Source: an uncultured Opitutales bacterium
Lineage (GTDB): Bacteria > Verrucomicrobiota > Verrucomicrobiia > Opitutales > Intestinicryptomonadaceae
Length of the DNA stretch: 64,000 nucleotides
Direction of reading: 5' to 3'
Assembly (NCBI GenBank): GCA_944389885.1
Contig: CALXNZ010000004.1
Coordinates: 62,001-126,000, forward strand
Part shown: positions 1 through 64,000 of the stretch, piece after piece
Layout of the letters: each line of letters starts with the position of its first letter
How positions within the stretch are numbered: position 1 is the first letter of the stretch
Notes under the pieces: model-generated
Databases searched by the model: none
Told to the model about the DNA's origin: nothing
The model's input: the letters and a program-made list of their open reading frames with translations, nothing else
Position numbers and translations under genes: made by a program

Positions 1-955
1 ATTGATACGCGATATTATCGCGCAGAAGTCCAAGATAAAGATTTATCAGAGCGGTTGCATAACCGTGGGCCGGGCGGGCGAAAGGCTCGCTCCGTACGGA
101 TCGTTGAAGAATCAAGGCATCATCGCCATTACAGACGACGGCTCTTGCGTTCAAAGCTGCGAAATTATGCGAAACGCCCTCGTTTATGCCAAGATGTTTG
201 GCTTGTTGGTTCTCGACCATTGCCAGGAATACACTCTCACTGCTTCCGGACAAATGCACGAAGGCGAAACTTCTCTCAGGCTCGGGCTTGGCGGTTGGCC
301 GCGCTCGGCGGAAGATATTATCGTTTCCCGCGATATTATCTTGGCTCATTACGCGAAGTGTCGCATACATTTGCAGCATATTTCGAGCGCTCTTTCAGTT
401 GACATCATACGCCAGGGAAAACTTCGCGGGACAGCGGTTTCCGCGGAGGCAACACCCCATCATTTAGCGCTGCTCGACTCCATGGTGGGCAATTACGACA
501 CCAACTACAAGATGTGCCCTCCGGTTCGCACGCAATCGGATATAGACGCCCTTATAGGAGGGCTCGCAGACGGCACGATAGATGTTATAGCCACGGACCA
601 TGCCCCCCATTCGGCTACCGAAAAAGACTCGGAATTCGATAAGGCTCCATTCGGAATTACGGGCTTCGAGACAGCCTTCAGCGTTTGCCACGAAGTTCTC
701 GTCAAATCCGGCGCGCTAAAACTTTCCAAACTCATATCCCTCATGTCGACTCGTCCGGCTGAGCTCTTGGGAATTGAGGCCGGCTCTCTCAAACCTGGAA
801 CTCCCGCGGATTTCGTGATTCTAAATCCAAAGGAAAAATATGTTTATAACAAAACATTCTCGCGCTCTACAAATTCTCCATGGTGGGGCAAATCCCTTTG
901 CGGGACGGTTGTAGCCACTTATGTAAACGGCAAATCCGTATTTGAGCGCAAATGA
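1..955 (+). CDS. pyrC: dihydroorotase, class I (5' end missing)
   Basis: Zinc amidohydrolase that cyclises carbamoyl-aspartate to dihydroorotate in pyrimidine synthesis. The reading frame is open from the left edge, so the true start and the HxH metal-binding motif (about 110 residues in this family) lie outside the window. The visible 317 residues keep the later metal and catalytic positions: TDDG (about 44-47), LDHCQ (His 73), LQHIS (His 126) and ATDHAPH (197-203), which holds the catalytic Asp. The C-terminal end (GTPADFVILNP) is typical of the amidohydrolase superfamily. The stop overlaps the start of the next gene by 4 bases (ATGA), which implies translational coupling. Allantoinase and hydantoinase are relatives, but the TDHAPH and PPVRTQSD context fits dihydroorotase best. 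Confidence 0.93.
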   Translation, partial: LIRDIIAQKSKIKIYQSGCITVGRAGERLAPYGSLKNQGIIAITDDGSCVQSCEIMRNALVYAKMFGLLVLDHCQEYTLTASGQMHEGETSLRLGLGGWPRSAEDIIVSRDIILAHYAKCRIHLQHISSALSVDIIRQGKLRGTAVSAEATPHHLALLDSMVGNYDTNYKMCPPVRTQSDIDALIGGLADGTIDVIATDHAPHSATEKDSEFDKAPFGITGFETAFSVCHEVLVKSGALKLSKLISLMSTRPAELLGIEAGSLKPGTPADFVILNPKEKYVYNKTFSRSTNSPWWGKSLCGTVVATYVNGKSVFERK

Positions 956-1818
956 TTTTTTTAGACGCCCTTATTATCCCCTTGGCGCTGTTGGCGATTT
1001 TCTTGTTGTGGAAAATCGTAAAAAATTTGTTTACGGGAGAAAAACGCGCAGGCGCTTTTCAGGCGGAGATTTCAGATTGGCTCTTGTTCGGCTCGGCAAC
1101 TTTTATTTCCATATACTTTGGCTCTCTTGTCTCCCGTTTTCTCATGCCATCATATGAAGGCATAGAGGGCGGCATGATACCCATTATATTCGGGACTACT
1201 GCCATGCAGCTATGCCTGCTGGCTTCGATGTTATTATACCGCAAGTTTTTTTCTTTTAAATTCAGTCTATTCGCCGGAGCATCATTGAAGGATTTATGGG
1301 TCGCGGTGAAATACTATTTCGCAATGATGCTCGTGGTATTCGCGGCTACTTTGTTTTCAGCTGTCGTAGTAGAATTTATAACAGGCAATCCGCCCGAATC
1401 CCAGGAAATCGTGCAGCTTCTCAATAAAGTGGAGTCCAACTATCTCTTGGCGCTATCCTTCTGCTCATTCGGCATACTTGCCCCTCTTGTGGAGGAAATC
1501 TATTTTAGAGGGCTCTTATATGGAATGTTAAAAGGCCTCTTTGCAAGCGCAGAACGCAAATTCGCCGAATGCGCCGATGGAAAAATTCCCCGCTGGTGTG
1601 TATCCCGCATTTGTGCGGCGGTGTTGTCTGCGGCGTTTTTCGCTTCGGTGCATTTTTGCCTTTCGGCGTTTATTCCCCTATTTTGTATAGGATTGTTTCT
1701 CGTGGGGCTTTACGAAAAACGCGGAAATCTTTTGGCGCCTATCTTGGTCCATTGCGTATTTAATACGGTAAATGCAATTATAATATTATCCGGGCTTGTA
1801 GATGTCGGAACCTTTTGA
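952..1818 (+). CDS. CPBP family intramembrane metalloprotease
   Basis: Multi-pass membrane protein of 288 residues from the CPBP (CAAX protease and bacteriocin-processing) family. It carries the family motifs: EEIYFRG (Glu181-Glu182 and Arg186), a histidine in FFASVHF (about His234) and a C-terminal HCVFN (His267, Asn271). Several hydrophobic segments precede the catalytic region. In bacteria these proteins are proposed site-2-like proteases in the inner membrane; substrates are mostly unknown. The start overlaps the pyrC stop by 4 bases and the end overlaps thiL by 17 bases, so the three genes are probably co-transcribed. There is no functional link I can state beyond the operon layout. Confidence 0.88.
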   Translation: MIFLDALIIPLALLAIFLLWKIVKNLFTGEKRAGAFQAEISDWLLFGSATFISIYFGSLVSRFLMPSYEGIEGGMIPIIFGTTAMQLCLLASMLLYRKFFSFKFSLFAGASLKDLWVAVKYYFAMMLVVFAATLFSAVVVEFITGNPPESQEIVQLLNKVESNYLLALSFCSFGILAPLVEEIYFRGLLYGMLKGLFASAERKFAECADGKIPRWCVSRICAAVLSAAFFASVHFCLSAFIPLFCIGLFLVGLYEKRGNLLAPILVHCVFNTVNAIIILSGLVDVGTF

Positions 1819-2761
1819 CAGTAAATTGCCGCACGTCGGGCAATTGTCCGAAAAAGAAATAATAGGGCGGTTGAAAAATATTTTCGGGGACCTAATGCCG
1901 CCTTCTCCATTCGGGCCGGGCGATGATTGCGCTATTATTGATAACCCACCGCCAAATTCCAAACTTTACGCGACAAGCGATTCCGTAATTATGGGGGTTC
2001 ACTTTTCTCCGGAAACTTCTCCGGAACGCTCCGGCGCAAAACTGCTAAATCGCAACGCAAGCGACATTGCGTCTATGGGAGGACGCCCATATTGCGCTAT
2101 CACAAGCGCGGTTTTTTCAAAAAATCTGTCGTTAAATTGGCTCGACGGATTTTGCAAGGGATTGTCCGATTCCGCCAGCAAGCTTGGCGTTAAGATAGTG
2201 GGGGGAGATTGCGCCTCCGTGAAAGGCGACTATTTTTCCATGCATTTGACTATGTTAGGAGTATCGACATTGCGTCCGCTTTTGCGTACGGGGGCAAGCA
2301 TTGGAGATAAAATCTGCGTGACTGGTTCTCTCGGGCTTTCTTTTGAAACCGGACACCATTTGGATTTTTCCCCGCGCTTGCGCGAGGGGGAACTTTTGGC
2401 CATCGATGAAAATGTATCGGCCTGCACGGATTTGAGCGACGGAATCGCGTCTGATATTTTAAACTTATTGCCGGAGTCGGCGGCGGCGATATTAGACGAG
2501 GCATCTTTGCCTTTGCGCAAATTTTCTGGGAAACTTGCAAAAATTGAAAATGCCTTGACCGACGGCGAAGATTACGAGCTTCTTTTCACTTACAAAGGAA
2601 ATCCGCTCAGGTTATCCGAGCTATTTAAATCGGAGGGGCTCGCTCCTATTTCGGTTATTGGGGAAATCTCTCCAAAAGGGAATTTTGGTTCTATCATTTT
2701 GAGGGACGGCGTCGGAAATCTTAAAGCTTTTAGGGGCAGGGGATATTCTCAGTTGGCATAA
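1802..2761 (+). CDS. thiL: thiamine-monophosphate kinase
   Basis: Phosphorylates thiamine monophosphate to thiamine diphosphate, the last step of the cofactor pathway. The protein has 319 residues, the usual length. It shows the PurM/ThiL-fold signatures: PGDDCA near residue 40, TSDSVIMGVHF near 58-68 (metal and substrate binding), NASDIASMGG and VGGDCAS. CTDLSDGIASD and DGEDYELLF in the C-terminal half complete the match. It starts inside the end of the CPBP gene (17-base overlap) and is closed by the hairpin at 2781-2809. Last gene of the pyrC-CPBP-thiL unit. Confidence 0.95.
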   Translation: MSEPFDSKLPHVGQLSEKEIIGRLKNIFGDLMPPSPFGPGDDCAIIDNPPPNSKLYATSDSVIMGVHFSPETSPERSGAKLLNRNASDIASMGGRPYCAITSAVFSKNLSLNWLDGFCKGLSDSASKLGVKIVGGDCASVKGDYFSMHLTMLGVSTLRPLLRTGASIGDKICVTGSLGLSFETGHHLDFSPRLREGELLAIDENVSACTDLSDGIASDILNLLPESAAAILDEASLPLRKFSGKLAKIENALTDGEDYELLFTYKGNPLRLSELFKSEGLAPISVIGEISPKGNFGSIILRDGVGNLKAFRGRGYSQLA

Positions 2762-2780
2762 TATTTATAGGCGCAAAAAA

Positions 2781-2809
2781 AGCGCGGGTAATTTATCTCC
2801 CGCGCTTTT
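2781..2809. terminator. bidirectional intrinsic terminator
   Basis: Perfect 8-bp stem (AGCGCGGG / CCCGCGCT, 2781-2788 and 2799-2806) with a 10-nt loop. A T4 follows on the plus strand, and a run of seven A upstream gives T7 on the minus strand. It sits between the convergent thiL and the 2828-4549 gene and can serve both. Confidence 0.88.
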
Positions 2810-2827
2810 GTCGTATCCACACAAGGA

Positions 2828-4549
2828 TTATTCCATATTCTGGGCTCGTTTTATATCGTTATGGAGTATATTCTTATATGCTCCGGAACCTTTGAGGGCG
2901 TCCTGGAATACCTTGTTGGCGGACTGGAGAATCTTTATGTATTGTTCTGCTTCGTCCCTGAATATGGAATAAAATTCGTCGAGATTGACGTCTTTCATTT
3001 CCGCTTTTATGAGAACGAGCATGTCTTGTATGAAAGCTCTGTACATGCGTTCAAAACGCGATATTTCCATTCTGCGCTTGAACCCATCAATATGCTTCTT
3101 TATCACAGCGCCTATAATCTGGCGGTTTACGGAGTCTTGCATGCGGGTGTTGCTGAAAAAGAACATGAAGTCTTCGTTGAGAGCTTTGATTGAGTTAACC
3201 TTTTTGCGCTGCGCTTCAAATTTTTCGGGGTCGATTTTTTCAAGGTCGCCAAGCTTGTTTATGCGCACGCAGCTCAAATCGTATATTGGGCGCTCGAGGA
3301 ACCTTTCAAGCCGGTTTATGTCGGAGCGTTTAGACCAATCTATCTCGGGCATATTTCCTCTGGCTCCAATGAGAAGTCCAACGGTGGCGCCGCTCGTGGG
3401 ATCTATCAACATTGTTCCCTCATTGAAGTTAGAGGGAACTTTTGTGCTGAGGGTGAGATATTTGTTTGATATTGCAGTTAAGCGTACGGGGAAGGTTATA
3501 ACATTGCTCCTTTGTGTTCCCACGAAAAATATATTCTTATTTAAGATGTCCCTGTATTCCTTATCGGTGAGGGTTTTTGCGTTAGTGAAGCCTTCCGGCA
3601 TCGATTTCGGGAATATTATCATTAAAGGAATCGACTTTGACGCAAATATCTCCTCTTTATTGTATTCCACAGTTTCCCCGAGATTGTTCACTATGGTCAT
3701 ATCGTTTCCCGGAGAGTAAGACGCAAATGGCAATAGAAGAATCTGTTTGCCGGCTATTTCCATTCCAACTGCGGTACAAGTTTTATCTCCCTCAACGGTG
3801 AAAGATTGTTTGTTAAAGATTTCACGGGCCTTCTTATTTAGCTCGCCCATAGTGAGCGGGCGCTCCGGTTCGGCGGATTCTTCGGATTTTCCTTCGCCGG
3901 CATCTGTTGCGGCGACAGCATCTCCGCCGGAGGGGGCTGCGGAATCGGCGTTTGAAGCTGCTTCTGTCTTAGTTTCAGCAGGGGCGTCGAGCTTTAGCTG
4001 TTTCCTGAGGGCATCATATTGCGCGGGATAATTGTTGGGAAACTTTTTAGCTATTACTTCTTTTGTTATGGTCAAGGTGACTTCGTCGATTTTGTCTGTT
4101 TTTAAAGCGTCGATTTTTGCTTTGGCGGCTACCTGTTCTGCCATGGAGTCATAAAGTTTAGAATAATCACCGTCTTTGGTAATTGCTGATTTTAAAGCTG
4201 AAAAGGCCTCAGCTCCAAGCTGGCTCTTGAAATCAGCGCAATCGAGAATGCGTTGGGCGCTGTCTGTCATGTACGTCTCTTGCTTTGAGAAGTCGAGCGG
4301 ATATTTCTTTTCGGCGTTGGCCTTTATTTCCTTTAAATCGGCTTCGTCTATTGAGAACGACATGTTCTGAATAGACTCCCATGCCGCCCGTTGGGTTCTG
4401 TACCATGACTTGGCCGCAGATTCATTATCTGGATGAAGTTTTGTACTTTGGGCTTTTAAATCGGCTTTTAATGATTCCGGCATTTCTTGAGCCGGAAGAG
4501 TAGAAGCCAACAAAAGTGTGGAGGCAAATATAAAGAATAGTTTTCTCAT
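2828..4549 (-). CDS. secreted protein of unknown function, possible degenerate trypsin-like domain
   Basis: 573-residue exported protein that I do not recognise as a named family. Residues 1-20 form a signal peptide with a likely cut after LPA. Residues 20-190 are charged and mostly helical in character. A low-complexity Ala/Glu/Ser linker (about 195-235) follows. Residues about 245-420 are beta-rich, with a pattern like a trypsin-fold domain (AGKQILLLPFA, then NEGTMLIDPTSGATVGLLIG where GNSGSP-V-GLV would stand in S1C proteases). The expected catalytic Ser is absent, so activity is doubtful. The C-terminal 130 residues look helical. It is a single gene, convergent with thiL and ending at a good terminator. 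Confidence 0.8.
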   Translation of the reverse strand: MRKLFFIFASTLLLASTLPAQEMPESLKADLKAQSTKLHPDNESAAKSWYRTQRAAWESIQNMSFSIDEADLKEIKANAEKKYPLDFSKQETYMTDSAQRILDCADFKSQLGAEAFSALKSAITKDGDYSKLYDSMAEQVAAKAKIDALKTDKIDEVTLTITKEVIAKKFPNNYPAQYDALRKQLKLDAPAETKTEAASNADSAAPSGGDAVAATDAGEGKSEESAEPERPLTMGELNKKAREIFNKQSFTVEGDKTCTAVGMEIAGKQILLLPFASYSPGNDMTIVNNLGETVEYNKEEIFASKSIPLMIIFPKSMPEGFTNAKTLTDKEYRDILNKNIFFVGTQRSNVITFPVRLTAISNKYLTLSTKVPSNFNEGTMLIDPTSGATVGLLIGARGNMPEIDWSKRSDINRLERFLERPIYDLSCVRINKLGDLEKIDPEKFEAQRKKVNSIKALNEDFMFFFSNTRMQDSVNRQIIGAVIKKHIDGFKRRMEISRFERMYRAFIQDMLVLIKAEMKDVNLDEFYSIFRDEAEQYIKILQSANKVFQDALKGSGAYKNILHNDIKRAQNME

Positions 4550-4621
4550 AGAAAAGGAAGCGTATTCATATATGGAATTTTGTCAACGTAGAAAATAATA
4601 GCTTGAACGGGCTTTTGCCTT

Positions 4622-6103
4622 GTGATTCATTTTGTAGCCTTAATGAAGATTTTGAAGAAGATATTGACTTTGGGTGGATTGCTTTCGCTAAAGAATAAAA
4701 AATCGCCGCCGCGCACTAAAAAGAAATCGCATAAGCTTTCAGAGCGCAAGGTCTTCGACAATTCCAGAAAATCTGCGCGCAAAGTGGAATCCCGAATTCG
4801 CAGGGAACGTTCTGTCTCGTCAAAAAAAGACGGAAATGCAACTTCTCCATCTAAGAGGCGCAAAAAATTCTCCTATCAAGTTCCGCCTGTTCCCGAACCG
4901 CAAAACTATGATATCCTTTCCGCTTCAATTCCCGATTTTGCCGCTTTAGGGCTCAATTCAAAACTCCTTTCAGCCGTTTCGGACATGGGATATACTGCGC
5001 CGACCCCTATTCAAAAAGAGTCGATACCTGTAATACTGGAGGGCAAAGACATTATAGGAACCGCCCAGACCGGAACGGGTAAAACTGCCGCTTTTGCGTT
5101 GCCTATAGTCCAGCGCATGGAAAAGGGCAGCGGCATTCCGCGCGTGTTAGTTTTAAGCCCTACCAGAGAGCTGGCCTCGCAGACTTCTGAAGCGTTCGGA
5201 AACTTTTCTAAATATGTTGGATTGCGCACTCTTTTAATCCAGGGCGGAGTTTCCATGGAAAGGCAAATTTTGGAGCTGGATAAGGGCGTAGATATAATAG
5301 TGGCGACCCCCGGAAGACTCCTCGACCATATCCGCAATGGGACGATAAATCTTAAAACCATAGATTTTCTTGTTCTCGACGAAGTTGATAGAATGTTCGA
5401 TATGGGATTCATAGAAGACGTGTCCAATATCATAAGATATTGTAAAAAGGACCGGCAGACTCTCTTCTTTTCTGCGACTATGCCGGATGTCGTGCTAAAA
5501 CTATCGCAATGGGCCCTCGACAATCCGGTTAGAACCTCCACCGGCATTCCCCATAGCCCGGCTGATACGATAGAGCATTATGTATATCCGGTCGAAGCCA
5601 TACAAAAATACGATCTCCTGATAGAGCTTATAAAAACGCTCGATTTTGAGAGCATGATAGTGTTTACCCGAACGCGCATTGACGCCGACAGAATAAGCGA
5701 ATGGTTGGAGGGGCACGATTACAAGATTTCCACTTTGCATTCCGACAGAACCCAGCGCGAGCGCGATAGCGCGCTCCAGCGCTTTAAAGACGGGCATACC
5801 CGCATACTCGTGGCAACGGATATAGCTTCGAGGGGCCTCGACATATCCAATGTCGGCTGCGTTATAAATTACAACGTTCCCGAACATTCGGAAGACTATG
5901 TACATCGCATAGGGCGTACCGGAAGGGCGAACAGAGACGGCCTCGCCATAACTCTTTATTCCTCCGACGAAACTCCTTTCCTAAAGAGGATAGAGTCGTT
6001 TATAGAAATGCCCATTCCCCGGCGCAAGCTCGAAGGGTTTGCATATAGGTATGAGCCGATTTTAACCGAAGAATCTAAGAAGCCGCGGCGGAGAAATAGA
6101 TAG
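4622..6103 (+). CDS. DEAD-box-family ATP-dependent RNA helicase with DEVD motif II
   Basis: RhlE-like RNA helicase of 493 residues, acting in RNA unwinding, ribosome assembly or decay. Residues 10-90 are a Lys/Arg-rich basic extension. The helicase core carries the Q motif (TPTPIQ, Gln131), motif I AQTGTGKT (148-155), Ia PTRELAS, Ib TPGRLLDH, motif II DEVD (253-256) in place of the usual DEAD, III SAT (284-286), V ATDIASRGLD and VI HRIGRTGRA. The first in-frame start is GTG at 4622; ATG at 4643 (residue 8) is an equally likely start. Neither has a clear Shine-Dalgarno sequence. It stands alone. Confidence 0.93.
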   Translation: MIHFVALMKILKKILTLGGLLSLKNKKSPPRTKKKSHKLSERKVFDNSRKSARKVESRIRRERSVSSKKDGNATSPSKRRKKFSYQVPPVPEPQNYDILSASIPDFAALGLNSKLLSAVSDMGYTAPTPIQKESIPVILEGKDIIGTAQTGTGKTAAFALPIVQRMEKGSGIPRVLVLSPTRELASQTSEAFGNFSKYVGLRTLLIQGGVSMERQILELDKGVDIIVATPGRLLDHIRNGTINLKTIDFLVLDEVDRMFDMGFIEDVSNIIRYCKKDRQTLFFSATMPDVVLKLSQWALDNPVRTSTGIPHSPADTIEHYVYPVEAIQKYDLLIELIKTLDFESMIVFTRTRIDADRISEWLEGHDYKISTLHSDRTQRERDSALQRFKDGHTRILVATDIASRGLDISNVGCVINYNVPEHSEDYVHRIGRTGRANRDGLAITLYSSDETPFLKRIESFIEMPIPRRKLEGFAYRYEPILTEESKKPRRRNR

Positions 6104-6404
6104 CTGTCTGCTGGACTTTTGAAATCCATCAAAGCTTTTACGGTTTTATTGAGCCGCCTTTTCCAAATGCAATTTACGCATGCACTTCTTATAATTTTGC
6201 GGAGAGTTTACGCGTTTTGCGGCAATGCTTCAGGGTGTATTTAAATGTAAAAAACGCGCATGTGTTTTTAGTGTAATTGATTGATTATTAAAAAGTTGAC
6301 TTAAACTGTTTAGATGGCGTTTGGCCTTGACAAAAGGGGAATCTGTGTCATCTTATAAAATCTTTAATCGAGTTGGAAAACAGTCCCGCGATTAAACTAA
6401 AATT
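6104..6404. other. 301-bp spacer upstream of serA
   Basis: AT-rich spacer with no plausible gene. The helicase has no recognisable terminator here. The right half holds the serA promoter candidate. I found no riboswitch signature. Confidence 0.6.
6327..6356 (+). promoter_or_regulatory. putative sigma-70-type promoter of serA
   Basis: A perfect -35 box TTGACA (6327-6332), an 18-bp spacer and TCTTAT (6351-6356) as a weak -10, with TATAAA overlapping just downstream. Transcription would start about 45 bases before the serA ATG. The same TTGACA/TCTTAT pair, with a 17-bp spacer, lies upstream of the PEP-CTERM gene at 33881-33909. Confidence 0.5.
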
Positions 6405-8006
6405 ATGGAAAAAAAACTAAAAATATTGGTAGCAGATCCAATCTCGCCAAAAGGCGTAGAATTACTTAAACAGCAGGGCTTTGAAACTGTCGAAGCCTAC
6501 GGCTCAACACCGGAACAGATAAAGGAGCTTGTCAAAGACGCGGATGCGGTAATCGTGCGCTCTGAGACAAAAATCACTGCGGAAGTTCTGGATTGCGCAA
6601 AGAAACTAAAAGCGGTAGGCCGCGCAGGTGTCGGAGTTGACAATATAGATGTTCCGGCCGCTTCGGAAAAAGGCGTGGTGGTGATGAATACCCCGACCGG
6701 CAATACAATAGCTACGGCGGAGTTGACATTCACCCATATGCTCTGCGGCACGCGTCCAATATCCCAGGCTAATTCCTCCATTCACGGTGGCAAATGGGAT
6801 AGAAAATCTTTCAAAGGCACCGAATTAAAAAATAAAACTCTCGCCATTCTCGGAATGGGCAGGATAGGAACGGAAGTCGCAAAACGCGCAATGGCTTTCG
6901 GTATGAAAGTTATAGCTTACGATCCATTCCTTACTGAAGCTCGCGCCAAATCTCTCGGTGTGGAAATGGTTCAGTTGGAAGACGCCTTCAAGCGCGCCGA
7001 CTATATAACCGTGCACATGCCCCTTACAGAGGCCACTAAATATATGATAGACGAAAAGGCCTTCGATATGATGAAAAAAGGAGTGCGCGTATTTAATTGC
7101 GCCCGCGGAGGCATAATAAAGGAAGCCGCCCTTGTGGAAGCCTTGGCAAGCGGAAAGGTCGCGGCGGCCGGACTCGACGTTTACGAGAGCGAACCTCTCG
7201 CGGCGGATAGTCCATTGCGCCAATTCCCGAATCTGGTGCTCACTCCGCATTTGGGAGCCTCTACTAAAGAAGCCCAGGAATCTTGCGGCATAGAAGTTGC
7301 GGAAGTAATAGCCGACGCCCTGAAAGGCGGAGCCATACGCAACGCAATCAATAAACCGAGCGTCGATGCGGAGTCGCTTAAGCAAATATCTCCATATATA
7401 GAGCTTTGCGAGAAACTCGGAACTTTCCTCCAACAAGTTTCCGGCGATACCGTCAAAAAATTGACCGTCCGCTTCTACGGTAAACTCGGCGACATTGATA
7501 ATAAGCTTCTCACTCTCGCTGTCGAAAAAGGATACCTCTCCAAAATATCGGAGAGCGCCAACGATGTAAATTCTCCGGCTAAAATCAAACATCTTGGAAT
7601 AGAGGTGGAAAGCGTGAATTCAAATGCCGAAGCCGATTATTCAGAATTGGTTGAAGTGACATCGCTTTGTCAAAATGGGGAAACGCATACGATAGCTGGA
7701 ACCGTTATGGGAAAGAGCGGCAAACCTCATATCGTGCGTATAAATTCCCACGAAGTTGATGTGAACCCGTTAAATCGCTGCGCTCTTCTGGTCATGAATA
7801 ACGATACCCCCGGAATGGTTGGCGTCATAGGCACTGTAATCGGAAGGCACGATTGCAATATAGCCAATATGACCCTTTCCAGAATGGAGGGGTCCGGATG
7901 CGCCCTGAGCGTTTACGAGTTGGACGCAATTCTCCCCCCGGAAGCTCTGTCGGAGCTCGCCGGTTTGGACAACGTACAGACCGTTAAGTTGGTCGAATTT
8001 GCTTAA
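6405..8006 (+). CDS. serA: D-3-phosphoglycerate dehydrogenase
   Basis: First enzyme of serine synthesis: oxidises 3-phosphoglycerate to 3-phosphohydroxypyruvate with NAD+. The 533-residue length marks the long form with an inserted allosteric substrate-binding domain. Visible features are AGVGVDN (74-80), the NAD loop GMGRIG (150-155) followed by AYDP (Asp173), and the catalytic Arg233 (CARGG), Glu in SEP (about 263) and His282 (PHLGAST). The extra domain spans about 315-455. The C-terminal ACT domain from about 460 carries NNDTPGMVGVIG and probably binds serine for feedback control. It has its own promoter and is followed 8 bases later by plsY. Confidence 0.97.
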   Translation: MEKKLKILVADPISPKGVELLKQQGFETVEAYGSTPEQIKELVKDADAVIVRSETKITAEVLDCAKKLKAVGRAGVGVDNIDVPAASEKGVVVMNTPTGNTIATAELTFTHMLCGTRPISQANSSIHGGKWDRKSFKGTELKNKTLAILGMGRIGTEVAKRAMAFGMKVIAYDPFLTEARAKSLGVEMVQLEDAFKRADYITVHMPLTEATKYMIDEKAFDMMKKGVRVFNCARGGIIKEAALVEALASGKVAAAGLDVYESEPLAADSPLRQFPNLVLTPHLGASTKEAQESCGIEVAEVIADALKGGAIRNAINKPSVDAESLKQISPYIELCEKLGTFLQQVSGDTVKKLTVRFYGKLGDIDNKLLTLAVEKGYLSKISESANDVNSPAKIKHLGIEVESVNSNAEADYSELVEVTSLCQNGETHTIAGTVMGKSGKPHIVRINSHEVDVNPLNRCALLVMNNDTPGMVGVIGTVIGRHDCNIANMTLSRMEGSGCALSVYELDAILPPEALSELAGLDNVQTVKLVEFA

Positions 8007-8014
8007 TTCATAAT

Positions 8015-8623
8015 ATGGGAATCTTGGGAATTTGCATTGTCGCCGCAGTGGGATATCTCTTGGGAGCTATCCCGTTTGCGGTTGTCGTGGCGCGCTGTTG
8101 CGGCGTGGATATACTGAAGGCGGGCAGCGGCAATCCCGGAGCCACCAATGTAAAACGCACTTGCGGAAAAGCGGCGGGCAATATCTGTTTCTTGCTCGAC
8201 GCGGCCAAAGGCTTTGCGGCCGCGTCTTTTCCTGTGTGGGCATCGCATCTCGGGGTCGCATTCGATTCCCCTGATTCCCTTTGCTATGTGGGGCTGGTGG
8301 CCGCAATCGTCGGCCACAGCTTCTCAATATTTATAGGTTTCAAAGGCGGAAAGGGAGTCGCGGTCACCATTGGCGGGCTTCTTTGGATTATGTGGGCTGC
8401 GATACTTATAGCTCTGGCTATTTGGGTGGCTGTATTTTATTCCTCGCGCTACGTCTCTCTGGCTTCCATTTCCATGGCGGCGTCTTTGCCGGTGTCGTCC
8501 GTATTTCTATACGGGTACAATACTATTCACTTTTATATCGCACTCGGCATCGCCGTTCTTATCATAGTGCGCCATCACAGCAATATATCTCGCCTTATCA
8601 AGGGTACTGAAAACAGGTTTTGA
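8015..8623 (+). CDS. plsY: glycerol-3-phosphate acyltransferase PlsY
   Basis: Integral membrane enzyme (202 residues) that moves an acyl group from acyl-phosphate to glycerol-3-phosphate, the first step of phospholipid synthesis. The three family motifs are intact: SGNPGATN near residue 38, GHSFSIF-GFKGGKGVA near 107-123, and RHHSNISRLIKGTE near the C-terminus. About five hydrophobic segments are visible. The stop overlaps the first possible start of hom, so serA-plsY-hom look like one transcription unit. Confidence 0.96.
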   Translation: MGILGICIVAAVGYLLGAIPFAVVVARCCGVDILKAGSGNPGATNVKRTCGKAAGNICFLLDAAKGFAAASFPVWASHLGVAFDSPDSLCYVGLVAAIVGHSFSIFIGFKGGKGVAVTIGGLLWIMWAAILIALAIWVAVFYSSRYVSLASISMAASLPVSSVFLYGYNTIHFYIALGIAVLIIVRHHSNISRLIKGTENRF

Positions 8624-9915
8624 GCGTGGATAAAAAAATTAAAATCGGATTTTTAGGTATGGGCACCGTCGCGCAGGGAGTCTGGAAACATCTCTGCGCC
8701 GATAGAGATGTTATGAAACGCCGCTTCGCTTCGGATTACGAACTCTCAAAAGTTTTTTTGAGGAATCCGGACAAAAAACGCGGCGTGGTAATTCCCACTG
8801 AAAAGATTACTTTAAATCCCGCCGACGTAGTGCAAGACCCCTCTATCGACATAGTATGTGAGCTTATGGGGGGCACCGATATCGCCCGCAAGCTCACATT
8901 GGACGCTTTAAAAGCCGGGAAAATAGTCGTGAGCGCAAATAAGGCTTTAATATGCGAATACGGTTCGGAAATATTTGAAGCGGCAAAAAAATACGGCGGG
9001 GCATATTTCTTTGAGGCGAGCGTTGCCGGCGGAATTCCGATAATTAAAATTTTGCGCGAAGGACTTGTCGCTAATCGCTTTTCAAAAATCTACGGAATAC
9101 TCAACGGCACTTGCAATTATATTCTCACAAGAATGGAACGCGAAAATTCCTCCTATGAGACCGTAATAGCAGATGCCCGCAGGCTCGGCTATGTGGAGGC
9201 TGACGAATCTCTTGATATAGACGGCTGGGACGCCGCCCATAAAATTTCGATTTTAGCTTATTTAGCTTACGGCGTTTGGATAAAACCTTCAAATATGCTC
9301 GTGCGCGGCATTCGCGGCATAAGGCAGGAGGATATGCTTTACGCTAAAGACTATGATTGCCGCATAAAGCTTATAGCGTCGGTGCGAAAAAATCCGCATA
9401 CTGGCGAACTATTCGCAATGGTTGCCCCGACGCTTTTGCCGCTTTCCGACGTCGTCGCCAATGTCAACGATGTTTACAATGCCGTTTCCATAGAAGGGGA
9501 CGTCGTGGGGCGCACAGTGCATATAGGCAGGGGAGCCGGGCAAGACGCGACTTCGAGCGCGGTGATAGCCGATATATCCGACGCGGCCCGCCTGCTTTTG
9601 TGCGGTTCTGAATTTATATCTGGGGCTTCAAATGGAACTCCGAAATTGGCGTCGTTTGAAGACGTGACGGGCGAATTCTATCTGCGTGTAGAAGTTGAAG
9701 ACACTACAGGAGTTTTATCCAAAGTCTCTGCGATACTTGCGGAGGAGGGTATTTCCATAGAATTGTTTCAACAGCGCAGGCATGAGATTGCCGGAAGAGC
9801 TTGGCTCTTATTTTCCACCCATGAAACCTCCGAGGCGGCAATATCCCGCGCATGCGCCAAAATAAGCGAATATTCCAAGGTTTTTGCGGAGCCTTTTGTG
9901 TTGCGCACTATATAA
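8620..9915 (+). CDS. hom: homoserine dehydrogenase
   Basis: Reduces aspartate semialdehyde to homoserine, at the branch to threonine and methionine. It works downstream of asd, which is encoded at 28266-29264. The 431-residue protein has an N-terminal Rossmann motif (GFLGMGTVAQG), ANKAL near residue 108, GGIPI, GTCNYILTRM and the catalytic-domain block DESLDIDGWDAAHK. A C-terminal ACT domain from about 350 (DTTGVLSKVSAIL) suggests feedback inhibition, probably by threonine. The TTG at 8620 overlaps the plsY stop; GTG at 8626, with AGG about 8 bases upstream, is an equally good start and loses only two residues. Confidence 0.95.
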   Translation: MSVDKKIKIGFLGMGTVAQGVWKHLCADRDVMKRRFASDYELSKVFLRNPDKKRGVVIPTEKITLNPADVVQDPSIDIVCELMGGTDIARKLTLDALKAGKIVVSANKALICEYGSEIFEAAKKYGGAYFFEASVAGGIPIIKILREGLVANRFSKIYGILNGTCNYILTRMERENSSYETVIADARRLGYVEADESLDIDGWDAAHKISILAYLAYGVWIKPSNMLVRGIRGIRQEDMLYAKDYDCRIKLIASVRKNPHTGELFAMVAPTLLPLSDVVANVNDVYNAVSIEGDVVGRTVHIGRGAGQDATSSAVIADISDAARLLLCGSEFISGASNGTPKLASFEDVTGEFYLRVEVEDTTGVLSKVSAILAEEGISIELFQQRRHEIAGRAWLLFSTHETSEAAISRACAKISEYSKVFAEPFVLRTI

Positions 9916-9938
9916 TCCCGTATGTAGGGGGATTTTCT

Positions 9939-11012
9939 TCAACTTCTTGGGGTATTCGGATAACTTCCAAGCCATTTTATCATCGGCAGGGCCTTTTGGA
10001 GTTCCGAAATTGCCGCTCTGGTGGGTTCGTCGTCCCAATGACCCTCGAAATCAATAAAGAATAAATAATCCCAGGCTTTTTTCCGGCTCGGACGCGACTC
10101 TATTCGAGTTAGATTGAGATTCATTCTGTTAAATGGCAAAAGGGCGTCATATAGGGCGCCCGGCCTGTCGTTAACCGAGACTACAATGCTCGTTTTATAT
10201 TTTATAGAATCTGCGCGTGGAGCGGCTTTTTTGCCTATCACAAGGAAGCGCGTCTGATTGTTTTTCTTGTCCTGTATTCCCTTTTGAAGAATCGGAAGCC
10301 CGTAAAAATCGGCTGCCAGGCTGCTGCCTACTGCGGCGATTTCGGGGTTTTCCGCAGCCATCTTTACGGCTACGGCAGTGCTTTCGACATAGTCTATTTC
10401 AACGTCTGGTATATAGCGGTGTAGCCATTCGCGGCATTGGCCTATTGCCTGGTCTTTGGAGCATACTTTTCGGATTTCATCGAGCTTTCCGCGCGATATC
10501 AAGCAGTGCTCTATGGGCATATAAATTTGTCCCACTATGAAAAGCGGGCTCTCAGACAGCATGTCCATAGAGTGAAATACCGCGCCTTCCGTGGAATTTT
10601 CTATGGGTATGACGCCGTAATCGGCCTCCGAACGCACTACCGACGCAAATACGTCGGGAATTGATGGCATTGCCCTGTAATCTACGCTCGATCCAAAATT
10701 CTTTATGGCCGCCTGTTGGGTAAATGTGGCTTTTGGGCCAAGGTATGCCACCACGAGCTTTTTTTCCGCGGAAATTGACGCCGATATTATTTCGCGGTAT
10801 ATTGATTTTAGGGCATTCTCGTCTATGCGCCCCTTATTTTTTGCGGACAGGTTCTCAAACACTTGCACCTCGCGGCTCGGAACGTATATTTCTTCACCGT
10901 TGGCGTTCTTTACTTTGCCGATTTCTTTTGCGCATGCTATGCGCGAAGAAAGCAGATCCAAAATTTGCGAATCTATTTTGTCTATTTTTGCTCTTATTGA
11001 TTCCTTGTCCAT
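9939..11012 (-). CDS. pheA: bifunctional chorismate mutase / prephenate dehydratase
   Basis: P-protein for phenylalanine synthesis, 357 residues. Residues 1-85 are an AroQ-type chorismate mutase (IDKIDSQILDLLSSR, then K-vhRE-like spacing with PSREVQVFENL). Residues about 86-270 are prephenate dehydratase: GPKATFTQQAA, PIENSTEGAV, and NQTRFLVIG with the catalytic Thr-Arg-Phe. The C-terminal ACT domain contains RPGALYDALLPF and the phenylalanine-binding ESRPS. The family SHPQALAQC block reads SKDQAIGQC here, a modest departure. It follows scpB after only 3 bases, so the two are co-transcribed, and it converges with hom. Confidence 0.96.
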   Translation of the reverse strand: MDKESIRAKIDKIDSQILDLLSSRIACAKEIGKVKNANGEEIYVPSREVQVFENLSAKNKGRIDENALKSIYREIISASISAEKKLVVAYLGPKATFTQQAAIKNFGSSVDYRAMPSIPDVFASVVRSEADYGVIPIENSTEGAVFHSMDMLSESPLFIVGQIYMPIEHCLISRGKLDEIRKVCSKDQAIGQCREWLHRYIPDVEIDYVESTAVAVKMAAENPEIAAVGSSLAADFYGLPILQKGIQDKKNNQTRFLVIGKKAAPRADSIKYKTSIVVSVNDRPGALYDALLPFNRMNLNLTRIESRPSRKKAWDYLFFIDFEGHWDDEPTRAAISELQKALPMIKWLGSYPNTPRS

Positions 11013-11015
11013 TGG

Positions 11016-11957
11016 TTATATTTCTGCTTTATTAGTGTCGTTGCCGGATTGATTGTCGCGGCTGAGTTCAAATTCCTCTATTGAACCGGCTGTCTCGGCG
11101 CCGCTTGATGGAAATGAATTTGGGTTTTCCACATAGTCTTCTCTTAATACATCGTCTTTTGCAAGATTTTCGCCGTCAAGATTAAGGTTCAATTCCGAAT
11201 TTGAGGAGGATTTAGGGAGCCCGACATCTGAGTCGTTTATATTCTCCGGATTTGACGCCCGCTTTATCCATTCCGATATTTGTCCGGGGCTTAATACGTC
11301 GGATACAGGCAGTTCGTCGATTGAATTTATTCCGGCAAAATCCAGAAAATTTTGGGTTGTGGAATATTGAATGGGTCTTCCGGGCAAATCGGCCCTTCCG
11401 CTTATGAATATCAATTCTCGCTCTGAAAGACGGGTTATGGCCGAATCGGCGTTTACTCCGCGGATAGCCTCTATTTCCGCGCGAGTGACAGGTTGGCGAT
11501 ACGCCACTATGGCGAGCGTTTCCAATGCAGCCCTCGAAAGCTTTTGCGGGCGGGGATCGTTGCGCAAAAGCCTAACCCAGTCCGAATATTCTTTTGCGAG
11601 TACGAGCTTGAATCCCGAAGCGCTTTGAAAGAGGCGGCAAACGCTTCCGCTCTCTTCAAGCTCTCCGGCTATTTCTTCCATAGCTTCGCGTATTTGAGTT
11701 GCGGTCAAAAGTGTGGGCACCTGCGACATTATATCGTCTATTTCGGATTGTTTGGCAATTTCATTCTGCGATTCTGGGTCATCGTCTGGGGATTCCCGGG
11801 AATCGTTCTTTGCGTCCTGCTCGGCGGAATTTTTCTTCCGCATGGATTCAAGTTCGGAGTGGTACCGCGAAATTACTCCCTGTACATCTTTTATAGACAA
11901 AGCTTCGCTGGTCGAAAAGAGCAGCGCGAGTAGAATTTTTTTCAGATTGAATCCCAT
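11016..11957 (-). CDS. scpB: segregation and condensation protein B
   Basis: ScpB is the winged-helix kleisin partner in the SMC-ScpA condensin complex that compacts and segregates chromosomes. The gene starts at ATG 11957 (MGFNLKKILLALLFSTSEAL), giving 313 residues; the open frame further upstream runs antisense into ilvD and is not coding. The first winged helix holds an acidic insertion (about 40-75), which is unusual. The core block SRAALETLAIVAYRQPVTRA-IRGVNAD is diagnostic. The C-terminal 80 residues are an acidic, Asn/Ser-rich tail with no recognisable domain. scpA and smc are not in the window. Operon with pheA. Confidence 0.92.
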   Translation of the reverse strand: MGFNLKKILLALLFSTSEALSIKDVQGVISRYHSELESMRKKNSAEQDAKNDSRESPDDDPESQNEIAKQSEIDDIMSQVPTLLTATQIREAMEEIAGELEESGSVCRLFQSASGFKLVLAKEYSDWVRLLRNDPRPQKLSRAALETLAIVAYRQPVTRAEIEAIRGVNADSAITRLSERELIFISGRADLPGRPIQYSTTQNFLDFAGINSIDELPVSDVLSPGQISEWIKRASNPENINDSDVGLPKSSSNSELNLNLDGENLAKDDVLREDYVENPNSFPSSGAETAGSIEEFELSRDNQSGNDTNKAEI

Positions 11958-12120
11958 AATTATAATGCCGCCGGCTATATTGACGGTTTTTCTCAAACTC
12001 TCAACAATAATTCTGATATAACTTAAGCTTTTTACATGTCCTTTTTTATTGGTTGCAGGCAAAATTGTTGACCTTAATTTAAAGGTTGTTTTAGTAAGAT
12101 TGTAAGATTCAACTTTAATT

Positions 12121-13956
12121 ATGCCTGAATATAGAAGTAAAAAAAGTTTTACCGGTAGAAACATGGCCGGCGCGCGTGCGCTATGGCGAGCAACAGGAGT
12201 CAAAGAGGAGGACTTCGGAAAGCCGATAATTGCGGTGGTAAACTCGTTTACCCAGTTCGTTCCCGGGCATGTCCATCTCGATAAAATAGGGCAGATTGTG
12301 CGGGAAGCCGTTGAAAAAGCCGGCGGGATAGCTCGCGAATTCAATACTATCGCAATAGACGACGGAATAGCCATGGGACATGAAGGCATGCTCTATTCTC
12401 TGCCTTCGCGCGAACTTATCGCCGATAGTGTCGAATACATGTGCAATGCCCATTGCGCCGACGCAATGATATGCATTTCAAATTGCGACAAGGTAACTCC
12501 CGGAATGATGATGGCTGCGATGCGCCTTAATATTCCCTCAATATTCGTATCCGGGGGGCCTATGGAGGCCGGAGAAGCCTCTATAGCCGGAGTGGAGCGC
12601 AAGCTCGATTTAATCGACACCATGATAGCCGGGGCAAATCCCAATGTCAGCGACGACGACAGCCTGAAAATGGAGCGGTGCGCATGCCCGACATGCGGTT
12701 CGTGCTCGGGAATGTTTACGGCAAACTCAATGAATTGTTTGGCTGAAGCGATAGGCTTGGCTCTTCCTGGAAACGGTACATTGGTCGCCACGCACGCGGC
12801 CCGTAAAAATTTATTCGAGGCTGCCGCAAAGCGCATAGTGGAAATGGCTAAGGCTTATTATGAGGGGGGTGACGCGTCCGTTCTTCCGCGCTCCATAGCA
12901 GTGCGCGACTCCTTCCTCAACGCTATGAAGCTCGATATCGCAATGGGCGGAAGCACAAACACGGTTCTGCATCTCTTAGCAATAGCAAGGGAAGGCGATG
13001 TGGATTTCTCAATGAAAGACATCGACGCCCTTTCTCGTGTCACACCGTGCATTTGCAAGGTTGCTCCAAGCACCCAGAAAGTTCATGTTCAAGACGTTCA
13101 TAGGGCAGGAGGCATAATGGCTATCCTCTCCGAGTTGAATAAATCTTCTCTGTTGAATGTTTCTGTGGGCACTGTAAGCGGCAAAACTCTTGGTCAAGAA
13201 ATAGCCGATTGCGACATCGCCTCTGCGAATTGCCCGGAAAATGTAAAAAAGTTTTACCTGGCGGCTCCGGGACGCAAACGCAGCATAGAGGCGTTCTCTC
13301 AGGAATCCTATTTTGAAACTCCGGATTTAGACCGCAAAAACGGCGCAATACGTTCGCTCGCAAATGCCTTTAGCAAGGACGGAGGGCTTGCAGTTCTTTT
13401 CGGCAATATCGCAAAGGACGGTTCCATCGTAAAAACCGCCGGGGTTGACGAATCTATCCTAAAATTCCGCGGAACAGCAAAAGTTTATCATTCCGAGCAG
13501 GAGGCCAGTTTGGCTATACGCGGTGGAAAAGTTGTACCCGGAGACGTTGTGGTAATCGTCTATGAAGGGCCCCGCGGAGGGCCGGGAATGCAAGAGATGT
13601 TGTATCCCACAAGCCACTTGAAAAGCATGGGGCTGGGAAAGGCTTGCGCGCTGCTTACCGACGGCAGATTCTCCGGCGGCACCAGCGGGCTGTCGATAGG
13701 CCATGCCTCTCCCGAAGCGGCCGACGGCGGGGATATCGCCCTGATACGCGACGGAGATTTTATCAATATCGACATTCCAAACAGGACAATAAACCTTGAA
13801 ATATCCGATGCCGAACTGTCGGAACGGCGCAATGAGATGCTCGCAAAGGGCGACATGGCATACAAGCCCGTGCGCGATAGAATCGTGTCTAAATCCCTGC
13901 AATTTTATGCAAAATCCGTCTCGTCGGCGGCCGACGGAGCGGTGAGAAAGCTCTAA
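12121..13956 (+). CDS. ilvD: dihydroxy-acid dehydratase
   Basis: Iron-sulphur enzyme that dehydrates dihydroxy-isovalerate and dihydroxy-methylvalerate in valine and isoleucine synthesis; its length of 611 residues is standard. Cluster-binding and active-site blocks are intact: [13 protein letters not shown] near the N-terminus, [32 protein letters not shown], and the C-terminal [21 protein letters not shown]. It is followed by yicC after one base. Acetolactate synthase of the same pathway is at 42593-44434; the intervening reductoisomerase is not in the window. The leader (11958-12120) is AT-rich, with TTGACC at 12068 as a weak -35 candidate. Confidence 0.97.
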
Positions 13957-13957
13957 T

Positions 13958-14830
13958 ATGAAAAGCATGACAGGCTTTGGGGCCGACACGGCCAAATTGG
14001 GAGATTCCACCGTGTCGGTTGACGTCTATTCCGTAAATAAGAAAGGCTTGGAGCTTGCAGTGTTCTTGCCGCGCAAGTGGCAGGCGATGGAGCGCCTCGC
14101 GGCCGCTGAAATAAAAAACTTTCTGACCCGCGGAAAGGTTGTTTTGCGAATATCCGAAAATTCCGCCGCTATCGGCGGAATGGCGGACGCGGAGTCCATA
14201 AAGAAAGCAGTTCAAAAACTTGGCGAGATTTGCCGGTCTTGCGGGATTCCGTTTGCTCCGGACGCCCGTTTGGTTTTTGAGATGGCTAAGAGTATGGAAA
14301 CTTGCGCCGAATATTCCGATGCGGATTTGGAGAGAGATTGGGAAACCGTTAAGGGCGCGGTTCTGGGAGCCTTGTCGAAAATGGAGGCTATGCGCTCCCT
14401 CGAGGGTGATTCTTTGGCCCGCGATATGAAATCGCGCCTCGGCAATATATCCAGTCTGGTAGATTCTATTGATTCGCTTAAATCGGGCACTGTAGAAAAT
14501 TATAAAAATCAACTACTGCAAAAACTCTCGTCAATGGGATTGGACATCGATGTCAACGATGAGCGGGTTTTAAAAGAAGTGTGCATATTTGCGGATAAAT
14601 GCGACATATCCGAAGAAATCATTAGACTTAAGAGCCACATAAGGCAATTTCTCGCTGCAATAGATTCCGTCGAACCTACCGGAAGGAAAATGGATTTTAT
14701 ATGTCAGGAAATGGGTAGAGAGTCCAACACTATCGGAAGTAAAGCCAATAACTTGGAAATTTCAAAGAAAGTTATAGAGATAAAGAACGAGCTGGAGCGT
14801 GTGAGGGAACAAGTTCAGAATGTTGAATAA
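13958..14830 (+). CDS. yicC: YicC family endoribonuclease
   Basis: YicC/YloC-type protein of 290 residues, close to the E. coli length. The N-terminus MKSMTGFG and the C-terminal DUF1732 block (DFICQEMGRESNTIGSKAN) are the family hallmarks. Known members act as endoribonucleases and affect small-RNA stability. The strongly charged helical middle (about 90-230) is as expected. It begins one base after the ilvD stop, so it is translated from the ilvD transcript, and it ends at a strong hairpin terminator. Confidence 0.93.
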   Translation: MKSMTGFGADTAKLGDSTVSVDVYSVNKKGLELAVFLPRKWQAMERLAAAEIKNFLTRGKVVLRISENSAAIGGMADAESIKKAVQKLGEICRSCGIPFAPDARLVFEMAKSMETCAEYSDADLERDWETVKGAVLGALSKMEAMRSLEGDSLARDMKSRLGNISSLVDSIDSLKSGTVENYKNQLLQKLSSMGLDIDVNDERVLKEVCIFADKCDISEEIIRLKSHIRQFLAAIDSVEPTGRKMDFICQEMGRESNTIGSKANNLEISKKVIEIKNELERVREQVQNVE

Positions 14831-14888
14831 ATCTTTTGCCTCTAAGTGAATTATAGTATTTCCGATAGCTTTTGTCGTTTCCACACCT

Positions 14889-14927
14889 AAAAAATCCGAA
14901 GGATTAAATTAACCCTTCGGATTTTTT
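14889..14927. terminator. bidirectional intrinsic terminator
   Basis: Perfect 14-bp inverted repeat (14889-14902 with 14914-14927; core TCCGAAGG/CCTTCGGA), with A6 on the left and T6 on the right. It closes yicC on the plus strand and the convergent secreted-protein gene on the minus strand. Confidence 0.92.
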
Positions 14928-14961
14928 GACAATTGGAATAATTTGAATTAAATAATCTGAA

Positions 14962-15900
14962 TTATTTTACCTCCAATAGGAGATCGTTGGGGGTTCTCGT
15001 ATCTCTGCTGCGTGGAGAACCGCCCATGTATATTTTCATTGTCTTCTTTCCTATTGTAAGGGGATCGCCCAAATTGTAGGTGTTGTCGTTCACTTTGAAG
15101 CTGCGTATATTTTCCAATCCGCTCTTTTTGGCGTTGCATTCTATCAGCGGATATATACCGGGTTTTATATCGTCTTTTAAGACCACTTCCACATCAAAAG
15201 ATTCCAATACTCCTTTGCGGTTGAATTTTATTGATGGAACATTGCCGCCTTTAGGTTCAAATCTAAGCCTAAAACTCCATTGCGCAGGATCGTCTTTTAT
15301 TATCGAATCTATCATCGCACCGCCGTTAAAGTTTAACTCTGATTTGCCTATCATGTTTATCATAAGACAGGCAGGTTCCGAGTTCTGCAGTTGGGGGTTG
15401 GCCGCAAGAATTACGGTCAGATCGCTCTTGACGTTCATCTTTGTGTTTTCCAACCTCAATTCGGAACGTCCCGCGGACATATGCTTATGCCATATAGCGT
15501 ATTCAAACGCTCCGCCTACGTCAACGGTGCAATCCGACAAGTCCATCAAAGTTGTACAATTTGCGGGTGGAACCGTGAGGCGAAGGCTTCTGTTTACTTT
15601 CAAGGTGCGCTTGGCAGAGTGGAGTTCGGAATCGTCTCCCACAACGAGGTATCCGACATTTATATTTTGATCGACCATCAGCGAATATCTGCCATGCCTT
15701 ACGGCAGCATAGTCCGTAGAACCCGGTTTTGACGGCAGCGGATCGACTTTGAAGTTGACGTTGTTTGTCCATATACATGTGCTCCACTTAAGACTTTTCT
15801 CGCTTTCTGGAACATCATGTTGGCCGGCGTAGTGGTTCATCGCCGATAAAGGAAGAATCGCGCATGCGCATGAGCAAAAATAAAATAGAATCTTTTTCAT
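14962..15900 (-). CDS. secreted protein, paralogue of the divergent gene at 16093
   Basis: 312-residue exported protein of unknown function. A signal peptide ends near LSA (about 20). The body is Ser/Thr/Asn-rich with short hydrophobic beta strands, like the beta-solenoid proteins common in this phylum, but there is no PEP-CTERM tail. It matches the divergent gene along its whole length: WSTCIWTN near the N-terminus, PLPSKPG, SELRLENTKMNVK, an MIDSIIKDDPA block, KKSG and the identical ending LLLEVK / LVLEVK. The two genes start 192 bp apart and face away from each other. No paralogue of this pair occurs elsewhere in the window. Confidence 0.85.
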   Translation of the reverse strand: MKKILFYFCSCACAILPLSAMNHYAGQHDVPESEKSLKWSTCIWTNNVNFKVDPLPSKPGSTDYAAVRHGRYSLMVDQNINVGYLVVGDDSELHSAKRTLKVNRSLRLTVPPANCTTLMDLSDCTVDVGGAFEYAIWHKHMSAGRSELRLENTKMNVKSDLTVILAANPQLQNSEPACLMINMIGKSELNFNGGAMIDSIIKDDPAQWSFRLRFEPKGGNVPSIKFNRKGVLESFDVEVVLKDDIKPGIYPLIECNAKKSGLENIRSFKVNDNTYNLGDPLTIGKKTMKIYMGGSPRSRDTRTPNDLLLEVK

Positions 15901-16092
15901 ATTTAAGTCATATAAATCACAGTTTTAAAAAGTCAACACAAGAGCTGTTGATATTAATTTTGAATTGTAATGTTTTATGGTCGAACCATGCAAATTTTTT
16001 ATTCCAATATAAATTTGACAAATACAAAAGTGTTTTAAAAATTTCGATTCTCATTTGCACTTTTTACTTCAAGCGTAAATAAACTATAAAAT
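15901..16092. promoter_or_regulatory. divergent promoter region between the paralogous secreted proteins
   Basis: AT-rich, 192 bp. On the minus strand, TTGACT (15931-15936) and TATATG (15909-15914) are 16 bp apart and would start transcription almost at the ATG at 15900, giving a leaderless message. On the plus strand TTGACA lies at 16015-16020 with an A/T-rich but poorly matching -10. Both are guesses by eye. Confidence 0.35.
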
Positions 16093-17028
16093 ATGAAAAA
16101 ACTACTCTCCATCTCCATTCTGCTGATCTTCGCGGTGTCCGCCCATGCTCTCGAATTCCTTTGCGGACAATACGGCGATACCGGCGACCAAAAAAATGTC
16201 AAATGGAGCACATGCATATGGACAAATTCCTTAGCCTTTAAGGTTAAGCCTCTGCCATCGAAGCCGGGCCCGAACGACGCCGTCACGGTGCGCCACGGCG
16301 GGCATGTATTGACCGTTGACGTCAATCCCGAAGTCAAGTCGCTAAGGGTGGGTGACTCTTCCACTCTTGTAGCCGACAAGCGCAATATAAGAGTAAAGCA
16401 GTCTTTCTTTTTGCCGATTACCCGCAAAAATGAATTAACGCTGGCTGAGATTAAGAATAGTACTGTCGAGGTAAAAGGCTCTTTGGAATATAGCGTTTGG
16501 CACAAGTATATGAATGCCGGCGCGGCAGAGTTGCGATTGGAAAATACAAAAATGAAAGTAAAGGGCGATTTGCGCGCAATTCTCGCGGTGAATCCCAATT
16601 ATAATTGCGACACGAAGGCCGGTTTTGAAATCACCCTAATTGGCAATTCAGTTCTGGAATTTGGCGGGGGAGCTCTCCTTGACTCTATAATTAAAGACGA
16701 TCCCGCGCATTGGTATTGCAAGTTTAAATTTATCGTGAAAAACGGTATGGCTCCTATGCTTGTGTTCGATAAAGACGCCGAAATAAAATCTGCGGATATT
16801 GATGTGGAAGTGCAGGGAGATTTAAAGAAGGGTTCTTATGTGTTGGCTGAATTTGCCCAAAAGAAAAGCGGTTTCACTTCGGTGCGCAGCGTAAAATTTA
16901 ACGGAAAATCTTATACTCTCGGCTCTGAGATTCCCCTGGGAAAAAATAAGGCTGTTCTGAAAATAGCCGCTTCACCAAAAGATCGCGGCTCAAAAATAGA
17001 GAACGATTTGGTTCTTGAAGTCAAATAG
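16093..17028 (+). CDS. secreted protein, paralogue of the divergent gene at 14962
   Basis: 311-residue exported protein with a clean signal peptide (cut near AHA, about 19). It shares colinear blocks with its divergent neighbour: WSTCIWTN, PLPSKPG, AELRLENTKMKVKGDL, LLDSIIKDDPAHW, KKSG and the last residues DLVLEVK. The layout is one domain of probable beta-helix or beta-sandwich type over the full length. Function is unknown; similar lengths and conserved Cys-Ile-Trp motif suggest they act as a matched pair outside the inner membrane. Closed by the terminator at 17058-17100. Confidence 0.85.
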   Translation: MKKLLSISILLIFAVSAHALEFLCGQYGDTGDQKNVKWSTCIWTNSLAFKVKPLPSKPGPNDAVTVRHGGHVLTVDVNPEVKSLRVGDSSTLVADKRNIRVKQSFFLPITRKNELTLAEIKNSTVEVKGSLEYSVWHKYMNAGAAELRLENTKMKVKGDLRAILAVNPNYNCDTKAGFEITLIGNSVLEFGGGALLDSIIKDDPAHWYCKFKFIVKNGMAPMLVFDKDAEIKSADIDVEVQGDLKKGSYVLAEFAQKKSGFTSVRSVKFNGKSYTLGSEIPLGKNKAVLKIAASPKDRGSKIENDLVLEVK

Positions 17029-17057
17029 GATAGATTTCTCAATTATTTCATACTGAC

Positions 17058-17100
17058 ATAAAAATTCCCGTTGGCATTTATTTGGCGCGGGAATTTTTAT
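17058..17100 (+). terminator. intrinsic terminator
   Basis: Perfect 13-bp stem (17058-17070 with 17088-17100; core AATTCCCG/CGGGAATT) with a 17-nt loop and T5 within the right arm. It lies 30 bp after the 16093-17028 gene. Confidence 0.88.
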
Positions 17101-17207
17101 GTATGTCGGGGTGATTTCGTTGTGTTCTGTGTTCGGTGGGCCAGTTAAAATTTCTATGCGCGCAAAATATGTTTGTAGATGCGGGTAATTTTTTATAGCC
17201 TAAATTT

Positions 17208-18449
17208 GTGAAGATTAAATCGCTCGAATTGGAAAACTTTCGCGGGATTGTAAACCACAAGGTTTATTTTGACCCTGTATTAACTGTCTTTGCCGGACGA
17301 AATGGCGGAGGAAAATCGACTATTCTTGAGGCCATAGCAATTATGCTGTCTTGGATTCCCGTTAGAATAGGATACGATATAAAAGCGGAAAAAATAAAGG
17401 ATTCCGATATAACTTTCGGGAGGGATTTTTCGCGGCTTGAGTTGGAGCTTGAGTCGCGCGGCGGATTGATGACGCTGAAAATGTATAAAAGAGCGGGCAG
17501 AAAAAATTCCGCGGAGACCGGGGGAATGAGCGCGGCATTGGATTACGGCAGGCAAATGCGCGTCAGCCTCGACGCAAATAAAAATTCCGATTTGGAACTT
17601 CCGGTATTCGCTTTTTACCGGTCGAACCGCAACGGCAGGGGAGCTCCATTTCCCGATTCTTCAACAAGGGATACTGTTTATAAAAACGCATTTTTTGCGG
17701 GTACGGATTTTGCAAAGTTTTCGCGGGGATTTGCCAAGGCGCTCGCGGCAAGATCTGCGGAAATGAGAGAAGCCTCATCAATGCCGCTAAAAAAAGGGAA
17801 CCTTAGAAGAGTAGAAATTTCACAGAAATATTTATGGCTGGATTCCATAAGGCGGGCTTTAGAAGCATTTCTTCCAACACACTATGTATTTAGGGAATCA
17901 TGCGGCAAACTTTATGTGAAGGATATTCCGGCAGAATGCCTTTCCGAGGGCGAAAAAACCGTCATCGCCCTCATCGCCGATATTGCCATGCGCATGGTCG
18001 TGGCAAATCCATATAGCAGAAATCATCTGTCGGCCAAGGCGATTGTCCTTGTGGACGAACTCGATATTCATCTGCACCCGGATTGGCAGGCGGCTATAGC
18101 AAAAAAATTGCCGCAGATATTTCCAAATGCCCAGTTTATCATATCTTCGCACTCTCCTTCGGTATTGTCGGTGGCTCCGAGCCTTTACAAAATCGACGGG
18201 GACATTCGCGGGACCCAAATTCAACATGTGGAATCGACTTTCGGGAGGGAGCCGTCTGACATCTTGGCGACTGTAATGAACGCAAAACGCGACGAGTCTG
18301 TCGGAGAACGCTTGAAAAAACTCTATTCCTTAATCGATAGGCGCAAATTTAACGAGGCGTCGCGGCTGCTCGCGGATTTGCATGAAATGCTGCCCGACGA
18401 TCCGGAACTCGTGCGCGCCGACTATCTTATAAGGGCTCTTAATTCTTAG
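17208..18449 (+). CDS. ptuA: PtuA-like AAA ATPase of a Septu-type defence cassette
   Basis: 413-residue ABC/RecF-class ATPase. It has Walker A GRNGGGKS (30-37), the signature LSEGEK (245-250), Walker B IVLVDELDIH (279-288) and the switch SSHSP (313-317). The C-terminal 60 residues are helical with an alternating ELV/ADY pattern, as seen in ATPases of the PtuA/retron-Ec78 group. The start is GTG at 17208. It is followed 6 bases later by an HNH nuclease, the defining Septu gene pair, in which PtuA assembles with PtuB to cut nucleic acid during phage infection. No reverse transcriptase or retron RNA is visible nearby, so this is not a retron form. Confidence 0.85.
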   Translation: MKIKSLELENFRGIVNHKVYFDPVLTVFAGRNGGGKSTILEAIAIMLSWIPVRIGYDIKAEKIKDSDITFGRDFSRLELELESRGGLMTLKMYKRAGRKNSAETGGMSAALDYGRQMRVSLDANKNSDLELPVFAFYRSNRNGRGAPFPDSSTRDTVYKNAFFAGTDFAKFSRGFAKALAARSAEMREASSMPLKKGNLRRVEISQKYLWLDSIRRALEAFLPTHYVFRESCGKLYVKDIPAECLSEGEKTVIALIADIAMRMVVANPYSRNHLSAKAIVLVDELDIHLHPDWQAAIAKKLPQIFPNAQFIISSHSPSVLSVAPSLYKIDGDIRGTQIQHVESTFGREPSDILATVMNAKRDESVGERLKKLYSLIDRRKFNEASRLLADLHEMLPDDPELVRADYLIRALNS

Positions 18450-18455
18450 TCGCAG

Positions 18456-19157
18456 ATGAGGCACATACCGCAACCTTTGGAAAACGAATCGCCGAGAATA
18501 TTTCAGCGTTGGAAGAATCGCCATCGCGGCGCCAAATATGCCCGCCTGAAAGACGGCGACGTAAAGAAGGCCATAAAGGAGGCTCTCATTTCAAGGCAGA
18601 AATTTATATGCTGCTATTGTGAAACTCGCATAAGCCGCGGAACGTCGCATATAGAACACATAGAGCCGCAGCTGGGAGGGTTGTCCGCCAAGACTTTGGA
18701 CTTCTCAAATATGGCGGCCTCATGTATTCGCGAGCCAAAGAAGGGCGATTATATTCGCGACGAGGAAAGCGGGGTAGTCTCTCCGCACAGTACAATCCAT
18801 TGCGGCCACGCAAGGGGATCGCATAGGGTCATATCTCCGTACGACGCTAAATGCGAATCCCTCTTTTCTTATTCTTTTAGCGGAGAAATTTCTGTAAATC
18901 CGGACCTGACTGAAGTCGCGGATAAAAATCTTGCACAGGACAGCATAACCTATCTCAATTTAAATTCGGAATCGCTTATCGCAATGCGCAAGATAGCGAT
19001 GCTTGAAACGGTCAAGATGCTTGAAAAAGGAATTGCGCCGGCCGATATACTGCGCGAATTGTCAGGAAAATTGCCGCCGTTTTATTCGGCGGCAAAAACC
19101 GCGGCGCAAATTTTTAATTCTTCAAGGAATACGGTTGGCAATACGGCAAATTCTTAA
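18456..19157 (+). CDS. ptuB: PtuB-like HNH endonuclease of a Septu-type defence cassette
   Basis: 233-residue nuclease of the retron-Ec78/Septu HNH group. The treble-clef HNH reads CCYCE (52-56), SHIEHIEP (64-71), Asn85, and a second zinc half CGHAR (116-120) followed by ISPYD. The N-terminus (IPQP near residue 4) and the helical C-terminal 100 residues also fit the group. It lies 6 bases after ptuA and is co-transcribed. It converges with the GH92 gene, leaving only 6 bases between stops and no visible terminator. Confidence 0.85.
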   Translation: MRHIPQPLENESPRIFQRWKNRHRGAKYARLKDGDVKKAIKEALISRQKFICCYCETRISRGTSHIEHIEPQLGGLSAKTLDFSNMAASCIREPKKGDYIRDEESGVVSPHSTIHCGHARGSHRVISPYDAKCESLFSYSFSGEISVNPDLTEVADKNLAQDSITYLNLNSESLIAMRKIAMLETVKMLEKGIAPADILRELSGKLPPFYSAAKTAAQIFNSSRNTVGNTANS

Positions 19158-19163
19158 AAGCCC

Positions 19164-21353
19164 CTATTTGTCAGCGGTCATATCGAATTCGAGAGTCCCG
19201 CCCTCCATTATATCCGCGTGGGATATTGTTTTTGAAGTGTGGGGTTTGCCGTTTAAGGTCACAGACTTCACATACTTGTTTTCCCTGCTCAAATTCTTGG
19301 CTTTAATTGTAAATTTTTTGCCGTTTTCAAGATTTACGACAATTCTGTCCGCCTGTGGCGCCCCTATTACATACTCGGCGGAACATGGATCTACGGGATA
19401 AAATCCCATGCATGCGAATATATACCATGCGCTCATTTGTCCGCAATCGTCGTTGCCGCAGAGCCCGTCGGGGGCGGGGAGATAAAATTTGTCGCACACT
19501 TCGCGAACCAGCTCGTGGGTCCTGCTTGGCTTGTCGGCCAGAGCAAACATGTAAACTATATGGTGGCTCGGTTCGTTTCCGTGCACATATTGGCCTATCA
19601 GTCCCGTTATATCGGAGCTCTTTTTCACATTGTCAAACCCTCGGCTGTCTATGGCTGTAAAAAGCATATTTAGGCGTTCGCAAAAGGCGTCGTTGCCGCC
19701 AAACAGAGAAATCAGCCCGGGGACGTCCTGCTGGACATGCCAAGTGTATTGCCATGCACTGCCTTCGGTGTAATCTCCGCCTATGGTTCCGTCGTGGGAG
19801 AAATCAAATGGATTGAAGGGCTTGCGCCAGTTTCCTTTGCTATCGCGCCCGCGCATAAATTTGGTCTCCGGGTCAAAAAGATTCTTGTAGAATTGAGAGC
19901 GCCTTTCAAATTCGCCCGCGATATTATCGTCTCCGAGCTTTTTTGCAGCCCGCGCGACGCATGAATCGTTGTAAACGGCTTCAAGCGTGCTCGATACCGA
20001 TTCCGTCTTGCGTATGTCGAAAGGAAGATAACCGTATTTTAGGTATTCGTTCCATTCAGACTTGAAGTGCGGAACGGTAGAAGATTTCACCATGGCGTCC
20101 AAAGCTTTTTTTCTGTCGAATCCGTCAAATCCCTTTATGATTGCCTCTGAAATTACCGATATTGCATGGTTGCCTATCATGCAATGGGTTTCCTTTCCCC
20201 AGTAAACGTTTACGGGCAAATATCCCTTGGCATCGTGGTGGGCAAGCATTGTGTTTACAAAGCTTGGTACCAAAGAAGGCACAAGTATTGTATAGAGCGG
20301 GTGGGCCGCCCTATATGTGTCCCATAAAGACCAGGAACTAAAGTAATTGCCGTCGGCCGATTTTGCGGTCTTTCCGTTTACGTCGTCGTATTTTCCGTCC
20401 ACATCGCTCAGATTGTTAGGCTGGAGAAAGAGGTGGTAAACGCTTGTATAGAACGCTTTCTTCGTGTTAGGATCGGCGTCTATCTCGAATTTTGAGAGTA
20501 TTTTCGACCACTTCTGGCGGGCTTGGGAGAGCGTCTTTTCAAACTCCCAGTGCGGCAGTTCCGCAAGCATATTATTTTTTGCGCCCTCTGGGGAAACTGT
20601 TGAAATCGCCACTTTTAAGAGTAGTTCTTCCCCCTTTTTCAAACCGAAATCCAAAATCATTCTCTCGCCGAGCCAGCCGTTTTTAGCCGGTAATTTTTCC
20701 ACGTTTTTCACGGGCTTGTCAAAGGCCATGTAAAAGCAGACGTTTCTCATCTTTGTAAAGCCGCTTATGCGCTGTTGGCCGCATATTGAATATGCGTCGG
20801 GAATACTTACTTTCTCGCTTTTGACACGGTTGGGATTTGAGCATATGCCGCTTTGTAAATCCAAGTATATTTTCCCGCCGTCGGCGTTGTATCGTATTCT
20901 GTAAAAAGCGACTCTCTCTGTGGCTGTAATTTCAACTTCGGCGTTTGCGTCGTCGAGCTTTACAAAATAATATCCGGCTTCGGCGCGCTCGTTTTTCTTA
21001 TCGAAAGAGCTGCCGTTTTTGGCGTCGTCGTTTGCCGCGTACGGCATAATGGCGACGTCTCCAAAATCGGGACAACCTGTTCCGTTCATGTGCGTTTGTC
21101 CGAACGAAAGTATTTTTTTATCCTTGTAATCGTATCCGGAACAGTATTGCCATGTATTCTTTCCCGTCTCAGGGCTTGCCTGGACGAGTCCGAAAGGCAT
21201 GGCGGCCCCGGGATATGTATGTCCGGTTCCGGTGGTGCCTATGAACGGATCTACATAGCACAGAACGTCACTATTGGCCGCCGGTTGCATGCCATATGCG
21301 TCCATGCATAACAGAATAATAAAAACCACTGTTTCCCTCGCAAACTTCAACAT
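19164..21353 (-). CDS. GH92 family alpha-mannosidase, secreted
   Basis: Calcium-dependent exo-alpha-mannosidase family enzyme of 729 residues, trimming mannose from N-glycans or mannans. The start at 21353 is preferred because GGAGG lies 5 bases upstream (21359-21363); the longer TTG start would skip this site. A signal peptide covers about 1-22. Family marks are VDPFIGTTGTGHTYPGA near the mature N-terminus, GQTHMNGTGCPDFGD, the catalytic-acid block GNEPSHHIVY, and DDCGQMSAWYIFACMGFYPV. Location is periplasmic or outer-surface. Alpha-1,2 specificity is the commonest in the family but cannot be read from this sequence. Confidence 0.95.
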   Translation of the reverse strand: MLKFARETVVFIILLCMDAYGMQPAANSDVLCYVDPFIGTTGTGHTYPGAAMPFGLVQASPETGKNTWQYCSGYDYKDKKILSFGQTHMNGTGCPDFGDVAIMPYAANDDAKNGSSFDKKNERAEAGYYFVKLDDANAEVEITATERVAFYRIRYNADGGKIYLDLQSGICSNPNRVKSEKVSIPDAYSICGQQRISGFTKMRNVCFYMAFDKPVKNVEKLPAKNGWLGERMILDFGLKKGEELLLKVAISTVSPEGAKNNMLAELPHWEFEKTLSQARQKWSKILSKFEIDADPNTKKAFYTSVYHLFLQPNNLSDVDGKYDDVNGKTAKSADGNYFSSWSLWDTYRAAHPLYTILVPSLVPSFVNTMLAHHDAKGYLPVNVYWGKETHCMIGNHAISVISEAIIKGFDGFDRKKALDAMVKSSTVPHFKSEWNEYLKYGYLPFDIRKTESVSSTLEAVYNDSCVARAAKKLGDDNIAGEFERRSQFYKNLFDPETKFMRGRDSKGNWRKPFNPFDFSHDGTIGGDYTEGSAWQYTWHVQQDVPGLISLFGGNDAFCERLNMLFTAIDSRGFDNVKKSSDITGLIGQYVHGNEPSHHIVYMFALADKPSRTHELVREVCDKFYLPAPDGLCGNDDCGQMSAWYIFACMGFYPVDPCSAEYVIGAPQADRIVVNLENGKKFTIKAKNLSRENKYVKSVTLNGKPHTSKTISHADIMEGGTLEFDMTADK

Positions 21354-21578
21354 GTGTGCCTCCAATTTAGTTAATCGTTAAATTTTGCTTCAGTAAAGGC
21401 TTTAATTCATTTTATTGTCTCGTGGCAAGAAAAATTTTAGAATTTGCGAATTTTTAATTTAATGTCTTGTTGCCCACAGGATTTTGAAAGTTTATATCGG
21501 GAGGGAAATCGTTTGAAATACTTGAAAATGCAGCCTTTATTCGTTGACTCGCAAGTTCTTCAAACTAACATCTGCTCT

Positions 21579-22619
21579 ATGAAATATCTCTTCTTAACAT
21601 TTTCAGCTTTGATTGTATCTTTAGCCTCTATGGCTTATGAGGAGTCCGTGCTTTCTCCGAAGGATCCTTTGGTGGGATATTATAAGGGAAGAATAGAGGG
21701 GGCAACTCGCTATCCCTTCAATGTCGATAAAAATATGTGCGCGGAAATCCATAGGGGGCCGGAAGGGTATCGCATCCGCCTGATGTCCGATGTCATGACG
21801 CGCTCTGAAATTCACGCGGAGGTCGGGGGGCTTAAGGCAGAATCAGATTTAATAAAACTTGATGCGGCAGGAGATTGGAAGCTTTCCGGAACAATAAAAC
21901 CCGAAGGATTCACGCTTGCCGCCAAGGTGGACGGGAAAGATGCTCTCCTAAAATTTGAGCCGCTTAAAATTGTTTCTCCGACAATGGGCAAACGTCCGCC
22001 TAAAGGCGCATTAGTGCTTTTTGACGGCTCCGGACTTGATGAATGGAAACAAGCCTTTGACGGAACTCCGTGCGTTTGGAATTTAAAAGACGGCGCTATG
22101 ATATCAAAAGGTCTTGAGAAAAACGGTAAAAAATGCGACGGCAGCATAGTTAGTAAGAGAAATTTTGGGGCTCTGCGCATGCATATTGAATTTAAAATAC
22201 CCGCAGAATATTCTGTGATCCAATATAGCAGGGGAAATTCGGGACTGTATATAGGCCCTTATGAAATTCAAATTCTCGACTCGTTTGGCAAAGACGGAAA
22301 TTTTGGAGAGTGCGGTTCAATATACAGAATTATTCCCCCAAAAGTGAATGCCTGTTTGGAGCCTGAAGTTTGGCAGACTTTTGATGTAGAATTTTTCCCG
22401 GCACAGTTTGACGGGGATAAGCTTGTGAAAAATCCCGTAATAAGCGTGTGGCAAAACGGAGTGCGAATACACTTTTGCGAGGAAATTTCCCGTCCGACAA
22501 ACCTACAGCCGGAAAATGTAGGCTATAAACATCCGCAAGGCAAATTGCCAATTGCGATTCAAGACCATTTGCACCCTGTGGCATTTAGAAATATTTGGGT
22601 GGAAGAAATTGAAAAATAA
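21579..22619 (+). CDS. DUF1080 (3-keto-disaccharide hydrolase-like) secreted protein
   Basis: 346 residues from ATG 21579, where a clear signal peptide begins (MKYLFLTFSALIVSLASMA); the frame is open further upstream but that stretch is not protein-like. An N-terminal domain of about 130 residues is followed by a DUF1080 jelly-roll (LFDGSGLDEWKQ, then HIEFKIP, GNSGLYI, YEIQILDSFG and LPIAIQDHLHPVAFRNIWV). Some DUF1080 proteins hydrolyse 3-keto-glycosides, but no substrate can be assigned here. It is divergent from GH92 and 10-16 bases upstream of the GDPD gene, so probably co-transcribed with it. Confidence 0.88.
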   Translation: MKYLFLTFSALIVSLASMAYEESVLSPKDPLVGYYKGRIEGATRYPFNVDKNMCAEIHRGPEGYRIRLMSDVMTRSEIHAEVGGLKAESDLIKLDAAGDWKLSGTIKPEGFTLAAKVDGKDALLKFEPLKIVSPTMGKRPPKGALVLFDGSGLDEWKQAFDGTPCVWNLKDGAMISKGLEKNGKKCDGSIVSKRNFGALRMHIEFKIPAEYSVIQYSRGNSGLYIGPYEIQILDSFGKDGNFGECGSIYRIIPPKVNACLEPEVWQTFDVEFFPAQFDGDKLVKNPVISVWQNGVRIHFCEEISRPTNLQPENVGYKHPQGKLPIAIQDHLHPVAFRNIWVEEIEK

Positions 22620-22629
22620 TATAAATCTT

Positions 22630-23463
22630 ATGCATATGAAAAATTTTATTATGAGTTTAATCGCCGTTTCCACAACTTGCTTCGCATCGGCTTTTGATGT
22701 GGTTGCCCATCGCGGGGAATTTTCTCTTGCTCCCGAAAATACTTTGGAAGCTTTTTCTTTGGCTTGGAAAAACGGGGCCAAATATGTGGAAGGGGACTTC
22801 CATATGAACTCCGAAGGCGAAATCCTCGTATTCCATACCGAATCCGATTTGAGAAGAATCTGGAATATAAACAAAAAGGCCCGCGAGTTGACAATCGACG
22901 ATGTAAAAAAGTCTAATCTGAAAGACAATCCGCGTTGGTCCGCAAAATTTCCAAACACAAGAATTCCCACGATAGACGAAGTCTTTAAAATAATCCCAAA
23001 AGACGCTGTCTTGGTTCTCGAAATAAAAACTTTCGGCAAAGGTTATGTTGAAAAGGTTGAGGAACTGCGCAAAGCAAACGGACTTTCATACGATAATATC
23101 CTTCTAATATCTTTTGATAAAAAACCAATCGCCGAATTTAAGGCAAAATTCCCAAAGTACAAGGCGCTATGGCTTTACGCTGTTAAAGCTGCCAAGGACG
23201 GAAGCTTGTCTCCGTCGGCAGAAGAGGCGATATCGGTGTGCCGGGAAATAAACGCTGATGGCGTTGACATCGGGAATGTCGGAGATCCTAAATGTCCTAA
23301 AATCGATGGGGAATATGTCGAGGCCTTTAAAAAGGCCGGCCTCGCATTTTGGGTATGGACGGAAGACAATCTAAACACCATTCCGCTTTACAAAAAGTTG
23401 GGAGTTGACGGCGTCACAACTAATAAGTCTTCGGAGATGCTGAAGTCTCTGGAAAACAGATAG
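22630..23463 (+). CDS. glycerophosphodiester phosphodiesterase, exported
   Basis: 277-residue GDPD with a signal peptide (to about CFASA). It hydrolyses glycerophosphodiesters from lipid head groups to glycerol-3-phosphate plus alcohol. The TIM-barrel active-site residues are present: AHRGEFSLAPENTLEAF (His-Arg and Glu-Asn), EGDFHMNSEGEILVFH (metal-binding Glu/Asp and catalytic His) and the C-terminal FWVWTEDN. ATG 22636 is an alternative start two codons later. It follows the DUF1080 gene closely. Confidence 0.92.
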   Translation: MHMKNFIMSLIAVSTTCFASAFDVVAHRGEFSLAPENTLEAFSLAWKNGAKYVEGDFHMNSEGEILVFHTESDLRRIWNINKKARELTIDDVKKSNLKDNPRWSAKFPNTRIPTIDEVFKIIPKDAVLVLEIKTFGKGYVEKVEELRKANGLSYDNILLISFDKKPIAEFKAKFPKYKALWLYAVKAAKDGSLSPSAEEAISVCREINADGVDIGNVGDPKCPKIDGEYVEAFKKAGLAFWVWTEDNLNTIPLYKKLGVDGVTTNKSSEMLKSLENR

Positions 23464-23508
23464 CCTGTCCAATATTTCGCTTGCACATTACTCCTAACTT
23501 TTTTTGCG

Positions 23509-24840
23509 ATGGAGAAAATCGACAGGTATTTTAAAATTTCTGCAAGAGGCGGAAGCCTAAAAACGGAAATTCTCGCGGGATTCACTACATTTGTGGCGAT
23601 GTCTTATGTCCTCGCCGTAAATCCCATGATTCTTTCCACAACGGGCATGGATAAAGCGGCATTGCTTACTGTCACCGCTTTATCCGCAATGGCGGCCTCG
23701 CTCTTCATGGGGTTCTTCGCAAACATGCCCGTGGCTTTGGCTCCGGCAATGGGCACAAACGCTTACTTTGCGTTCATAGTTTGCGCGTCTATGGGCCTTA
23801 CTTGGCAGGAAGCTCTATCGGCTACATTCTATAACGGAATATTCTTTCTGGCAATCTCCATAAGCGGATTTCGCGAGAAAATAATAAAATCCGTTCCACT
23901 GCCGCTGCAAGTGGGGCTGCAATGCGGCATAGGCCTTTTTATTGCATTCTTAGGCTTGAGGAACGCCGGAATTGTAGTACCGAACGACGCTACAATCATT
24001 TCTATGGGAAATATTGCCTCCCATAAGCCTTTGCTTGCCATTCTCGGCTTTGCCGCTACGGCGTTCTTGATGGCGCGCAAGGTGCGCGGAGCCATAATTT
24101 ATATAATCGCCCTGTTGACAGTGCTCGGATTCTTCATATGCGACGATTCTGGCGCCGCATTGGCTTCGGCACCATCTAAATTGATAGATTTTCCGGCCCC
24201 CATTTCCCAAACATTCTTCGCCCTCGATTTCGGATATCCTTTTAGAAATATTTCCGAGTCCCTCCCAATAATCGCAACGCTTCTGGTGTTGGATATGTTC
24301 GATACCATAGGCACCATAATTGCTCTTGGAAGGCGCGCCGGGTTTATGGATTCAAAAGGAAATTTGAGAGGCTTCGGAAGGGTACTGTTAGTGGATTCCT
24401 CCGCGACTATATTCGGGGCATTGTTGGGGACGAGCACTGTCACTTGTTATGCGGAATCGGCCGCCGGCGTGGAAGCGGGGGGAAAAACGGGGGTGACGGC
24501 CATAATTGTCGGTATCCTATTTGGATTGGCTCTGTTTATCTCTCCCCTCATTACATCTGTCCCCGATTTTGCGACTTCGCCGGCTCTAATTATGGTCGGT
24601 ATAATGATGATGTGCGGAATATCCGCGCTCGACTTTGGCGATATCGCAGATTTTGTCCCGGCCTTGTTTTGTATGATTATGATACTGCTTTCGTTCAGTA
24701 TCACAACGGGATTTTCTTTCGGAGTAGTCATGTATATAATTATGATGGTCTCCACTAAGAGGGCCCGCAAAATAAAAGTCGGGACGTGGTTGCTCTTTGC
24801 CCTTATGCTGGCCTTTATTGTGGGTACCTCTCTTAAATAA
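23509..24840 (+). CDS. NCS2/AzgA-type nucleobase permease
   Basis: 443-residue inner-membrane transporter with about 12-14 hydrophobic segments, most like the AzgA branch (adenine, guanine, hypoxanthine). Marks are RGGSLKTEILAGFTTFVAMSY near the N-terminus, ALAPAMGTNAYFAF, GLQCGIGLFIAFLGL, DMFDTIGTIIALG and AESAAGVEAGGKTG. The exact substrate cannot be read. It ends directly against the next gene (0 bases between stop and ATG), so the two are translationally linked. Confidence 0.93.
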   Translation: MEKIDRYFKISARGGSLKTEILAGFTTFVAMSYVLAVNPMILSTTGMDKAALLTVTALSAMAASLFMGFFANMPVALAPAMGTNAYFAFIVCASMGLTWQEALSATFYNGIFFLAISISGFREKIIKSVPLPLQVGLQCGIGLFIAFLGLRNAGIVVPNDATIISMGNIASHKPLLAILGFAATAFLMARKVRGAIIYIIALLTVLGFFICDDSGAALASAPSKLIDFPAPISQTFFALDFGYPFRNISESLPIIATLLVLDMFDTIGTIIALGRRAGFMDSKGNLRGFGRVLLVDSSATIFGALLGTSTVTCYAESAAGVEAGGKTGVTAIIVGILFGLALFISPLITSVPDFATSPALIMVGIMMMCGISALDFGDIADFVPALFCMIMILLSFSITTGFSFGVVMYIIMMVSTKRARKIKVGTWLLFALMLAFIVGTSLK

Positions 24841-26277
24841 ATGCACATAACTTATATGGATTATTTTCTTAAAGCGCTGGCGGGAGAAAAATCTCGGCTT
24901 ATACATTCTTTTGAGAAAATCTTTCTCACGCATGTCCTTATCGCGGCGACTCTCACATCTTATGCATCTGGAGGCATTGAAGCGGGTTCTGATATCGGCC
25001 AGGTCGAAATCACCGCCGTTTCATATCTCAAAAAAGGGGATAAATACACCTCCAACAATTCTGAGAAAACCGCCGCCGCAGATATCGTTTTGGTATATGC
25101 CAGCGCAAAATCTCCCTCCAAAGTAAAGATTGCCATAGCTCTTCCCAAACCGGAGCGTTGGAACGGTAGGTGGCTTTCATTGGGAAACGGTGGAATCGGG
25201 TCGCAACTTTCGGCAGAAGCCGCGGCGAATGCTGCAGCCGACGGATTTGCCGCCGCGCATTGCAATCTTGGCACATCTCCCCTCGATAAGCCCGACTTTA
25301 AACAGATGATAAAAGATTTCGGCCATGAGGCTGTGTTCAAGATGACATATGCCGGCTTAAAATTGGCCGAGAGCTTTTACGGCAGAAAACCATCATACTC
25401 TTACTATGTGGGCGGCTCTACGGGAGGGCAGGAGGGGCTCTCGTTGGCTGAGCGGCATCCCGAGCTAATCGACGGGGTAGTGGTCTATTTCCCCGTGACA
25501 AATAGAACGCGCCTGCACGCCCGTATGGCTTTTGAAAATCTTATACTTTCCCCTAAAAACTATTTTACGGATTCTGAAATACTCAAGATAACGGAATCAA
25601 TAGTTTCTCAGAACAAAGCTTTCGAGCCGGAAAATTCAAAGCCTTATCTGCAGTTTCCGGAGTATGCCAGGGTAGATTACTCAAAGTTGGATTTTCTTTC
25701 GGCGGAGCAGGTGGAAGTATTGAAAAAACTTCATTCAAAATTGCCTTATTTAAATGCCGAAAAAAATATATGTTGGCCCGCTCCCCCAAGTTCTGAAATC
25801 GCCGACGGCGGCAAAACTTTAAAGAAAGGGTTCCCGTGCTGGTTCCCTAAATGGGTTTATGGAGAAAAAATCAACGATAAAAATTTCGACCTAAACGATT
25901 ACTTTTTAAAGCTCGAAAACATGTTTGCAGAAGACATGAATGCGCTTCCCAATCTTAAGCCATTCTTTGAAAAAGGCGGGAAGCTACTCATACTTCAGGG
26001 AAAGCTCGATACTATAGTCCCCGCCGAATATGTGAAAGAATATTACAGGGAGTTGTGCAATAACATCGGGGGATATCAAAAAACAATGGAATCCGCGAGG
26101 CTATTCCTCATACCCGGAGCGTGGCACGGAAATTTCAAATCCGATATTTCCGCCTACATAAGAGGCTGGGTCGAGGAGAATAAAGCCCCGGAAAAAATTG
26201 AGGTTGAGGTAGATTATCTGGGTAAAAAATACTCGGAGACTCTTTTCCCATATTCTCCGGATAAGGGGGCGAAATAA
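24841..26277 (+). CDS. tannase/feruloyl esterase family alpha/beta hydrolase
   Basis: 478 residues, related to tannase and feruloyl esterase proteins that release aromatic acids from plant polyphenols or cell walls. Family marks are SLGNGGIGSQ, AAHCNLGT, the nucleophile elbow GGSTGGQEGL, an Asp in GKLDTIVP and the catalytic His in PGAWHG. The Cys that normally sits beside the nucleophile Ser (CS-x-GG) and the Cys beside the His (HC) are both replaced by Gly, so the disulphide of classical tannases is missing. A hydrophobic stretch at about 33-48 may be an export signal behind a long N-region; ATG 24856 is an alternative start. Confidence 0.85.
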   Translation: MHITYMDYFLKALAGEKSRLIHSFEKIFLTHVLIAATLTSYASGGIEAGSDIGQVEITAVSYLKKGDKYTSNNSEKTAAADIVLVYASAKSPSKVKIAIALPKPERWNGRWLSLGNGGIGSQLSAEAAANAAADGFAAAHCNLGTSPLDKPDFKQMIKDFGHEAVFKMTYAGLKLAESFYGRKPSYSYYVGGSTGGQEGLSLAERHPELIDGVVVYFPVTNRTRLHARMAFENLILSPKNYFTDSEILKITESIVSQNKAFEPENSKPYLQFPEYARVDYSKLDFLSAEQVEVLKKLHSKLPYLNAEKNICWPAPPSSEIADGGKTLKKGFPCWFPKWVYGEKINDKNFDLNDYFLKLENMFAEDMNALPNLKPFFEKGGKLLILQGKLDTIVPAEYVKEYYRELCNNIGGYQKTMESARLFLIPGAWHGNFKSDISAYIRGWVEENKAPEKIEVEVDYLGKKYSETLFPYSPDKGAK

Positions 26278-26282
26278 AGAAA

Positions 26283-27722
26283 TTATTTGTCGTCGTCGGG
26301 GCTTTGCTCGTCTATGTTGTATTCGGCAAGCTTTCTGTGGAGCGTGCGGCGGCTTATGCCGAGAAATTCGGCGGCTTTTGTCTTATTGCCGCGCGACTTT
26401 ATCAAAGCCCTGCGGATTAGGTCTTTTTCGTTGTCCACCTTTAAAAGACTCGTGGATACGCTTGTGTTGGAAGATTCCGTTGAGGTCTCCTTGTCAGACA
26501 AGGCCGTCTCGAAAAATTCATTCGGAAGGTCTGATTTCTCTATAACGCGCGATTTATTCATAACCACTGCGTTTTCGCAGAAATTCCGCAACTCCCTAAT
26601 ATTTCCGCGCCAGGCATAGGATTCCAAAACTTTTAAAGCCTCCGGAGAAATTTCCAATGGCGGAGTCGCATTTTCTCTCACATAGTAGTTTATGTATGAG
26701 CGCAACAGGGGTTCTATATCTTCAGGGTGTTCCCTCAATGGCGGAATTTTTATTTCTACTACATTCAGCCTATAATAAAGATCCTGCCTAAACGAGCCTT
26801 CCTCAGACATCTTTTTCAAGTTGCGATTCGTCGCGCATATAAGCCTTATATCCACCGTCGTGTTTTGCAGGCTGCCCAGTCTTTCAAAACTGTGCGTTTC
26901 CAAAAAGCGCAGTAGCTTCACTTGTGTATTCGGATCTATTTCACCGATTTCGTCGAGAAAAAGCGTTCCCTTGTCGGCGGCCTCAAAGCGCCCCATTCTG
27001 CGTTGGTTTGCCCCTGTAAACGCTCCCTTTTCGTATCCAAACAATTCGCTTTCAAGAAGCGCCGAAGGAATTGCGGCGCAGTGTACGGGAATGAATGGCT
27101 CGCCTGCCCGCGGGGAGTTCGCATGTATGAGTTGGGCTATGAGTTCCTTGCCGGTTCCCGTCTCCCCGGTCAACATCACAGTCGCCTTGGAGTGTGCCAC
27201 TTGGAGCGCACGCTCTATTACCGACTTCATTTGTGAACTTTTGGCGACTATCTCTGATAAGGTTATATTTGCCCCGCTTATGGCAACCTGCGGGGAGTAG
27301 TGGTGCGATTTTTGTTTTTCGACCTCCGCTCTTGCCTCGGCCCTCTTTGCCTCAAGCATGGCGTCGCGCTTTTTCAAAAGATCTTTTAGGATTTTTTCAA
27401 GCCGCGCGATATCTACGGGTTTCGGAAGAAAATCTCCGGCCCCGCGCTTCATGGCTTCTACGGCTATCTCCACGTTCCCGTAGGCTGTAAGCATTATGCA
27501 CACGGGCTTCTTAGGCATAGAAAAAGCTTTGTCTATAACGCTCATTCCGGATTTTCCGGCCATTCTGAAATCCGTAATTACGCCGTCAAAATCTTCGGCG
27601 TCCAACATTTTTATAGCCTCGTCAGCTCCGGATGCCGCAAAAACGTCGTAATCGTCTGCCAAAACGGCGGAAAGCCCGTCTCGAGTATGCTTTTCGTCGT
27701 CAACTATCAAAATGCTTTTCAT
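26283..27722 (-). CDS. sigma-54-dependent response regulator, NtrC family
   Basis: 479-residue enhancer-binding regulator. Residues 1-120 are a receiver with Asp8-Asp9, phospho-acceptor Asp51, Thr79 and Lys101. The AAA+ domain has Walker A GETGTGKE (186-193), the sigma-54 contact loop GAFTGA (233-238) and LFLDEIGE (254-261). The C-terminal Fis-type helix-turn-helix is NKTKAAEFLGISRRTLHRKL. It should activate sigma-54 promoters when phosphorylated. No histidine kinase gene is adjacent, so its partner is elsewhere. The start overlaps the stop of the L,D-transpeptidase gene by 4 bases, so the two are coupled. Confidence 0.95.
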   Translation of the reverse strand: MKSILIVDDEKHTRDGLSAVLADDYDVFAASGADEAIKMLDAEDFDGVITDFRMAGKSGMSVIDKAFSMPKKPVCIMLTAYGNVEIAVEAMKRGAGDFLPKPVDIARLEKILKDLLKKRDAMLEAKRAEARAEVEKQKSHHYSPQVAISGANITLSEIVAKSSQMKSVIERALQVAHSKATVMLTGETGTGKELIAQLIHANSPRAGEPFIPVHCAAIPSALLESELFGYEKGAFTGANQRRMGRFEAADKGTLFLDEIGEIDPNTQVKLLRFLETHSFERLGSLQNTTVDIRLICATNRNLKKMSEEGSFRQDLYYRLNVVEIKIPPLREHPEDIEPLLRSYINYYVRENATPPLEISPEALKVLESYAWRGNIRELRNFCENAVVMNKSRVIEKSDLPNEFFETALSDKETSTESSNTSVSTSLLKVDNEKDLIRRALIKSRGNKTKAAEFLGISRRTLHRKLAEYNIDEQSPDDDK

Positions 27723-28267
27723 CGATTATCTATCGGATTCAATATGTAAACTAAAGTTCCGTCAGGTACAAGCTCAAAGAGTTCGGCTATTTCGGCATTG
27801 CGCATCAAAACGCAGCCGTGGCTCATCGGAATTCCTATCTGATCTTCCATATTTGTCCCGTGTATATAGACATACCTTGAATACGTATCAACGTCGCCTC
27901 CGCTGTTTATTTCATCTTCGAGCCCCCTGAGCCGCATTATTCGAGCGCATATCAAATTCTTTTTCAACTCCCCCGGAGTCTGCTCAGGCAAGGTTCCGTC
28001 GGGCTTTCTGCCCCTGAATACCGTATTTAGTGGAAGGCCCCCGCCTATTTTACCGTCTATCTTGTGAAGGCCCGTAGGGGTTCCCAATGAGCCCTCGCGG
28101 CAGCTTGGCGGATTTCGCGATGTGGATATTTTGTAGGATTTCACCATACAGTCCCCATCGAAATGATAGAGTGCCGACTCGGCAATATCGACAAAAATAA
28201 AATGTTGCGTCGGCGCGATTTTTGCGCCAATACAAATGTCCAAAATTTTTTTATAGGATACGGACAT
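27719..28267 (-). CDS. L,D-transpeptidase (YkuD domain)
   Basis: 182-residue peptidoglycan cross-linking or lipoprotein-attaching enzyme. The YkuD catalytic motif is complete: HGT (His136), then SHGC with His150 and nucleophile Cys152, then VLMRN. The protein is almost all domain and shows no signal peptide, unlike most periplasmic members, so the start may be wrong or export unusual. The start codon (CAT at 28265-28267) overlaps the asd ATG on the other strand. No Shine-Dalgarno precedes it; TATATT lies about 8-13 bases upstream and could drive a leaderless message. Couples to the response regulator by a 4-base overlap. Confidence 0.88.
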   Translation of the reverse strand: MSVSYKKILDICIGAKIAPTQHFIFVDIAESALYHFDGDCMVKSYKISTSRNPPSCREGSLGTPTGLHKIDGKIGGGLPLNTVFRGRKPDGTLPEQTPGELKKNLICARIMRLRGLEDEINSGGDVDTYSRYVYIHGTNMEDQIGIPMSHGCVLMRNAEIAELFELVPDGTLVYILNPIDNR

Positions 28268-29264
28268 GGGAAAAAAATATAAGGTAGGTATTGTTGGCGC
28301 AACCGGGGCGGTTGGTCAAGAACTGATTGAACTTCTTTTCAAGAGAAATTTCCCGATGGAATCTCTTGAACTTTTGGCTTCAGCCCGTTCGGCTGGCAAG
28401 ACTGTAAATTTTGGGGATAAATCATTTGTTGTCGGCGAGGCCAAGCCAGAAAGTTTTGAACACCTTGATATAGCAATTTTTTCTGCGGGTGGAGATGTGT
28501 CAAAAAATCTTGTTCCGGAAGCCGCAAAACGCGGTTGCGTGGCCATAGACAACAGTTCTGCATTTAGAATGGATCCGGAGGTTCCGCTTGTGGTTCCGGA
28601 GGTCAACGCCCACGCAATAAAAAAACATAAGAATATCATAGCAAATCCAAATTGTACTACTGCAATATCTTTGATGGCGCTGTGCCCCCTGCATAGGGAG
28701 TTCGGCCTGAAGCGTTTTGTGGCGGCCACCTACCAGGCAGTTTCGGGAACGGGCGTAAAAGCTATGAATGAATTGGAAAACCAAGTAAAGGCTTTTGCTG
28801 AAGGCCGTTCACCGGAGGTTGAAGTTTATCCCTACCAGATAGCGTTCAATGTCATACCGCATGTCGATGTATTCCTCGACAATTCCTACACTAAAGAGGA
28901 AATGAAAATGTTGAACGAGACGCGCAAGATATTGGAAGCTCCCGAAATAAAGTGCACTACAACCTGCGTTCGCGTTCCGGTGATAAGGGCTCATAGCGTG
29001 GCTATCTCGGCGGAATTTGAAAAGCCGGTTTCTGTGGAAAGGGCCCGCGAAGTCATAGCCGCTTTCCCGGGAGCGGAGCTTGTGGATAATCCTTCTCAGA
29101 AGAAATATCCGATGCCGCTTTTCTGCCAGCGTAAAGTGAAATGCGAGGTCGGGAGAATCCGCAAAGACATAATGTTCGACAACGGGCTTTCATTCTGGGT
29201 CGCCGGTGACCAGCTTTGGAAAGGCGCGGCGTTGAATGCCGTTCAAATAGCCGAATTGCTTTAG
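28266..29264 (+). CDS. asd: aspartate-semialdehyde dehydrogenase
   Basis: 332-residue enzyme reducing aspartyl phosphate to aspartate semialdehyde for lysine/diaminopimelate, threonine and methionine. It has the NADP loop GATGAVGQE, the active-site Cys in NPNCTT, YQAVSGTG, the substrate-binding RVPVIRAHS, and VAGDQLWKGAA near the end. AGGA lies 7 bases before the ATG and supports this start, although that places the start inside the start of the divergent L,D-transpeptidase. Supplies substrate to Hom (8620-9915). Confidence 0.96.
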   Translation: MGKKYKVGIVGATGAVGQELIELLFKRNFPMESLELLASARSAGKTVNFGDKSFVVGEAKPESFEHLDIAIFSAGGDVSKNLVPEAAKRGCVAIDNSSAFRMDPEVPLVVPEVNAHAIKKHKNIIANPNCTTAISLMALCPLHREFGLKRFVAATYQAVSGTGVKAMNELENQVKAFAEGRSPEVEVYPYQIAFNVIPHVDVFLDNSYTKEEMKMLNETRKILEAPEIKCTTTCVRVPVIRAHSVAISAEFEKPVSVERAREVIAAFPGAELVDNPSQKKYPMPLFCQRKVKCEVGRIRKDIMFDNGLSFWVAGDQLWKGAALNAVQIAELL

Positions 29265-29286
29265 TCGTAGTAGATTGAGTTCAAAC

Positions 29287-29322
29287 AAGAGGCGCACGGG
29301 GTATATTCTTCGCGCGCCTCTT
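29287..29322. terminator. probable terminator between asd and the convergent GH110-like gene
   Basis: 9-bp stem AAGAGGCGC / GCGCCTCTT (29287-29295 and 29314-29322) with an 18-nt loop. The T-tract is weak on both strands. Confidence 0.55.
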
Positions 29323-29346
29323 ATCTATTTGATTATATTATGGGAT

Positions 29347-30981
29347 TTATTCTCGTATTGTTATGTCTTTTAATACCGGATTTGCTGTTTGATGCAATTT
29401 AATAGGCTCAGAGCCGTTGTTTTCAAACACGCAATTTTCGATTGTCGTAGTGCCGTTTACAGGACCTTCGCAAGGCATTCCCTTTGAGAATGACGTAGCG
29501 TCGAGAATAGCGGCGGGCTGGGCCCCCGATCTGCTGTTGCAGTTGTTAAAACGGCAATTCCGTATATTTACTTTTTGTGTTCTAAATCCTTCGTACCAAT
29601 AGTTGGCATCGTTTTCCATCAGTATGGCGGCTCCGGTCGGATAGTCGAATGAGCAGCTGTCTATTGTGGCGTTGGAAACTTTTATGAGAAATCCCCGAGC
29701 CCTGTTTCCCCGAACTTTGCAGTTGCGGATAGTGAGCTTGGGATCGGCGGACATATTCCCCATGGGCATTCCCTTGCAGACGTAGTCGGGCAGGGGCTCT
29801 TCCAGATCTAATATCCAAGTCATTGATTCCGGGTCGAGTTCGAGCTTTGTCACATTCGAGAATGCTCCGAATCTAAACCAGTTATTTGATTCGCCAAATG
29901 CGATTTTATCGCCCACGCGCGGTAGGAATTCTTTAATGTATGATGGATTGCCCTGTGTTTTCTTCCCCCAGGTTATTCTAATTTTTTGGGGAGAGATTTT
30001 TTCTTCGAGAAGCCAATACATTTGGTGTACATTTGTGGCGTCGTCCCCCATTTTTTCAAAGCGGGAATTCAATATTTCGATTTTTCCCCGACAATAATTG
30101 AAATGGGTTGCATCGGCAGTGGCGCTCATCCATAGATCTTTACTCTTTGCGACTACATTTAGGTTATCTATGAGAATGTTTTGGGTGTTTGAACCGTGGA
30201 TTCCCATGCCGGAGTGTGTATATATATTTATGTTGTATATGCGTATATTTTTACCGCCCCTCAAACTAAATGCCGCAGGTCCGTAAACTTCATAGCGCAC
30301 GACGACATCGCTGCCTATAGGCGGGATTCTGCGCATTGCGTATTTCTCCAATGGAACGCGCATAGTGGTTTCCGAAAGTTTTTTTATGCGCAAATTTGTG
30401 GCTAATTGGTAAATGTCGGTGCCGCCCCAGTCCATGGCGTCCCTGTCTTTGTTAAAGGAAATTACGGCCTTAGGGTGAACCTCGCGAACAACATGCGGAG
30501 GAACAACCTCGCAGTCGAAATAAGAGTCTCCGTGGGCTATTACTTTTGCGCCGGCAAAGGGTATGGGGTCGGTTTCAAAATTCATATTTGCAAAAGTCAT
30601 GCTTTTGCATTCGTCAACGAGAAAATTGGTCCATTGCTTATGCCTTACCAAGGTGGCCCCGGCTCCGTCAACCATTATATTCTTCATATTTACAAAAGGT
30701 AATGCCGATCCATTGATTTCGCTCAATAGGTCATAGCGCCCGGGTTCTAAAACTATGCGCACACCGCCTTTCTCGGAAAGTTTTTCGGCTTCGGCGATTG
30801 CTTTGCGCAATGGTTCCGCGTCGTCTTTCCCGTCGTCGGGTATTGCGCCGAAGTCTTTCGCGGAAATAGTTTGAGGGTAAAGTTTGAGGGCGTCGTCGTA
30901 AGTCAGTGGAGCTGAATTTGCAACTTGAAATGATCCAGCAACAATAATTGACGCGAGCGCAATATAATATATATTCTTCAT
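29347..30981 (-). CDS. secreted GH110-like (alpha-1,3-galactosidase-type) beta-helix enzyme
   Basis: 544-residue exported right-handed beta-helix protein with a signal peptide (to about VANSA). The N-terminal block DFGAIPDDGKDD is shared by pectin-lyase-fold enzymes. The central region SATADATHF (Asp290) and MGDDATNVH (Asp313, Asp314) resembles the GH110 catalytic site, whose three aspartates, as I recall them, have the same 23/24-residue spacing. GH110 enzymes remove terminal alpha-1,3-galactose from host glycans or algal carrageenan. Repeated short strands with Asn/Ser turns continue to the C-terminus. A GH28- or PL-type relative is the main alternative. It lies alone, convergent with asd and downstream of a decayed region. 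Confidence 0.75.
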   Translation of the reverse strand: MKNIYYIALASIIVAGSFQVANSAPLTYDDALKLYPQTISAKDFGAIPDDGKDDAEPLRKAIAEAEKLSEKGGVRIVLEPGRYDLLSEINGSALPFVNMKNIMVDGAGATLVRHKQWTNFLVDECKSMTFANMNFETDPIPFAGAKVIAHGDSYFDCEVVPPHVVREVHPKAVISFNKDRDAMDWGGTDIYQLATNLRIKKLSETTMRVPLEKYAMRRIPPIGSDVVVRYEVYGPAAFSLRGGKNIRIYNINIYTHSGMGIHGSNTQNILIDNLNVVAKSKDLWMSATADATHFNYCRGKIEILNSRFEKMGDDATNVHQMYWLLEEKISPQKIRITWGKKTQGNPSYIKEFLPRVGDKIAFGESNNWFRFGAFSNVTKLELDPESMTWILDLEEPLPDYVCKGMPMGNMSADPKLTIRNCKVRGNRARGFLIKVSNATIDSCSFDYPTGAAILMENDANYWYEGFRTQKVNIRNCRFNNCNSRSGAQPAAILDATSFSKGMPCEGPVNGTTTIENCVFENNGSEPIKLHQTANPVLKDITIRE

Positions 30982-31470
30982 AATTCAGTCGGATTAAAAT
31001 GACTCTTAGATAATAAACTGGGAATTTTCCAATGCAACAATAAAAAGAAGCTACTTTTTGCTTTCATGAAGATGGAAGTTGTGGCGGATTCGTGATAAAA
31101 GTACTTTGGAGGGAAGTTGGATAAGTTTGCTCCTGGAAATTCAGGCTTATTTTTAGACGGGAGAGCTTATATTTAATAACATAACAAGAAAAGATAATAT
31201 GATAGTTTTTATCATATTTATTGCAGTTATTCTATTTTTGGCGGCATTGCATAAAGATGTCCTAATTATATAGTTTCCAAGAATGTCGAAATATAAAGCC
31301 GCATTAACTTCGCCGACTTATGAGAAAAAGCGCAATGCGGCAGAGCGGTAAAATGCTATATCTATAAAGTTAGAATTCCTGATTGGGGGCGATGTTTTTA
31401 TTTTAAAGGTATTGAAATTATGTCTTTATAGGCATTCTTCTCTGTAAATTAAGCCGCATGCGCAAAAATT
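30982..31470. other. AT-rich spacer without a gene
   Basis: 489 bp with no protein-like frame on either strand. It holds an imperfectly explained 8-bp inverted repeat (GCCGCATT 31298-31305, AATGCGGC 31334-31341). The left edge must contain the promoter of the GH110-like gene; I see no convincing boxes. Confidence 0.5.
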
Positions 31471-31914
31471 CTAATCTCGCTTCAATATGGATTGAATCAG
31501 ATTAACCCATTCTGACAGGAACTTTTCTTGTTTAAAGTCGGAGGAGCGTGCCATAGTAGATTCCGAGAACTCTTTCAAATTGATTTCCGTGGTAAGAGTA
31601 TTAAGTTTTTTGGCAAATTCTTCCACATCGAAACATTTCACTAAAAATCCGTTTTCACCGTCTTTTATCAGTTCTGATGGCCCCGTTTCGCAGTCAAGGG
31701 ATATGATTGGCAATCCAGATGATATGGCTTCTAAAAGAACCATGGGAAATCCTTCATGTCTTGATGTAAGGGCAAATATAGAATAATCTTTGTAGATATC
31801 CGGCATATTGCTGCGGTATCCCATTAATTTTACATTATTCTCAAGCTTGTATGCGGTTATCTTTTCCTTTACGGCAGGCTTAAAACTATATAAAAATGGG
31901 GGGCTGAACTGAGG
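31471..31914 (-). pseudogene. glycosyltransferase family 4 C-terminal remnant
   Basis: C-terminal part of a GT-B glycosyltransferase. From about 31860 downwards it reads EKITAYKLENNVKLMGY, then YSIFALTSRHEGFPMVLLEA (the GT4 E-x7-E donor site) and SGLPIISLDCETGPSELI, ending SILKRD and a stop. The frame opens after a TAG at 31915-31917, and the residues between 31870 and 31914 do not fit the family, so the N-terminal two thirds are lost. A short product from ATG 31824 is possible but could not be an active transferase. It belonged to surface-polysaccharide synthesis. Confidence 0.75.
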
Positions 31915-32158
31915 CTATTCCGTAAATTAAAAATTTTCTTTTAGGTATTTCCGAAAGATTTTCCGCTTTAAGACTTAATACATCAGGTCTTGCATGATGC
32001 TGATTGGTAAATTACCATGGTTTATTATAATATTCTAAATATCTTGAATTTTTTGAATTACATATCCAACTTTTTAGGGCTTTATATTCTTCGTTTTCTT
32101 CTGTCGTCTCATGATTAAATAAACGGTGTGAAATATTTACAATAAGACTCAGGGCAAC
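31910..32158 (-). pseudogene. fragment of an unidentified gene with an internal stop
   Basis: On the minus strand the frame starting at 32158 reads about 80 coherent codons (for example SHRLFNHETTEENEEYKALK, then ARPDVLSLKAENLSEIPKRK) broken once by TAA after NKPW. It uses a different frame from the glycosyltransferase remnant that follows it. The family is not recognised. No start codon or upstream part is visible, so it is a remnant rather than a gene. Confidence 0.4.
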
Positions 32159-32194
32159 ACCACAAGTTGCGAAATAAGAATTTTGAGGAAGCGA

Positions 32195-32400
32195 GTTTTA
32201 ATAGTATTCCTCCGGATTCTAAAATTACCCAGAGTCGGTAGTTTTCAAAGTCTTTCTATCTCCTATGTGCAACTTTGGGTAAACTTCGTCTTGCGGTGGA
32301 AGCCTTTGCTTGTTCCCTCATTCCTCGTAAATCTCCACATTCTTATTGTCGAGCAAAGCATTCGCTTATCGCTTCGCCAGACCATCAAACTCTATCAGCG
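32195..32400 (-). pseudogene. decayed C-terminus of an ISL3-type transposase
   Basis: Minus-strand translation gives MWRFTRNEGTSKGFHRKTKF (from 32340) in one frame and, after a TAG and a frameshift, KDFENYRLWVILESGG in the next. Together these match the order of the conserved C-terminal block of ISL3-family DDE transposases (W-RF-N-G-EGFHRK-K, then YGFRNFENYRLRV). A third frame upstream (about 32395-32345) gives LAKR-stop-ANALLDNKN, also fitting. No terminal inverted repeats or intact frame remain. Recognition is from memory of the family motif, not a search. Confidence 0.55.
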
Positions 32401-32443
32401 CCCAGATTTGTAGCTTGACGGATACTTTCATCATTTAATGAAA

Positions 32444-32614
32444 CTAAAACTGCGAGTTTTTATGTCGGCACTCATTATATAAAAAATATGTGTTTGGGGA
32501 TTTGACATCAATGCGATCGATAATTAACGAGAAATCGGGAGGTAATTCGGCTTCCCAAAGTGGTCTCATGCTAATATAAAAGCCGCCAGTTTGACTACCA
32601 AGTATAAAGATAAT
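32444..32614 (-). pseudogene. possible short coding remnant
   Basis: A 56-codon open minus-strand frame bounded by TAA and TAG (FILGSQTGGFYISMRPLWEA and on to ECRHKNSQF). It has protein-like composition but no start codon context, and I do not recognise a family. Its position next to the glycosyltransferase and transposase remnants makes a decayed polysaccharide gene the simplest reading. Confidence 0.3.
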
Positions 32615-32713
32615 TTATCAACGCGCAAACATACTGCTTTATTCTGCAGATGATGCTTAATATCGCGAATGTGCAGCTAAATATTAAATATAATTGGTTA
32701 TTAAAGCGCAAAA

Positions 32714-32743
32714 AAAAAGCTTCCCAAATTTGGGAAGCTTTTT
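32714..32743 (-). terminator. intrinsic terminator of the PEP-CTERM gene
   Basis: A 30-bp perfect palindrome (AAAAAGCTTCCCAAA and its complement) centred at 32728/32729, directly downstream of the minus-strand stop at 32752. A run of A at 32710-32718 supplies the U-tract on the minus strand. Confidence 0.88.
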
Positions 32744-32751
32744 CTATAGAA

Positions 32752-33834
32752 TTATTTTCTTCTGCGGTATGCCGTAATTCCTATAATAAAGACTCCAAGT
32801 ATTGCAGCGTACATCGAAGGTTCTGGAATGGCAGATATTCCTGTTATATTTCCGTCTGCGTCGTATGAAAATACCACATTATCATAAGCGGTACCGTTAA
32901 TGTCATGTACGGAAATTTTCGTATTCTCAGCAGAGAATACTATTGTATCGCCATCTTCAGAATTAAATATCTCAGAAAAATCAAGTGGTGTTAATTCATT
33001 TAATATTATATCTAAGTTTTCAACAGAGAGGTTGTCGGCAGAAGATACCGTAATTTTAGAGTCGCTGGATACTTTCAAGTTGGAAGCACTAAGACTTCCA
33101 ACATTGACAACCGAATTATCCAATAATGAGAGTTTGTTTGTATCTTCTACTATTAGAGCTGTTCCGTTAAAACTTGTTGTTCCAGAAAACACAACGTTGG
33201 CGTCGTTGATTATATAACCCTCGTAATTATTGTCTTCGCTTGCTCCATAATTTCCGCCGTCTATTACGACCTTATAATTGGCACTAAACTCAACATTATT
33301 TAGCGTCATTTTACCAGCTATCTTATATGATATATTAGTGGTTCCTCCGGTAAAAGACAACTTTCCTCCCTGCATATTGAATATACCGTAAGCATTCAAA
33401 TCAAGATAAGTCATAGTAATATCGGCATCTGTAGAGTACAAGGCACCGCTGATATTTCCATAGGCACTCATGTTTAGCTTTGTTCCGGCTTCCAGATTTA
33501 GAATACACCTTTGGTAGTTATCAAATCCATCTGCGTAATTTCCGCCGTCTATTTGAAGGTTTGTAATATTATAAATACCGCTGCCGTTTGAACCGTCGGC
33601 CGTATAGCCTTTCCTAAAGAAAACTTCGACTGGCGTCCATTCGCCGTTCCATGTTCTAAAGGCTAAGGTTAAATTTTGTACCGTATCGGATGAATTATAT
33701 CCAACTCCCAATTCTCCTCGTGTTTTATATGCGGTTCCGACGTCTATCGTCCGGCTTTCAGAAAAGGGAGCAAAAAACATTAACATGGGTAGTATCAAAA
33801 ATAAACTTTTGTATATTTCTCTTTTTATTTTCAT
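32752..33834 (-). CDS. PEP-CTERM sorting-domain protein, extracellular beta-solenoid
   Basis: 360-residue exported protein. A signal peptide covers about 1-27 (basic MKIKREIYK then a long hydrophobic core). The body (about 30-330) is Asn/Ser/Thr/Gly-rich with repeated short beta strands (NVEFSANYKVVIDGG, NVVFSGTTSFNGTA), like autotransporter passenger or beta-helix proteins. The end is AIPEPSMYAAILGVF plus a short hydrophobic helix and YRRRK, the PEP-CTERM signal cleaved by exosortase and typically linked to exopolysaccharide. No exosortase gene is in the window. It is a single gene with a promoter at 33881-33909 and a strong terminator. Confidence 0.92.
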   Translation of the reverse strand: MKIKREIYKSLFLILPMLMFFAPFSESRTIDVGTAYKTRGELGVGYNSSDTVQNLTLAFRTWNGEWTPVEVFFRKGYTADGSNGSGIYNITNLQIDGGNYADGFDNYQRCILNLEAGTKLNMSAYGNISGALYSTDADITMTYLDLNAYGIFNMQGGKLSFTGGTTNISYKIAGKMTLNNVEFSANYKVVIDGGNYGASEDNNYEGYIINDANVVFSGTTSFNGTALIVEDTNKLSLLDNSVVNVGSLSASNLKVSSDSKITVSSADNLSVENLDIILNELTPLDFSEIFNSEDGDTIVFSAENTKISVHDINGTAYDNVVFSYDADGNITGISAIPEPSMYAAILGVFIIGITAYRRRK

Positions 33835-33880
33835 ATTGTTTCAATCAGGACATTAGTTTAATAAAATTAAAATCGCAGTT

Positions 33881-33909
33881 ATAAGAATACTAAAAATATT
33901 TTATGTCAA
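33881..33909 (-). promoter_or_regulatory. putative promoter of the PEP-CTERM gene
   Basis: On the minus strand TTGACA (33909-33904), a 17-bp spacer and TCTTAT (33886-33881), running on into TATAAC. The transcript would start about 40 bases before the ATG at 33834. It resembles the serA promoter closely. Confidence 0.55.
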
Positions 33910-34358
33910 GTTATTTATGTTCTAAAGCTAATTATGTACTATTATATTTATGGTTATTATGTTATTACATCAATTTTCAATTATTAGTACATTAATATAA
34001 TTACGAAAACTTGGTATATAATAGTATTAAGAATTTTTTATTTTAATTGTATATAATACAAATATAAAGAAATTTTCTGTATAAACTAAAATATACAAAT
34101 ATTGCCAAGACTTTGGCAGCGGCATTCCATCTATACATTGATACTAATTGCGTTTTATAAAAATAATAGTAAGTTAGAAAAATTTATGATATATCAGACT
34201 CCATGCAAATGAACGTAAATGGCAAAAATACAAAGCAATATTGACCTTTTATAACGAGAAAGCTTATTTATTGGTTTTGTATTCCCAATCATTATAAAGT
34301 GACCTATTTCATCATCATGAATTTCTTATGAGATTATAAAATGAGCAGTAAATTATGA

Positions 34359-34372
34359 GAACTCGCGAGTTC
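34359..34372. repeat. 14-bp perfect palindrome GAACTCGCGAGTTC
   Basis: Self-complementary sequence 22 bp downstream of the symporter stop codon on the minus strand. It lacks a loop and a T-tract, so it is a poor terminator and could be a protein-binding site. Confidence 0.5.
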
Positions 34373-34393
34373 ACTTGAAAATGTCTTTGCGCT

Positions 34394-35872
34394 TTATAGT
34401 TTTGAGCAGAAAAATTTAGTCAGGATAAATCCGGACACAAAAATCAAGCTCGTACCGAAAACAGGAATCAGCAGAGGCGAAAATCCCAAATCCGGCAAAA
34501 AACTGCAATAGGGGGAGAGCGTGAGATAGGCTATAAGCGAGATTCCCAAGATTACCGCTATTGCCGCCGCAGACGAATTAGATTTTTCTTTGAATACGAG
34601 GCCCAGTAAAAATAGCCCGAGCATGCCCCCGCTGAATATTCCCGCCAAAATCCACCATGCGTCCAAAGCGTTGTATGCGGCCGTAAATCCCAGCGCTATT
34701 AATGTTCCCAAAATGCCCCATATTGAAGTCGCAATTTTTATGAAGCGCATGGCTTGTTTTTCGGTGGCTTCGGCATTGAAATACCGTTTATAATAATCGC
34801 TGAAAATAATGGTTGCCGAGGAATTGAGGCTGCAGGAAATCGTACTCATGGCGGCCGCAAATATCGCCGCGATGAGAAGTCCCCTTACGCCGGTTGGCAG
34901 GCTGCTCACAATAAAATACGGGAAAACGTAATCCGGTTTATTGATATATTCATTCGGAAGTAAATCCGGATACGCCGTGTAGAATGAGAATAGAGAAGTG
35001 CCTATCAGAAAGAAAATCAGAGTCAGGGGAAGATAGGTCAATCCGCTTATCCAAAGGCTTTTGCGCGCTTCGCGGAGAGATTTTGTTGATATGTATCTTT
35101 GAACGTAATTTTGGTCTATCCCGAAATTCTGCAGATTGATAAAAAGCCCGTATATTAGAAGAACCCATACCGTACTTGTAGTAAAATCTGTAATCGAGAA
35201 ACTTCCCAGGCTGAATTTATCGTGCGATATCGCTATGTCAAAAATTTGCATAGGGCCGTCGGGCATAGAATAGAACATTAGAATCAGGCAGCCTATGGCC
35301 CCGGCAATTAGAACCACTGTTTGTATTGCTTCTGTCCATATTACGGCGACTATTCCTCCGAAAAGCGTATATATTGTGACGATTAGCCCCGTGGCAATTA
35401 TGACGGCAAATATATTCCAGCCCAGTAGCACGTTCATCGGAAGCGCCATAAGGTATGTCACCGCTCCCATTCGCACGAGTTGGGTCAATAGGTAGCAAAT
35501 TCCGGCATAGATTCTCGCCCATGCCCCGAAGCGGGTTTCCAAATGGGCGTAGGCGGAAACATTGCCCAGTGAACGATAAAACGGAACGAAATACACAACT
35601 GCTATATACGTTGCAAATGGCAGGGACAAGCCCCAGACAAAGGCGTTCCAATTGGAGGCGAATGCCTTTCCGGGGAGGGCCAGAAAACTAATGCTGCTCA
35701 CAAAAGAACCGAGTATCGAAAGTCCGGTAAGCCAGCCCGGGAGCACTCCTCCGGCTGATGTATAACCCTCAATATTGGAAGCTTTGCGGATTGCCATAGC
35801 TCCCAATCCGAGTGTGGCGGCGAAGTATAAAGCCAGAACTATTGCGTCGTAAAAAGTAAATAGATTTTCCAT
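34394..35872 (-). CDS. sodium:solute symporter (SSS family)
   Basis: 492-residue inner-membrane symporter with about 13 hydrophobic helices. Family marks are DAIVLALYFAATLGLG at the N-terminus, SNIEGYTSAGGVLPGW, GLSILGSFVSSISFLALPGK (sodium-site region), ARIYAGICYLLTQLVRMG and FAAAMSTISCSLNSSATI. It lies 11 bases after the lyase gene, so the two form an operon. In other bacteria an SSS carrier beside an NAL/DHDPS-type lyase imports the sugar acid that the lyase cleaves, such as sialic acid or a keto-deoxy sugar acid. Substrate here is inferred from context only. Confidence 0.92.
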   Translation of the reverse strand: MENLFTFYDAIVLALYFAATLGLGAMAIRKASNIEGYTSAGGVLPGWLTGLSILGSFVSSISFLALPGKAFASNWNAFVWGLSLPFATYIAVVYFVPFYRSLGNVSAYAHLETRFGAWARIYAGICYLLTQLVRMGAVTYLMALPMNVLLGWNIFAVIIATGLIVTIYTLFGGIVAVIWTEAIQTVVLIAGAIGCLILMFYSMPDGPMQIFDIAISHDKFSLGSFSITDFTTSTVWVLLIYGLFINLQNFGIDQNYVQRYISTKSLREARKSLWISGLTYLPLTLIFFLIGTSLFSFYTAYPDLLPNEYINKPDYVFPYFIVSSLPTGVRGLLIAAIFAAAMSTISCSLNSSATIIFSDYYKRYFNAEATEKQAMRFIKIATSIWGILGTLIALGFTAAYNALDAWWILAGIFSGGMLGLFLLGLVFKEKSNSSAAAIAVILGISLIAYLTLSPYCSFLPDLGFSPLLIPVFGTSLIFVSGFILTKFFCSKL

Positions 35873-35883
35873 ATGTTAATGCA

Positions 35884-36798
35884 TTACAGTAAACCCCATT
35901 CTAAAAATTTGTCGCGCAGAATTTTTTCAATTTTTCTCCCTGCGAGCATTGTGTCGTCCGATAATCTACACTTTGGAACTCCCGCTTCAAGCCCTCGAGA
36001 TTTTAATGCGAAGTGTACATTATTCGGAAAAGATACTTTGCCGAGAATCTCGCCGACGCAGGCTACGCGCAGGGTAAGCGTCTTGAGGTCTATATCTTGA
36101 GAAATTCCCATTGAAGCTTCATAAATGGCTCTAATATATTCTGGGACAATATTTACAAGCCCTCCTATGCAGCCTTTAGCCCCTATGTTAAAGGCTTCCG
36201 CGAGCCTCATGTCGAATCCCGAAAATAGTGAAAATCCAAACTCTTTGGAAGCTTCTGCCAACTCGTGGTGGTAGTCAAATTCCGAACCGCTTTGTTTTAT
36301 TGCGAACATTTTGCCCCTACTGGCAAATCCCCGCACCACTTCGATTCCTATTTTAGACCCTGTAAGTTCGGGAAAATTGTAAAGCATGGTCGGCAAATCG
36401 TAATGTGAATCGCAGTAAATAAAATATTCCAAAATGTCTTGCTGGGTTTGCGGGTAAAAATATTGGGGCATTAGGGAAATTCCGCTATAGCCGCTTTTTT
36501 CGGCAAATTGAGCCAACTCTATAGTTTCCCTTGTGTCGCAGGACGCGCAATTTGCAATCAGAGGAACTTCACCGCCATTTATCAGAGCCGTTTTCGCAAG
36601 AATATCCTTCTTTTCCGCTGTGGAAAATCTCGGAAATTCTCCCGTGCTGCCAAGCACAAGAAAAGCGTCAACTTTCGATTTCTTCAGCCAATCCATATTG
36701 CGTTTTAATCCGGCCTCTATTATTTTGCCATCTCTGTCCGTCGGAATCGTTAGAGCAGAAATCATTCCGGCTCTCGGAGCTACATTTGATATTTCCAT
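35884..36798 (-). CDS. DHDPS/N-acetylneuraminate lyase superfamily aldolase
   Basis: 304-residue TIM-barrel class I aldolase. It shows GSTGEFPRFS near residue 50 (the STGE form seen in NAL and KDG-type aldolases rather than the GTTGE of DHDPS), the catalytic Tyr in MLYNFP (about 138) and the Schiff-base Lys in FAIKQSG (about 165). The reaction is probably cleavage of a 2-keto sugar acid to pyruvate plus an aldehyde. It starts the lyase-symporter operon and faces a LacI-type regulator across a spacer containing two identical operator-like sites, which fits an inducible catabolic role. Biosynthetic DapA is unlikely in this setting. Confidence 0.85.
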   Translation of the reverse strand: MEISNVAPRAGMISALTIPTDRDGKIIEAGLKRNMDWLKKSKVDAFLVLGSTGEFPRFSTAEKKDILAKTALINGGEVPLIANCASCDTRETIELAQFAEKSGYSGISLMPQYFYPQTQQDILEYFIYCDSHYDLPTMLYNFPELTGSKIGIEVVRGFASRGKMFAIKQSGSEFDYHHELAEASKEFGFSLFSGFDMRLAEAFNIGAKGCIGGLVNIVPEYIRAIYEASMGISQDIDLKTLTLRVACVGEILGKVSFPNNVHFALKSRGLEAGVPKCRLSDDTMLAGRKIEKILRDKFLEWGLL

Positions 36799-36871
36799 TT
36801 TAATCAGAATTTCAAAGTATTTTTTCCAAAATTGCTGAACTTATTGGCTCGGCAAATTCTCCACATTGTGC

Positions 36872-36885
36872 AAAAACGTTTTTTC
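36872..36885. promoter_or_regulatory. putative LacI-family operator, copy 1
   Basis: AAAAACGTTTTT is a 12-bp perfect palindrome with a central CG, the usual form of LacI/GalR operators. The sequence AAACGTTTTTTC recurs exactly at 37019-37030. It lies in the likely promoter of the lyase-symporter operon. Confidence 0.5.
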
Positions 36886-37018
36886 GTCAATAAAATTTAG
36901 CCTATATGAAATAATTTTATACTTAATTTCATTATATATAGTTAGTTATGCAATAATATGTTTTTTCGCAAAATTCTTGCACCATTTAATTTTTTAAATA
37001 AATATATAAAAAATGAAG

Positions 37019-37030
37019 AAACGTTTTTTC
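37019..37030. promoter_or_regulatory. putative LacI-family operator, copy 2
   Basis: Exact second copy of AAACGTTTTTTC with an AAACGTTT palindromic core, 145 bp from copy 1. It sits between the weak plus-strand promoter and the LacI start, consistent with autoregulation or looping. Confidence 0.5.
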
Positions 37031-37336
37031 AATCGGGGCGCCCGGTCATTGTGGACAGGGTGTTTTCTTCTGAAAAATCTCCCATATGAGGTTTTATTCT
37101 AAGAAAGTAATATAACAAGCATGTCCGCAAGAGTCGCGCTTTCCGCTTTGCGCTAACTTTAAAATAAAGGTCTTTAGGCTGTTGCCAAATGGATAAATTT
37201 GTTAAATACGGGCCGGAAACGGCCCAGCCTGTACAATTTTAATTGCGCACCTTGGAAGGATTTTTAAAAAATATAAAAAACTTTTTTCCAATTGCAATTA
37301 TCCCGACAAACGCTTCAAGAATATACCTTGCATGTG

Positions 37337-38359
37337 ATGAAATCCAAGAGTTCAAAAGTAACTATAAAAATGATTGCCGAACACTGCGGAGTGTCGGCTT
37401 GTACGGTTTCCAGCGTTTTGCAAAATCATTACAAGTCCAGGCGCATAACTATGGAGACCGTCGAGAAGATTTACAAGGCCACAAAAGAACTCGGATATCT
37501 TCCCGACATCTCCGCAAGGCGCATGCGAATTAACAATTCCTCAAAGATGCCTCTTATACTTGCGCTGCTCACCAGCTATGAGGCCCCATTGAATCTGACT
37601 AACAACTTTCTTCAGGCTTTGCGCGAGGCCGTTAAAAATAACGAGGCTTTAAACTCGCGCTTTGAATTTTCAATTTCCATAGAAATGTTTCCGTCGGGCA
37701 AGCTATCGGAAATGAAAAATATCATAAGCGGAAATTGTTTCAACGCCGCAATAATTACAAATACTTCTCCTGCAGACGATCTGTTCTTAAAAGAAAATAT
37801 TCTGCCATTCCCCGCAGTTTTAGTAGATAGAAAGATTGACGGATATTCCTCCGTGGTTTCGACGGACGCCCTCGGCAGGGACGCGGCCAAGATGTTGAAA
37901 CAAAAGGGCCGAAAACTCCCTGCCATTCTTTGCGGGACGCCACTGACACAGTCGACGCAAATGCGTATTGACTCCTTCAAAAAAGAATATGGGGGGAAAA
38001 TTCAAAGAATATCCGCTGTCGGTTTATCGGAGGGCTCTGGATATATAGCCTTGAAACAGTTTTTTTCCTGCGGAGGCAAGTTGGATTCGCTTTATTGCAT
38101 CTCCGATTCTTTAGCGATGGGGGCATATCTTGCGTTGAAAGAAAACAAACTCTGCGTACCAAAAGACGTGTCCGTAATTGGCGTTGGGGATTATGCATAT
38201 TCGGAATACTTTTCGCCCCCGCTCACTGTAGTCGGAGCAAAATACGGGGAATTATCGGCGCTCGCAAGTTCTATGTTGCTTTCTATAATTGAAAATCCGC
38301 AACAGCCTCCGCATGTTGCCGAAGTTGGAGAGAGGGTTTCTTTGAGGAGCTCCGTTTAA
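37337..38359 (+). CDS. LacI family transcriptional regulator
   Basis: 340 residues from ATG 37337; the longer frame adds 15 residues without support, and GTG 37334 is possible. Residues 8-31 form the LacI helix-turn-helix (VTIKMIAEHCGVSACTVSSV), then the hinge helix ending YLPDISARRMR. The rest is a periplasmic-binding-protein-like effector domain (AAIITN, VLVDRKIDGYSSVVSTD, GRDAAKML, SDSLAMGAYLAL, DVSVIGVGDY, PPLTVV). It faces the lyase-symporter operon and probably represses it until the sugar acid or a product binds. Two operator-like sites are in between. Confidence 0.93.
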   Translation: MKSKSSKVTIKMIAEHCGVSACTVSSVLQNHYKSRRITMETVEKIYKATKELGYLPDISARRMRINNSSKMPLILALLTSYEAPLNLTNNFLQALREAVKNNEALNSRFEFSISIEMFPSGKLSEMKNIISGNCFNAAIITNTSPADDLFLKENILPFPAVLVDRKIDGYSSVVSTDALGRDAAKMLKQKGRKLPAILCGTPLTQSTQMRIDSFKKEYGGKIQRISAVGLSEGSGYIALKQFFSCGGKLDSLYCISDSLAMGAYLALKENKLCVPKDVSVIGVGDYAYSEYFSPPLTVVGAKYGELSALASSMLLSIIENPQQPPHVAEVGERVSLRSSV

Positions 38360-38482
38360 TTGGGGTACGCCTTCAAATCCATAATTTACTATCGGAATTG
38401 CAAGCGATAAACTGCTTCTAAATCGCGAAGAAACACTTTTACGCCCTTGTAAAATGCGCGGCATCTATTACTAAAGTCTTTC

Positions 38483-38500
38483 GAAGCCACAAAGAATATA
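38483..38500 (+). repeat. degenerate dispersed repeat, copy A
   Basis: GAAGCCACAAAGAATATA, matching the sequence at 50726-50743 at 16 of 18 positions. Both lie in non-coding DNA and resemble the CACAGAG/CACAAAGAA-type short repeats found scattered in many environmental genomes. Confidence 0.35.
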
Positions 38501-38933
38501 GGGTGCCAAAGAATCCGTCTAATACGGTGTCGCGCTTATTCTTTCAACAAATTTTACTTTAATAATGGTAGATGCTATAAATATATCTGGTGTATCCGCA
38601 TTGCGCAATTGCTGATTTTGTGAATGGCAATAATGCGAATATTCTGTATAACCCTAAAATTTGTTTATTATAAAAATACTCGCTTTGTAGCGCCATGGGC
38701 AATGTCCGTTAAAATGGGGCGATAGATGTCGTGGATTCCTATCCTGCCTTTTGTACGCCATTGCCAAGAAAGGTCCATTCAACCGCCGAAGACCCACATG
38801 CTTTTGCGAGATGTTTCTCATTCCCCCATGGATTTAATCCTTAATCTTGCCAATCATATTTTGCGCGAACCCCTATGGATAGCGTTTATTCTAACATTTT
38901 TTGATATGATTGCTGCTTTGTTATTGGAGGTAA

Positions 38934-38961
38934 AAAGCCGCAACCAAACGGTTGCGGCTTT
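38934..38961 (-). terminator. intrinsic terminator of the phosphoesterase gene
   Basis: Perfect 12-bp stem AAAGCCGCAACC / GGTTGCGGCTTT with a 4-nt loop; five A on the left give the U-tract on the minus strand. It lies 66 bp beyond the stop at 39027. Confidence 0.88.
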
Positions 38962-39026
38962 CCATTCCTCACAAAAACCTCTATTCCATGGGATTTTTTA
39001 GTCCATTGGAGAATTATGTTAGGGCG

Positions 39027-40139
39027 CTAAGACTGGGATATGACTTTGTGGTTTTTGAAATCGTAGCAGAAACTTCCCTTGTGGCGCAGGTAATGGTCGT
39101 AATTATTTCCGAACCGCGCAATCTTAATCACATTTGAAATCGATTCTACTGATATTATTTCCCAGCAAGTTTCGGTAGCGGTATTGGGAACATGCACAGC
39201 GTCGGTCCACCAACTGAAATCTGTGGCGCATTCCATAACTATTACCAGCTGCTTGTTCTTCTCGGTTCCTGTGTACATTATAGAGTCGTGATGGTTGTGC
39301 CCGCATATCCAGCTCACAAAAGTGCCGCCGTTTGAAATAAAGGCGTCCACTGCGGAAATTAACTTTGAATAATGACTCTCCGAGCTCGACTTGAATGATG
39401 GCGGATAGTCCAGCGATGTAAAATTACATTCTATAGCCTTATTGCAATGCGGTGGAACATGCGTAACGATAATGACTTTCAGATTCTTCTTGGCGGCCCC
39501 GTCAAGTGTTTCTGCAAACCATTTGTATTGTGTGTCGTTCAAACGCATGCAGTCTATTCCTATTACGCGCAAATCCTTATTGTAGTCTTTGTACCAATAG
39601 CATTTGCCTTCGGATTCCGCGTTTTCGGGTTGCTTCACTTTCCATCCGGATATATATTTTTTAAAATATATGTCGTATTTCTGATTGTCGGTCAAGGCGC
39701 ATCTTCTATTCTTGCCGGCGTCGGTGTCATGGTTGCCTATGACGTTCAAAGCTTTTGGAAAATTGTCCCAAAGGGTGAATTCGCCGGTGTAGAAATCGCC
39801 GACACTGTCTCCCAAGTGTATTGTGTCGTCTATATATTTCTTATGTTTGTTAAAGAAGTCCCTTATTTTAATTAAATGGGCGGGGACCAAATGCACGTCT
39901 GCAAAAAAGAGCAGAGAAGTGCATTTACCTTCTATGTTTTTCCCCTGGTGTTTGTAAAACCTCTTTGATTGAATTACTTTAATTTGTTCTTCGGCCTCGT
40001 CATTTTGAGGAATTATGGGCGATTCGGATTTTTGGTCTTTGATATTGTCATTGGTTTTTGGTGCCGCTATAATCGGTTGCGATGCCATACTTCCGGCAAT
40101 GAGGCCTAATGTTGCTTTTGTGAAGAATCTCCTATCCAT
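39027..40139 (-). CDS. Tat-exported metallophosphoesterase
   Basis: 370-residue calcineurin-like phosphoesterase. The N-terminus DRRFFTKATLGLIAG is a twin-arginine signal, so the folded metal-loaded enzyme is exported. Binuclear metal motifs are all present: FFADVH (about 78-83), GDSVGD, GNHDTD, THVPPH and GHNHHDS. AGGA lies about 8 bases before the ATG. The substrate is not predictable (phosphodiester, nucleotide or phospholipid are all seen in the family). It is a single gene with its own terminator. Confidence 0.9.
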   Translation of the reverse strand: MDRRFFTKATLGLIAGSMASQPIIAAPKTNDNIKDQKSESPIIPQNDEAEEQIKVIQSKRFYKHQGKNIEGKCTSLLFFADVHLVPAHLIKIRDFFNKHKKYIDDTIHLGDSVGDFYTGEFTLWDNFPKALNVIGNHDTDAGKNRRCALTDNQKYDIYFKKYISGWKVKQPENAESEGKCYWYKDYNKDLRVIGIDCMRLNDTQYKWFAETLDGAAKKNLKVIIVTHVPPHCNKAIECNFTSLDYPPSFKSSSESHYSKLISAVDAFISNGGTFVSWICGHNHHDSIMYTGTEKNKQLVIVMECATDFSWWTDAVHVPNTATETCWEIISVESISNVIKIARFGNNYDHYLRHKGSFCYDFKNHKVISQS

Positions 40140-40313
40140 ATACGTTTCCTATCTTATTGTTGTACAAAACAAAAAAAATCGACTAATCGACATGTCTGAA
40201 ATAGCCGCGTTCTTTTTCCATACGATTATTCGGATTGTTTTGCGATTTGCAAGAAAAAATCTAACGCCTGTTTATTTTTTGTAAGCAGCGTTTTTATACG
40301 AATTTTTGGCAAT
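40140..40313. other. spacer upstream of the phosphoesterase gene
   Basis: 174 bp, A/T-rich, with the small palindrome TTGTACAA near 40160. It should hold the promoter of the phosphoesterase gene; no convincing boxes. Confidence 0.4.
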
Positions 40314-40505
40314 TTACTTCTTATTATTTAGATGGTGCTTTAAAAATAGCGTTCCAAGCCCTTCGCTTTTTGTCATGGTGGTTTGTTCTCCATTTTTATG
40401 TACGGTTCTTTCGTGCCCCACACAAGAGCACAAAAGTATTAAAAGAACAAATGGCAGGGAAGAAAACAGGCATTTTAATAGCAAACTGTATGAATTCTCC
40501 TTCAT
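40314..40505 (-). CDS. small predicted lipoprotein
   Basis: 63 residues from ATG 40505. The N-terminus (MKENSYSLLLKCLFSSLPFV) leads into LILLCSCVG, a type II signal peptide whose Cys would be lipidated. The mature part is only about 35 residues, polar and basic, ending HHLNNKK. There is no clear Shine-Dalgarno. A 10-bp inverted repeat lies just upstream (40511-40541). No family is recognised; it may be a small envelope-stress or entericidin-like peptide, but that is a guess. Confidence 0.5.
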   Translation of the reverse strand: MKENSYSLLLKCLFSSLPFVLLILLCSCVGHERTVHKNGEQTTMTKSEGLGTLFLKHHLNNKK

Positions 40506-40510
40506 GGCGA

Positions 40511-40541
40511 ACAAGACTTTAACGGATAGTCAAAGTCTTGT
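40511..40541. repeat. 10-bp inverted repeat upstream of the small lipoprotein
   Basis: ACAAGACTTT (40511-40520) and AAAGTCTTGT (40532-40541) with an 11-nt gap. It lies 6 bp before the lipoprotein start on the minus strand, so it could be an operator or a 5' leader hairpin. Confidence 0.5.
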
Positions 40542-40673
40542 ACATAAAAATTGTTCTTTTTTTAAAGTAAAAATATTTTATTTGTTAATATCTTTTAACT
40601 TTACTTTATAAATAATATGAAATAAATCTTAGCCAACTTACGGATCGTAAGACAAATTTTTGGAGTTGCTTAT

Positions 40674-41621
40674 ATGTTGTTTCTTAAATCCAATCTCACA
40701 AAATGGAAGAATGAGGGGCTTATAGATGAGAACCAAATTATTAAGATAGAAGAATTTGAGCGGGTTTCTTCTTATAAATTAGCTTATGCAGTTTTATTTT
40801 CCGCCGCGGGTCTTTTGTTATCCCTGTCCTTTATCTCTTTGGTGGCATATAATTGGTACAAATTAGGGGATATTCTCAAATTATTGTGCGATTTCATGAT
40901 TTTTGGAGTTGTGGCGCTTTCTGCCTTGCGCCTTTCTTATACAAAGCACGTTTTTTGGACAGATTTTTTCTTAATACTATCTTATGCCATGATAGGCGCG
41001 ACTATCGGCTTGATAGGGCAAATATTCCATTTGGACGGAACTTGGTATAATCTTGCGTTGAGTTGGTCTATACTTGGCCTGCCTTATGCCTTAATGTCAA
41101 AAGGAGCGGTATTAAGATTCTTTTGGAGCGGCATAATGTTGTCGTCCCTATATTGGGACGATATATTTAAATTCTGCTATAAAGGTGATTCAACAAATAA
41201 GTTGCTCAACACATTAGTCATCGTTTGCATAATGTATATTTTAGCATGTTCAGCGGAGTTTCTCTATAAATCTTTAAAAAACAAAATTCCGCTTCTTAAG
41301 ACTATTTCGCAATCTATCATAATTTTAATGTATGCGTTTGCATTTTTTGTGCCATTTTTTGAGAGGATTTCTTATGACGTAGAATTTACATCGGCATTTT
41401 TTATAGTGTTAGGAATTGTCTCATTGTTTCGACGCAATATGCTATTCTTTAGAAACAACATTATTGTCGCGCTATTTTATGCGTTTATTCGCTTCTTCAA
41501 CTCCAACTATTTGGATAATGCTATAGGTTTCGCCATTTGCGGGATAATCGCTATTATAGCTGTATATCTGATAAAACGTTATTCGGGATTTTTTATAGGA
41601 AGGACTAAGCGCAATGTCTAA
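40674..41621 (+). CDS. DUF2157 membrane protein
   Basis: 315-residue membrane protein. Residues 1-35 are a soluble, charged start (KWKNEGLIDENQIIKIEEFE), typical of DUF2157, followed by about 8-9 hydrophobic helices. GIMIGATIGLIGQIFHLDG-like spacing (AMIGATIGLIGQIFHLDGTW) is the conserved core of the family. GGAG about 8 bases before ATG supports the start, and CTTACG/CGTAAG (40637-40651) is a small inverted repeat upstream. Function is unknown. It overlaps the next gene by 8 bases, the usual DUF2157 - GDYXXLXY arrangement. Composition is more A/T-rich than the housekeeping genes. Confidence 0.85.
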   Translation: MLFLKSNLTKWKNEGLIDENQIIKIEEFERVSSYKLAYAVLFSAAGLLLSLSFISLVAYNWYKLGDILKLLCDFMIFGVVALSALRLSYTKHVFWTDFFLILSYAMIGATIGLIGQIFHLDGTWYNLALSWSILGLPYALMSKGAVLRFFWSGIMLSSLYWDDIFKFCYKGDSTNKLLNTLVIVCIMYILACSAEFLYKSLKNKIPLLKTISQSIIILMYAFAFFVPFFERISYDVEFTSAFFIVLGIVSLFRRNMLFFRNNIIVALFYAFIRFFNSNYLDNAIGFAICGIIAIIAVYLIKRYSGFFIGRTKRNV

Positions 41622-42018
41622 AATTAAGGCAACTTTTGTATTCTTACCCATATTAGTTCTCGTCGGATGGGCTGCATGGATTTCGCTTGAAGATAGAAAT
41701 TGGAATGAAACCAGATTCCCAATTGTCGGATATGATCCCAGACATATATTGTCAGGAAACTATTTATTGTTTCGCGTTGACAGGGAAAAAGTGAAAGACA
41801 AAAACCAAATTCCACCGAAAATGAGGGGAAATTTGCGATTTTATATACCCGAATCCCATGCGAAACAACTTGAAAATATCTTAAATTCCAAGTCGCATAG
41901 TTGTGAGGTCGTCTTTAGGGAAAAATCTGGGAGGAAACCTCATATAAAATCCCTCTATATAGACGGCGTAGATTGGCGCACTTTCCTTGATAACGCCAAA
42001 CCGTCCGATTCTAAATAA
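41614..42018 (+). CDS. GDYXXLXY-domain membrane-anchored protein
   Basis: 134 residues with one N-terminal membrane helix (TFVFLPILVLVGWAAWISL) and an outward domain. DPRHILSGNYLLFRVD carries the GDYxxLxY-type motif (as GNYLLFRV, with Asn for Asp). IPPK and IDGVDWR also fit. The family is nearly always paired with DUF2157 and its role is unknown. Here the genes overlap by 8 bases and share an operon that ends at the terminator 42063-42100. Confidence 0.85.
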   Translation: MSKIKATFVFLPILVLVGWAAWISLEDRNWNETRFPIVGYDPRHILSGNYLLFRVDREKVKDKNQIPPKMRGNLRFYIPESHAKQLENILNSKSHSCEVVFREKSGRKPHIKSLYIDGVDWRTFLDNAKPSDSK

Positions 42019-42062
42019 GCTCATTGAAATCAACCCATTTTGGAGTTTTATCCAAACGTAAG

Positions 42063-42100
42063 AAAAGCGGCGGGATTATTGTAATCCGCGCCGCTTTTTT
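42063..42100. terminator. bidirectional intrinsic terminator
   Basis: 10-bp lower stem AAAAGCGGCG / CGCCGCTTTT and 6-bp upper stem GGATTA / TAATCC, with one bulged G. T6 on the plus strand and A4 on the minus side. It separates the GDYXXLXY gene from the convergent cyclophilin gene. Confidence 0.85.
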
Positions 42101-42116
42101 AATTAGAGTTTTGGGT

Positions 42117-42596
42117 TTATTCAACTTCTTCTATCGTCACTCCAAGTATTTTTTGAGGGCTCATTGGCTTATCCATAAATCCGGTCGGGGCGTTTTCTAT
42201 CTTTTCGACGGTGTCGTATCCTTCGATTACCTCTCCGAATATTGTATGGTGCATATTAAGCCACGGGGTAAGGGCGGTGGTTATGAAAAATTGACTGCCG
42301 TTAGTGCCCGGGCCGGCGTTGGCCATTGCGAGAAGCCCTTTTTTGTCGAATCTGACGTTGGGGTCGCATTCGTCCTCAAAAGGGGTTCCCCAAAGTGATT
42401 CACCGCCGCGTCCGGTTCCCGTTGGGTCGCCGCCTTGTATCATAAAGTCTTTTATAACTCTATGGAATATAACGCCGTCGTAATATCCTTTTTTTGCAAG
42501 GCCCACAAAATTTTCGCAGGTTTTTGGGGCCGTTTCGGGGTAGAGCTTAATTTTTATCTCGCCCTGGTTTGTCTTTATTGTGGCAATCTGGCTCAT
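42117..42596 (-). CDS. cyclophilin-type peptidyl-prolyl cis-trans isomerase
   Basis: 159-residue cytoplasmic cyclophilin without signal peptide. Catalytic and binding residues are visible: [15 protein letters not shown] (Arg, Phe, Met, Gln), [16 protein letters not shown] and [11 protein letters not shown]. Proline isomerisation helps protein folding. Its ATG overlaps the ilvB stop by 4 bases, so it is coupled to acetolactate synthase, an unusual partner. Confidence 0.95.
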
Positions 42597-44434
42597 TTTT
42601 TTCCTGTTTTTCTTTTTTTGTTGGGGTTGTTGCAGCTCTTGCAGGTTTCACATTCGCCGCAGTCAACTATTATTTCCTGGGCGGATTTGCCCGGCGGAAT
42701 AAATGGCAGCACATGTTCGTCGTGCTCTATTATCGCTTCAAGCAAATAAGGTTTTGGCGATTTCAACATTCGGCGAACCGCCGCGGCGAGGTCTTCGCGC
42801 TTGCACACGCGCTCCGCCTCCCACCCATAGGCTTTTGCTATTCCGCAATAATCGGGGTATATGGCGCTAAGATTCTCAGGGCCCCCTATGTTTTCGGGGT
42901 CAATAGACAGCACTGTATTTGCGCGCTTTCCCTTAAAGAGAAAATCTTCCCATTGCATTACCATTCCCAAAAATTGGTTGTTCATCAACATGACCTTTAC
43001 GGGAATTTTTTCGGCGACGGCAGTGGCCATTTCCTGTATATTCATCTGGAAGGAGCCGTCTCCGTCAATGTCCACGACGTCAATTTTAGGATTGGCGACT
43101 TTTACTCCGAGCGCGGCCGGAAGCCCGAATCCCATAGTCCCCGATCCCAATGAGCTGATAAAGCGCCGCGGTTTGGAGAATATAAAATTCTGGGGAGTCC
43201 ACATCTGATGTTGTCCGACACCGGTTGTGAGTATTATATCCTTGCCTCTTGTTTCATTGTACAAGGTGGATATAGTCTCTTGGGCTGTCAGATTTTTACG
43301 CCTGTGGCTCGCAAAGGGGAAGGGATATTTACTCTTCCACTCCTTTATTTGAGAAAGCCAATTAGACACTTCCGGCTTCGCATATTTGCCGCTCTTAAAG
43401 GCCGAGATGAGCTTTTCAAGAGCATGCTTGAGCTCAGAATTTATCGCAAGCGTAACCTTTACGTTTTTATTTTGCTCAGCCAGGTCGATATCTATGTGTA
43501 TGATTTTAGCGTGCGGGGCGAATTTGGAGACCACCCCGGTTATTCTGTCGCTGAATCGCGTACCTACGGCTATAAGCAAGTCTGACTCAAGCACGGCCCT
43601 GTTTCCGGCGAATGTCCCGTGCATGCCGAACCAATAGAGGTTTTTATCCTCCAGGGGATTCACGGCGCCTATACCCATAAGCGTCGTGGCTACCGGGATA
43701 TTGAGCAATTTTGAGAGCTCGTCGAGTTTGTCCGAAGCTTCCGCATTTATCACGCCGCCCCCCGCGTATATTACGGGGCGCTTGGCGGCCGCAATCATCA
43801 TAGCCGCTTTTTGTATATCGTCATCAGAAGCAAGTGGAGACTTCTTCACCCCCGGGAGGTCGGGCTGGAGGTCGAAATCGGGTATAAACATTTTTTGTTG
43901 GACATCTTTGGGTATGTCTATCACAACAGGTCCCGGACGCCCCGACTTGGCTATGATAAAAGCCTCCTTTATTATTTGCGGCAGATCTTCGGCGTGCAGT
44001 ACGAGATAGCTGTGCTTTACGACCGGCAATGTCATTCCAAACACGTCGGTTTCCTGAAAGGCGTTTTTGCCGATTAAGGTTTGGAAAACTTGCCCGGTTA
44101 TAGCCACCATAGGTATGCTGTCCATAAAGGCATCGGCTATGGTAGTGAGCAAATTCATTGCTCCGGGGCCGCTCGTCACCATGCATACGCCGACTTTTCC
44201 CGTGGAGCGGGCGTAGCCCTGCGCCATAAATCCGCAACCTTGCTCATGGCGCGGCAGTATTACGCGAATCTTTTTTGAACGCGTAAAGGCGTTGTGGAGG
44301 TCTATGGATTGTCCCCCGGGATAGGCAAACACGGTATCAACGCCTTGATTTTCAAGACATTTTACCAACACGTCCGCACCTTTCATAGGTTCTTTCGGAC
44401 GGCGGTTAGCCGATGTACTTTTTGATGCTTTCAT
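42593..44434 (-). CDS. ilvB: acetolactate synthase large subunit with Cys-rich tail
   Basis: Thiamine-diphosphate enzyme that joins two pyruvates, or pyruvate and 2-oxobutyrate, at the start of branched-chain amino-acid synthesis. ATG 44434 gives 613 residues; a TTG four codons upstream is the alternative. Marks are [14 protein letters not shown], the catalytic Glu in [30 protein letters not shown], and the cofactor block GDGSFQMN...NNQFLGMV. After the normal end ([11 protein letters not shown]) comes an extra tail with CxxCxxCxxC (Cys at about 592, 595, 598 and 601) and a Lys-rich end. No regulatory small subunit (ilvN) is adjacent; the next gene is the cyclophilin. Confidence 0.94.
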
Positions 44435-44640
44435 CTTGTTATTCAACTATTTTATAATGCGGAGCGGCGCAAAATTTTTGCTTCCCGACCGTATTAAAAT
44501 TAAAAAAATCTCAGCTGTTATATTACTTTCTGGCGATACTTCAACATTTTTCTATTTTGGCTATTCGACACCGCTTTTGTGCGTTTGTTTTTCAATTCAT
44601 TCGCAAGATTCCGATAAAGGAAGTTAATATAAATAGAAAA

Positions 44641-44663
44641 AAAAGCTGGAAAAGTGAGCTTTT
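44641..44663 (+). promoter_or_regulatory. small hairpin in the TPR operon leader
   Basis: AAAAGCT (44641-44647) and AGCTTTT (44657-44663) around a 9-nt loop, about 28 bp upstream of the terminator-like hairpin. Confidence 0.35.
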
Positions 44664-44690
44664 ACATATTGAATACTTTGTAAGACGCAA

Positions 44691-44729
44691 AACATGCCCG
44701 AATGTTTTTAGGCTTTCGGCGTGTTTTTT
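44691..44729 (+). terminator. terminator-like hairpin within the TPR operon leader
   Basis: AACATGCCCGAA (44691-44702) pairs with TTCGGCGTGTT (44715-44725) apart from one bulged C and a G-U pair, and is followed by T6. It lies 38 bp before the TPR protein ATG with no gene upstream on this strand, so it may be an attenuator or the end of a small RNA. Confidence 0.45.
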
Positions 44730-44767
44730 GTACGATTTATTTACACCTTTTCAGAATATCCATAAAC

Positions 44768-47700
44768 ATGACAGTAAACCTCAGAAAACTAACGGCCGCG
44801 CTTTCGGCTATAATGCTGTTCGCCGCTTCGTATAATCACGTTTCGGCACAGGACGATAAACAGATTGCCGCAGAAGTCGTGCAAATGGGAACTTCAGACC
44901 TGAAAAAAGAAGCCATGGCTTTGGTCAACGACAAAAATTATGTAGCGGCTCGCCCGTATATGTTGGAGTTGATAAAGCGCTTGTCGGAGTCCGAAGATAA
45001 GAAACTTAGGGATAATCTGCCCGAGCTTTACTACTTTGTGGCGTACAGCTACCTGCAAGAATATGAGCTCAACAAATCTCCCGATTTTCTAAAAAAGGCC
45101 GCAGAAGGCTTCGATAAGATTATAAACGATTATCCCGAAGGGGAATTCGGCATAAACTCAGTCAATATGAAAGCCGACTGTCTTATGGGGCTAAAAAAAC
45201 CTGTTGACGCCGTAAATACTCGCGAACGCCTTCTCCAACAACCATTTGTGGGCAAGCTAAACTTTAATGAACAGTTGGATATAATTCGCAAAAACGCCCT
45301 TACCCTGTACAGCATACCCGATTTTAAAGAGGGCGAAAAATGGTTCCAACTGTTTATGGAAAGGGCTAAGACTATCGACGATAAAGTGCTTGCCGCTTCA
45401 ATGCTGATTCAGGCTTATGAGGGCACCGCCCAGTACGACAAGATTAAGCCCCTGTTCAAGTACATGACCTCCGATACATATGCCAGGAGCGATATACGTT
45501 TGAACATATCATTTTTGAGGGCTGGAGACGCCTTGGTGAAGGCTGAGAAATACAGTGACGCGATGCTGTTTTACAGCATGGTGCTCCCCCGCGACGTAGT
45601 GTTGAAAAATTTGGATCGCTTTATTGCCTTGTACAAAAATAGGTTGGCAAGGGCTAAACGCTTGGGGAGCGGAAGCGCTGTCGAAACCGAACTCAACGTT
45701 CTCTTGGGAAATTTGGAGTCTCAAAAGAAGATTGTTTCGGATATAGCCGACTATTCCGTTGATATAATGGCAAGACTCGCCCGCAACTATTATTCCACAA
45801 ACCGCAACTACGAGAGTTATTGGTCATATAAACAGCTGCTCTCAAACTTTCCGGACCACCCGAATATTCAAGACTTTTATTATGCGGCTGTCGCCGGCGC
45901 CTATGCCGTGGGCAAAAAAGACGATATGTTTAAAATCGGGAGCGAATATCTCGAAAAATTCCCGGACGGCGATTATGTAAACGATGTAAAAATCCGCATA
46001 GCCCAATACTATTTGGATAAGAAAGAATACGACACTTTCTTCAATATGGCAAAAGCCTTTGTGGAAGAAGATCCTGAAGAAAAATATTCCGTCGAATTCG
46101 TATTCTTAATGGGTAAAACTTGGATAGAGCAGGGAAATTATGCCGAACTTACCAAAACCTTTGAAAATTATGTCTCAGAATTTGAAGATACACCCATAAT
46201 AGAGGGTTGCCTCTATTGGATGGGATTGGCGTATCTCGGACAAACCGACTTTAAAAATGCCGTAAAATGCTTCTCAAAGCTTTGCGAAGAATTTCCGATG
46301 AGCGTTTATGCTCAAGACGCCATGTACAGAAACGGTGTCGCAGCGTTCGGCATGGGGGATTTTGAAAAGTCGCGCTCAGTGTTCGAAGGGTTTATCGATT
46401 CCTATCCGGAACATGAACTCCGCGGAGAAGTGGAATTCTTCCTCGGTGATATTTACGCGGGGGTAGGCGCGGTCGAAAAAGCCATGAAGCACTATATGTC
46501 GGTGGAAACTTATACTAAAAATATGGCTTTCATCGACAACGCATATTCCCAGGCGACCAAATTGCTTCATACATTTGAGCGCTATGACGAAGAATTTAAT
46601 TTGATGTCTTCGTATGCTGAAAAATTCCCCAAAGGAAACGTTTCGGAAGCTTATTACAGCATGGCGCGCGCAAAAGAATTGCTCGGTTTTCCGTCGGATG
46701 CCCTCAATCTCTATATAAATACTATAAGGAATTGCGGAAATAATCCCGCCGACGACGGTGTCGATAAAGTCATACTCGATTTCAAGAGACTTTACGACGC
46801 CAATTACGACAAGTTAAAAGCCACAATAGAATTCCTCAAGGATTTGCTTTCCACAAAGGCGAAGACTGTGACGGTGGAGTACAACGGCGAAAAAATAAAA
46901 GGAGTGCCGGAGCTTCTTTATTATATGATAGAGGTTCCCGCAAAGCGCTACCGCTACTTTGAAGACCACCCATTGCTCGACAAGGGATTGTACCAGAAAT
47001 TTAAGCGAGATTCCCGCTACGGAGCCGCATTGTATAAAGATAGAACCGCCCTTAAAGAACTCTTGGCCCAATACGAACACCAGCTGGCAACTTATCCGCA
47101 AGGCGGAGCCGATGCAACTCTCAAAAAGCTCCTCGAAGAGGCTAAAAAAGATAATAAAACTACCCTCGCATATCGTTTGATGATGGGATTGGACAATATA
47201 GGCCAGCCTGTGAAAACAGATAAGTCCTTTACTGACGACGATATAAAGAAGTCTTCCGTCCGCACTCTTGTTTGGATTGGCAAGCAAAACTATAAGTACG
47301 GCGCCGATGCGGCCCGCAAAGCCTTTAAGGCGGCTCTTGATAGAGACGAGATTGAATATCGCATAGACGTAATGTTCGCGCTTGCGGAACTTGAAGAGCA
47401 GGAAAAGCGCTGGGACGAGGTCATAAAGCTCTATGCCCAGATAGAAAGGGACTTCCCGACTGACGACAAGGCTGCAATAGCGGCAATACGCAGTGCCGAC
47501 GCCTACGCAAAGCTCGGCAAACGCAAAGAAGCCTACGACAAGTACGAATACATCCTCAAGGTTCCTTCATATAGAGGCGAGCCATATGCGGAAGTCCTTT
47601 ACAAGCTCGGAGAAATTGAAAGGGCGGAAGGGCATACCGATAAGGCTCTCATGTGGTTTGACCGCTGTTATCTTGGGTTCGCAAATTGCTACAAGTGGAA

Positions 47701-47851
47701 GGGCAAGGCTGTCTTAGCCGCGCTCAAATTGCTCGCGGCCCAAGATAGAAAGGCTGAGGCCCGCGTCATTTGCGACGAATTTATCAATGACGCAAAAAAT
47801 AAGGCTTCACCGGATTACGAGGCTGTAAAACAATATAGATTGGTGCTATAG
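44768..47851 (+). CDS. large periplasmic TPR-repeat protein
   Basis: 1027 residues from ATG 44768, where a signal peptide begins (LRKLTAALSAIMLFAAS, cut near VSA-QDD); the open frame upstream covers a leader hairpin. The body is a long series of tetratricopeptide-type helix pairs. Recognisable units include YFVAYSYLQEY, PIIEGCLYWMGLAYLGQTDF, VYAQDAMYRNGVAAFGMGDF, GEVEFFLGDIYAGVGAVEKA and EVLYKLGEIERAEGHTDKAL. Such scaffolds bring envelope proteins together. It opens an operon with another TPR protein (23 bases later) and a VWA-like protein. Confidence 0.88.
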   Translation: MTVNLRKLTAALSAIMLFAASYNHVSAQDDKQIAAEVVQMGTSDLKKEAMALVNDKNYVAARPYMLELIKRLSESEDKKLRDNLPELYYFVAYSYLQEYELNKSPDFLKKAAEGFDKIINDYPEGEFGINSVNMKADCLMGLKKPVDAVNTRERLLQQPFVGKLNFNEQLDIIRKNALTLYSIPDFKEGEKWFQLFMERAKTIDDKVLAASMLIQAYEGTAQYDKIKPLFKYMTSDTYARSDIRLNISFLRAGDALVKAEKYSDAMLFYSMVLPRDVVLKNLDRFIALYKNRLARAKRLGSGSAVETELNVLLGNLESQKKIVSDIADYSVDIMARLARNYYSTNRNYESYWSYKQLLSNFPDHPNIQDFYYAAVAGAYAVGKKDDMFKIGSEYLEKFPDGDYVNDVKIRIAQYYLDKKEYDTFFNMAKAFVEEDPEEKYSVEFVFLMGKTWIEQGNYAELTKTFENYVSEFEDTPIIEGCLYWMGLAYLGQTDFKNAVKCFSKLCEEFPMSVYAQDAMYRNGVAAFGMGDFEKSRSVFEGFIDSYPEHELRGEVEFFLGDIYAGVGAVEKAMKHYMSVETYTKNMAFIDNAYSQATKLLHTFERYDEEFNLMSSYAEKFPKGNVSEAYYSMARAKELLGFPSDALNLYINTIRNCGNNPADDGVDKVILDFKRLYDANYDKLKATIEFLKDLLSTKAKTVTVEYNGEKIKGVPELLYYMIEVPAKRYRYFEDHPLLDKGLYQKFKRDSRYGAALYKDRTALKELLAQYEHQLATYPQGGADATLKKLLEEAKKDNKTTLAYRLMMGLDNIGQPVKTDKSFTDDDIKKSSVRTLVWIGKQNYKYGADAARKAFKAALDRDEIEYRIDVMFALAELEEQEKRWDEVIKLYAQIERDFPTDDKAAIAAIRSADAYAKLGKRKEAYDKYEYILKVPSYRGEPYAEVLYKLGEIERAEGHTDKALMWFDRCYLGFANCYKWKGKAVLAALKLLAAQDRKAEARVICDEFINDAKNKASPDYEAVKQYRLVL

Positions 47852-47874
47852 CAAAATATTTGAAAGGAACTTTT

Positions 47875-49002
47875 ATGAAGCTTTTAAAATTCGCAGCTTT
47901 TTTCTTTGCGGCTCTTTTCGCCGGACTTTTGTCGGCGCAAGATCAGCAAAGCTCTCAAAAAAATCCCGACCGCTCGTATGTCGGCGATTATTCCGACAAG
48001 CCCTCCGAAATTATGCTTGTGGATGCCGCCGCAAACAAAGAGCGCAAAGTGACCCTTAAGAGTTCTTCTGCAAAAGATTTTGTTTTTGCGGACTCCGCAG
48101 GCGGCGAGCTCACAGTGCCAAAAGATACAAAAACTTTCCATTTCGCGGTTCACGGCGGGGAGAATTGGAATAGGGCAAGGGCCGCCTTCAACAGGGGTAA
48201 TTGGAATGAAGCTTTAGTGTATATGCGGCCGGTTGTTTATCCCCTCTTGCAGTACACTCCCTTCAGCGAAGAGACATTTAGGGTGCACGGCTATGTCGAA
48301 ATGCTTATAACTGCGCTTTTAAATGACGAAAGATTAGTGGAGGCGGAAGCTTTGGTAGATGCCCTCCCATTGGGGGATTCTCCGCTTATCGTCCCCGCGG
48401 CTCTCGAGGTGGCAAACGCTCTTGCGGACGCGGGAAAGGTCGAGTCTGCTATGAAAATAGTAAATCGCGTCAGCCTTTCTGCAGACGAGCCGGACAATAT
48501 AGCTGCATATATGAAAACTCTGGATAGGATAAGGCTTAGGGGAGTTTCTAAAGATTTGCTCATGTGCTATACGAAACTTTCCAACATGAATGGCAATCCT
48601 CAAAAAGATGTAGCTACGCTTTGGATGATTTATTGCGATATGTCTTTGGGCAATAATATGTCCGCCCAAGTGTATTTGTCATCTTTAAAAGTCCCGCAGG
48701 ATAGCGAAGAATTTTCTTTGAGCCAAATGTTGAAAGGCATGTATAAAGAGGTGGAGAAGAAAATTCCCGATGCCCTTGATATGTATGCCGAAGGTATTGT
48801 TTTCGGTAAAATAAGCAGCGACTGGATGCCGGAGCTCCTATACAAAACGGGAATGGCTTATAAAAAATCTAAGAATTTTGTGGCCGCAAATGAAATCTTC
48901 CTTCAAATAAACGCGCTATACCCCAATAGCGTGTTTGCGCCAAAAGCCAAGGCTGAATTTGTAAAGATAGAAAAGCCAAAGAAAACAGAAGACGAAGAAT
49001 AA
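47875..49002 (+). CDS. secreted TPR-like protein
   Basis: 375 residues from ATG 47875, with AAAGGAA about 7 bases upstream. Signal peptide MKLLKFAAFFFAALFAGLLS-AQ. Residues 25-95 are a polar, probably beta domain; the rest is helical repeats (for example YMRPVVYPLLQYTPFSEETF, EALVDALPLGDSPLIVPAAL, ELLYKTGMAYKKSKNFVAAN) ending in a Lys/Glu-rich tail. Unknown function; probably a partner of the large TPR protein encoded just upstream. Confidence 0.85.
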   Translation: MKLLKFAAFFFAALFAGLLSAQDQQSSQKNPDRSYVGDYSDKPSEIMLVDAAANKERKVTLKSSSAKDFVFADSAGGELTVPKDTKTFHFAVHGGENWNRARAAFNRGNWNEALVYMRPVVYPLLQYTPFSEETFRVHGYVEMLITALLNDERLVEAEALVDALPLGDSPLIVPAALEVANALADAGKVESAMKIVNRVSLSADEPDNIAAYMKTLDRIRLRGVSKDLLMCYTKLSNMNGNPQKDVATLWMIYCDMSLGNNMSAQVYLSSLKVPQDSEEFSLSQMLKGMYKEVEKKIPDALDMYAEGIVFGKISSDWMPELLYKTGMAYKKSKNFVAANEIFLQINALYPNSVFAPKAKAEFVKIEKPKKTEDEE

Positions 49003-49038
49003 TATTTCATACACCCCAAACTTTAATATAATCAGCAC

Positions 49039-50448
49039 ATGAAATTGCATTATTTCAGACCCAAGAAACAAAAAAAGGGCTTGCTATACCAGGTCTTTAT
49101 AATCGTGGCGATTATACAAATCGCGCTCCTTATAGGACTTAGCGGCATGGTTATAACGCAGTCTCTAATAAAGGAAGAAACTGTTATGCAAGCTCCGCCC
49201 ACTCAGGAGCAGGTAAAGCCTGCGGAGCAGGAGTATCGCGTTAAGGTTGAGAGGGCCCAAAAAAACACGAAAAAACTCAATAAGCGTATAAGCATAGTAA
49301 ACCCGCAAAATGTGAATGCGCCTGAAGTCAATATCACTCTGCCGGCCACCATGAATATAGGCGGTGGTATAAATACCGTATCTTCTTTGGACATGAAAGG
49401 CACCTTGAATATAGGCGCTACCACGGTCGAAATATTCAATATAAAGAGCAAAACTGAAAAAGTCCTAATCTGCATAGACGCAAGTCCTTATCTCATGACT
49501 GAGGAAAGGGGCGGTCTTGACACTTATAAGGTGATTCGCGAAGATATTAAAAAACTTATAAACGCCTTGCCCCCCACAACGCTCTTTAACCTTATGGCCT
49601 TCGATACAACCGACGGCATCAGGATAGATTTCTTCCAGTCGACGCTTGTCGCCGCAACTCCTTTTAATAAGCGCATGGCCGCTGACTGGATAAATCCGAT
49701 AAATGCCAGCCTTACCCAAATAGGGCCGAGACGCAATAACTATAAGCTGAAGTATCCATTCTTGCCGCAGCCTCCGGCTTCTGAATTCTATAATCCGTAT
49801 AGGACGAATATTTATCGCGTATTTCAAGCTGCATTGGAGCAGGGCGCTGATACGATATATATGTTGACGACGGATTGGCTCGACCCCGATTATATAAAAA
49901 TGCCGTGGACGGACGCCCAAACCCAGAAGTTCCAGCGCGATATGGAGCGTTATAACAAGGAGGTTGAGCGCCAGCGCAAAGCCCAGGGTTGGACCGAGGA
50001 CGACCAACTTGAGTACGAGAGAGCCCATGCCACCGCAATGGCCGCGGCAACTGCAAAAGCCAGAGAATGGATAAAAAAGGAGAATGCCTCCCGAAAAGAA
50101 AAGGGATTGTCGCTCTACGCGGGTACGACCTCCGATGCCGTGCGCGAAAATAAGTTTTATGAAGCTCCCGCAAAGCGTCCGCCTGCGGTAAAGGCTGTTC
50201 GCCCAGAACCCAAGTTTAAGTCTTACGGAAGGAACGGTATATTCAAGTTCTACGAGCAACTCTTTAAGGAAGTTTACTTCAGCAAGAATATGAAAGCTCC
50301 CACCGTAAATATGATTGTGTTCCGCGGTAAAAACGAGGAATGGACGCCCGCCCAAAACAAGGTTGTCGTGCGTTTTGCAAACTCTAATAACGGCGGAAGA
50401 AGCCGTGTATTGAGAGGGTTAAAGCCGGTTTCGGAAACGGGGAACTAA
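49039..50448 (+). CDS. membrane-anchored VWA-like protein
   Basis: 469 residues. A basic N-terminus and a single membrane helix (about 17-40, LLYQVFIIVAIIQIALLIGL) anchor it in the inner membrane. Then come a linker, a Gly/Asn-rich beta region (95-135) and a von Willebrand A-like domain starting VLICIDASPYLM (147-151 for DASPY). The metal-site motif DxSxS is reduced to DASPY, so metal binding is uncertain. A charged coiled-coil-like insertion (about 300-350, rich in Glu, Arg, Lys, Ala) interrupts the C-terminal half. Third gene of the TPR-TPR-VWA operon, followed by a strong terminator. Confidence 0.8.
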   Translation: MKLHYFRPKKQKKGLLYQVFIIVAIIQIALLIGLSGMVITQSLIKEETVMQAPPTQEQVKPAEQEYRVKVERAQKNTKKLNKRISIVNPQNVNAPEVNITLPATMNIGGGINTVSSLDMKGTLNIGATTVEIFNIKSKTEKVLICIDASPYLMTEERGGLDTYKVIREDIKKLINALPPTTLFNLMAFDTTDGIRIDFFQSTLVAATPFNKRMAADWINPINASLTQIGPRRNNYKLKYPFLPQPPASEFYNPYRTNIYRVFQAALEQGADTIYMLTTDWLDPDYIKMPWTDAQTQKFQRDMERYNKEVERQRKAQGWTEDDQLEYERAHATAMAAATAKAREWIKKENASRKEKGLSLYAGTTSDAVRENKFYEAPAKRPPAVKAVRPEPKFKSYGRNGIFKFYEQLFKEVYFSKNMKAPTVNMIVFRGKNEEWTPAQNKVVVRFANSNNGGRSRVLRGLKPVSETGN

Positions 50449-50466
50449 GCTCTTCTAATATAAATG

Positions 50467-50505
50467 AAAAGCGGGCTCAGAACTTTGTCTGCGCCCGCTT
50501 TTTTT
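50467..50505 (+). terminator. intrinsic terminator of the TPR-VWA operon
   Basis: Perfect 10-bp stem AAAAGCGGGC / GCCCGCTTTT with a 16-nt loop and T7, 19 bp after the VWA stop. Confidence 0.9.
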
Positions 50506-50725
50506 ATTATTCATTCAATCACAAATACCATCTTATTCATTCTGCGCCTTATAAATTGAAATTTACCGCGTTTGCATTTTCATTCTAAAAGAAGTGTTTC
50601 TACTCGCAATTACAGTGTATGAAAATACTCAACCTAAACTCCGTTTAATTTTTCAAGTTTTAGGCCAAAATAAAATTTCAACATAGTAAATATTTGGTAT
50701 AACTTGCAGGCGCCGCAGAGTCAAA

Positions 50726-50743
50726 GAAGTCACAAAGAATTTA
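50726..50743 (+). repeat. degenerate dispersed repeat, copy B
   Basis: GAAGTCACAAAGAATTTA, 16 of 18 identical to 38483-38500, preceded by GCCGCAGAGTCAAA. Its last 14 bases overlap the 3' end of the transglutaminase-like gene (ends at 50730 on the minus strand), so it forms that gene's final codons. Confidence 0.35.
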
Positions 50744-52400
50744 TCTGGTTTTCGACAGAGCGCATGTTTGATTCGAGGGTGGAATTTTTAGACGGCTTCA
50801 AAACCGAACGCGATATCGCCATAGTCTGTTTCGCCTCATCTTTCTTTTCGGCTGCTATTAGAGAATTTAGAATGGGAATTGTAATGCCGCTAAAAGCCAT
50901 TGCGCCGTCGCTTTTGAACATAGAAATTAAACGCTTATATGAGGAATAGAATTTTTCGGTTTCACCTCGGGCTATTTCACCCTCGAGAGAACTGCGGGCA
51001 AATTCCATTGCGATATCGGGGCGCGAACCCTTTGTCTTTATAATGATAGACGACGATAGCTTCTCGGATTCCGATTCTTCTCCGGCTGCGTCGAGGCGCT
51101 TTATCAAGGCCCGCCTGAATATTATGTCAGTGTCCGGATACCTCGAAAAACTTCGCATTGCGGCAATGTATGCTTCGCGTATCTTGGTTTCGACAGCGTT
51201 TGATTTTTCCAGGGCTTCTATTAGCAGGTTCCAAGTTTCGACATTGCGGGAATCTTGACTGTTTGCCATATTACATGCGGCGATACATTTTTCATATTCG
51301 CCGTCGGAAAAGAATTCTTTGGCAAACATTGTAAAAATTTCGTTGGCTTGATATTTCTTGCCGCCTCTAAAGCGTTCGCTCATGGATTTAAGGGAATGGT
51401 CGCTTGCCAGATACCATGTTTGAGGGTCTATTGTCCGCCCCGTGACGAATCGCGAGCTCTCGTAACGGCCAACGTTAAAATTCCATTTGCCGTTGCGCTC
51501 CATATAGGCCACCCAGGCGTGGAATCCGTCGGCGCCGGCTCCCGACAATATGAAAGCGGGAACTCCGCGGGCTTTTGCGACTTCGCAAGTGTAGTAGGAT
51601 TGATCCGTGCATATTCCGCCTTTTTCTTTTATCGTTTTCAAAGAGTAGTCGGAGTATTCCCAAGTGTATGCGTTGCGCGACAATCTGGGGGAGTCGTACT
51701 TAATGGATTGATACAACTTGGATATGTTGGATATATTTACTTGTATTGAAGATTGAACCCATTCTTTGTCTTCGTCGCTCGAAATGGAGCTGACCAAAAA
51801 TTTCAACTCTTCGGCGGAAAGTTTTTCCGGCTGCATCAAGAGGCGTCCGCGCTCACGCATGGAAATCCAGTAGTTGAAAGACTTTACAGGATCCGGAAGG
51901 GCGCGGGGCAATACGGTCGTCGAAACTTGGCTGTGCGGCCAAGACTCGGGCGGTTGGGTGTCGAATACCACTGATATGGCAATCGCCAGACTTTTGAAAG
52001 CCTTGAACTTTTCCGGGGAATTTTCCCAAAGCGCTCCAAGAATTCCGAGTACGTTAGCTATCTCGTCCTTATCGCTCAATATATCAAGGAATTCCCGCCT
52101 GAAATCGGAATCAGACAACATGTACGACTTTAAAGCGTTTGGAAGCTTTGAGCCGGAAGCGGATATAATGCTTAGTATTTTGGATACGCGCAAATTTTCG
52201 GCGGCCTCTAAAAAGTCGTTTTTTGCATAAGCTGTGAGGGCGGTTTTTTTGAATTCGTCGGCTTTTTCTTTTAAATCCGTTTGCCCGGCTATAAACTTTG
52301 AAGCGCTTTCATCCGTAAACAAGGGCTTGGCCTGTTGCCCCGAAGCCAAGAGGGTAAAAGCAAACGCTATGGCAAATGTCGTAGTCTTGATCAGGTTCAT
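50730..52400 (-). CDS. exported transglutaminase-like protein with helical repeats
   Basis: 556 residues with a signal peptide (to about LASG). Residues about 30-210 are helical. A transglutaminase/papain-like core follows: GGICTDQSYYTCEVAKARGV (nucleophile Cys) and DGFHAWV (His), with an Asp expected near WNFNVGRYES. The C-terminal 200 residues are TPR-like (YEKCIAACNMANSQDSRNVE). It is probably a periplasmic peptidase or protein-modifying enzyme acting with envelope proteins; the substrate is unknown. It converges with the TPR-VWA operon, which suggests but does not prove a shared role. Confidence 0.85.
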   Translation of the reverse strand: MNLIKTTTFAIAFAFTLLASGQQAKPLFTDESASKFIAGQTDLKEKADEFKKTALTAYAKNDFLEAAENLRVSKILSIISASGSKLPNALKSYMLSDSDFRREFLDILSDKDEIANVLGILGALWENSPEKFKAFKSLAIAISVVFDTQPPESWPHSQVSTTVLPRALPDPVKSFNYWISMRERGRLLMQPEKLSAEELKFLVSSISSDEDKEWVQSSIQVNISNISKLYQSIKYDSPRLSRNAYTWEYSDYSLKTIKEKGGICTDQSYYTCEVAKARGVPAFILSGAGADGFHAWVAYMERNGKWNFNVGRYESSRFVTGRTIDPQTWYLASDHSLKSMSERFRGGKKYQANEIFTMFAKEFFSDGEYEKCIAACNMANSQDSRNVETWNLLIEALEKSNAVETKIREAYIAAMRSFSRYPDTDIIFRRALIKRLDAAGEESESEKLSSSIIIKTKGSRPDIAMEFARSSLEGEIARGETEKFYSSYKRLISMFKSDGAMAFSGITIPILNSLIAAEKKDEAKQTMAISRSVLKPSKNSTLESNMRSVENQINSL

Positions 52401-52412
52401 TGTAAAATTTTC

Positions 52413-54365
52413 CTAAGAGCAGGATAATTCGTCGAATTTCTTCTCCAAGTCGGCGAGCATGGATTCAAGCTTTTTGGGAGCGGATACTTTTGCGGCCTCC
52501 AACGCGGATTGATTGGGCGCATCTTCCCTCGCGAAGGCGTAGAATTTTATTTTTGGCTCCGTGCCGCTGGCCCTTATTGCAAAGCTGTATCCGTTTTCAA
52601 GCGTATAGAAGAAGAACTTTTCTTTGGGCACTATGCAGGCGTCGGCGTCTTGGATTTTATCTTTGGCGAAATTTATAGCCGAAGACACTTTTATGCCGTC
52701 CACGGTTTCCAACGGGCTTTTATCGAGGATTGACAAAAATTTCTGTATGGCGGCGGCTCCTTGGGCTCCCTCCCTATATATGCTTTTCAGAGTCTCGTAG
52801 TGGTAGCCGCATTTCATGTATATCTCGTCGAGAAAACGCGTAGCAGTTTTATTTTGCGACTTTAGCCAGGCGAGCATTTCTGCGAACATGGCAACTGCGG
52901 CGTTCGCGTCCTTGTCTCGAACGGAGTCTGTGCCGAGATAGCCGTAGCTTTCCTCCCCTCCGAAAATGAAGAATGTGCTGTGTGTCTCAAGCAGAGCCGC
53001 GCGCTCCCTATATGGAAGAAAGTCGCAATCCTTGCCAACGGCTTTGGCTAATATGCGTTCGTAGCGTTCGAGCCTGCCGCCTATCCATTTGAATCCGGTA
53101 AGTGTGTTTATGCACTTAATCCCGTGCGAATGCGCAATTCTGTCCTGGAGGGGCGTGGTGACAAAAGTCTTTATTATGGCGCAATTTTCCGGCTTTGTGA
53201 TGAGCCCGAATTTCTTCATCTGGGTTGCCCGATATTCGACGAGGAGGGATCCTATCATATTGCCGGTTAGTAGAACCAAGTTTCCGGAATCGTCGCGCAC
53301 CGCGACTCCCATTCTATCGGAGTCAGGATCCGTGGCCACGAGACAATCTGCGCCGGATTCTTCGGCTTTATGCAAGGCCATTGCCAGAGTTTCAGCGTAT
53401 TCGGGGTTGGGCTGTTTAACTGTGGGGAAGCGCGGATCCATTTGCATCTGGGCTTCCACTAAAATCGGATCAAGCCCGAAGTGGCGCATCACGCGCGGAC
53501 ACATTACAGCCCCAGTTCCGTGCACCGCCGTATATACTATTTTTGGCTTGTATGCGGACATTACGCCTTTGTCTATAACGTTGTCCTCTATGGATTTCAC
53601 ATAGGCTTCTTCGTCTTCGGGCGATACGATTTTTACCCCATTTAAGTCGGCGTCGAGGAAATCGGATATGGCGTCCCATTTTACTTTGGAGACTTCTTCC
53701 ACGATTGCTTCGGCGTGGGGATTTATAGCTTGGGCTCCGTCTTTGAAATATACTTTATAGCCGTTGTCGTGCGAGGGGTTGTGGCTGGCCGTTATCACTA
53801 TGCCGGCCGTGGCCCGCAAGTGCCGAACCGTAAAGGATAATTGCGGAGTGGATCTGGCTCCGTCGAAAATGTAAACTTCCCCTCCCATTTTATTCCAAAC
53901 GCCGGCGGCAATCTCGCAGAAATGCTTTGAAAAATGCCTTACGTCATAGGCTATTACAAGGCGGGGAGTGCCGTAGGCATTTTCGTCTGAATATTTTTTG
54001 CAATAATTAAAAAGTCCTAAGGTCGCGCGTATGACATTGAAATCGTTCATATAACTCGCGCCCACAGCGGCGTGTTCGGGGGTGCCGTACTCCGACTCCT
54101 TTCCGAGTTCGGAAGCTGCCGGTATTTTCCCTATGGTCCTGCTCCTCATGCCGCCTGTCCCGAAGGCGATGAATCTAAAGAATCTGTCGTTTAGCTCTTC
54201 GTAATTGTTTTCAAGAAATAGTTCCAAAAGCGAATTTATAGCCCATTCGGGCAGGAACCCGGCATTTATCCAAGTTTCAATATTTTTAACGCTGTCGGGA
54301 AGCAGTTTTTTTTGGGCTTCGGCCTCCGACAGAAGTTTTTTTAGAGTTTCAAGTTTCGTGCTCAT
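52413..54365 (-). CDS. phosphoglucomutase/phosphomannomutase family protein
   Basis: 650 residues from ATG 54365; 17 upstream codons overlap a terminator and are not used. Alpha-phosphohexomutase that interconverts sugar 1- and 6-phosphates. All four domain marks are visible: GTGGMR near the N-terminus, the phospho-serine loop TASHNPSHDNGYKVY, the metal loop DPDSDRMGV, the sugar-binding GGEESYGYLG and the phosphate-binding RASGTEPKIKFY. The length and order fit the PgcA-type glucose/mannose mutases rather than GlmM. It is preceded by the glyA terminator. Confidence 0.94.
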   Translation of the reverse strand: MSTKLETLKKLLSEAEAQKKLLPDSVKNIETWINAGFLPEWAINSLLELFLENNYEELNDRFFRFIAFGTGGMRSRTIGKIPAASELGKESEYGTPEHAAVGASYMNDFNVIRATLGLFNYCKKYSDENAYGTPRLVIAYDVRHFSKHFCEIAAGVWNKMGGEVYIFDGARSTPQLSFTVRHLRATAGIVITASHNPSHDNGYKVYFKDGAQAINPHAEAIVEEVSKVKWDAISDFLDADLNGVKIVSPEDEEAYVKSIEDNVIDKGVMSAYKPKIVYTAVHGTGAVMCPRVMRHFGLDPILVEAQMQMDPRFPTVKQPNPEYAETLAMALHKAEESGADCLVATDPDSDRMGVAVRDDSGNLVLLTGNMIGSLLVEYRATQMKKFGLITKPENCAIIKTFVTTPLQDRIAHSHGIKCINTLTGFKWIGGRLERYERILAKAVGKDCDFLPYRERAALLETHSTFFIFGGEESYGYLGTDSVRDKDANAAVAMFAEMLAWLKSQNKTATRFLDEIYMKCGYHYETLKSIYREGAQGAAAIQKFLSILDKSPLETVDGIKVSSAINFAKDKIQDADACIVPKEKFFFYTLENGYSFAIRASGTEPKIKFYAFAREDAPNQSALEAAKVSAPKKLESMLADLEKKFDELSCS

Positions 54366-54385
54366 GATATGTACCGTATAAAAAA

Positions 54386-54426
54386 AGGGGAAGGAATAGC
54401 GGCATATGCAAGCCAATCCTTCCCCT
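54386..54426 (-). terminator. intrinsic terminator of glyA
   Basis: 10-bp stem AGGGGAAGGA / TCCTTCCCCT with a 21-nt loop and A6 on the left giving a minus-strand U-tract. It lies between the glyA stop and the phosphomutase start. Confidence 0.88.
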
Positions 54427-54447
54427 CTCTTTTTTAATTTTATGCGT

Positions 54448-55707
54448 TTAATAGGGGAGGGGGAATCTGCGGCAGAGATCTTCGGCTATTGATTTTGCCT
54501 TGGCAATCTCGGCGTCGTCGTTCGGATTGGCGAGCACTATGGAAATAGCTTCGCCTATCTTGCGCATTTCGTCTTCACCCATTCCGCGGCTCGTCACAGC
54601 GGGAGTCCCAAGCCTTATGCCGCTGGCTTTAAATGGCGAACGCGTCTCGCCGGGAACTGTATTTTTATTTGTTGTGATGTTGGCCTTATCGAGGGCGGTT
54701 TGCGCGTCCTTGCCGGTGAGCTCCGGGTGGCTCTTGCGCAGATCTATGAGAATCAGGTGATTGTCAGTGCCTCCGGAAACAAGGCCGAATCCATTGTCTA
54801 TAAGGGATTTCGCCAGAGCCGCAGAGTTCTTTACGATTTGGCGTTGGTAGTCCTTAAAGGAATCCTTTAGAGCCTCTCCGAAGCATACGGCTTTCGCCGC
54901 GATTACATGCATTAAAGGCCCTCCTTGAGTTCCGGGGAATATAGCAGAGTCTATAGCCTTTGCGTACTGTTCTTTGCACATTATCATTCCGCCGCGCGGA
55001 CCGCGCAAAGTCTTGTGGGTTGTCGTCGTGACAAAGTCGCAGAAAGGCACAGGAGACGGGTGGCAACCCGCAGCCACAAGACCTGCTATGTGCGCGATAT
55101 CGGCCAACATTAACGCGCCGCAAGCCTTGGCTATATTGCTCATTTTTTCAAAGTCTATTATGCGCGGATAGGCCGACGCCCCAACCGTAATCAGGGCAGG
55201 TTTTTCCCTCATGGCTATTTCTTCAAATTTGTCGTAGTCTATATAGCCCGTGTTTTCGTCCACTCCGTAGTTTACGACATTATAGAGCATTCCCGATATG
55301 TTTTTGGGGTGTCCGTGTGATAGATGCCCGCCGTGCTCAAGCGACATCGTAAGAATCTTGTCGCCGGGTTTAAGCATCGCCAAATATACTGCGACATTTG
55401 CCTGTGTTCCGGAATGAGGCTGAACATTTGCGTGCTCGGCGCCGAAGAGTTGTTTTGCCCTGTCTATTGCGAGCTGTTCCACGACATCTACGAATTCGCA
55501 GCCGCCGTAATACCTTTTTTGCGGATACCCTTCGGCGTATTTGTTGGTCAAAGTAGAACCCATAGCCTCCATGACCGCCGGAATTACGAAATTTTCCGAG
55601 GCTATCAATTCCAAATGCGTTTGTTGACGCTTGGTTTCCGATTGAATTGCGTCGAAAACCGCGCTGTCAGTTTCTTTTAAGGTACTTTTGTGTATGGGAT
55701 TGTTCAT
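54448..55707 (-). CDS. glyA: serine hydroxymethyltransferase
   Basis: PLP enzyme (419 residues, usual size) that makes glycine and methylene-tetrahydrofolate from serine. Marks are [64 protein letters not shown] and the Schiff-base Lys in [15 protein letters not shown]. It works downstream of SerA. It follows the phosphatase and rpiB, an order also found in Bacillus and other bacteria, after a 54-base gap. Confidence 0.97.
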
Positions 55708-55761
55708 ATAAATCTGTTCTATCTATATTGAATTGTGCCAGGCTTCGGGCAACCATATTTT

Positions 55762-56208
55762 TTAGCAATTTTCAAATTCGGAAAATTTAAGTATGCGGCG
55801 CTCGTGCCTGCCGCCCTCAAAATCAGTTTCGGCGAATATTTTGACAAAGTTTAGGGCGTCGTTCAAACTGGTATTCTTCTGCCCCAGGCATATGACATTT
55901 GCGTTGTTGTGAAGTCGGCTGAATTTTGCGGCGTCGGCATTTAAGACAAGCGCGGCTCTTATGCCTTTTATTTTGTTTGCGGCTATACTCATTCCTATGC
56001 CGGTTGTGCAGACGAGTATTCCAAACTCCGATTCTCCACTATTTATGGAATCGCAAACCGCTTTTGCATAATCGGGATAATCTACGGAATCGGTGGAAAA
56101 GGTCCCCTTATCGAAAACTTCAAATCCTTCAGACTTAAGGCTTTCTGATATTGCGTTCTTGAGGAAAAATCCGCCGTGGTCGGCCCCTATGCTTACTTTG
56201 TTTTTCAT
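55762..56208 (-). CDS. rpiB: ribose-5-phosphate isomerase B
   Basis: 148 residues from ATG 56208; a longer frame exists but would overlap the upstream gene. Interconverts ribose-5-phosphate and ribulose-5-phosphate. It has GADHGGFFLK at the start, the catalytic Cys in VCTTGIGMSIAANKIKGIRA, and HNNANVICLGQ. The family usually reads CGTGIGMS; the Thr after Cys is a minor change. It starts 4 bases after the phosphatase stop. Confidence 0.95.
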   Translation of the reverse strand: MKNKVSIGADHGGFFLKNAISESLKSEGFEVFDKGTFSTDSVDYPDYAKAVCDSINSGESEFGILVCTTGIGMSIAANKIKGIRAALVLNADAAKFSRLHNNANVICLGQKNTSLNDALNFVKIFAETDFEGGRHERRILKFSEFENC

Positions 56209-56212
56209 AATC

Positions 56213-56713
56213 TTACTTGTTGGATTCGTTTGCCATTTCACTCTCAAGATATTTTAATATGTAAGGAATGCATGCGGCAATCTCGTCGCGAACTTCTTCA
56301 TATTCTTGATAATCCCCGCCAAAGGGATCGGGTATATCCGTATCTTGGGCGTTCGGGTTTAGCTGTTTTAATGTCATTGCCCGATTGGGAACATCGTCGC
56401 CGAAACGCGATTTTACCGAGAACAAATGGCTCTCTTCCATGCACAGAAGCAGAAAGCATTCCTTTAACATGGCCGCGGTTATTTGGCGCGATTTATGGTC
56501 GACTATGTCTATCCCGACTTTTTTCAGGGCGTCTATGGAATTTCCGCTTGCCGGCATTCCGTCCAAAGTTGAAGTTCCGGCGGAGCATATTTCTAATGAC
56601 TTTAACGGACTTTCTGCCGGAAGCGCCTTTATTGCGTGTTTAAGCATAGCTTCTCCTATGGGAGAACGGCATATATTACCCGTACATAGAAATATTACTT
56701 TATTCTTTTTCAT
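56213..56713 (-). CDS. low-molecular-weight protein phosphatase
   Basis: 166 residues. The P-loop is CTGNICRSP near the N-terminus and the general acid is the Asp in DIPDPFGGD. Its position before rpiB and glyA matches Bacillus ywlE, a protein-arginine phosphatase. However YwlE has Thr in the P-loop (GNTCRS) while this protein has Ile, as in tyrosine-specific enzymes. Phosphotyrosine is therefore the safer prediction. Genes of the Wzb type regulate polysaccharide kinases, but none is nearby. Confidence 0.92.
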   Translation of the reverse strand: MKKNKVIFLCTGNICRSPIGEAMLKHAIKALPAESPLKSLEICSAGTSTLDGMPASGNSIDALKKVGIDIVDHKSRQITAAMLKECFLLLCMEESHLFSVKSRFGDDVPNRAMTLKQLNPNAQDTDIPDPFGGDYQEYEEVRDEIAACIPYILKYLESEMANESNK

Positions 56714-56837
56714 TTTTTGGACGCGACAGGCTCACTTTACATTGTCGTAAAATTTCCGCCAGCTAAAAATTTCCCGAATTTTGATCGAGAGTTTATACTT
56801 GATTTCCGCGCAAAAAATGGACAAACTCAGCTTATCT

Positions 56838-58739
56838 ATGAAACGTTTACTTATTGTTTTCTTGTTTGTTTTGTCGAATTTTTCGTTTGCGGATACATCT
56901 TCAGAAAGGGAACTTGGCGCTACACGCTTTGGGATCTGCGCGCATTTGAGTCGCTGGGAATTTGACAGGGCTCTTGACGAATGCAAGATTATGTCAGAAT
57001 GCGGAATTAAGTATTTTCGCACGGATTACGATGTCGGACAAATAAAGAATTCTCAAAATGCCCCGTACGATTTCTCGCGTTGGGATTCTATTACGGCTAT
57101 TGCGGCGGAAAATGGCGTAGATGTTCTGCCCATAATTCCGGGGGCAAGAGCCCCATATATGGTTCCGTTAGCAAAAAATTTAGACAAGCTTTACGAGTTT
57201 GTCCGCGATTCCGCAGCTCATTTCAAAGGTAAAATTAAATATTGGGAAATTATTAACGAACCCAATTTGAGCTCATTTTGGGATAACATGGAGCCAAGTC
57301 CTGAAGATTATGCAAAAGTGCTCGAAACTTGTTATAGGGCCGTTAAAGACGGCAATCCCGACGCCAAGGTACTCTACGCCGGAGTAGCGGGGGTCCCGTT
57401 GGATTATATAGAGCGAACTTACAAAGCCGGTGCGGGAAAATATTTCGATATAATGAATATACACCCCTACCAATGGGCCACTTTCCCGGAAAGCGGATTG
57501 AGAAATCAAATATCTGAATTAAAAGAACTAATGAAAAAATATGGGCTGCAGGATAAGCCTATTTGGATAACCGAAGTGGGCAATTCTTCCGGGAAATTAA
57601 ACCCCACCATAGGCAGAATGGTGGATGCGGCCCTGCAAAAAATAGGAATTGATAAAAAAGATACCGTATTTGCGGTAATCGAAGATAGTAAATACTCTTA
57701 TTCAAGCTATAAAAATCGGGGTTCTCTCGAAGGAATTGTCGAGGGGCATAAAGGCGAAAAGAAAATATCTTTTTCTCAAATAAAAGACCTGAATGTGTCT
57801 GAAACTCCTGTGTTGGTTTTAGCTGGCAACGAGCATTTCCCGTACGTTTTTATAGAGGATTTATACCAGTTTGCGGCTCGCGGAGGAACAATTTTGTCGC
57901 CGGGGGGATTCCCGTTTTATTACGATATGGAACTTTCCGCCGACGGAACCGTGACCCCACGCACAAAAGGCGCCGACGGAGGCAATATATTTCGCATAGG
58001 AGCCGCGAGCGATTTCCCTGTCACCTCTAAGTACAAGCCGCGGGAAAGGACTTTGACAAAATTTGAGGCCGCTCCGGGATTTGAAACTGTAAAACCTGAG
58101 GGATCCTTCGCCATGCGATTCACCGACACATCAAGATTGCGCGAAGGCGATGAATTTATTCCGATAGTTTACGGCGTTTACAAAGATGTAAAGGCTCCTA
58201 TTGCCGGAATATATAAATACGGCGGTGATATGAAGGGAAATTTTATAGTAATATGCCCATTCTTGGACGACGTTGTGCCTGAACCCATGCAGGCAAAACT
58301 TGTTGCCCGTACTCTTTTAACTTCATACGCGCTCGGCATTGAGAAAATATTCCTGTATAATTTCCGCAACAACGAAGCGGACTATACAAGGGAGTCGCAT
58401 TTTGGGATAGTTCGCCGCAATTTGGAAAAGAAACCGTCGTTTTACGCCTATCAGACTGTCGTTAATATGCTTGGCGATAGCGCGGTAAAACCTAATATGC
58501 GCGAGCGCGACAATGTCATTTACATACTCGATTGGACAAGGCCCGACGGGACAAAAATATTCGCAGTTTGGTCAACCTTGAATATTGGGGAGACAAAGCT
58601 TTCGTGTTCCGGAAAGCTTGCCGCCGCATACAACCACTTGGGAGAAAAGATAAAGGTTAAAAAAATCGGGAAAAAGTTAAAGTTAAACCTCGACGGCGGC
58701 ATAGTGTATCTCGAGGGATTGGATACTGTGGACTTTTAA
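56838..58739 (+). CDS. secreted clan GH-A glycoside hydrolase-like protein
   Basis: 633 residues from ATG 56838, where a signal peptide begins (MKRLLIVFLFVLSNFSFA). Residues about 25-290 form a TIM barrel of clan GH-A: RFGICAHLSR, YFRTDYDVG, the acid/base Glu in EIINEPN and the nucleophile Glu in ITEVGNSS. This resembles GH39/GH5/cellulase-like proteins; the exact family is not certain. The remaining 330 residues include a domain with ETPVLVLAGNEHFPYVFIED (GATase-like flavour) and a beta-sandwich end. It is likely to act on a plant or host glycan. Confidence 0.82.
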   Translation: MKRLLIVFLFVLSNFSFADTSSERELGATRFGICAHLSRWEFDRALDECKIMSECGIKYFRTDYDVGQIKNSQNAPYDFSRWDSITAIAAENGVDVLPIIPGARAPYMVPLAKNLDKLYEFVRDSAAHFKGKIKYWEIINEPNLSSFWDNMEPSPEDYAKVLETCYRAVKDGNPDAKVLYAGVAGVPLDYIERTYKAGAGKYFDIMNIHPYQWATFPESGLRNQISELKELMKKYGLQDKPIWITEVGNSSGKLNPTIGRMVDAALQKIGIDKKDTVFAVIEDSKYSYSSYKNRGSLEGIVEGHKGEKKISFSQIKDLNVSETPVLVLAGNEHFPYVFIEDLYQFAARGGTILSPGGFPFYYDMELSADGTVTPRTKGADGGNIFRIGAASDFPVTSKYKPRERTLTKFEAAPGFETVKPEGSFAMRFTDTSRLREGDEFIPIVYGVYKDVKAPIAGIYKYGGDMKGNFIVICPFLDDVVPEPMQAKLVARTLLTSYALGIEKIFLYNFRNNEADYTRESHFGIVRRNLEKKPSFYAYQTVVNMLGDSAVKPNMRERDNVIYILDWTRPDGTKIFAVWSTLNIGETKLSCSGKLAAAYNHLGEKIKVKKIGKKLKLNLDGGIVYLEGLDTVDF

Positions 58740-58765
58740 GTCCTTCGTCTGAATTTTTACAAAAC

Positions 58766-58797
58766 AAGGCTTGGAGTTTTTCGCAACCTCAAGCCTT
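58766..58797. terminator. probable terminator
   Basis: 8-bp stem AAGGCTTG / CAAGCCTT with a 16-nt loop, 27 bp after the GH-A gene. The T-tract is poor. Confidence 0.45.
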
Positions 58798-58843
58798 ATC
58801 TATGTTTAGAGCAGATGGATTCCATTCCGTAAAATACGGCATA

Positions 58844-60391
58844 TTAGTTTCTCTTCATGTCCATGAAAGGGAATGCCGGAAGTCCTTCAGAATTGAATAG
58901 GGATATATTTGGATTCCATGAAGCCCAAAGATAACGCACTCCCAATATTTCAGAATCAGCCTCCAATACTATATCGTTTCCGCTAATTTTTGCCGACTTG
59001 GGCGTTATCCACTTGCCGTCGGAGAAAATTTCAAACCCGATTATTTCCCCCTTAGTCGTGAGTTTTTTGCCGAGAGTGTCAAAATGTATCTCAACTTTTT
59101 TCCCCTTATATGAGGCGTTGCTAAATATCGGGCCGTATGCGCAAAGGCCGCTTCGCCCATATGTATTCTTTAAGGCAATATCTGCGAGCCGTAAAGCGAG
59201 TTTCTCCTTTTGAGCAGGGTGAATATTGTTTCGCTCGCCCAAATCTATGGCAGTGGCTATGCCAAGTTGATCCCCTTTGAGAAAAGCCTGCATCTGGGCG
59301 TCCCGCACTTCCGGCCAGCGGGCGGGGGTGTCAAAAGATGCCAACTGCACAAAATAAAACGGCATTTTTTTATTTCCCCACGCCTTGCGCCATGCGGAAA
59401 TGAGATTTGAAAATTGGTTCTCGAATTCCTTGACGCTGTCTCCCGATGAGTCAGATTCGCCCTGATACCACAATACTCCCCGCACCGCATAGTTTGCCAA
59501 AGGGGCGATTTTTGCGTTCCAGTTGTATGTGGGCGTGTTTACAGGCCACCATGGCGTCTCCGGAAAGGGTTTTACATGTTGGGTCCATTTAAATTTGGGA
59601 ACGGGCTGGCCCCGCGCTTCGGCGTCGCGCTTTTTTTGATTGTATTCTTTCATGCCGTCTTCCCATTCCTTATAGCGGCGTTGGTATTCCTCTTTTGTAT
59701 AGGCGGCCTTATCTTTCAGAAAATCGCCCCAAAGCTTTTTGGTAAAAGAATTCTTATCCATAGTTTCGGCTGGCATATGGCAGGCCATTCGCGTGGCTCC
59801 GCGCGCCGTCATAATTGTGGCCACGGGAACATCGAGTTCCCTGGATATTTTCTCGGCAAAAAACCAGCCCAATACGCCGGCAAATGAACAGTCGTCGGGC
59901 GATACTGTATGCCATTTCGAGCCCTGGGGAAATTGGAATTGGGGAGTCTCCGATATGGATTCAAAGGGAATGTGGAAAGTCCTTAATTTTATTTTTGAGA
60001 GGCGGGGAGAAATATCGGATTTCATGGGAAATTCCGCAAAGGAATAAGACATATTGCTTTGTCCGCCGAGAACCCAGACTTCTCCAACCAATACGTTAGA
60101 TATTTCCTTTACGGCCTTTCCGTTCTCAAAGATTTTTAGAGTCTGCGGCGTTTTACTTGGCTCGACGGGTTTTAGAGTTATAGCCCAATCCCCGTTGGAG
60201 CCCGCCACGCACTCAGCCTTCTGTTCCGAAAACTCGACTCCTACTTTTGTGGAAGGAGTCGCCTTGCCCCAGATTTTTATCGGCATCTGGCATTGTAGAA
60301 CCATATTGTCGGAAAATATTTGCGGAAGTATAATTTCCGCATTAACAGTAAAACATGCCAAAAAAAAGGTGAGAAGAAGTAAAGCTTTCAT
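58844..60391 (-). CDS. sialate O-acetylesterase-type SGNH esterase, secreted
   Basis: 515 residues from ATG 60391, with signal peptide MKALLLLTFFLACFTVNA. The catalytic Ser is in VWVLGGQSNMSYS, the second block in WYQGESDSS and the His in ERNNIHPAQK. The N-terminal beta domain (LPQIFSDNMVLQCQMPIKIW) and C-terminal beta part (SWNPNISLFNSEGLPAFPF) are typical. It removes O-acetyl groups from sialic acid or other sugars. With the NAL-like lyase and symporter at 34394-36798 it could be part of sialic acid use, although the same family also deacetylates plant glycans. Confidence 0.92.
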   Translation of the reverse strand: MKALLLLTFFLACFTVNAEIILPQIFSDNMVLQCQMPIKIWGKATPSTKVGVEFSEQKAECVAGSNGDWAITLKPVEPSKTPQTLKIFENGKAVKEISNVLVGEVWVLGGQSNMSYSFAEFPMKSDISPRLSKIKLRTFHIPFESISETPQFQFPQGSKWHTVSPDDCSFAGVLGWFFAEKISRELDVPVATIMTARGATRMACHMPAETMDKNSFTKKLWGDFLKDKAAYTKEEYQRRYKEWEDGMKEYNQKKRDAEARGQPVPKFKWTQHVKPFPETPWWPVNTPTYNWNAKIAPLANYAVRGVLWYQGESDSSGDSVKEFENQFSNLISAWRKAWGNKKMPFYFVQLASFDTPARWPEVRDAQMQAFLKGDQLGIATAIDLGERNNIHPAQKEKLALRLADIALKNTYGRSGLCAYGPIFSNASYKGKKVEIHFDTLGKKLTTKGEIIGFEIFSDGKWITPKSAKISGNDIVLEADSEILGVRYLWASWNPNISLFNSEGLPAFPFMDMKRN

Positions 60392-60512
60392 ATTTGGGGT
60401 ATTTTTTTCACGAAGATATGTATGCAATTATTGAAGGCAAATATTTTTTTGGGAAGGGGTAATTCCCCGAAAAAACTTGCCAGATGCGACATTGGTGAAA
60501 TAATGCCGTAAT

Positions 60513-61277
60513 ATGGAAAAATCCGAAATCGAAAAATACGCGAATTTAGCTTCGGAAACCGCCCGAACCGCCGGACTCAGGCTTGCGGGGATATCCGGGC
60601 GCAGAATCAATTCAGACGCCGGCAACGATGTAAAACTTCAGGAAGATGTCGAAAGCGAGGAGTTTATACGCAATATTCTCGCTCCTACGGGCATTCCCGT
60701 AGTGGGGGAAGAAAAAGGCGGGGATTCCTCCCTTATGGAATCGGATTCGCTTTACTGGATAGTGGACCCAATAGACGGCTCATACAATTTTTTGCGCGGC
60801 ATGCGAGGCGTATGTGTAAGCATTGCTTTAATGCGTGGAATGAAACCGATTGTTGGTGCAATATACGACTTCACATGTGACGAACTTTTTTGCGGTGGAT
60901 CTGGACTTCCGCTTACCCTTAATGGCCGCCCAATAAAGCCCTCATGGGCTTCGGAAATTCGTCAGGCGGTGCTTATGACCGGCTTTCCAAGCGCCACGGA
61001 TTATTCCGATTCCAATCTCGGAAAATTCGTTCTGGCCGTGCAAAATTTTAAGAAGGTTAGAATGGTCGGCAGCGCGTGCGTTGCGATATCGTGGGTGGCA
61101 TGCGGCAGGGCCGACGCATATTACGAAGACAGACTTTACCTTTGGGACGTTGCCGCCGGGTTGTCGCTCATAGAGTCCGCCGGAGGAGTATATGAAATAC
61201 ATCGCATAAAACTCGAGGGAAAGCCTTTTTGCATAGGGATTCGCGCGGCCGCAAAGCGCGAGTTTATCATCGCGTAA
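60513..61277 (+). CDS. inositol monophosphatase family protein
   Basis: 254-residue Mg/Li-type phosphatase. Metal ligands are in VVGEEKGG (Glu), WIVDPIDGSYNFLRG (Asp-x-x-Asp-Gly) and LWDVAAGLSLIESAGG. The family covers inositol, histidinol and 3'-nucleotide phosphates, and this sequence does not decide between them. It is 15 bases upstream of nadC and likely to share its transcript. Confidence 0.9.
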   Translation: MEKSEIEKYANLASETARTAGLRLAGISGRRINSDAGNDVKLQEDVESEEFIRNILAPTGIPVVGEEKGGDSSLMESDSLYWIVDPIDGSYNFLRGMRGVCVSIALMRGMKPIVGAIYDFTCDELFCGGSGLPLTLNGRPIKPSWASEIRQAVLMTGFPSATDYSDSNLGKFVLAVQNFKKVRMVGSACVAISWVACGRADAYYEDRLYLWDVAAGLSLIESAGGVYEIHRIKLEGKPFCIGIRAAAKREFIIA

Positions 61278-61292
61278 ATTTAAATCAAAAAA

Positions 61293-62228
61293 ATGAAGAA
61301 TCAAAAATTCGCTTCTCATTTGGTAAGGCGCATATCTTGGGATGAACTCGATCCCAAATATCTGGAACATCTGGTTCGCACGGCCCGTTCCGAAGACATC
61401 GAGGGCGCCGGTTTGCTCGAACTCCCAAAGTTTGCGGCAGATGTCACAACGCTTACGATTACTCCTGACGCCAATATAGAGACTCGTTTGTGCGCGCGCG
61501 AAGATATGTGCGTATGCGGCATGAAACTCGTTCCCGTTATACTCGAAGTTTACGCGTCTTATTGCGGAGGTGCGCCCTTTGCTTTTGAGCCATTGTCGAA
61601 AGACGGGGACAGGGTATGTGCCGGAACAGTCTTGGGTAGGATTTCAGGCAGGGCGAGACTTTTGCTTCAGGCCGAACGCGTCATGCTCAATTTCTTACAG
61701 CGCCTTTCAGGGGTAGCCACTGCAACGGCAAAATATATAGACGCTCTCGGCTCTTCGGACGCACTTCTGCTTGATACCCGTAAAACTACGCCATCTTTGC
61801 GCGTTTTAGAAAAATATGCTTTCGCTTGCGGCGGCGGGCATACCCACAGAATGGGATTATTTGACCGGGTTATGCTCAAAGACAACCATCTTGTGGCCGC
61901 GCATGCCGTGAGCGGAGAGATGCTCGCGGAAGCAGTCGCGCTCGCAAAGAAAAAATATCCGGAATTGGCGGTTGAGGTGGAGGTTGACAGCATAGAGCAG
62001 ATATATCCGGTATTGGACGCAAAGGCTGACGTTATAATGTTGGATAATTTTGATATTGAAAACATCTCAAAGGCCGTCGATATAATCGGAGATTTGGCTT
62101 GGATAGAGGCTTCCGGAGGTATAACTTTAAAGAATTTGAGGCAAATAGCGGATACCGGCGTAGATTTTATTTCTACGGCGGCTCCCGTTCATTCGAGCAA
62201 ATGGATAGATATCGGTTTGGACAGTTAG
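61293..62228 (+). CDS. nadC: nicotinate-nucleotide pyrophosphorylase (carboxylating)
   Basis: Converts quinolinate and PRPP to nicotinate mononucleotide in NAD synthesis; 311 residues. Marks are RTARSEDIEGAG (about 28-39), AERVMLNFLQRLSGVAT, LLDTRKTTPSLRVLEKYA, GGGHTHRMGLFDRVMLKDNH and the C-terminal IEASGGITLKNLRQIADTGV with VDFIS. It follows the IMPase gene by 15 bases. Other nad genes are not in the window. Confidence 0.97.
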   Translation: MKNQKFASHLVRRISWDELDPKYLEHLVRTARSEDIEGAGLLELPKFAADVTTLTITPDANIETRLCAREDMCVCGMKLVPVILEVYASYCGGAPFAFEPLSKDGDRVCAGTVLGRISGRARLLLQAERVMLNFLQRLSGVATATAKYIDALGSSDALLLDTRKTTPSLRVLEKYAFACGGGHTHRMGLFDRVMLKDNHLVAAHAVSGEMLAEAVALAKKKYPELAVEVEVDSIEQIYPVLDAKADVIMLDNFDIENISKAVDIIGDLAWIEASGGITLKNLRQIADTGVDFISTAAPVHSSKWIDIGLDS

Positions 62229-62277
62229 GGCTCGCAAATTTACTATAGAATTTCTTCTCAGAAAAGAGGACAGACAA

Positions 62278-63294
62278 ATGAAAATAGATTTGGTTTATCT
62301 TTGGGTTGACGGGTCTGATCCTGCATTTTGCGCCGAGCGCGATAAATGGTTGAAGAAATGGCTTGAGGAGCACAAAAGCAAGGCGGCTCGCGAGAATATT
62401 CCCAGCCGTTGGCGCGATAACGATGAACTCCGTCATTCTTTGCGTTCCGCCGCCAAGTATGTGCCGTGGATAAACCATGTTTACATAGTGACTTTTAATC
62501 AGACTCCCGCTTGGCTTAATATTGATAATCCCAAGGTCAGCATAATAAGCCATTCTCAGATAATTCCCCAAAAATATCTTCCCACTTTTAATCCGAATGT
62601 AATAGAAGCTTGTATTCCTTTTATACCGGGGCTATCAGAACATTTTTTGTATGCTAACGACGATATGTATTTCAATCTCCCTCTCTCTCCGTCGGATTTT
62701 TTTGACGCGGACGGGAACCCTATCGTTTATGTAAAACATAAGACATATTTAAAAAACGAAATTTCCGACGCAAATTATCCTAAGGCCAGCGCCTCAAAGC
62801 ATGTGTATGGGAAGGCTTTATTGCTTACGCGGAGGCGCATCTGGGAAAAACTCGGAAAAAATTATCCGATAATACCGTGCCACAATATCGAACCATTTAG
62901 AAAATCGAATTGCCTGGACACCATAAATGCCTTTAAAGAAGATTTTGAGAAGATGCTACCAAATAAATTTCGGGGAGAATACGATATAGAAAAACTTATT
63001 TTCCATTTATACGATTTTTATAAGGGGCGCAATACGCTGTTGCATTATGCAGATGCCGGAAAGAATATCGTGTTGAACGATAAAATCATTCCTAAAATGA
63101 CTCTTATTCGCTTCTTCAATTTTCTATTCAAGCCTATCCGCTACAACACATTGGACGGTTCTCATATAAATCGTAAGATAATTTCAAAGAAGCCTAAGCT
63201 CGTGTGCATAAACGACGACTATTCAAAGCCATGCAAAGCCAATATCGCTTTTCTCGATTCCCTTTATCCTTGGAAGAGCGAATTTGAAAAGTAG
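62278..63294 (+). CDS. Stealth family sugar-phosphate transferase
   Basis: 338 residues, cytoplasmic. It has the Stealth conserved regions: CR1 (IDLVYLWVDGSDP), CR2 (RWRDNDELRHSLRSAAKYVP, INHVYIVTFNQTPAWL, then FLYANDDMYFN), CR3-like SKHVYGKALLLTR and the CR4-type C-terminal CINDDYSKP. Known members transfer hexose-1-phosphate to build capsule or other surface polymers. GAGG 9 bases before ATG supports the start. It is convergent with a GT8 gene, which suggests a surface-glycan locus continuing to the right. Confidence 0.92.
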   Translation: MKIDLVYLWVDGSDPAFCAERDKWLKKWLEEHKSKAARENIPSRWRDNDELRHSLRSAAKYVPWINHVYIVTFNQTPAWLNIDNPKVSIISHSQIIPQKYLPTFNPNVIEACIPFIPGLSEHFLYANDDMYFNLPLSPSDFFDADGNPIVYVKHKTYLKNEISDANYPKASASKHVYGKALLLTRRRIWEKLGKNYPIIPCHNIEPFRKSNCLDTINAFKEDFEKMLPNKFRGEYDIEKLIFHLYDFYKGRNTLLHYADAGKNIVLNDKIIPKMTLIRFFNFLFKPIRYNTLDGSHINRKIISKKPKLVCINDDYSKPCKANIAFLDSLYPWKSEFEK

Positions 63295-63337
63295 TTTACG
63301 CATCTTATGAAAGGCGTTTTTTCGCAGAAAAAGAGGC

Positions 63338-64000
63338 CTATTTTGAATAGCTGAGGGCGTTTACAGCGGATCTAAAATCTCTTTTTGAGAACAGCCGCTT
63401 CCGAAAGTCCCTAAAGGTGGATCTGCGGAGAAGGTTTGGGATTTTTGCGTCGCAATTCATATAATATTCTGGATTGCCAATTCTCTGCCATGGCTTGCCG
63501 AGCGGACCGGCATAGTGTATTATGGCGGGATTCTCTTTGGCGTTTAGAAGTTCGATATCCGAATATACATTTTTGAGAAATCTGTATTCCGGGGCGTCCG
63601 CGAGATTTTTGGTCTCAAATATGGACTCTAATGTCACATACCTAAAGGGAAGGGGAAAAATTGATTCAGCCGCAAGATTCATTGCGTCCAAATCCCATAG
63701 GCGCAATCTGTGAGCGTTCTCTTTCGCGGATTTTTTTATCCTGTCGAAAAAGTTCTTTTCCCGCATGAGTTCACAGTTCAAAAGTAGAAATCCAGACCAG
63801 AAAATGTAATCTCTACGATTTTCGGGAAAATATTTATGCCCCGTGGCTTCAGGAGAATTTACTTCCGCCCGCACCGCGCCTACTTCATAATCCGAAATGT
63901 CCGTAGAGAAAATCTCCGACATATCGTCCCTAAAAAAAACATCTACATCGGAATATATAGCTTTAGGAGAATCTTTTAAAACCTCTGGTATTAAAAATCT
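63338..64000 (-). CDS. family 8 glycosyltransferase (5' end beyond the window)
   Basis: The frame is open from the right edge; 221 residues are visible and the true start lies outside. The first visible residues hold IYSDVDVFFRDDM, the DxD donor and metal-binding site of GT8 galactosyl- and glucosyltransferases. Further marks are YIFWSGFLLLNCELMR, LWDLDAMNLA and IIHYAGPLGKPW (a late His/Gly/Lys block). It probably adds a hexose to a surface polysaccharide. It is convergent with the Stealth gene, 43 bp apart. Confidence 0.88.
   Translation of the reverse strand, partial: RFLIPEVLKDSPKAIYSDVDVFFRDDMSEIFSTDISDYEVGAVRAEVNSPEATGHKYFPENRRDYIFWSGFLLLNCELMREKNFFDRIKKSAKENAHRLRLWDLDAMNLAAESIFPLPFRYVTLESIFETKNLADAPEYRFLKNVYSDIELLNAKENPAIIHYAGPLGKPWQRIGNPEYYMNCDAKIPNLLRRSTFRDFRKRLFSKRDFRSAVNALSYSK

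What the first reader, a model, noticed from the sequence alone, without database searches (positions are those of the whole stretch)
14962..17028. Divergent pair of full-length paralogous secreted proteins of unknown family
Seen: genes of 312 and 311 residues, back to back with 192 bp between starts, share WSTCIWTN, PLPSKPG, AELRLENTKM-like, DSIIKDDPA, KKSG and the DLxLEVK end in the same order, both with signal peptides. Inferred: tandem inversion duplication kept as two diverged copies, possibly partners or alternately expressed. I cannot name a family, so this is a good candidate for an undescribed surface system next to a defence cassette.
Basis: partly seen in the sequence, partly recalled or inferred. 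Interest (0 to 1): 0.6.

Follow-up and report, generated by a model that had tools for sequence, protein, structure and literature searches.

The report
Paired secreted autotransporter-like beta-helix proteins
Two back-to-back genes in a gut Opitutales bacterium make duplicated copies of a small secreted rod-shaped protein, from a family found so far only in this one genus, which looks like the outer part of an autotransporter adhesin without its membrane anchor; the pairing itself is a local accident, not a conserved two-part system.

Summary
ORFs 14962-15900 (-) and 16093-17028 (+) are 312 and 311 aa, their starts are 192 bp apart, and they are 44% identical end to end (E 2e-93), each with a signal-peptide-like N-terminus. 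The family is undescribed: nothing passes a Pfam, NCBIfam, PHROGs or PADLOC cut-off. It is confined to one Opitutales genus: 29 copies in all 13 readable genomes of the genus, and no clear member in samples of the order, class and phylum. The fold is not new. AlphaFold models of both copies (pLDDT 93-94) are right-handed beta-helices whose best structural matches are the C-terminal halves of autotransporter passengers (EspC, SepA, pertactin, EspP; Z 14-16). They lack the autotransporter barrel, a PEP-CTERM tail and a lipobox. The 'pair' reading fails. Only this genome has a divergent pair; the others have single genes or head-to-tail arrays of 2-3. The two copies are sisters in the tree, so this is a lineage-specific duplication. 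The adjacent Septu genes are absent from every other family neighbourhood. Most likely function: an extracellular or envelope beta-helix adhesin/matrix protein that diversifies quickly. That function is inferred, not shown.

The parts
14962..15900 (-). copy A: 312-aa secreted right-handed beta-helix protein (signal peptide, helix, C-terminal NDLLLEVK end)
   Evidence: AF2 pLDDT 93.6, pTM 0.89; fold matches
16093..17028 (+). copy B: 311-aa paralogue of copy A, same architecture
   Evidence: AF2 pLDDT 92.7, pTM 0.89; fold matches
15901..16092 (.). 192-bp divergent intergenic region between the two starts; contains weak promoter-like hexamers on both strands (16015-16042 +, 16021-15994 -), no more than expected by chance overall
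14889..14927 (.). bidirectional intrinsic-terminator hairpin (19-nt arms, 95%, T-runs on both strands) between yicC and copy A
   Evidence: (z -5.6 / -6.6)
17056..17102 (.). terminator hairpin (15-nt perfect arms) downstream of copy B, before Septu
   Evidence: (z -5.2)

Best explanation
Both genes encode small Sec-exported proteins that fold into a single right-handed beta-helix rod like the C-terminal half of an autotransporter passenger, including its C-terminal cap. They end exactly where related secreted proteins carry an anchor or translocator. They belong to a family restricted to one gut-associated Opitutales genus, in which each gene is an independent unit that duplicates, moves and diverges quickly under purifying selection. 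In the window lineage one gene was duplicated in inverted orientation, giving two separately terminated genes that share an upstream region. Most likely role (inferred): a soluble or matrix/envelope-associated adhesin or glycan-binding surface protein, with paralogues of different specificity, working alongside the genus's large PEP-CTERM/exosortase exoproteome. Shown by computation: homology, genus restriction, high-confidence predicted fold, absence of known anchors, lineage-specific duplication. Inferred: export, final location, ligand binding.
For: Both AF2 models are confident. VIA-align ranks autotransporter passengers first for both copies, clearly above the pectate lyases and tailspikes at Z 8-10. 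Copy B: EspC Z 16.1 (207 residues, 3.3 A), SepA 15.2, pertactin 15.0, EspP 14.0. Copy A: 15.1, 14.6, 14.2, 14.0. The matched stretches (EspP 741-995, pertactin 290-535) include the autochaperone region given for EspP (D869-I979) and most of that given for pertactin (D444-L556) in PMC5767081. Other matches are secreted adhesins or binders: tapirin (6n2b, Z 10.5), L. reuteri SRRP (5nxk, Z 11) and the xylan-binding beta-helix CBM89 (7jvi, Z 12.2; PMC8810776). There are 29 copies in 13 of 13 readable genomes of the genus. Fast but purifying evolution: orthologues 46-66% identical where neighbouring ATP synthase alpha/beta are 85-91%; dN 0.29-0.49; dS about 2-3 where computable, i.e. saturated. PEP-CTERM proteins and exosortase occur in all 13 readable genomes. 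Terminators on both flanks make each gene its own unit.
Against: No ligand, location or phenotype is known. Foldseek itself gives no PDB hit below E 0.001. Sequence relationship to autotransporters or PEP-CTERM proteins is not demonstrated: the one PEP-CTERM hit (G310, E 8e-4 in one of 286 genomes) is not significant after correction, and hhalign against PEP-CTERM proteins of the genus finds nothing solid. No outer-membrane export route is identified, so the protein could stay in the periplasm. Autotransporter-type beta-helices also occur in enzymes and toxins.
Confidence: 0.5

Rival explanations
1. Periplasmic or outer-membrane-inner-face structural beta-helix that stays inside the envelope, since no outer-membrane export signal or barrel is present.
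For: Signal peptide only; no barrel, PEP-CTERM tail or lipobox in the window copies; no PF03797 in the own genome at all.
Against: Rapid divergence and repeated expansion are more typical of exposed proteins; the fold matches cluster with surface passengers.
Confidence: 0.25
2. A small polysaccharide lyase, hydrolase or other beta-helix enzyme acting on gut glycans.
For: Right-handed beta-helix; pectate lyases and PL6 at Z 8-10; invariant Asp residues D62, D76, D197 in copy B; glycan-processing genes nearby in the window (GH92, PF06439).
Against: No CAZyme Pfam/NCBIfam hit; the enzyme matches score well below the passengers; the glycan neighbours are not conserved with the family.
Confidence: 0.12
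3. A functional two-partner pair (heteromer or alternately expressed switch).
For: Both copies intact and diverged, with a shared 192-bp upstream region.
Against: Only 1 of 13 genomes has a divergent pair; four have single genes, others have separate loci or head-to-tail arrays. No long, well-matched inverted repeats flank an invertible segment; the 77-nt, 73% pair is the coding paralogy itself.
Confidence: 0.08
4. Accessory to the adjacent Septu defence system (for example a phage decoy or receptor).
For: Immediate adjacency, 179 bp from the copy B stop to the PtuA start.
Against: Strong terminator between them; no PtuA/PtuB in the other family neighbourhoods fetched; no PADLOC hit for either copy.
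Confidence: 0.03

Closest known systems
Type Va autotransporter passenger domains (EspC, SepA, pertactin, EspP, IcsA, Ag43)
   Same: Predicted right-handed beta-helix; the whole mature protein overlays the C-terminal half of the passenger including its autochaperone region; signal peptide
   Different: No PF03797 barrel or linker; about 290 mature residues; about 10% sequence identity; none of the autotransporter-passenger Pfam models is hit
PEP-CTERM/exosortase secreted proteins of Verrucomicrobiota
   Same: Same genomes, secreted, single-gene units, lineage-specific expansion; one PEP-CTERM protein of similar size in another family (G310, L067) aligns weakly over the C-terminal third
   Different: No PEP-CTERM tail; the protein ends at NDLxLEVK; homology not statistically established
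G8 domain (PF10162)
   Same: Weak match of residues 57-101 of copy B (19.6 bits)
   Different: Below the curated cut-off of 22.9 bits; only 2 of 29 members match at all; covers only positions 7-51 of 124
CBM89 (7jvi) and tapirin (6n2b) beta-helix binders
   Same: Non-catalytic secreted right-handed beta-helix; structural Z 10.5-12
   Different: No sequence similarity found; ligand binding untested here; CBM89 is part of a xylanase

Membership tests
Type Va autotransporter | C-terminal 12-strand beta-barrel (PF03797) in the same polypeptide | tested here: not met
   Pfam scan of both copies and all 29 members; no PF03797 anywhere in the own genome; the protein ends at the last helix strand
Type Va autotransporter | Right-handed beta-helix passenger with C-terminal autochaperone-like cap | tested here: met
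   AF2 pLDDT 93-94; VIA Z 14-16 to EspC, SepA, pertactin and EspP C-terminal halves; predicted models, not solved structures
PEP-CTERM protein | C-terminal PEP motif + TM helix + basic cluster (PF07589) | tested here: not met
   No hit in any of 29 members; C-termini end in NDLxLEVK or variants
PEP-CTERM protein | Exosortase and PEP-CTERM substrates in the genome | tested here: met
   PF09721 and PF07589 in all 13 readable genomes of the genus
G8 domain (PF10162) | Score above the Pfam gathering cut-off | tested here: not met
   19.6 vs 22.9 bits in copy B, none in copy A
Bacterial lipoprotein | Lipobox [LVI][ASTVI][GAS]C at the signal peptide end | tested here: not met
   None in either window copy; 1 of 29 homologues shows the pattern
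Conserved two-gene partner system | Homologues regularly occur as divergent pairs | tested here: not met
   1 of 13 genomes
CBM89 / beta-helix carbohydrate binder | Glycan binding | not testable with these tools
   Fold similarity only

The most novel reading that the evidence does not exclude
A genus-specific class of free-standing, anchorless 'passenger-only' beta-helix proteins, derived from autotransporter-type or PEP-CTERM-type surface proteins by loss of the anchor, that forms a released adhesive or matrix layer in gut Opitutales and diversifies by lineage-specific duplication.
Probability: 0.3. Interest if true: 0.45.

Novelty: new variant of a known kind. Interest (0 to 1): 0.27.

Why it matters
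The surface and secreted proteins of gut Opitutales are little studied. A family present in every readable genome of a genus and nowhere else found, encoding a compact, confidently predicted soluble beta-helix, is a tractable handle on what these bacteria display or release. It also suggests that autotransporter-like helices can exist as free proteins without their own translocator. It does not reveal a new two-component surface or defence mechanism.

Tried and rejected
1. 'The only family-negative genus member (G067) also lacks PEP-CTERM and exosortase, so they are linked': rejected. G067 also gave zero candidates for ATP synthase beta, and two fetched 20-kb stretches are all N, so the genome appears to be withheld and says nothing.
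2. Sequence link to PEP-CTERM proteins through G310/L067: suggestive layout, but the E-value does not survive correction for 286 genomes; 27 ORFs with PEP-CTERM-like C-termini from the genus gave no solid hhalign match.
3. Phage origin: no match in phages by tblastn, none in viral contigs, no BFVD fold hit below E 0.001; a short weak PHROG hit ignored.
4. PDB sequence profile search: one meaningless hit.
5. The ATP-synthase-side locus in the own genome: no family gene next to the atp operon, so the window locus is a relocated or different site.
6. Promoter scan: no more sites than shuffles. The terminator pattern scan missed the two hairpins, which folding and repeat search found.
7. A 308-aa secreted neighbour of the atp operon (L102) tested as a relative: not one.

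Full report
Observation. The two ORFs are exactly as described: 14962-15900 (-), 312 aa, and 16093-17028 (+), 311 aa, with 192 bp between their starts. They are 44% identical over their whole length (BLASTP E 2e-93). Identity is spread along the alignment, and the score of 677 compares with a mean of 35 in shuffles. Strong hairpins bound the pair at 14889-14927 and 17056-17102, so the pair is insulated from yicC on one side and Septu on the other, and each gene is its own unit.

Family and distribution. No Pfam, NCBIfam, PHROGs or PADLOC model is passed; the best is a sub-threshold G8 match in copy B. The own genome holds only these two copies. A genus search found 29 homologues in 13 of 14 genomes. 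The fourteenth, G067, cannot count: it gave no match even for ATP synthase beta, and the two 20-kb stretches fetched from it are all N. Outside the genus, single-protein and profile searches of order, class and phylum samples (132, 286 and 387 genomes) found only two marginal hits, G310 at E 8e-4 and G618 at E 0.008. The first GTDB scan, with copy B, found nothing. The second, with closer homologues, named five members, all MAGs titled Opitutales or Verrucomicrobiota (a gut origin is my inference from the isolate labels). Viral and phage collections are negative.

Is the pair conserved? No. G036, G102, G115 and G135 have one copy. G051, G081, G016 and G132 have separate loci. G127, G133 and G136 have head-to-tail arrays of three, and G134 an array of two plus two others. 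Only the window genome has a divergent pair. Several contigs are short, so some copies may be missed. In the tree the two window copies are sisters (99/98), so this is a duplication private to that lineage (gene conversion is not excluded). The three-gene arrays of G133 and G136 are at least partly orthologous (two of three genes pair up with full support), which shows that paralogues can be kept across species. Common homes of the gene are the 3' end of the ATP synthase operon, between atpC and Rrf2/greA or surE, and next to nusA-infB. The window genome has no family gene beside its atp operon. None of the other family neighbourhoods fetched contains a PtuA, PtuB or YicC homologue, so adjacency to Septu is incidental.

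Selection. Between G051 and G081 the atp-side family orthologues are 66% identical while ATP synthase alpha/beta are 88-90%. Between G102 and G115 the figures are 46% and 85-91%. dN is 0.29-0.49 and dS about 2-3 where computable, so the genes evolve quickly but under purifying selection. dS is saturated, so the ratio is only rough.

Fold. AlphaFold2 on the 29-sequence alignment gives pLDDT 92.7 and 93.6, pTM 0.89, for copies B and A: a signal helix followed by an almost all-beta solenoid to the C-terminus. Foldseek gives no PDB hit below E 0.001, but its top ten are all autotransporter passengers. VIA-align on those candidates gives, for B, EspC Z 16.1 (207 residues, 3.3 A), SepA 15.2, pertactin 15.0, IcsA 14.2 and EspP 14.0; for A, 15.1, 14.6, 14.2, 13.3 and 14.0. 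Pectate lyases and tailspikes follow at Z 8-10. The matched stretches (EspP 741-995, pertactin 290-535) cover or largely cover the autochaperone regions defined in PMC5767081. The window proteins therefore look like the C-terminal half of a passenger that stops where a barrel or anchor would begin. No barrel, PEP-CTERM tail or lipobox is present in the window copies. The genus does have a large PEP-CTERM set and exosortase in all 13 readable genomes, and some members have true autotransporter barrels. PEP-CTERM proteins are likewise usually single-gene units with rapid lineage-specific expansion (PMC1569441), so this family shares their genomic habit without their tail.

Mechanism. Shown by computation: homologous pair, genus-restricted family, confident beta-helix prediction, absence of known anchors, lineage-specific inverted duplication, independent gene units. 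Inferred: Sec export; extracellular or envelope location; adhesive or glycan-binding role, by analogy to passengers, tapirins, SRRP and CBM89 (7jvi, a non-catalytic xylan-binding beta-helix, PMC8810776). How the protein would cross the outer membrane is not known.

Verdict. Interest is low to moderate.

Noticed in passing
window 17208-19157: Septu type I defence pair: PtuA (17208-18449, PADLOC PDLC00271 E 2.8e-85) and PtuB (18456-19157, PDLC00332 E 7e-39), immediately downstream of copy B.
   Followed up: partly
window 19164-23463: GH92 family enzyme (19164-21365, -), a 3-keto-disaccharide hydrolase domain protein (21444-22619) and a GDPD phosphodiesterase (22552-23463) follow Septu: a small glycan/phosphodiester cluster.
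   Followed up: no
window 29347-30981: 544-aa secreted-looking beta-helix protein (PF13229 E 1e-12; weak PF12708), a second unrelated beta-helix in the window.
   Followed up: no
G000:C4:32979-33152 (L015 1363-3075): 570-aa beta-helix-like PEP-CTERM protein upstream of the window with a sub-threshold G8 match.
   Followed up: partly
L058, L059: Three-gene head-to-tail arrays of the same family in G133 and G136 with two of three genes pairing as orthologues: long-kept paralogues.
   Followed up: partly
G067: Two 20-kb stretches fetched from this genome read entirely as N and it gives no candidates for any query tried, so it should not be counted as lacking anything.
   Followed up: yes
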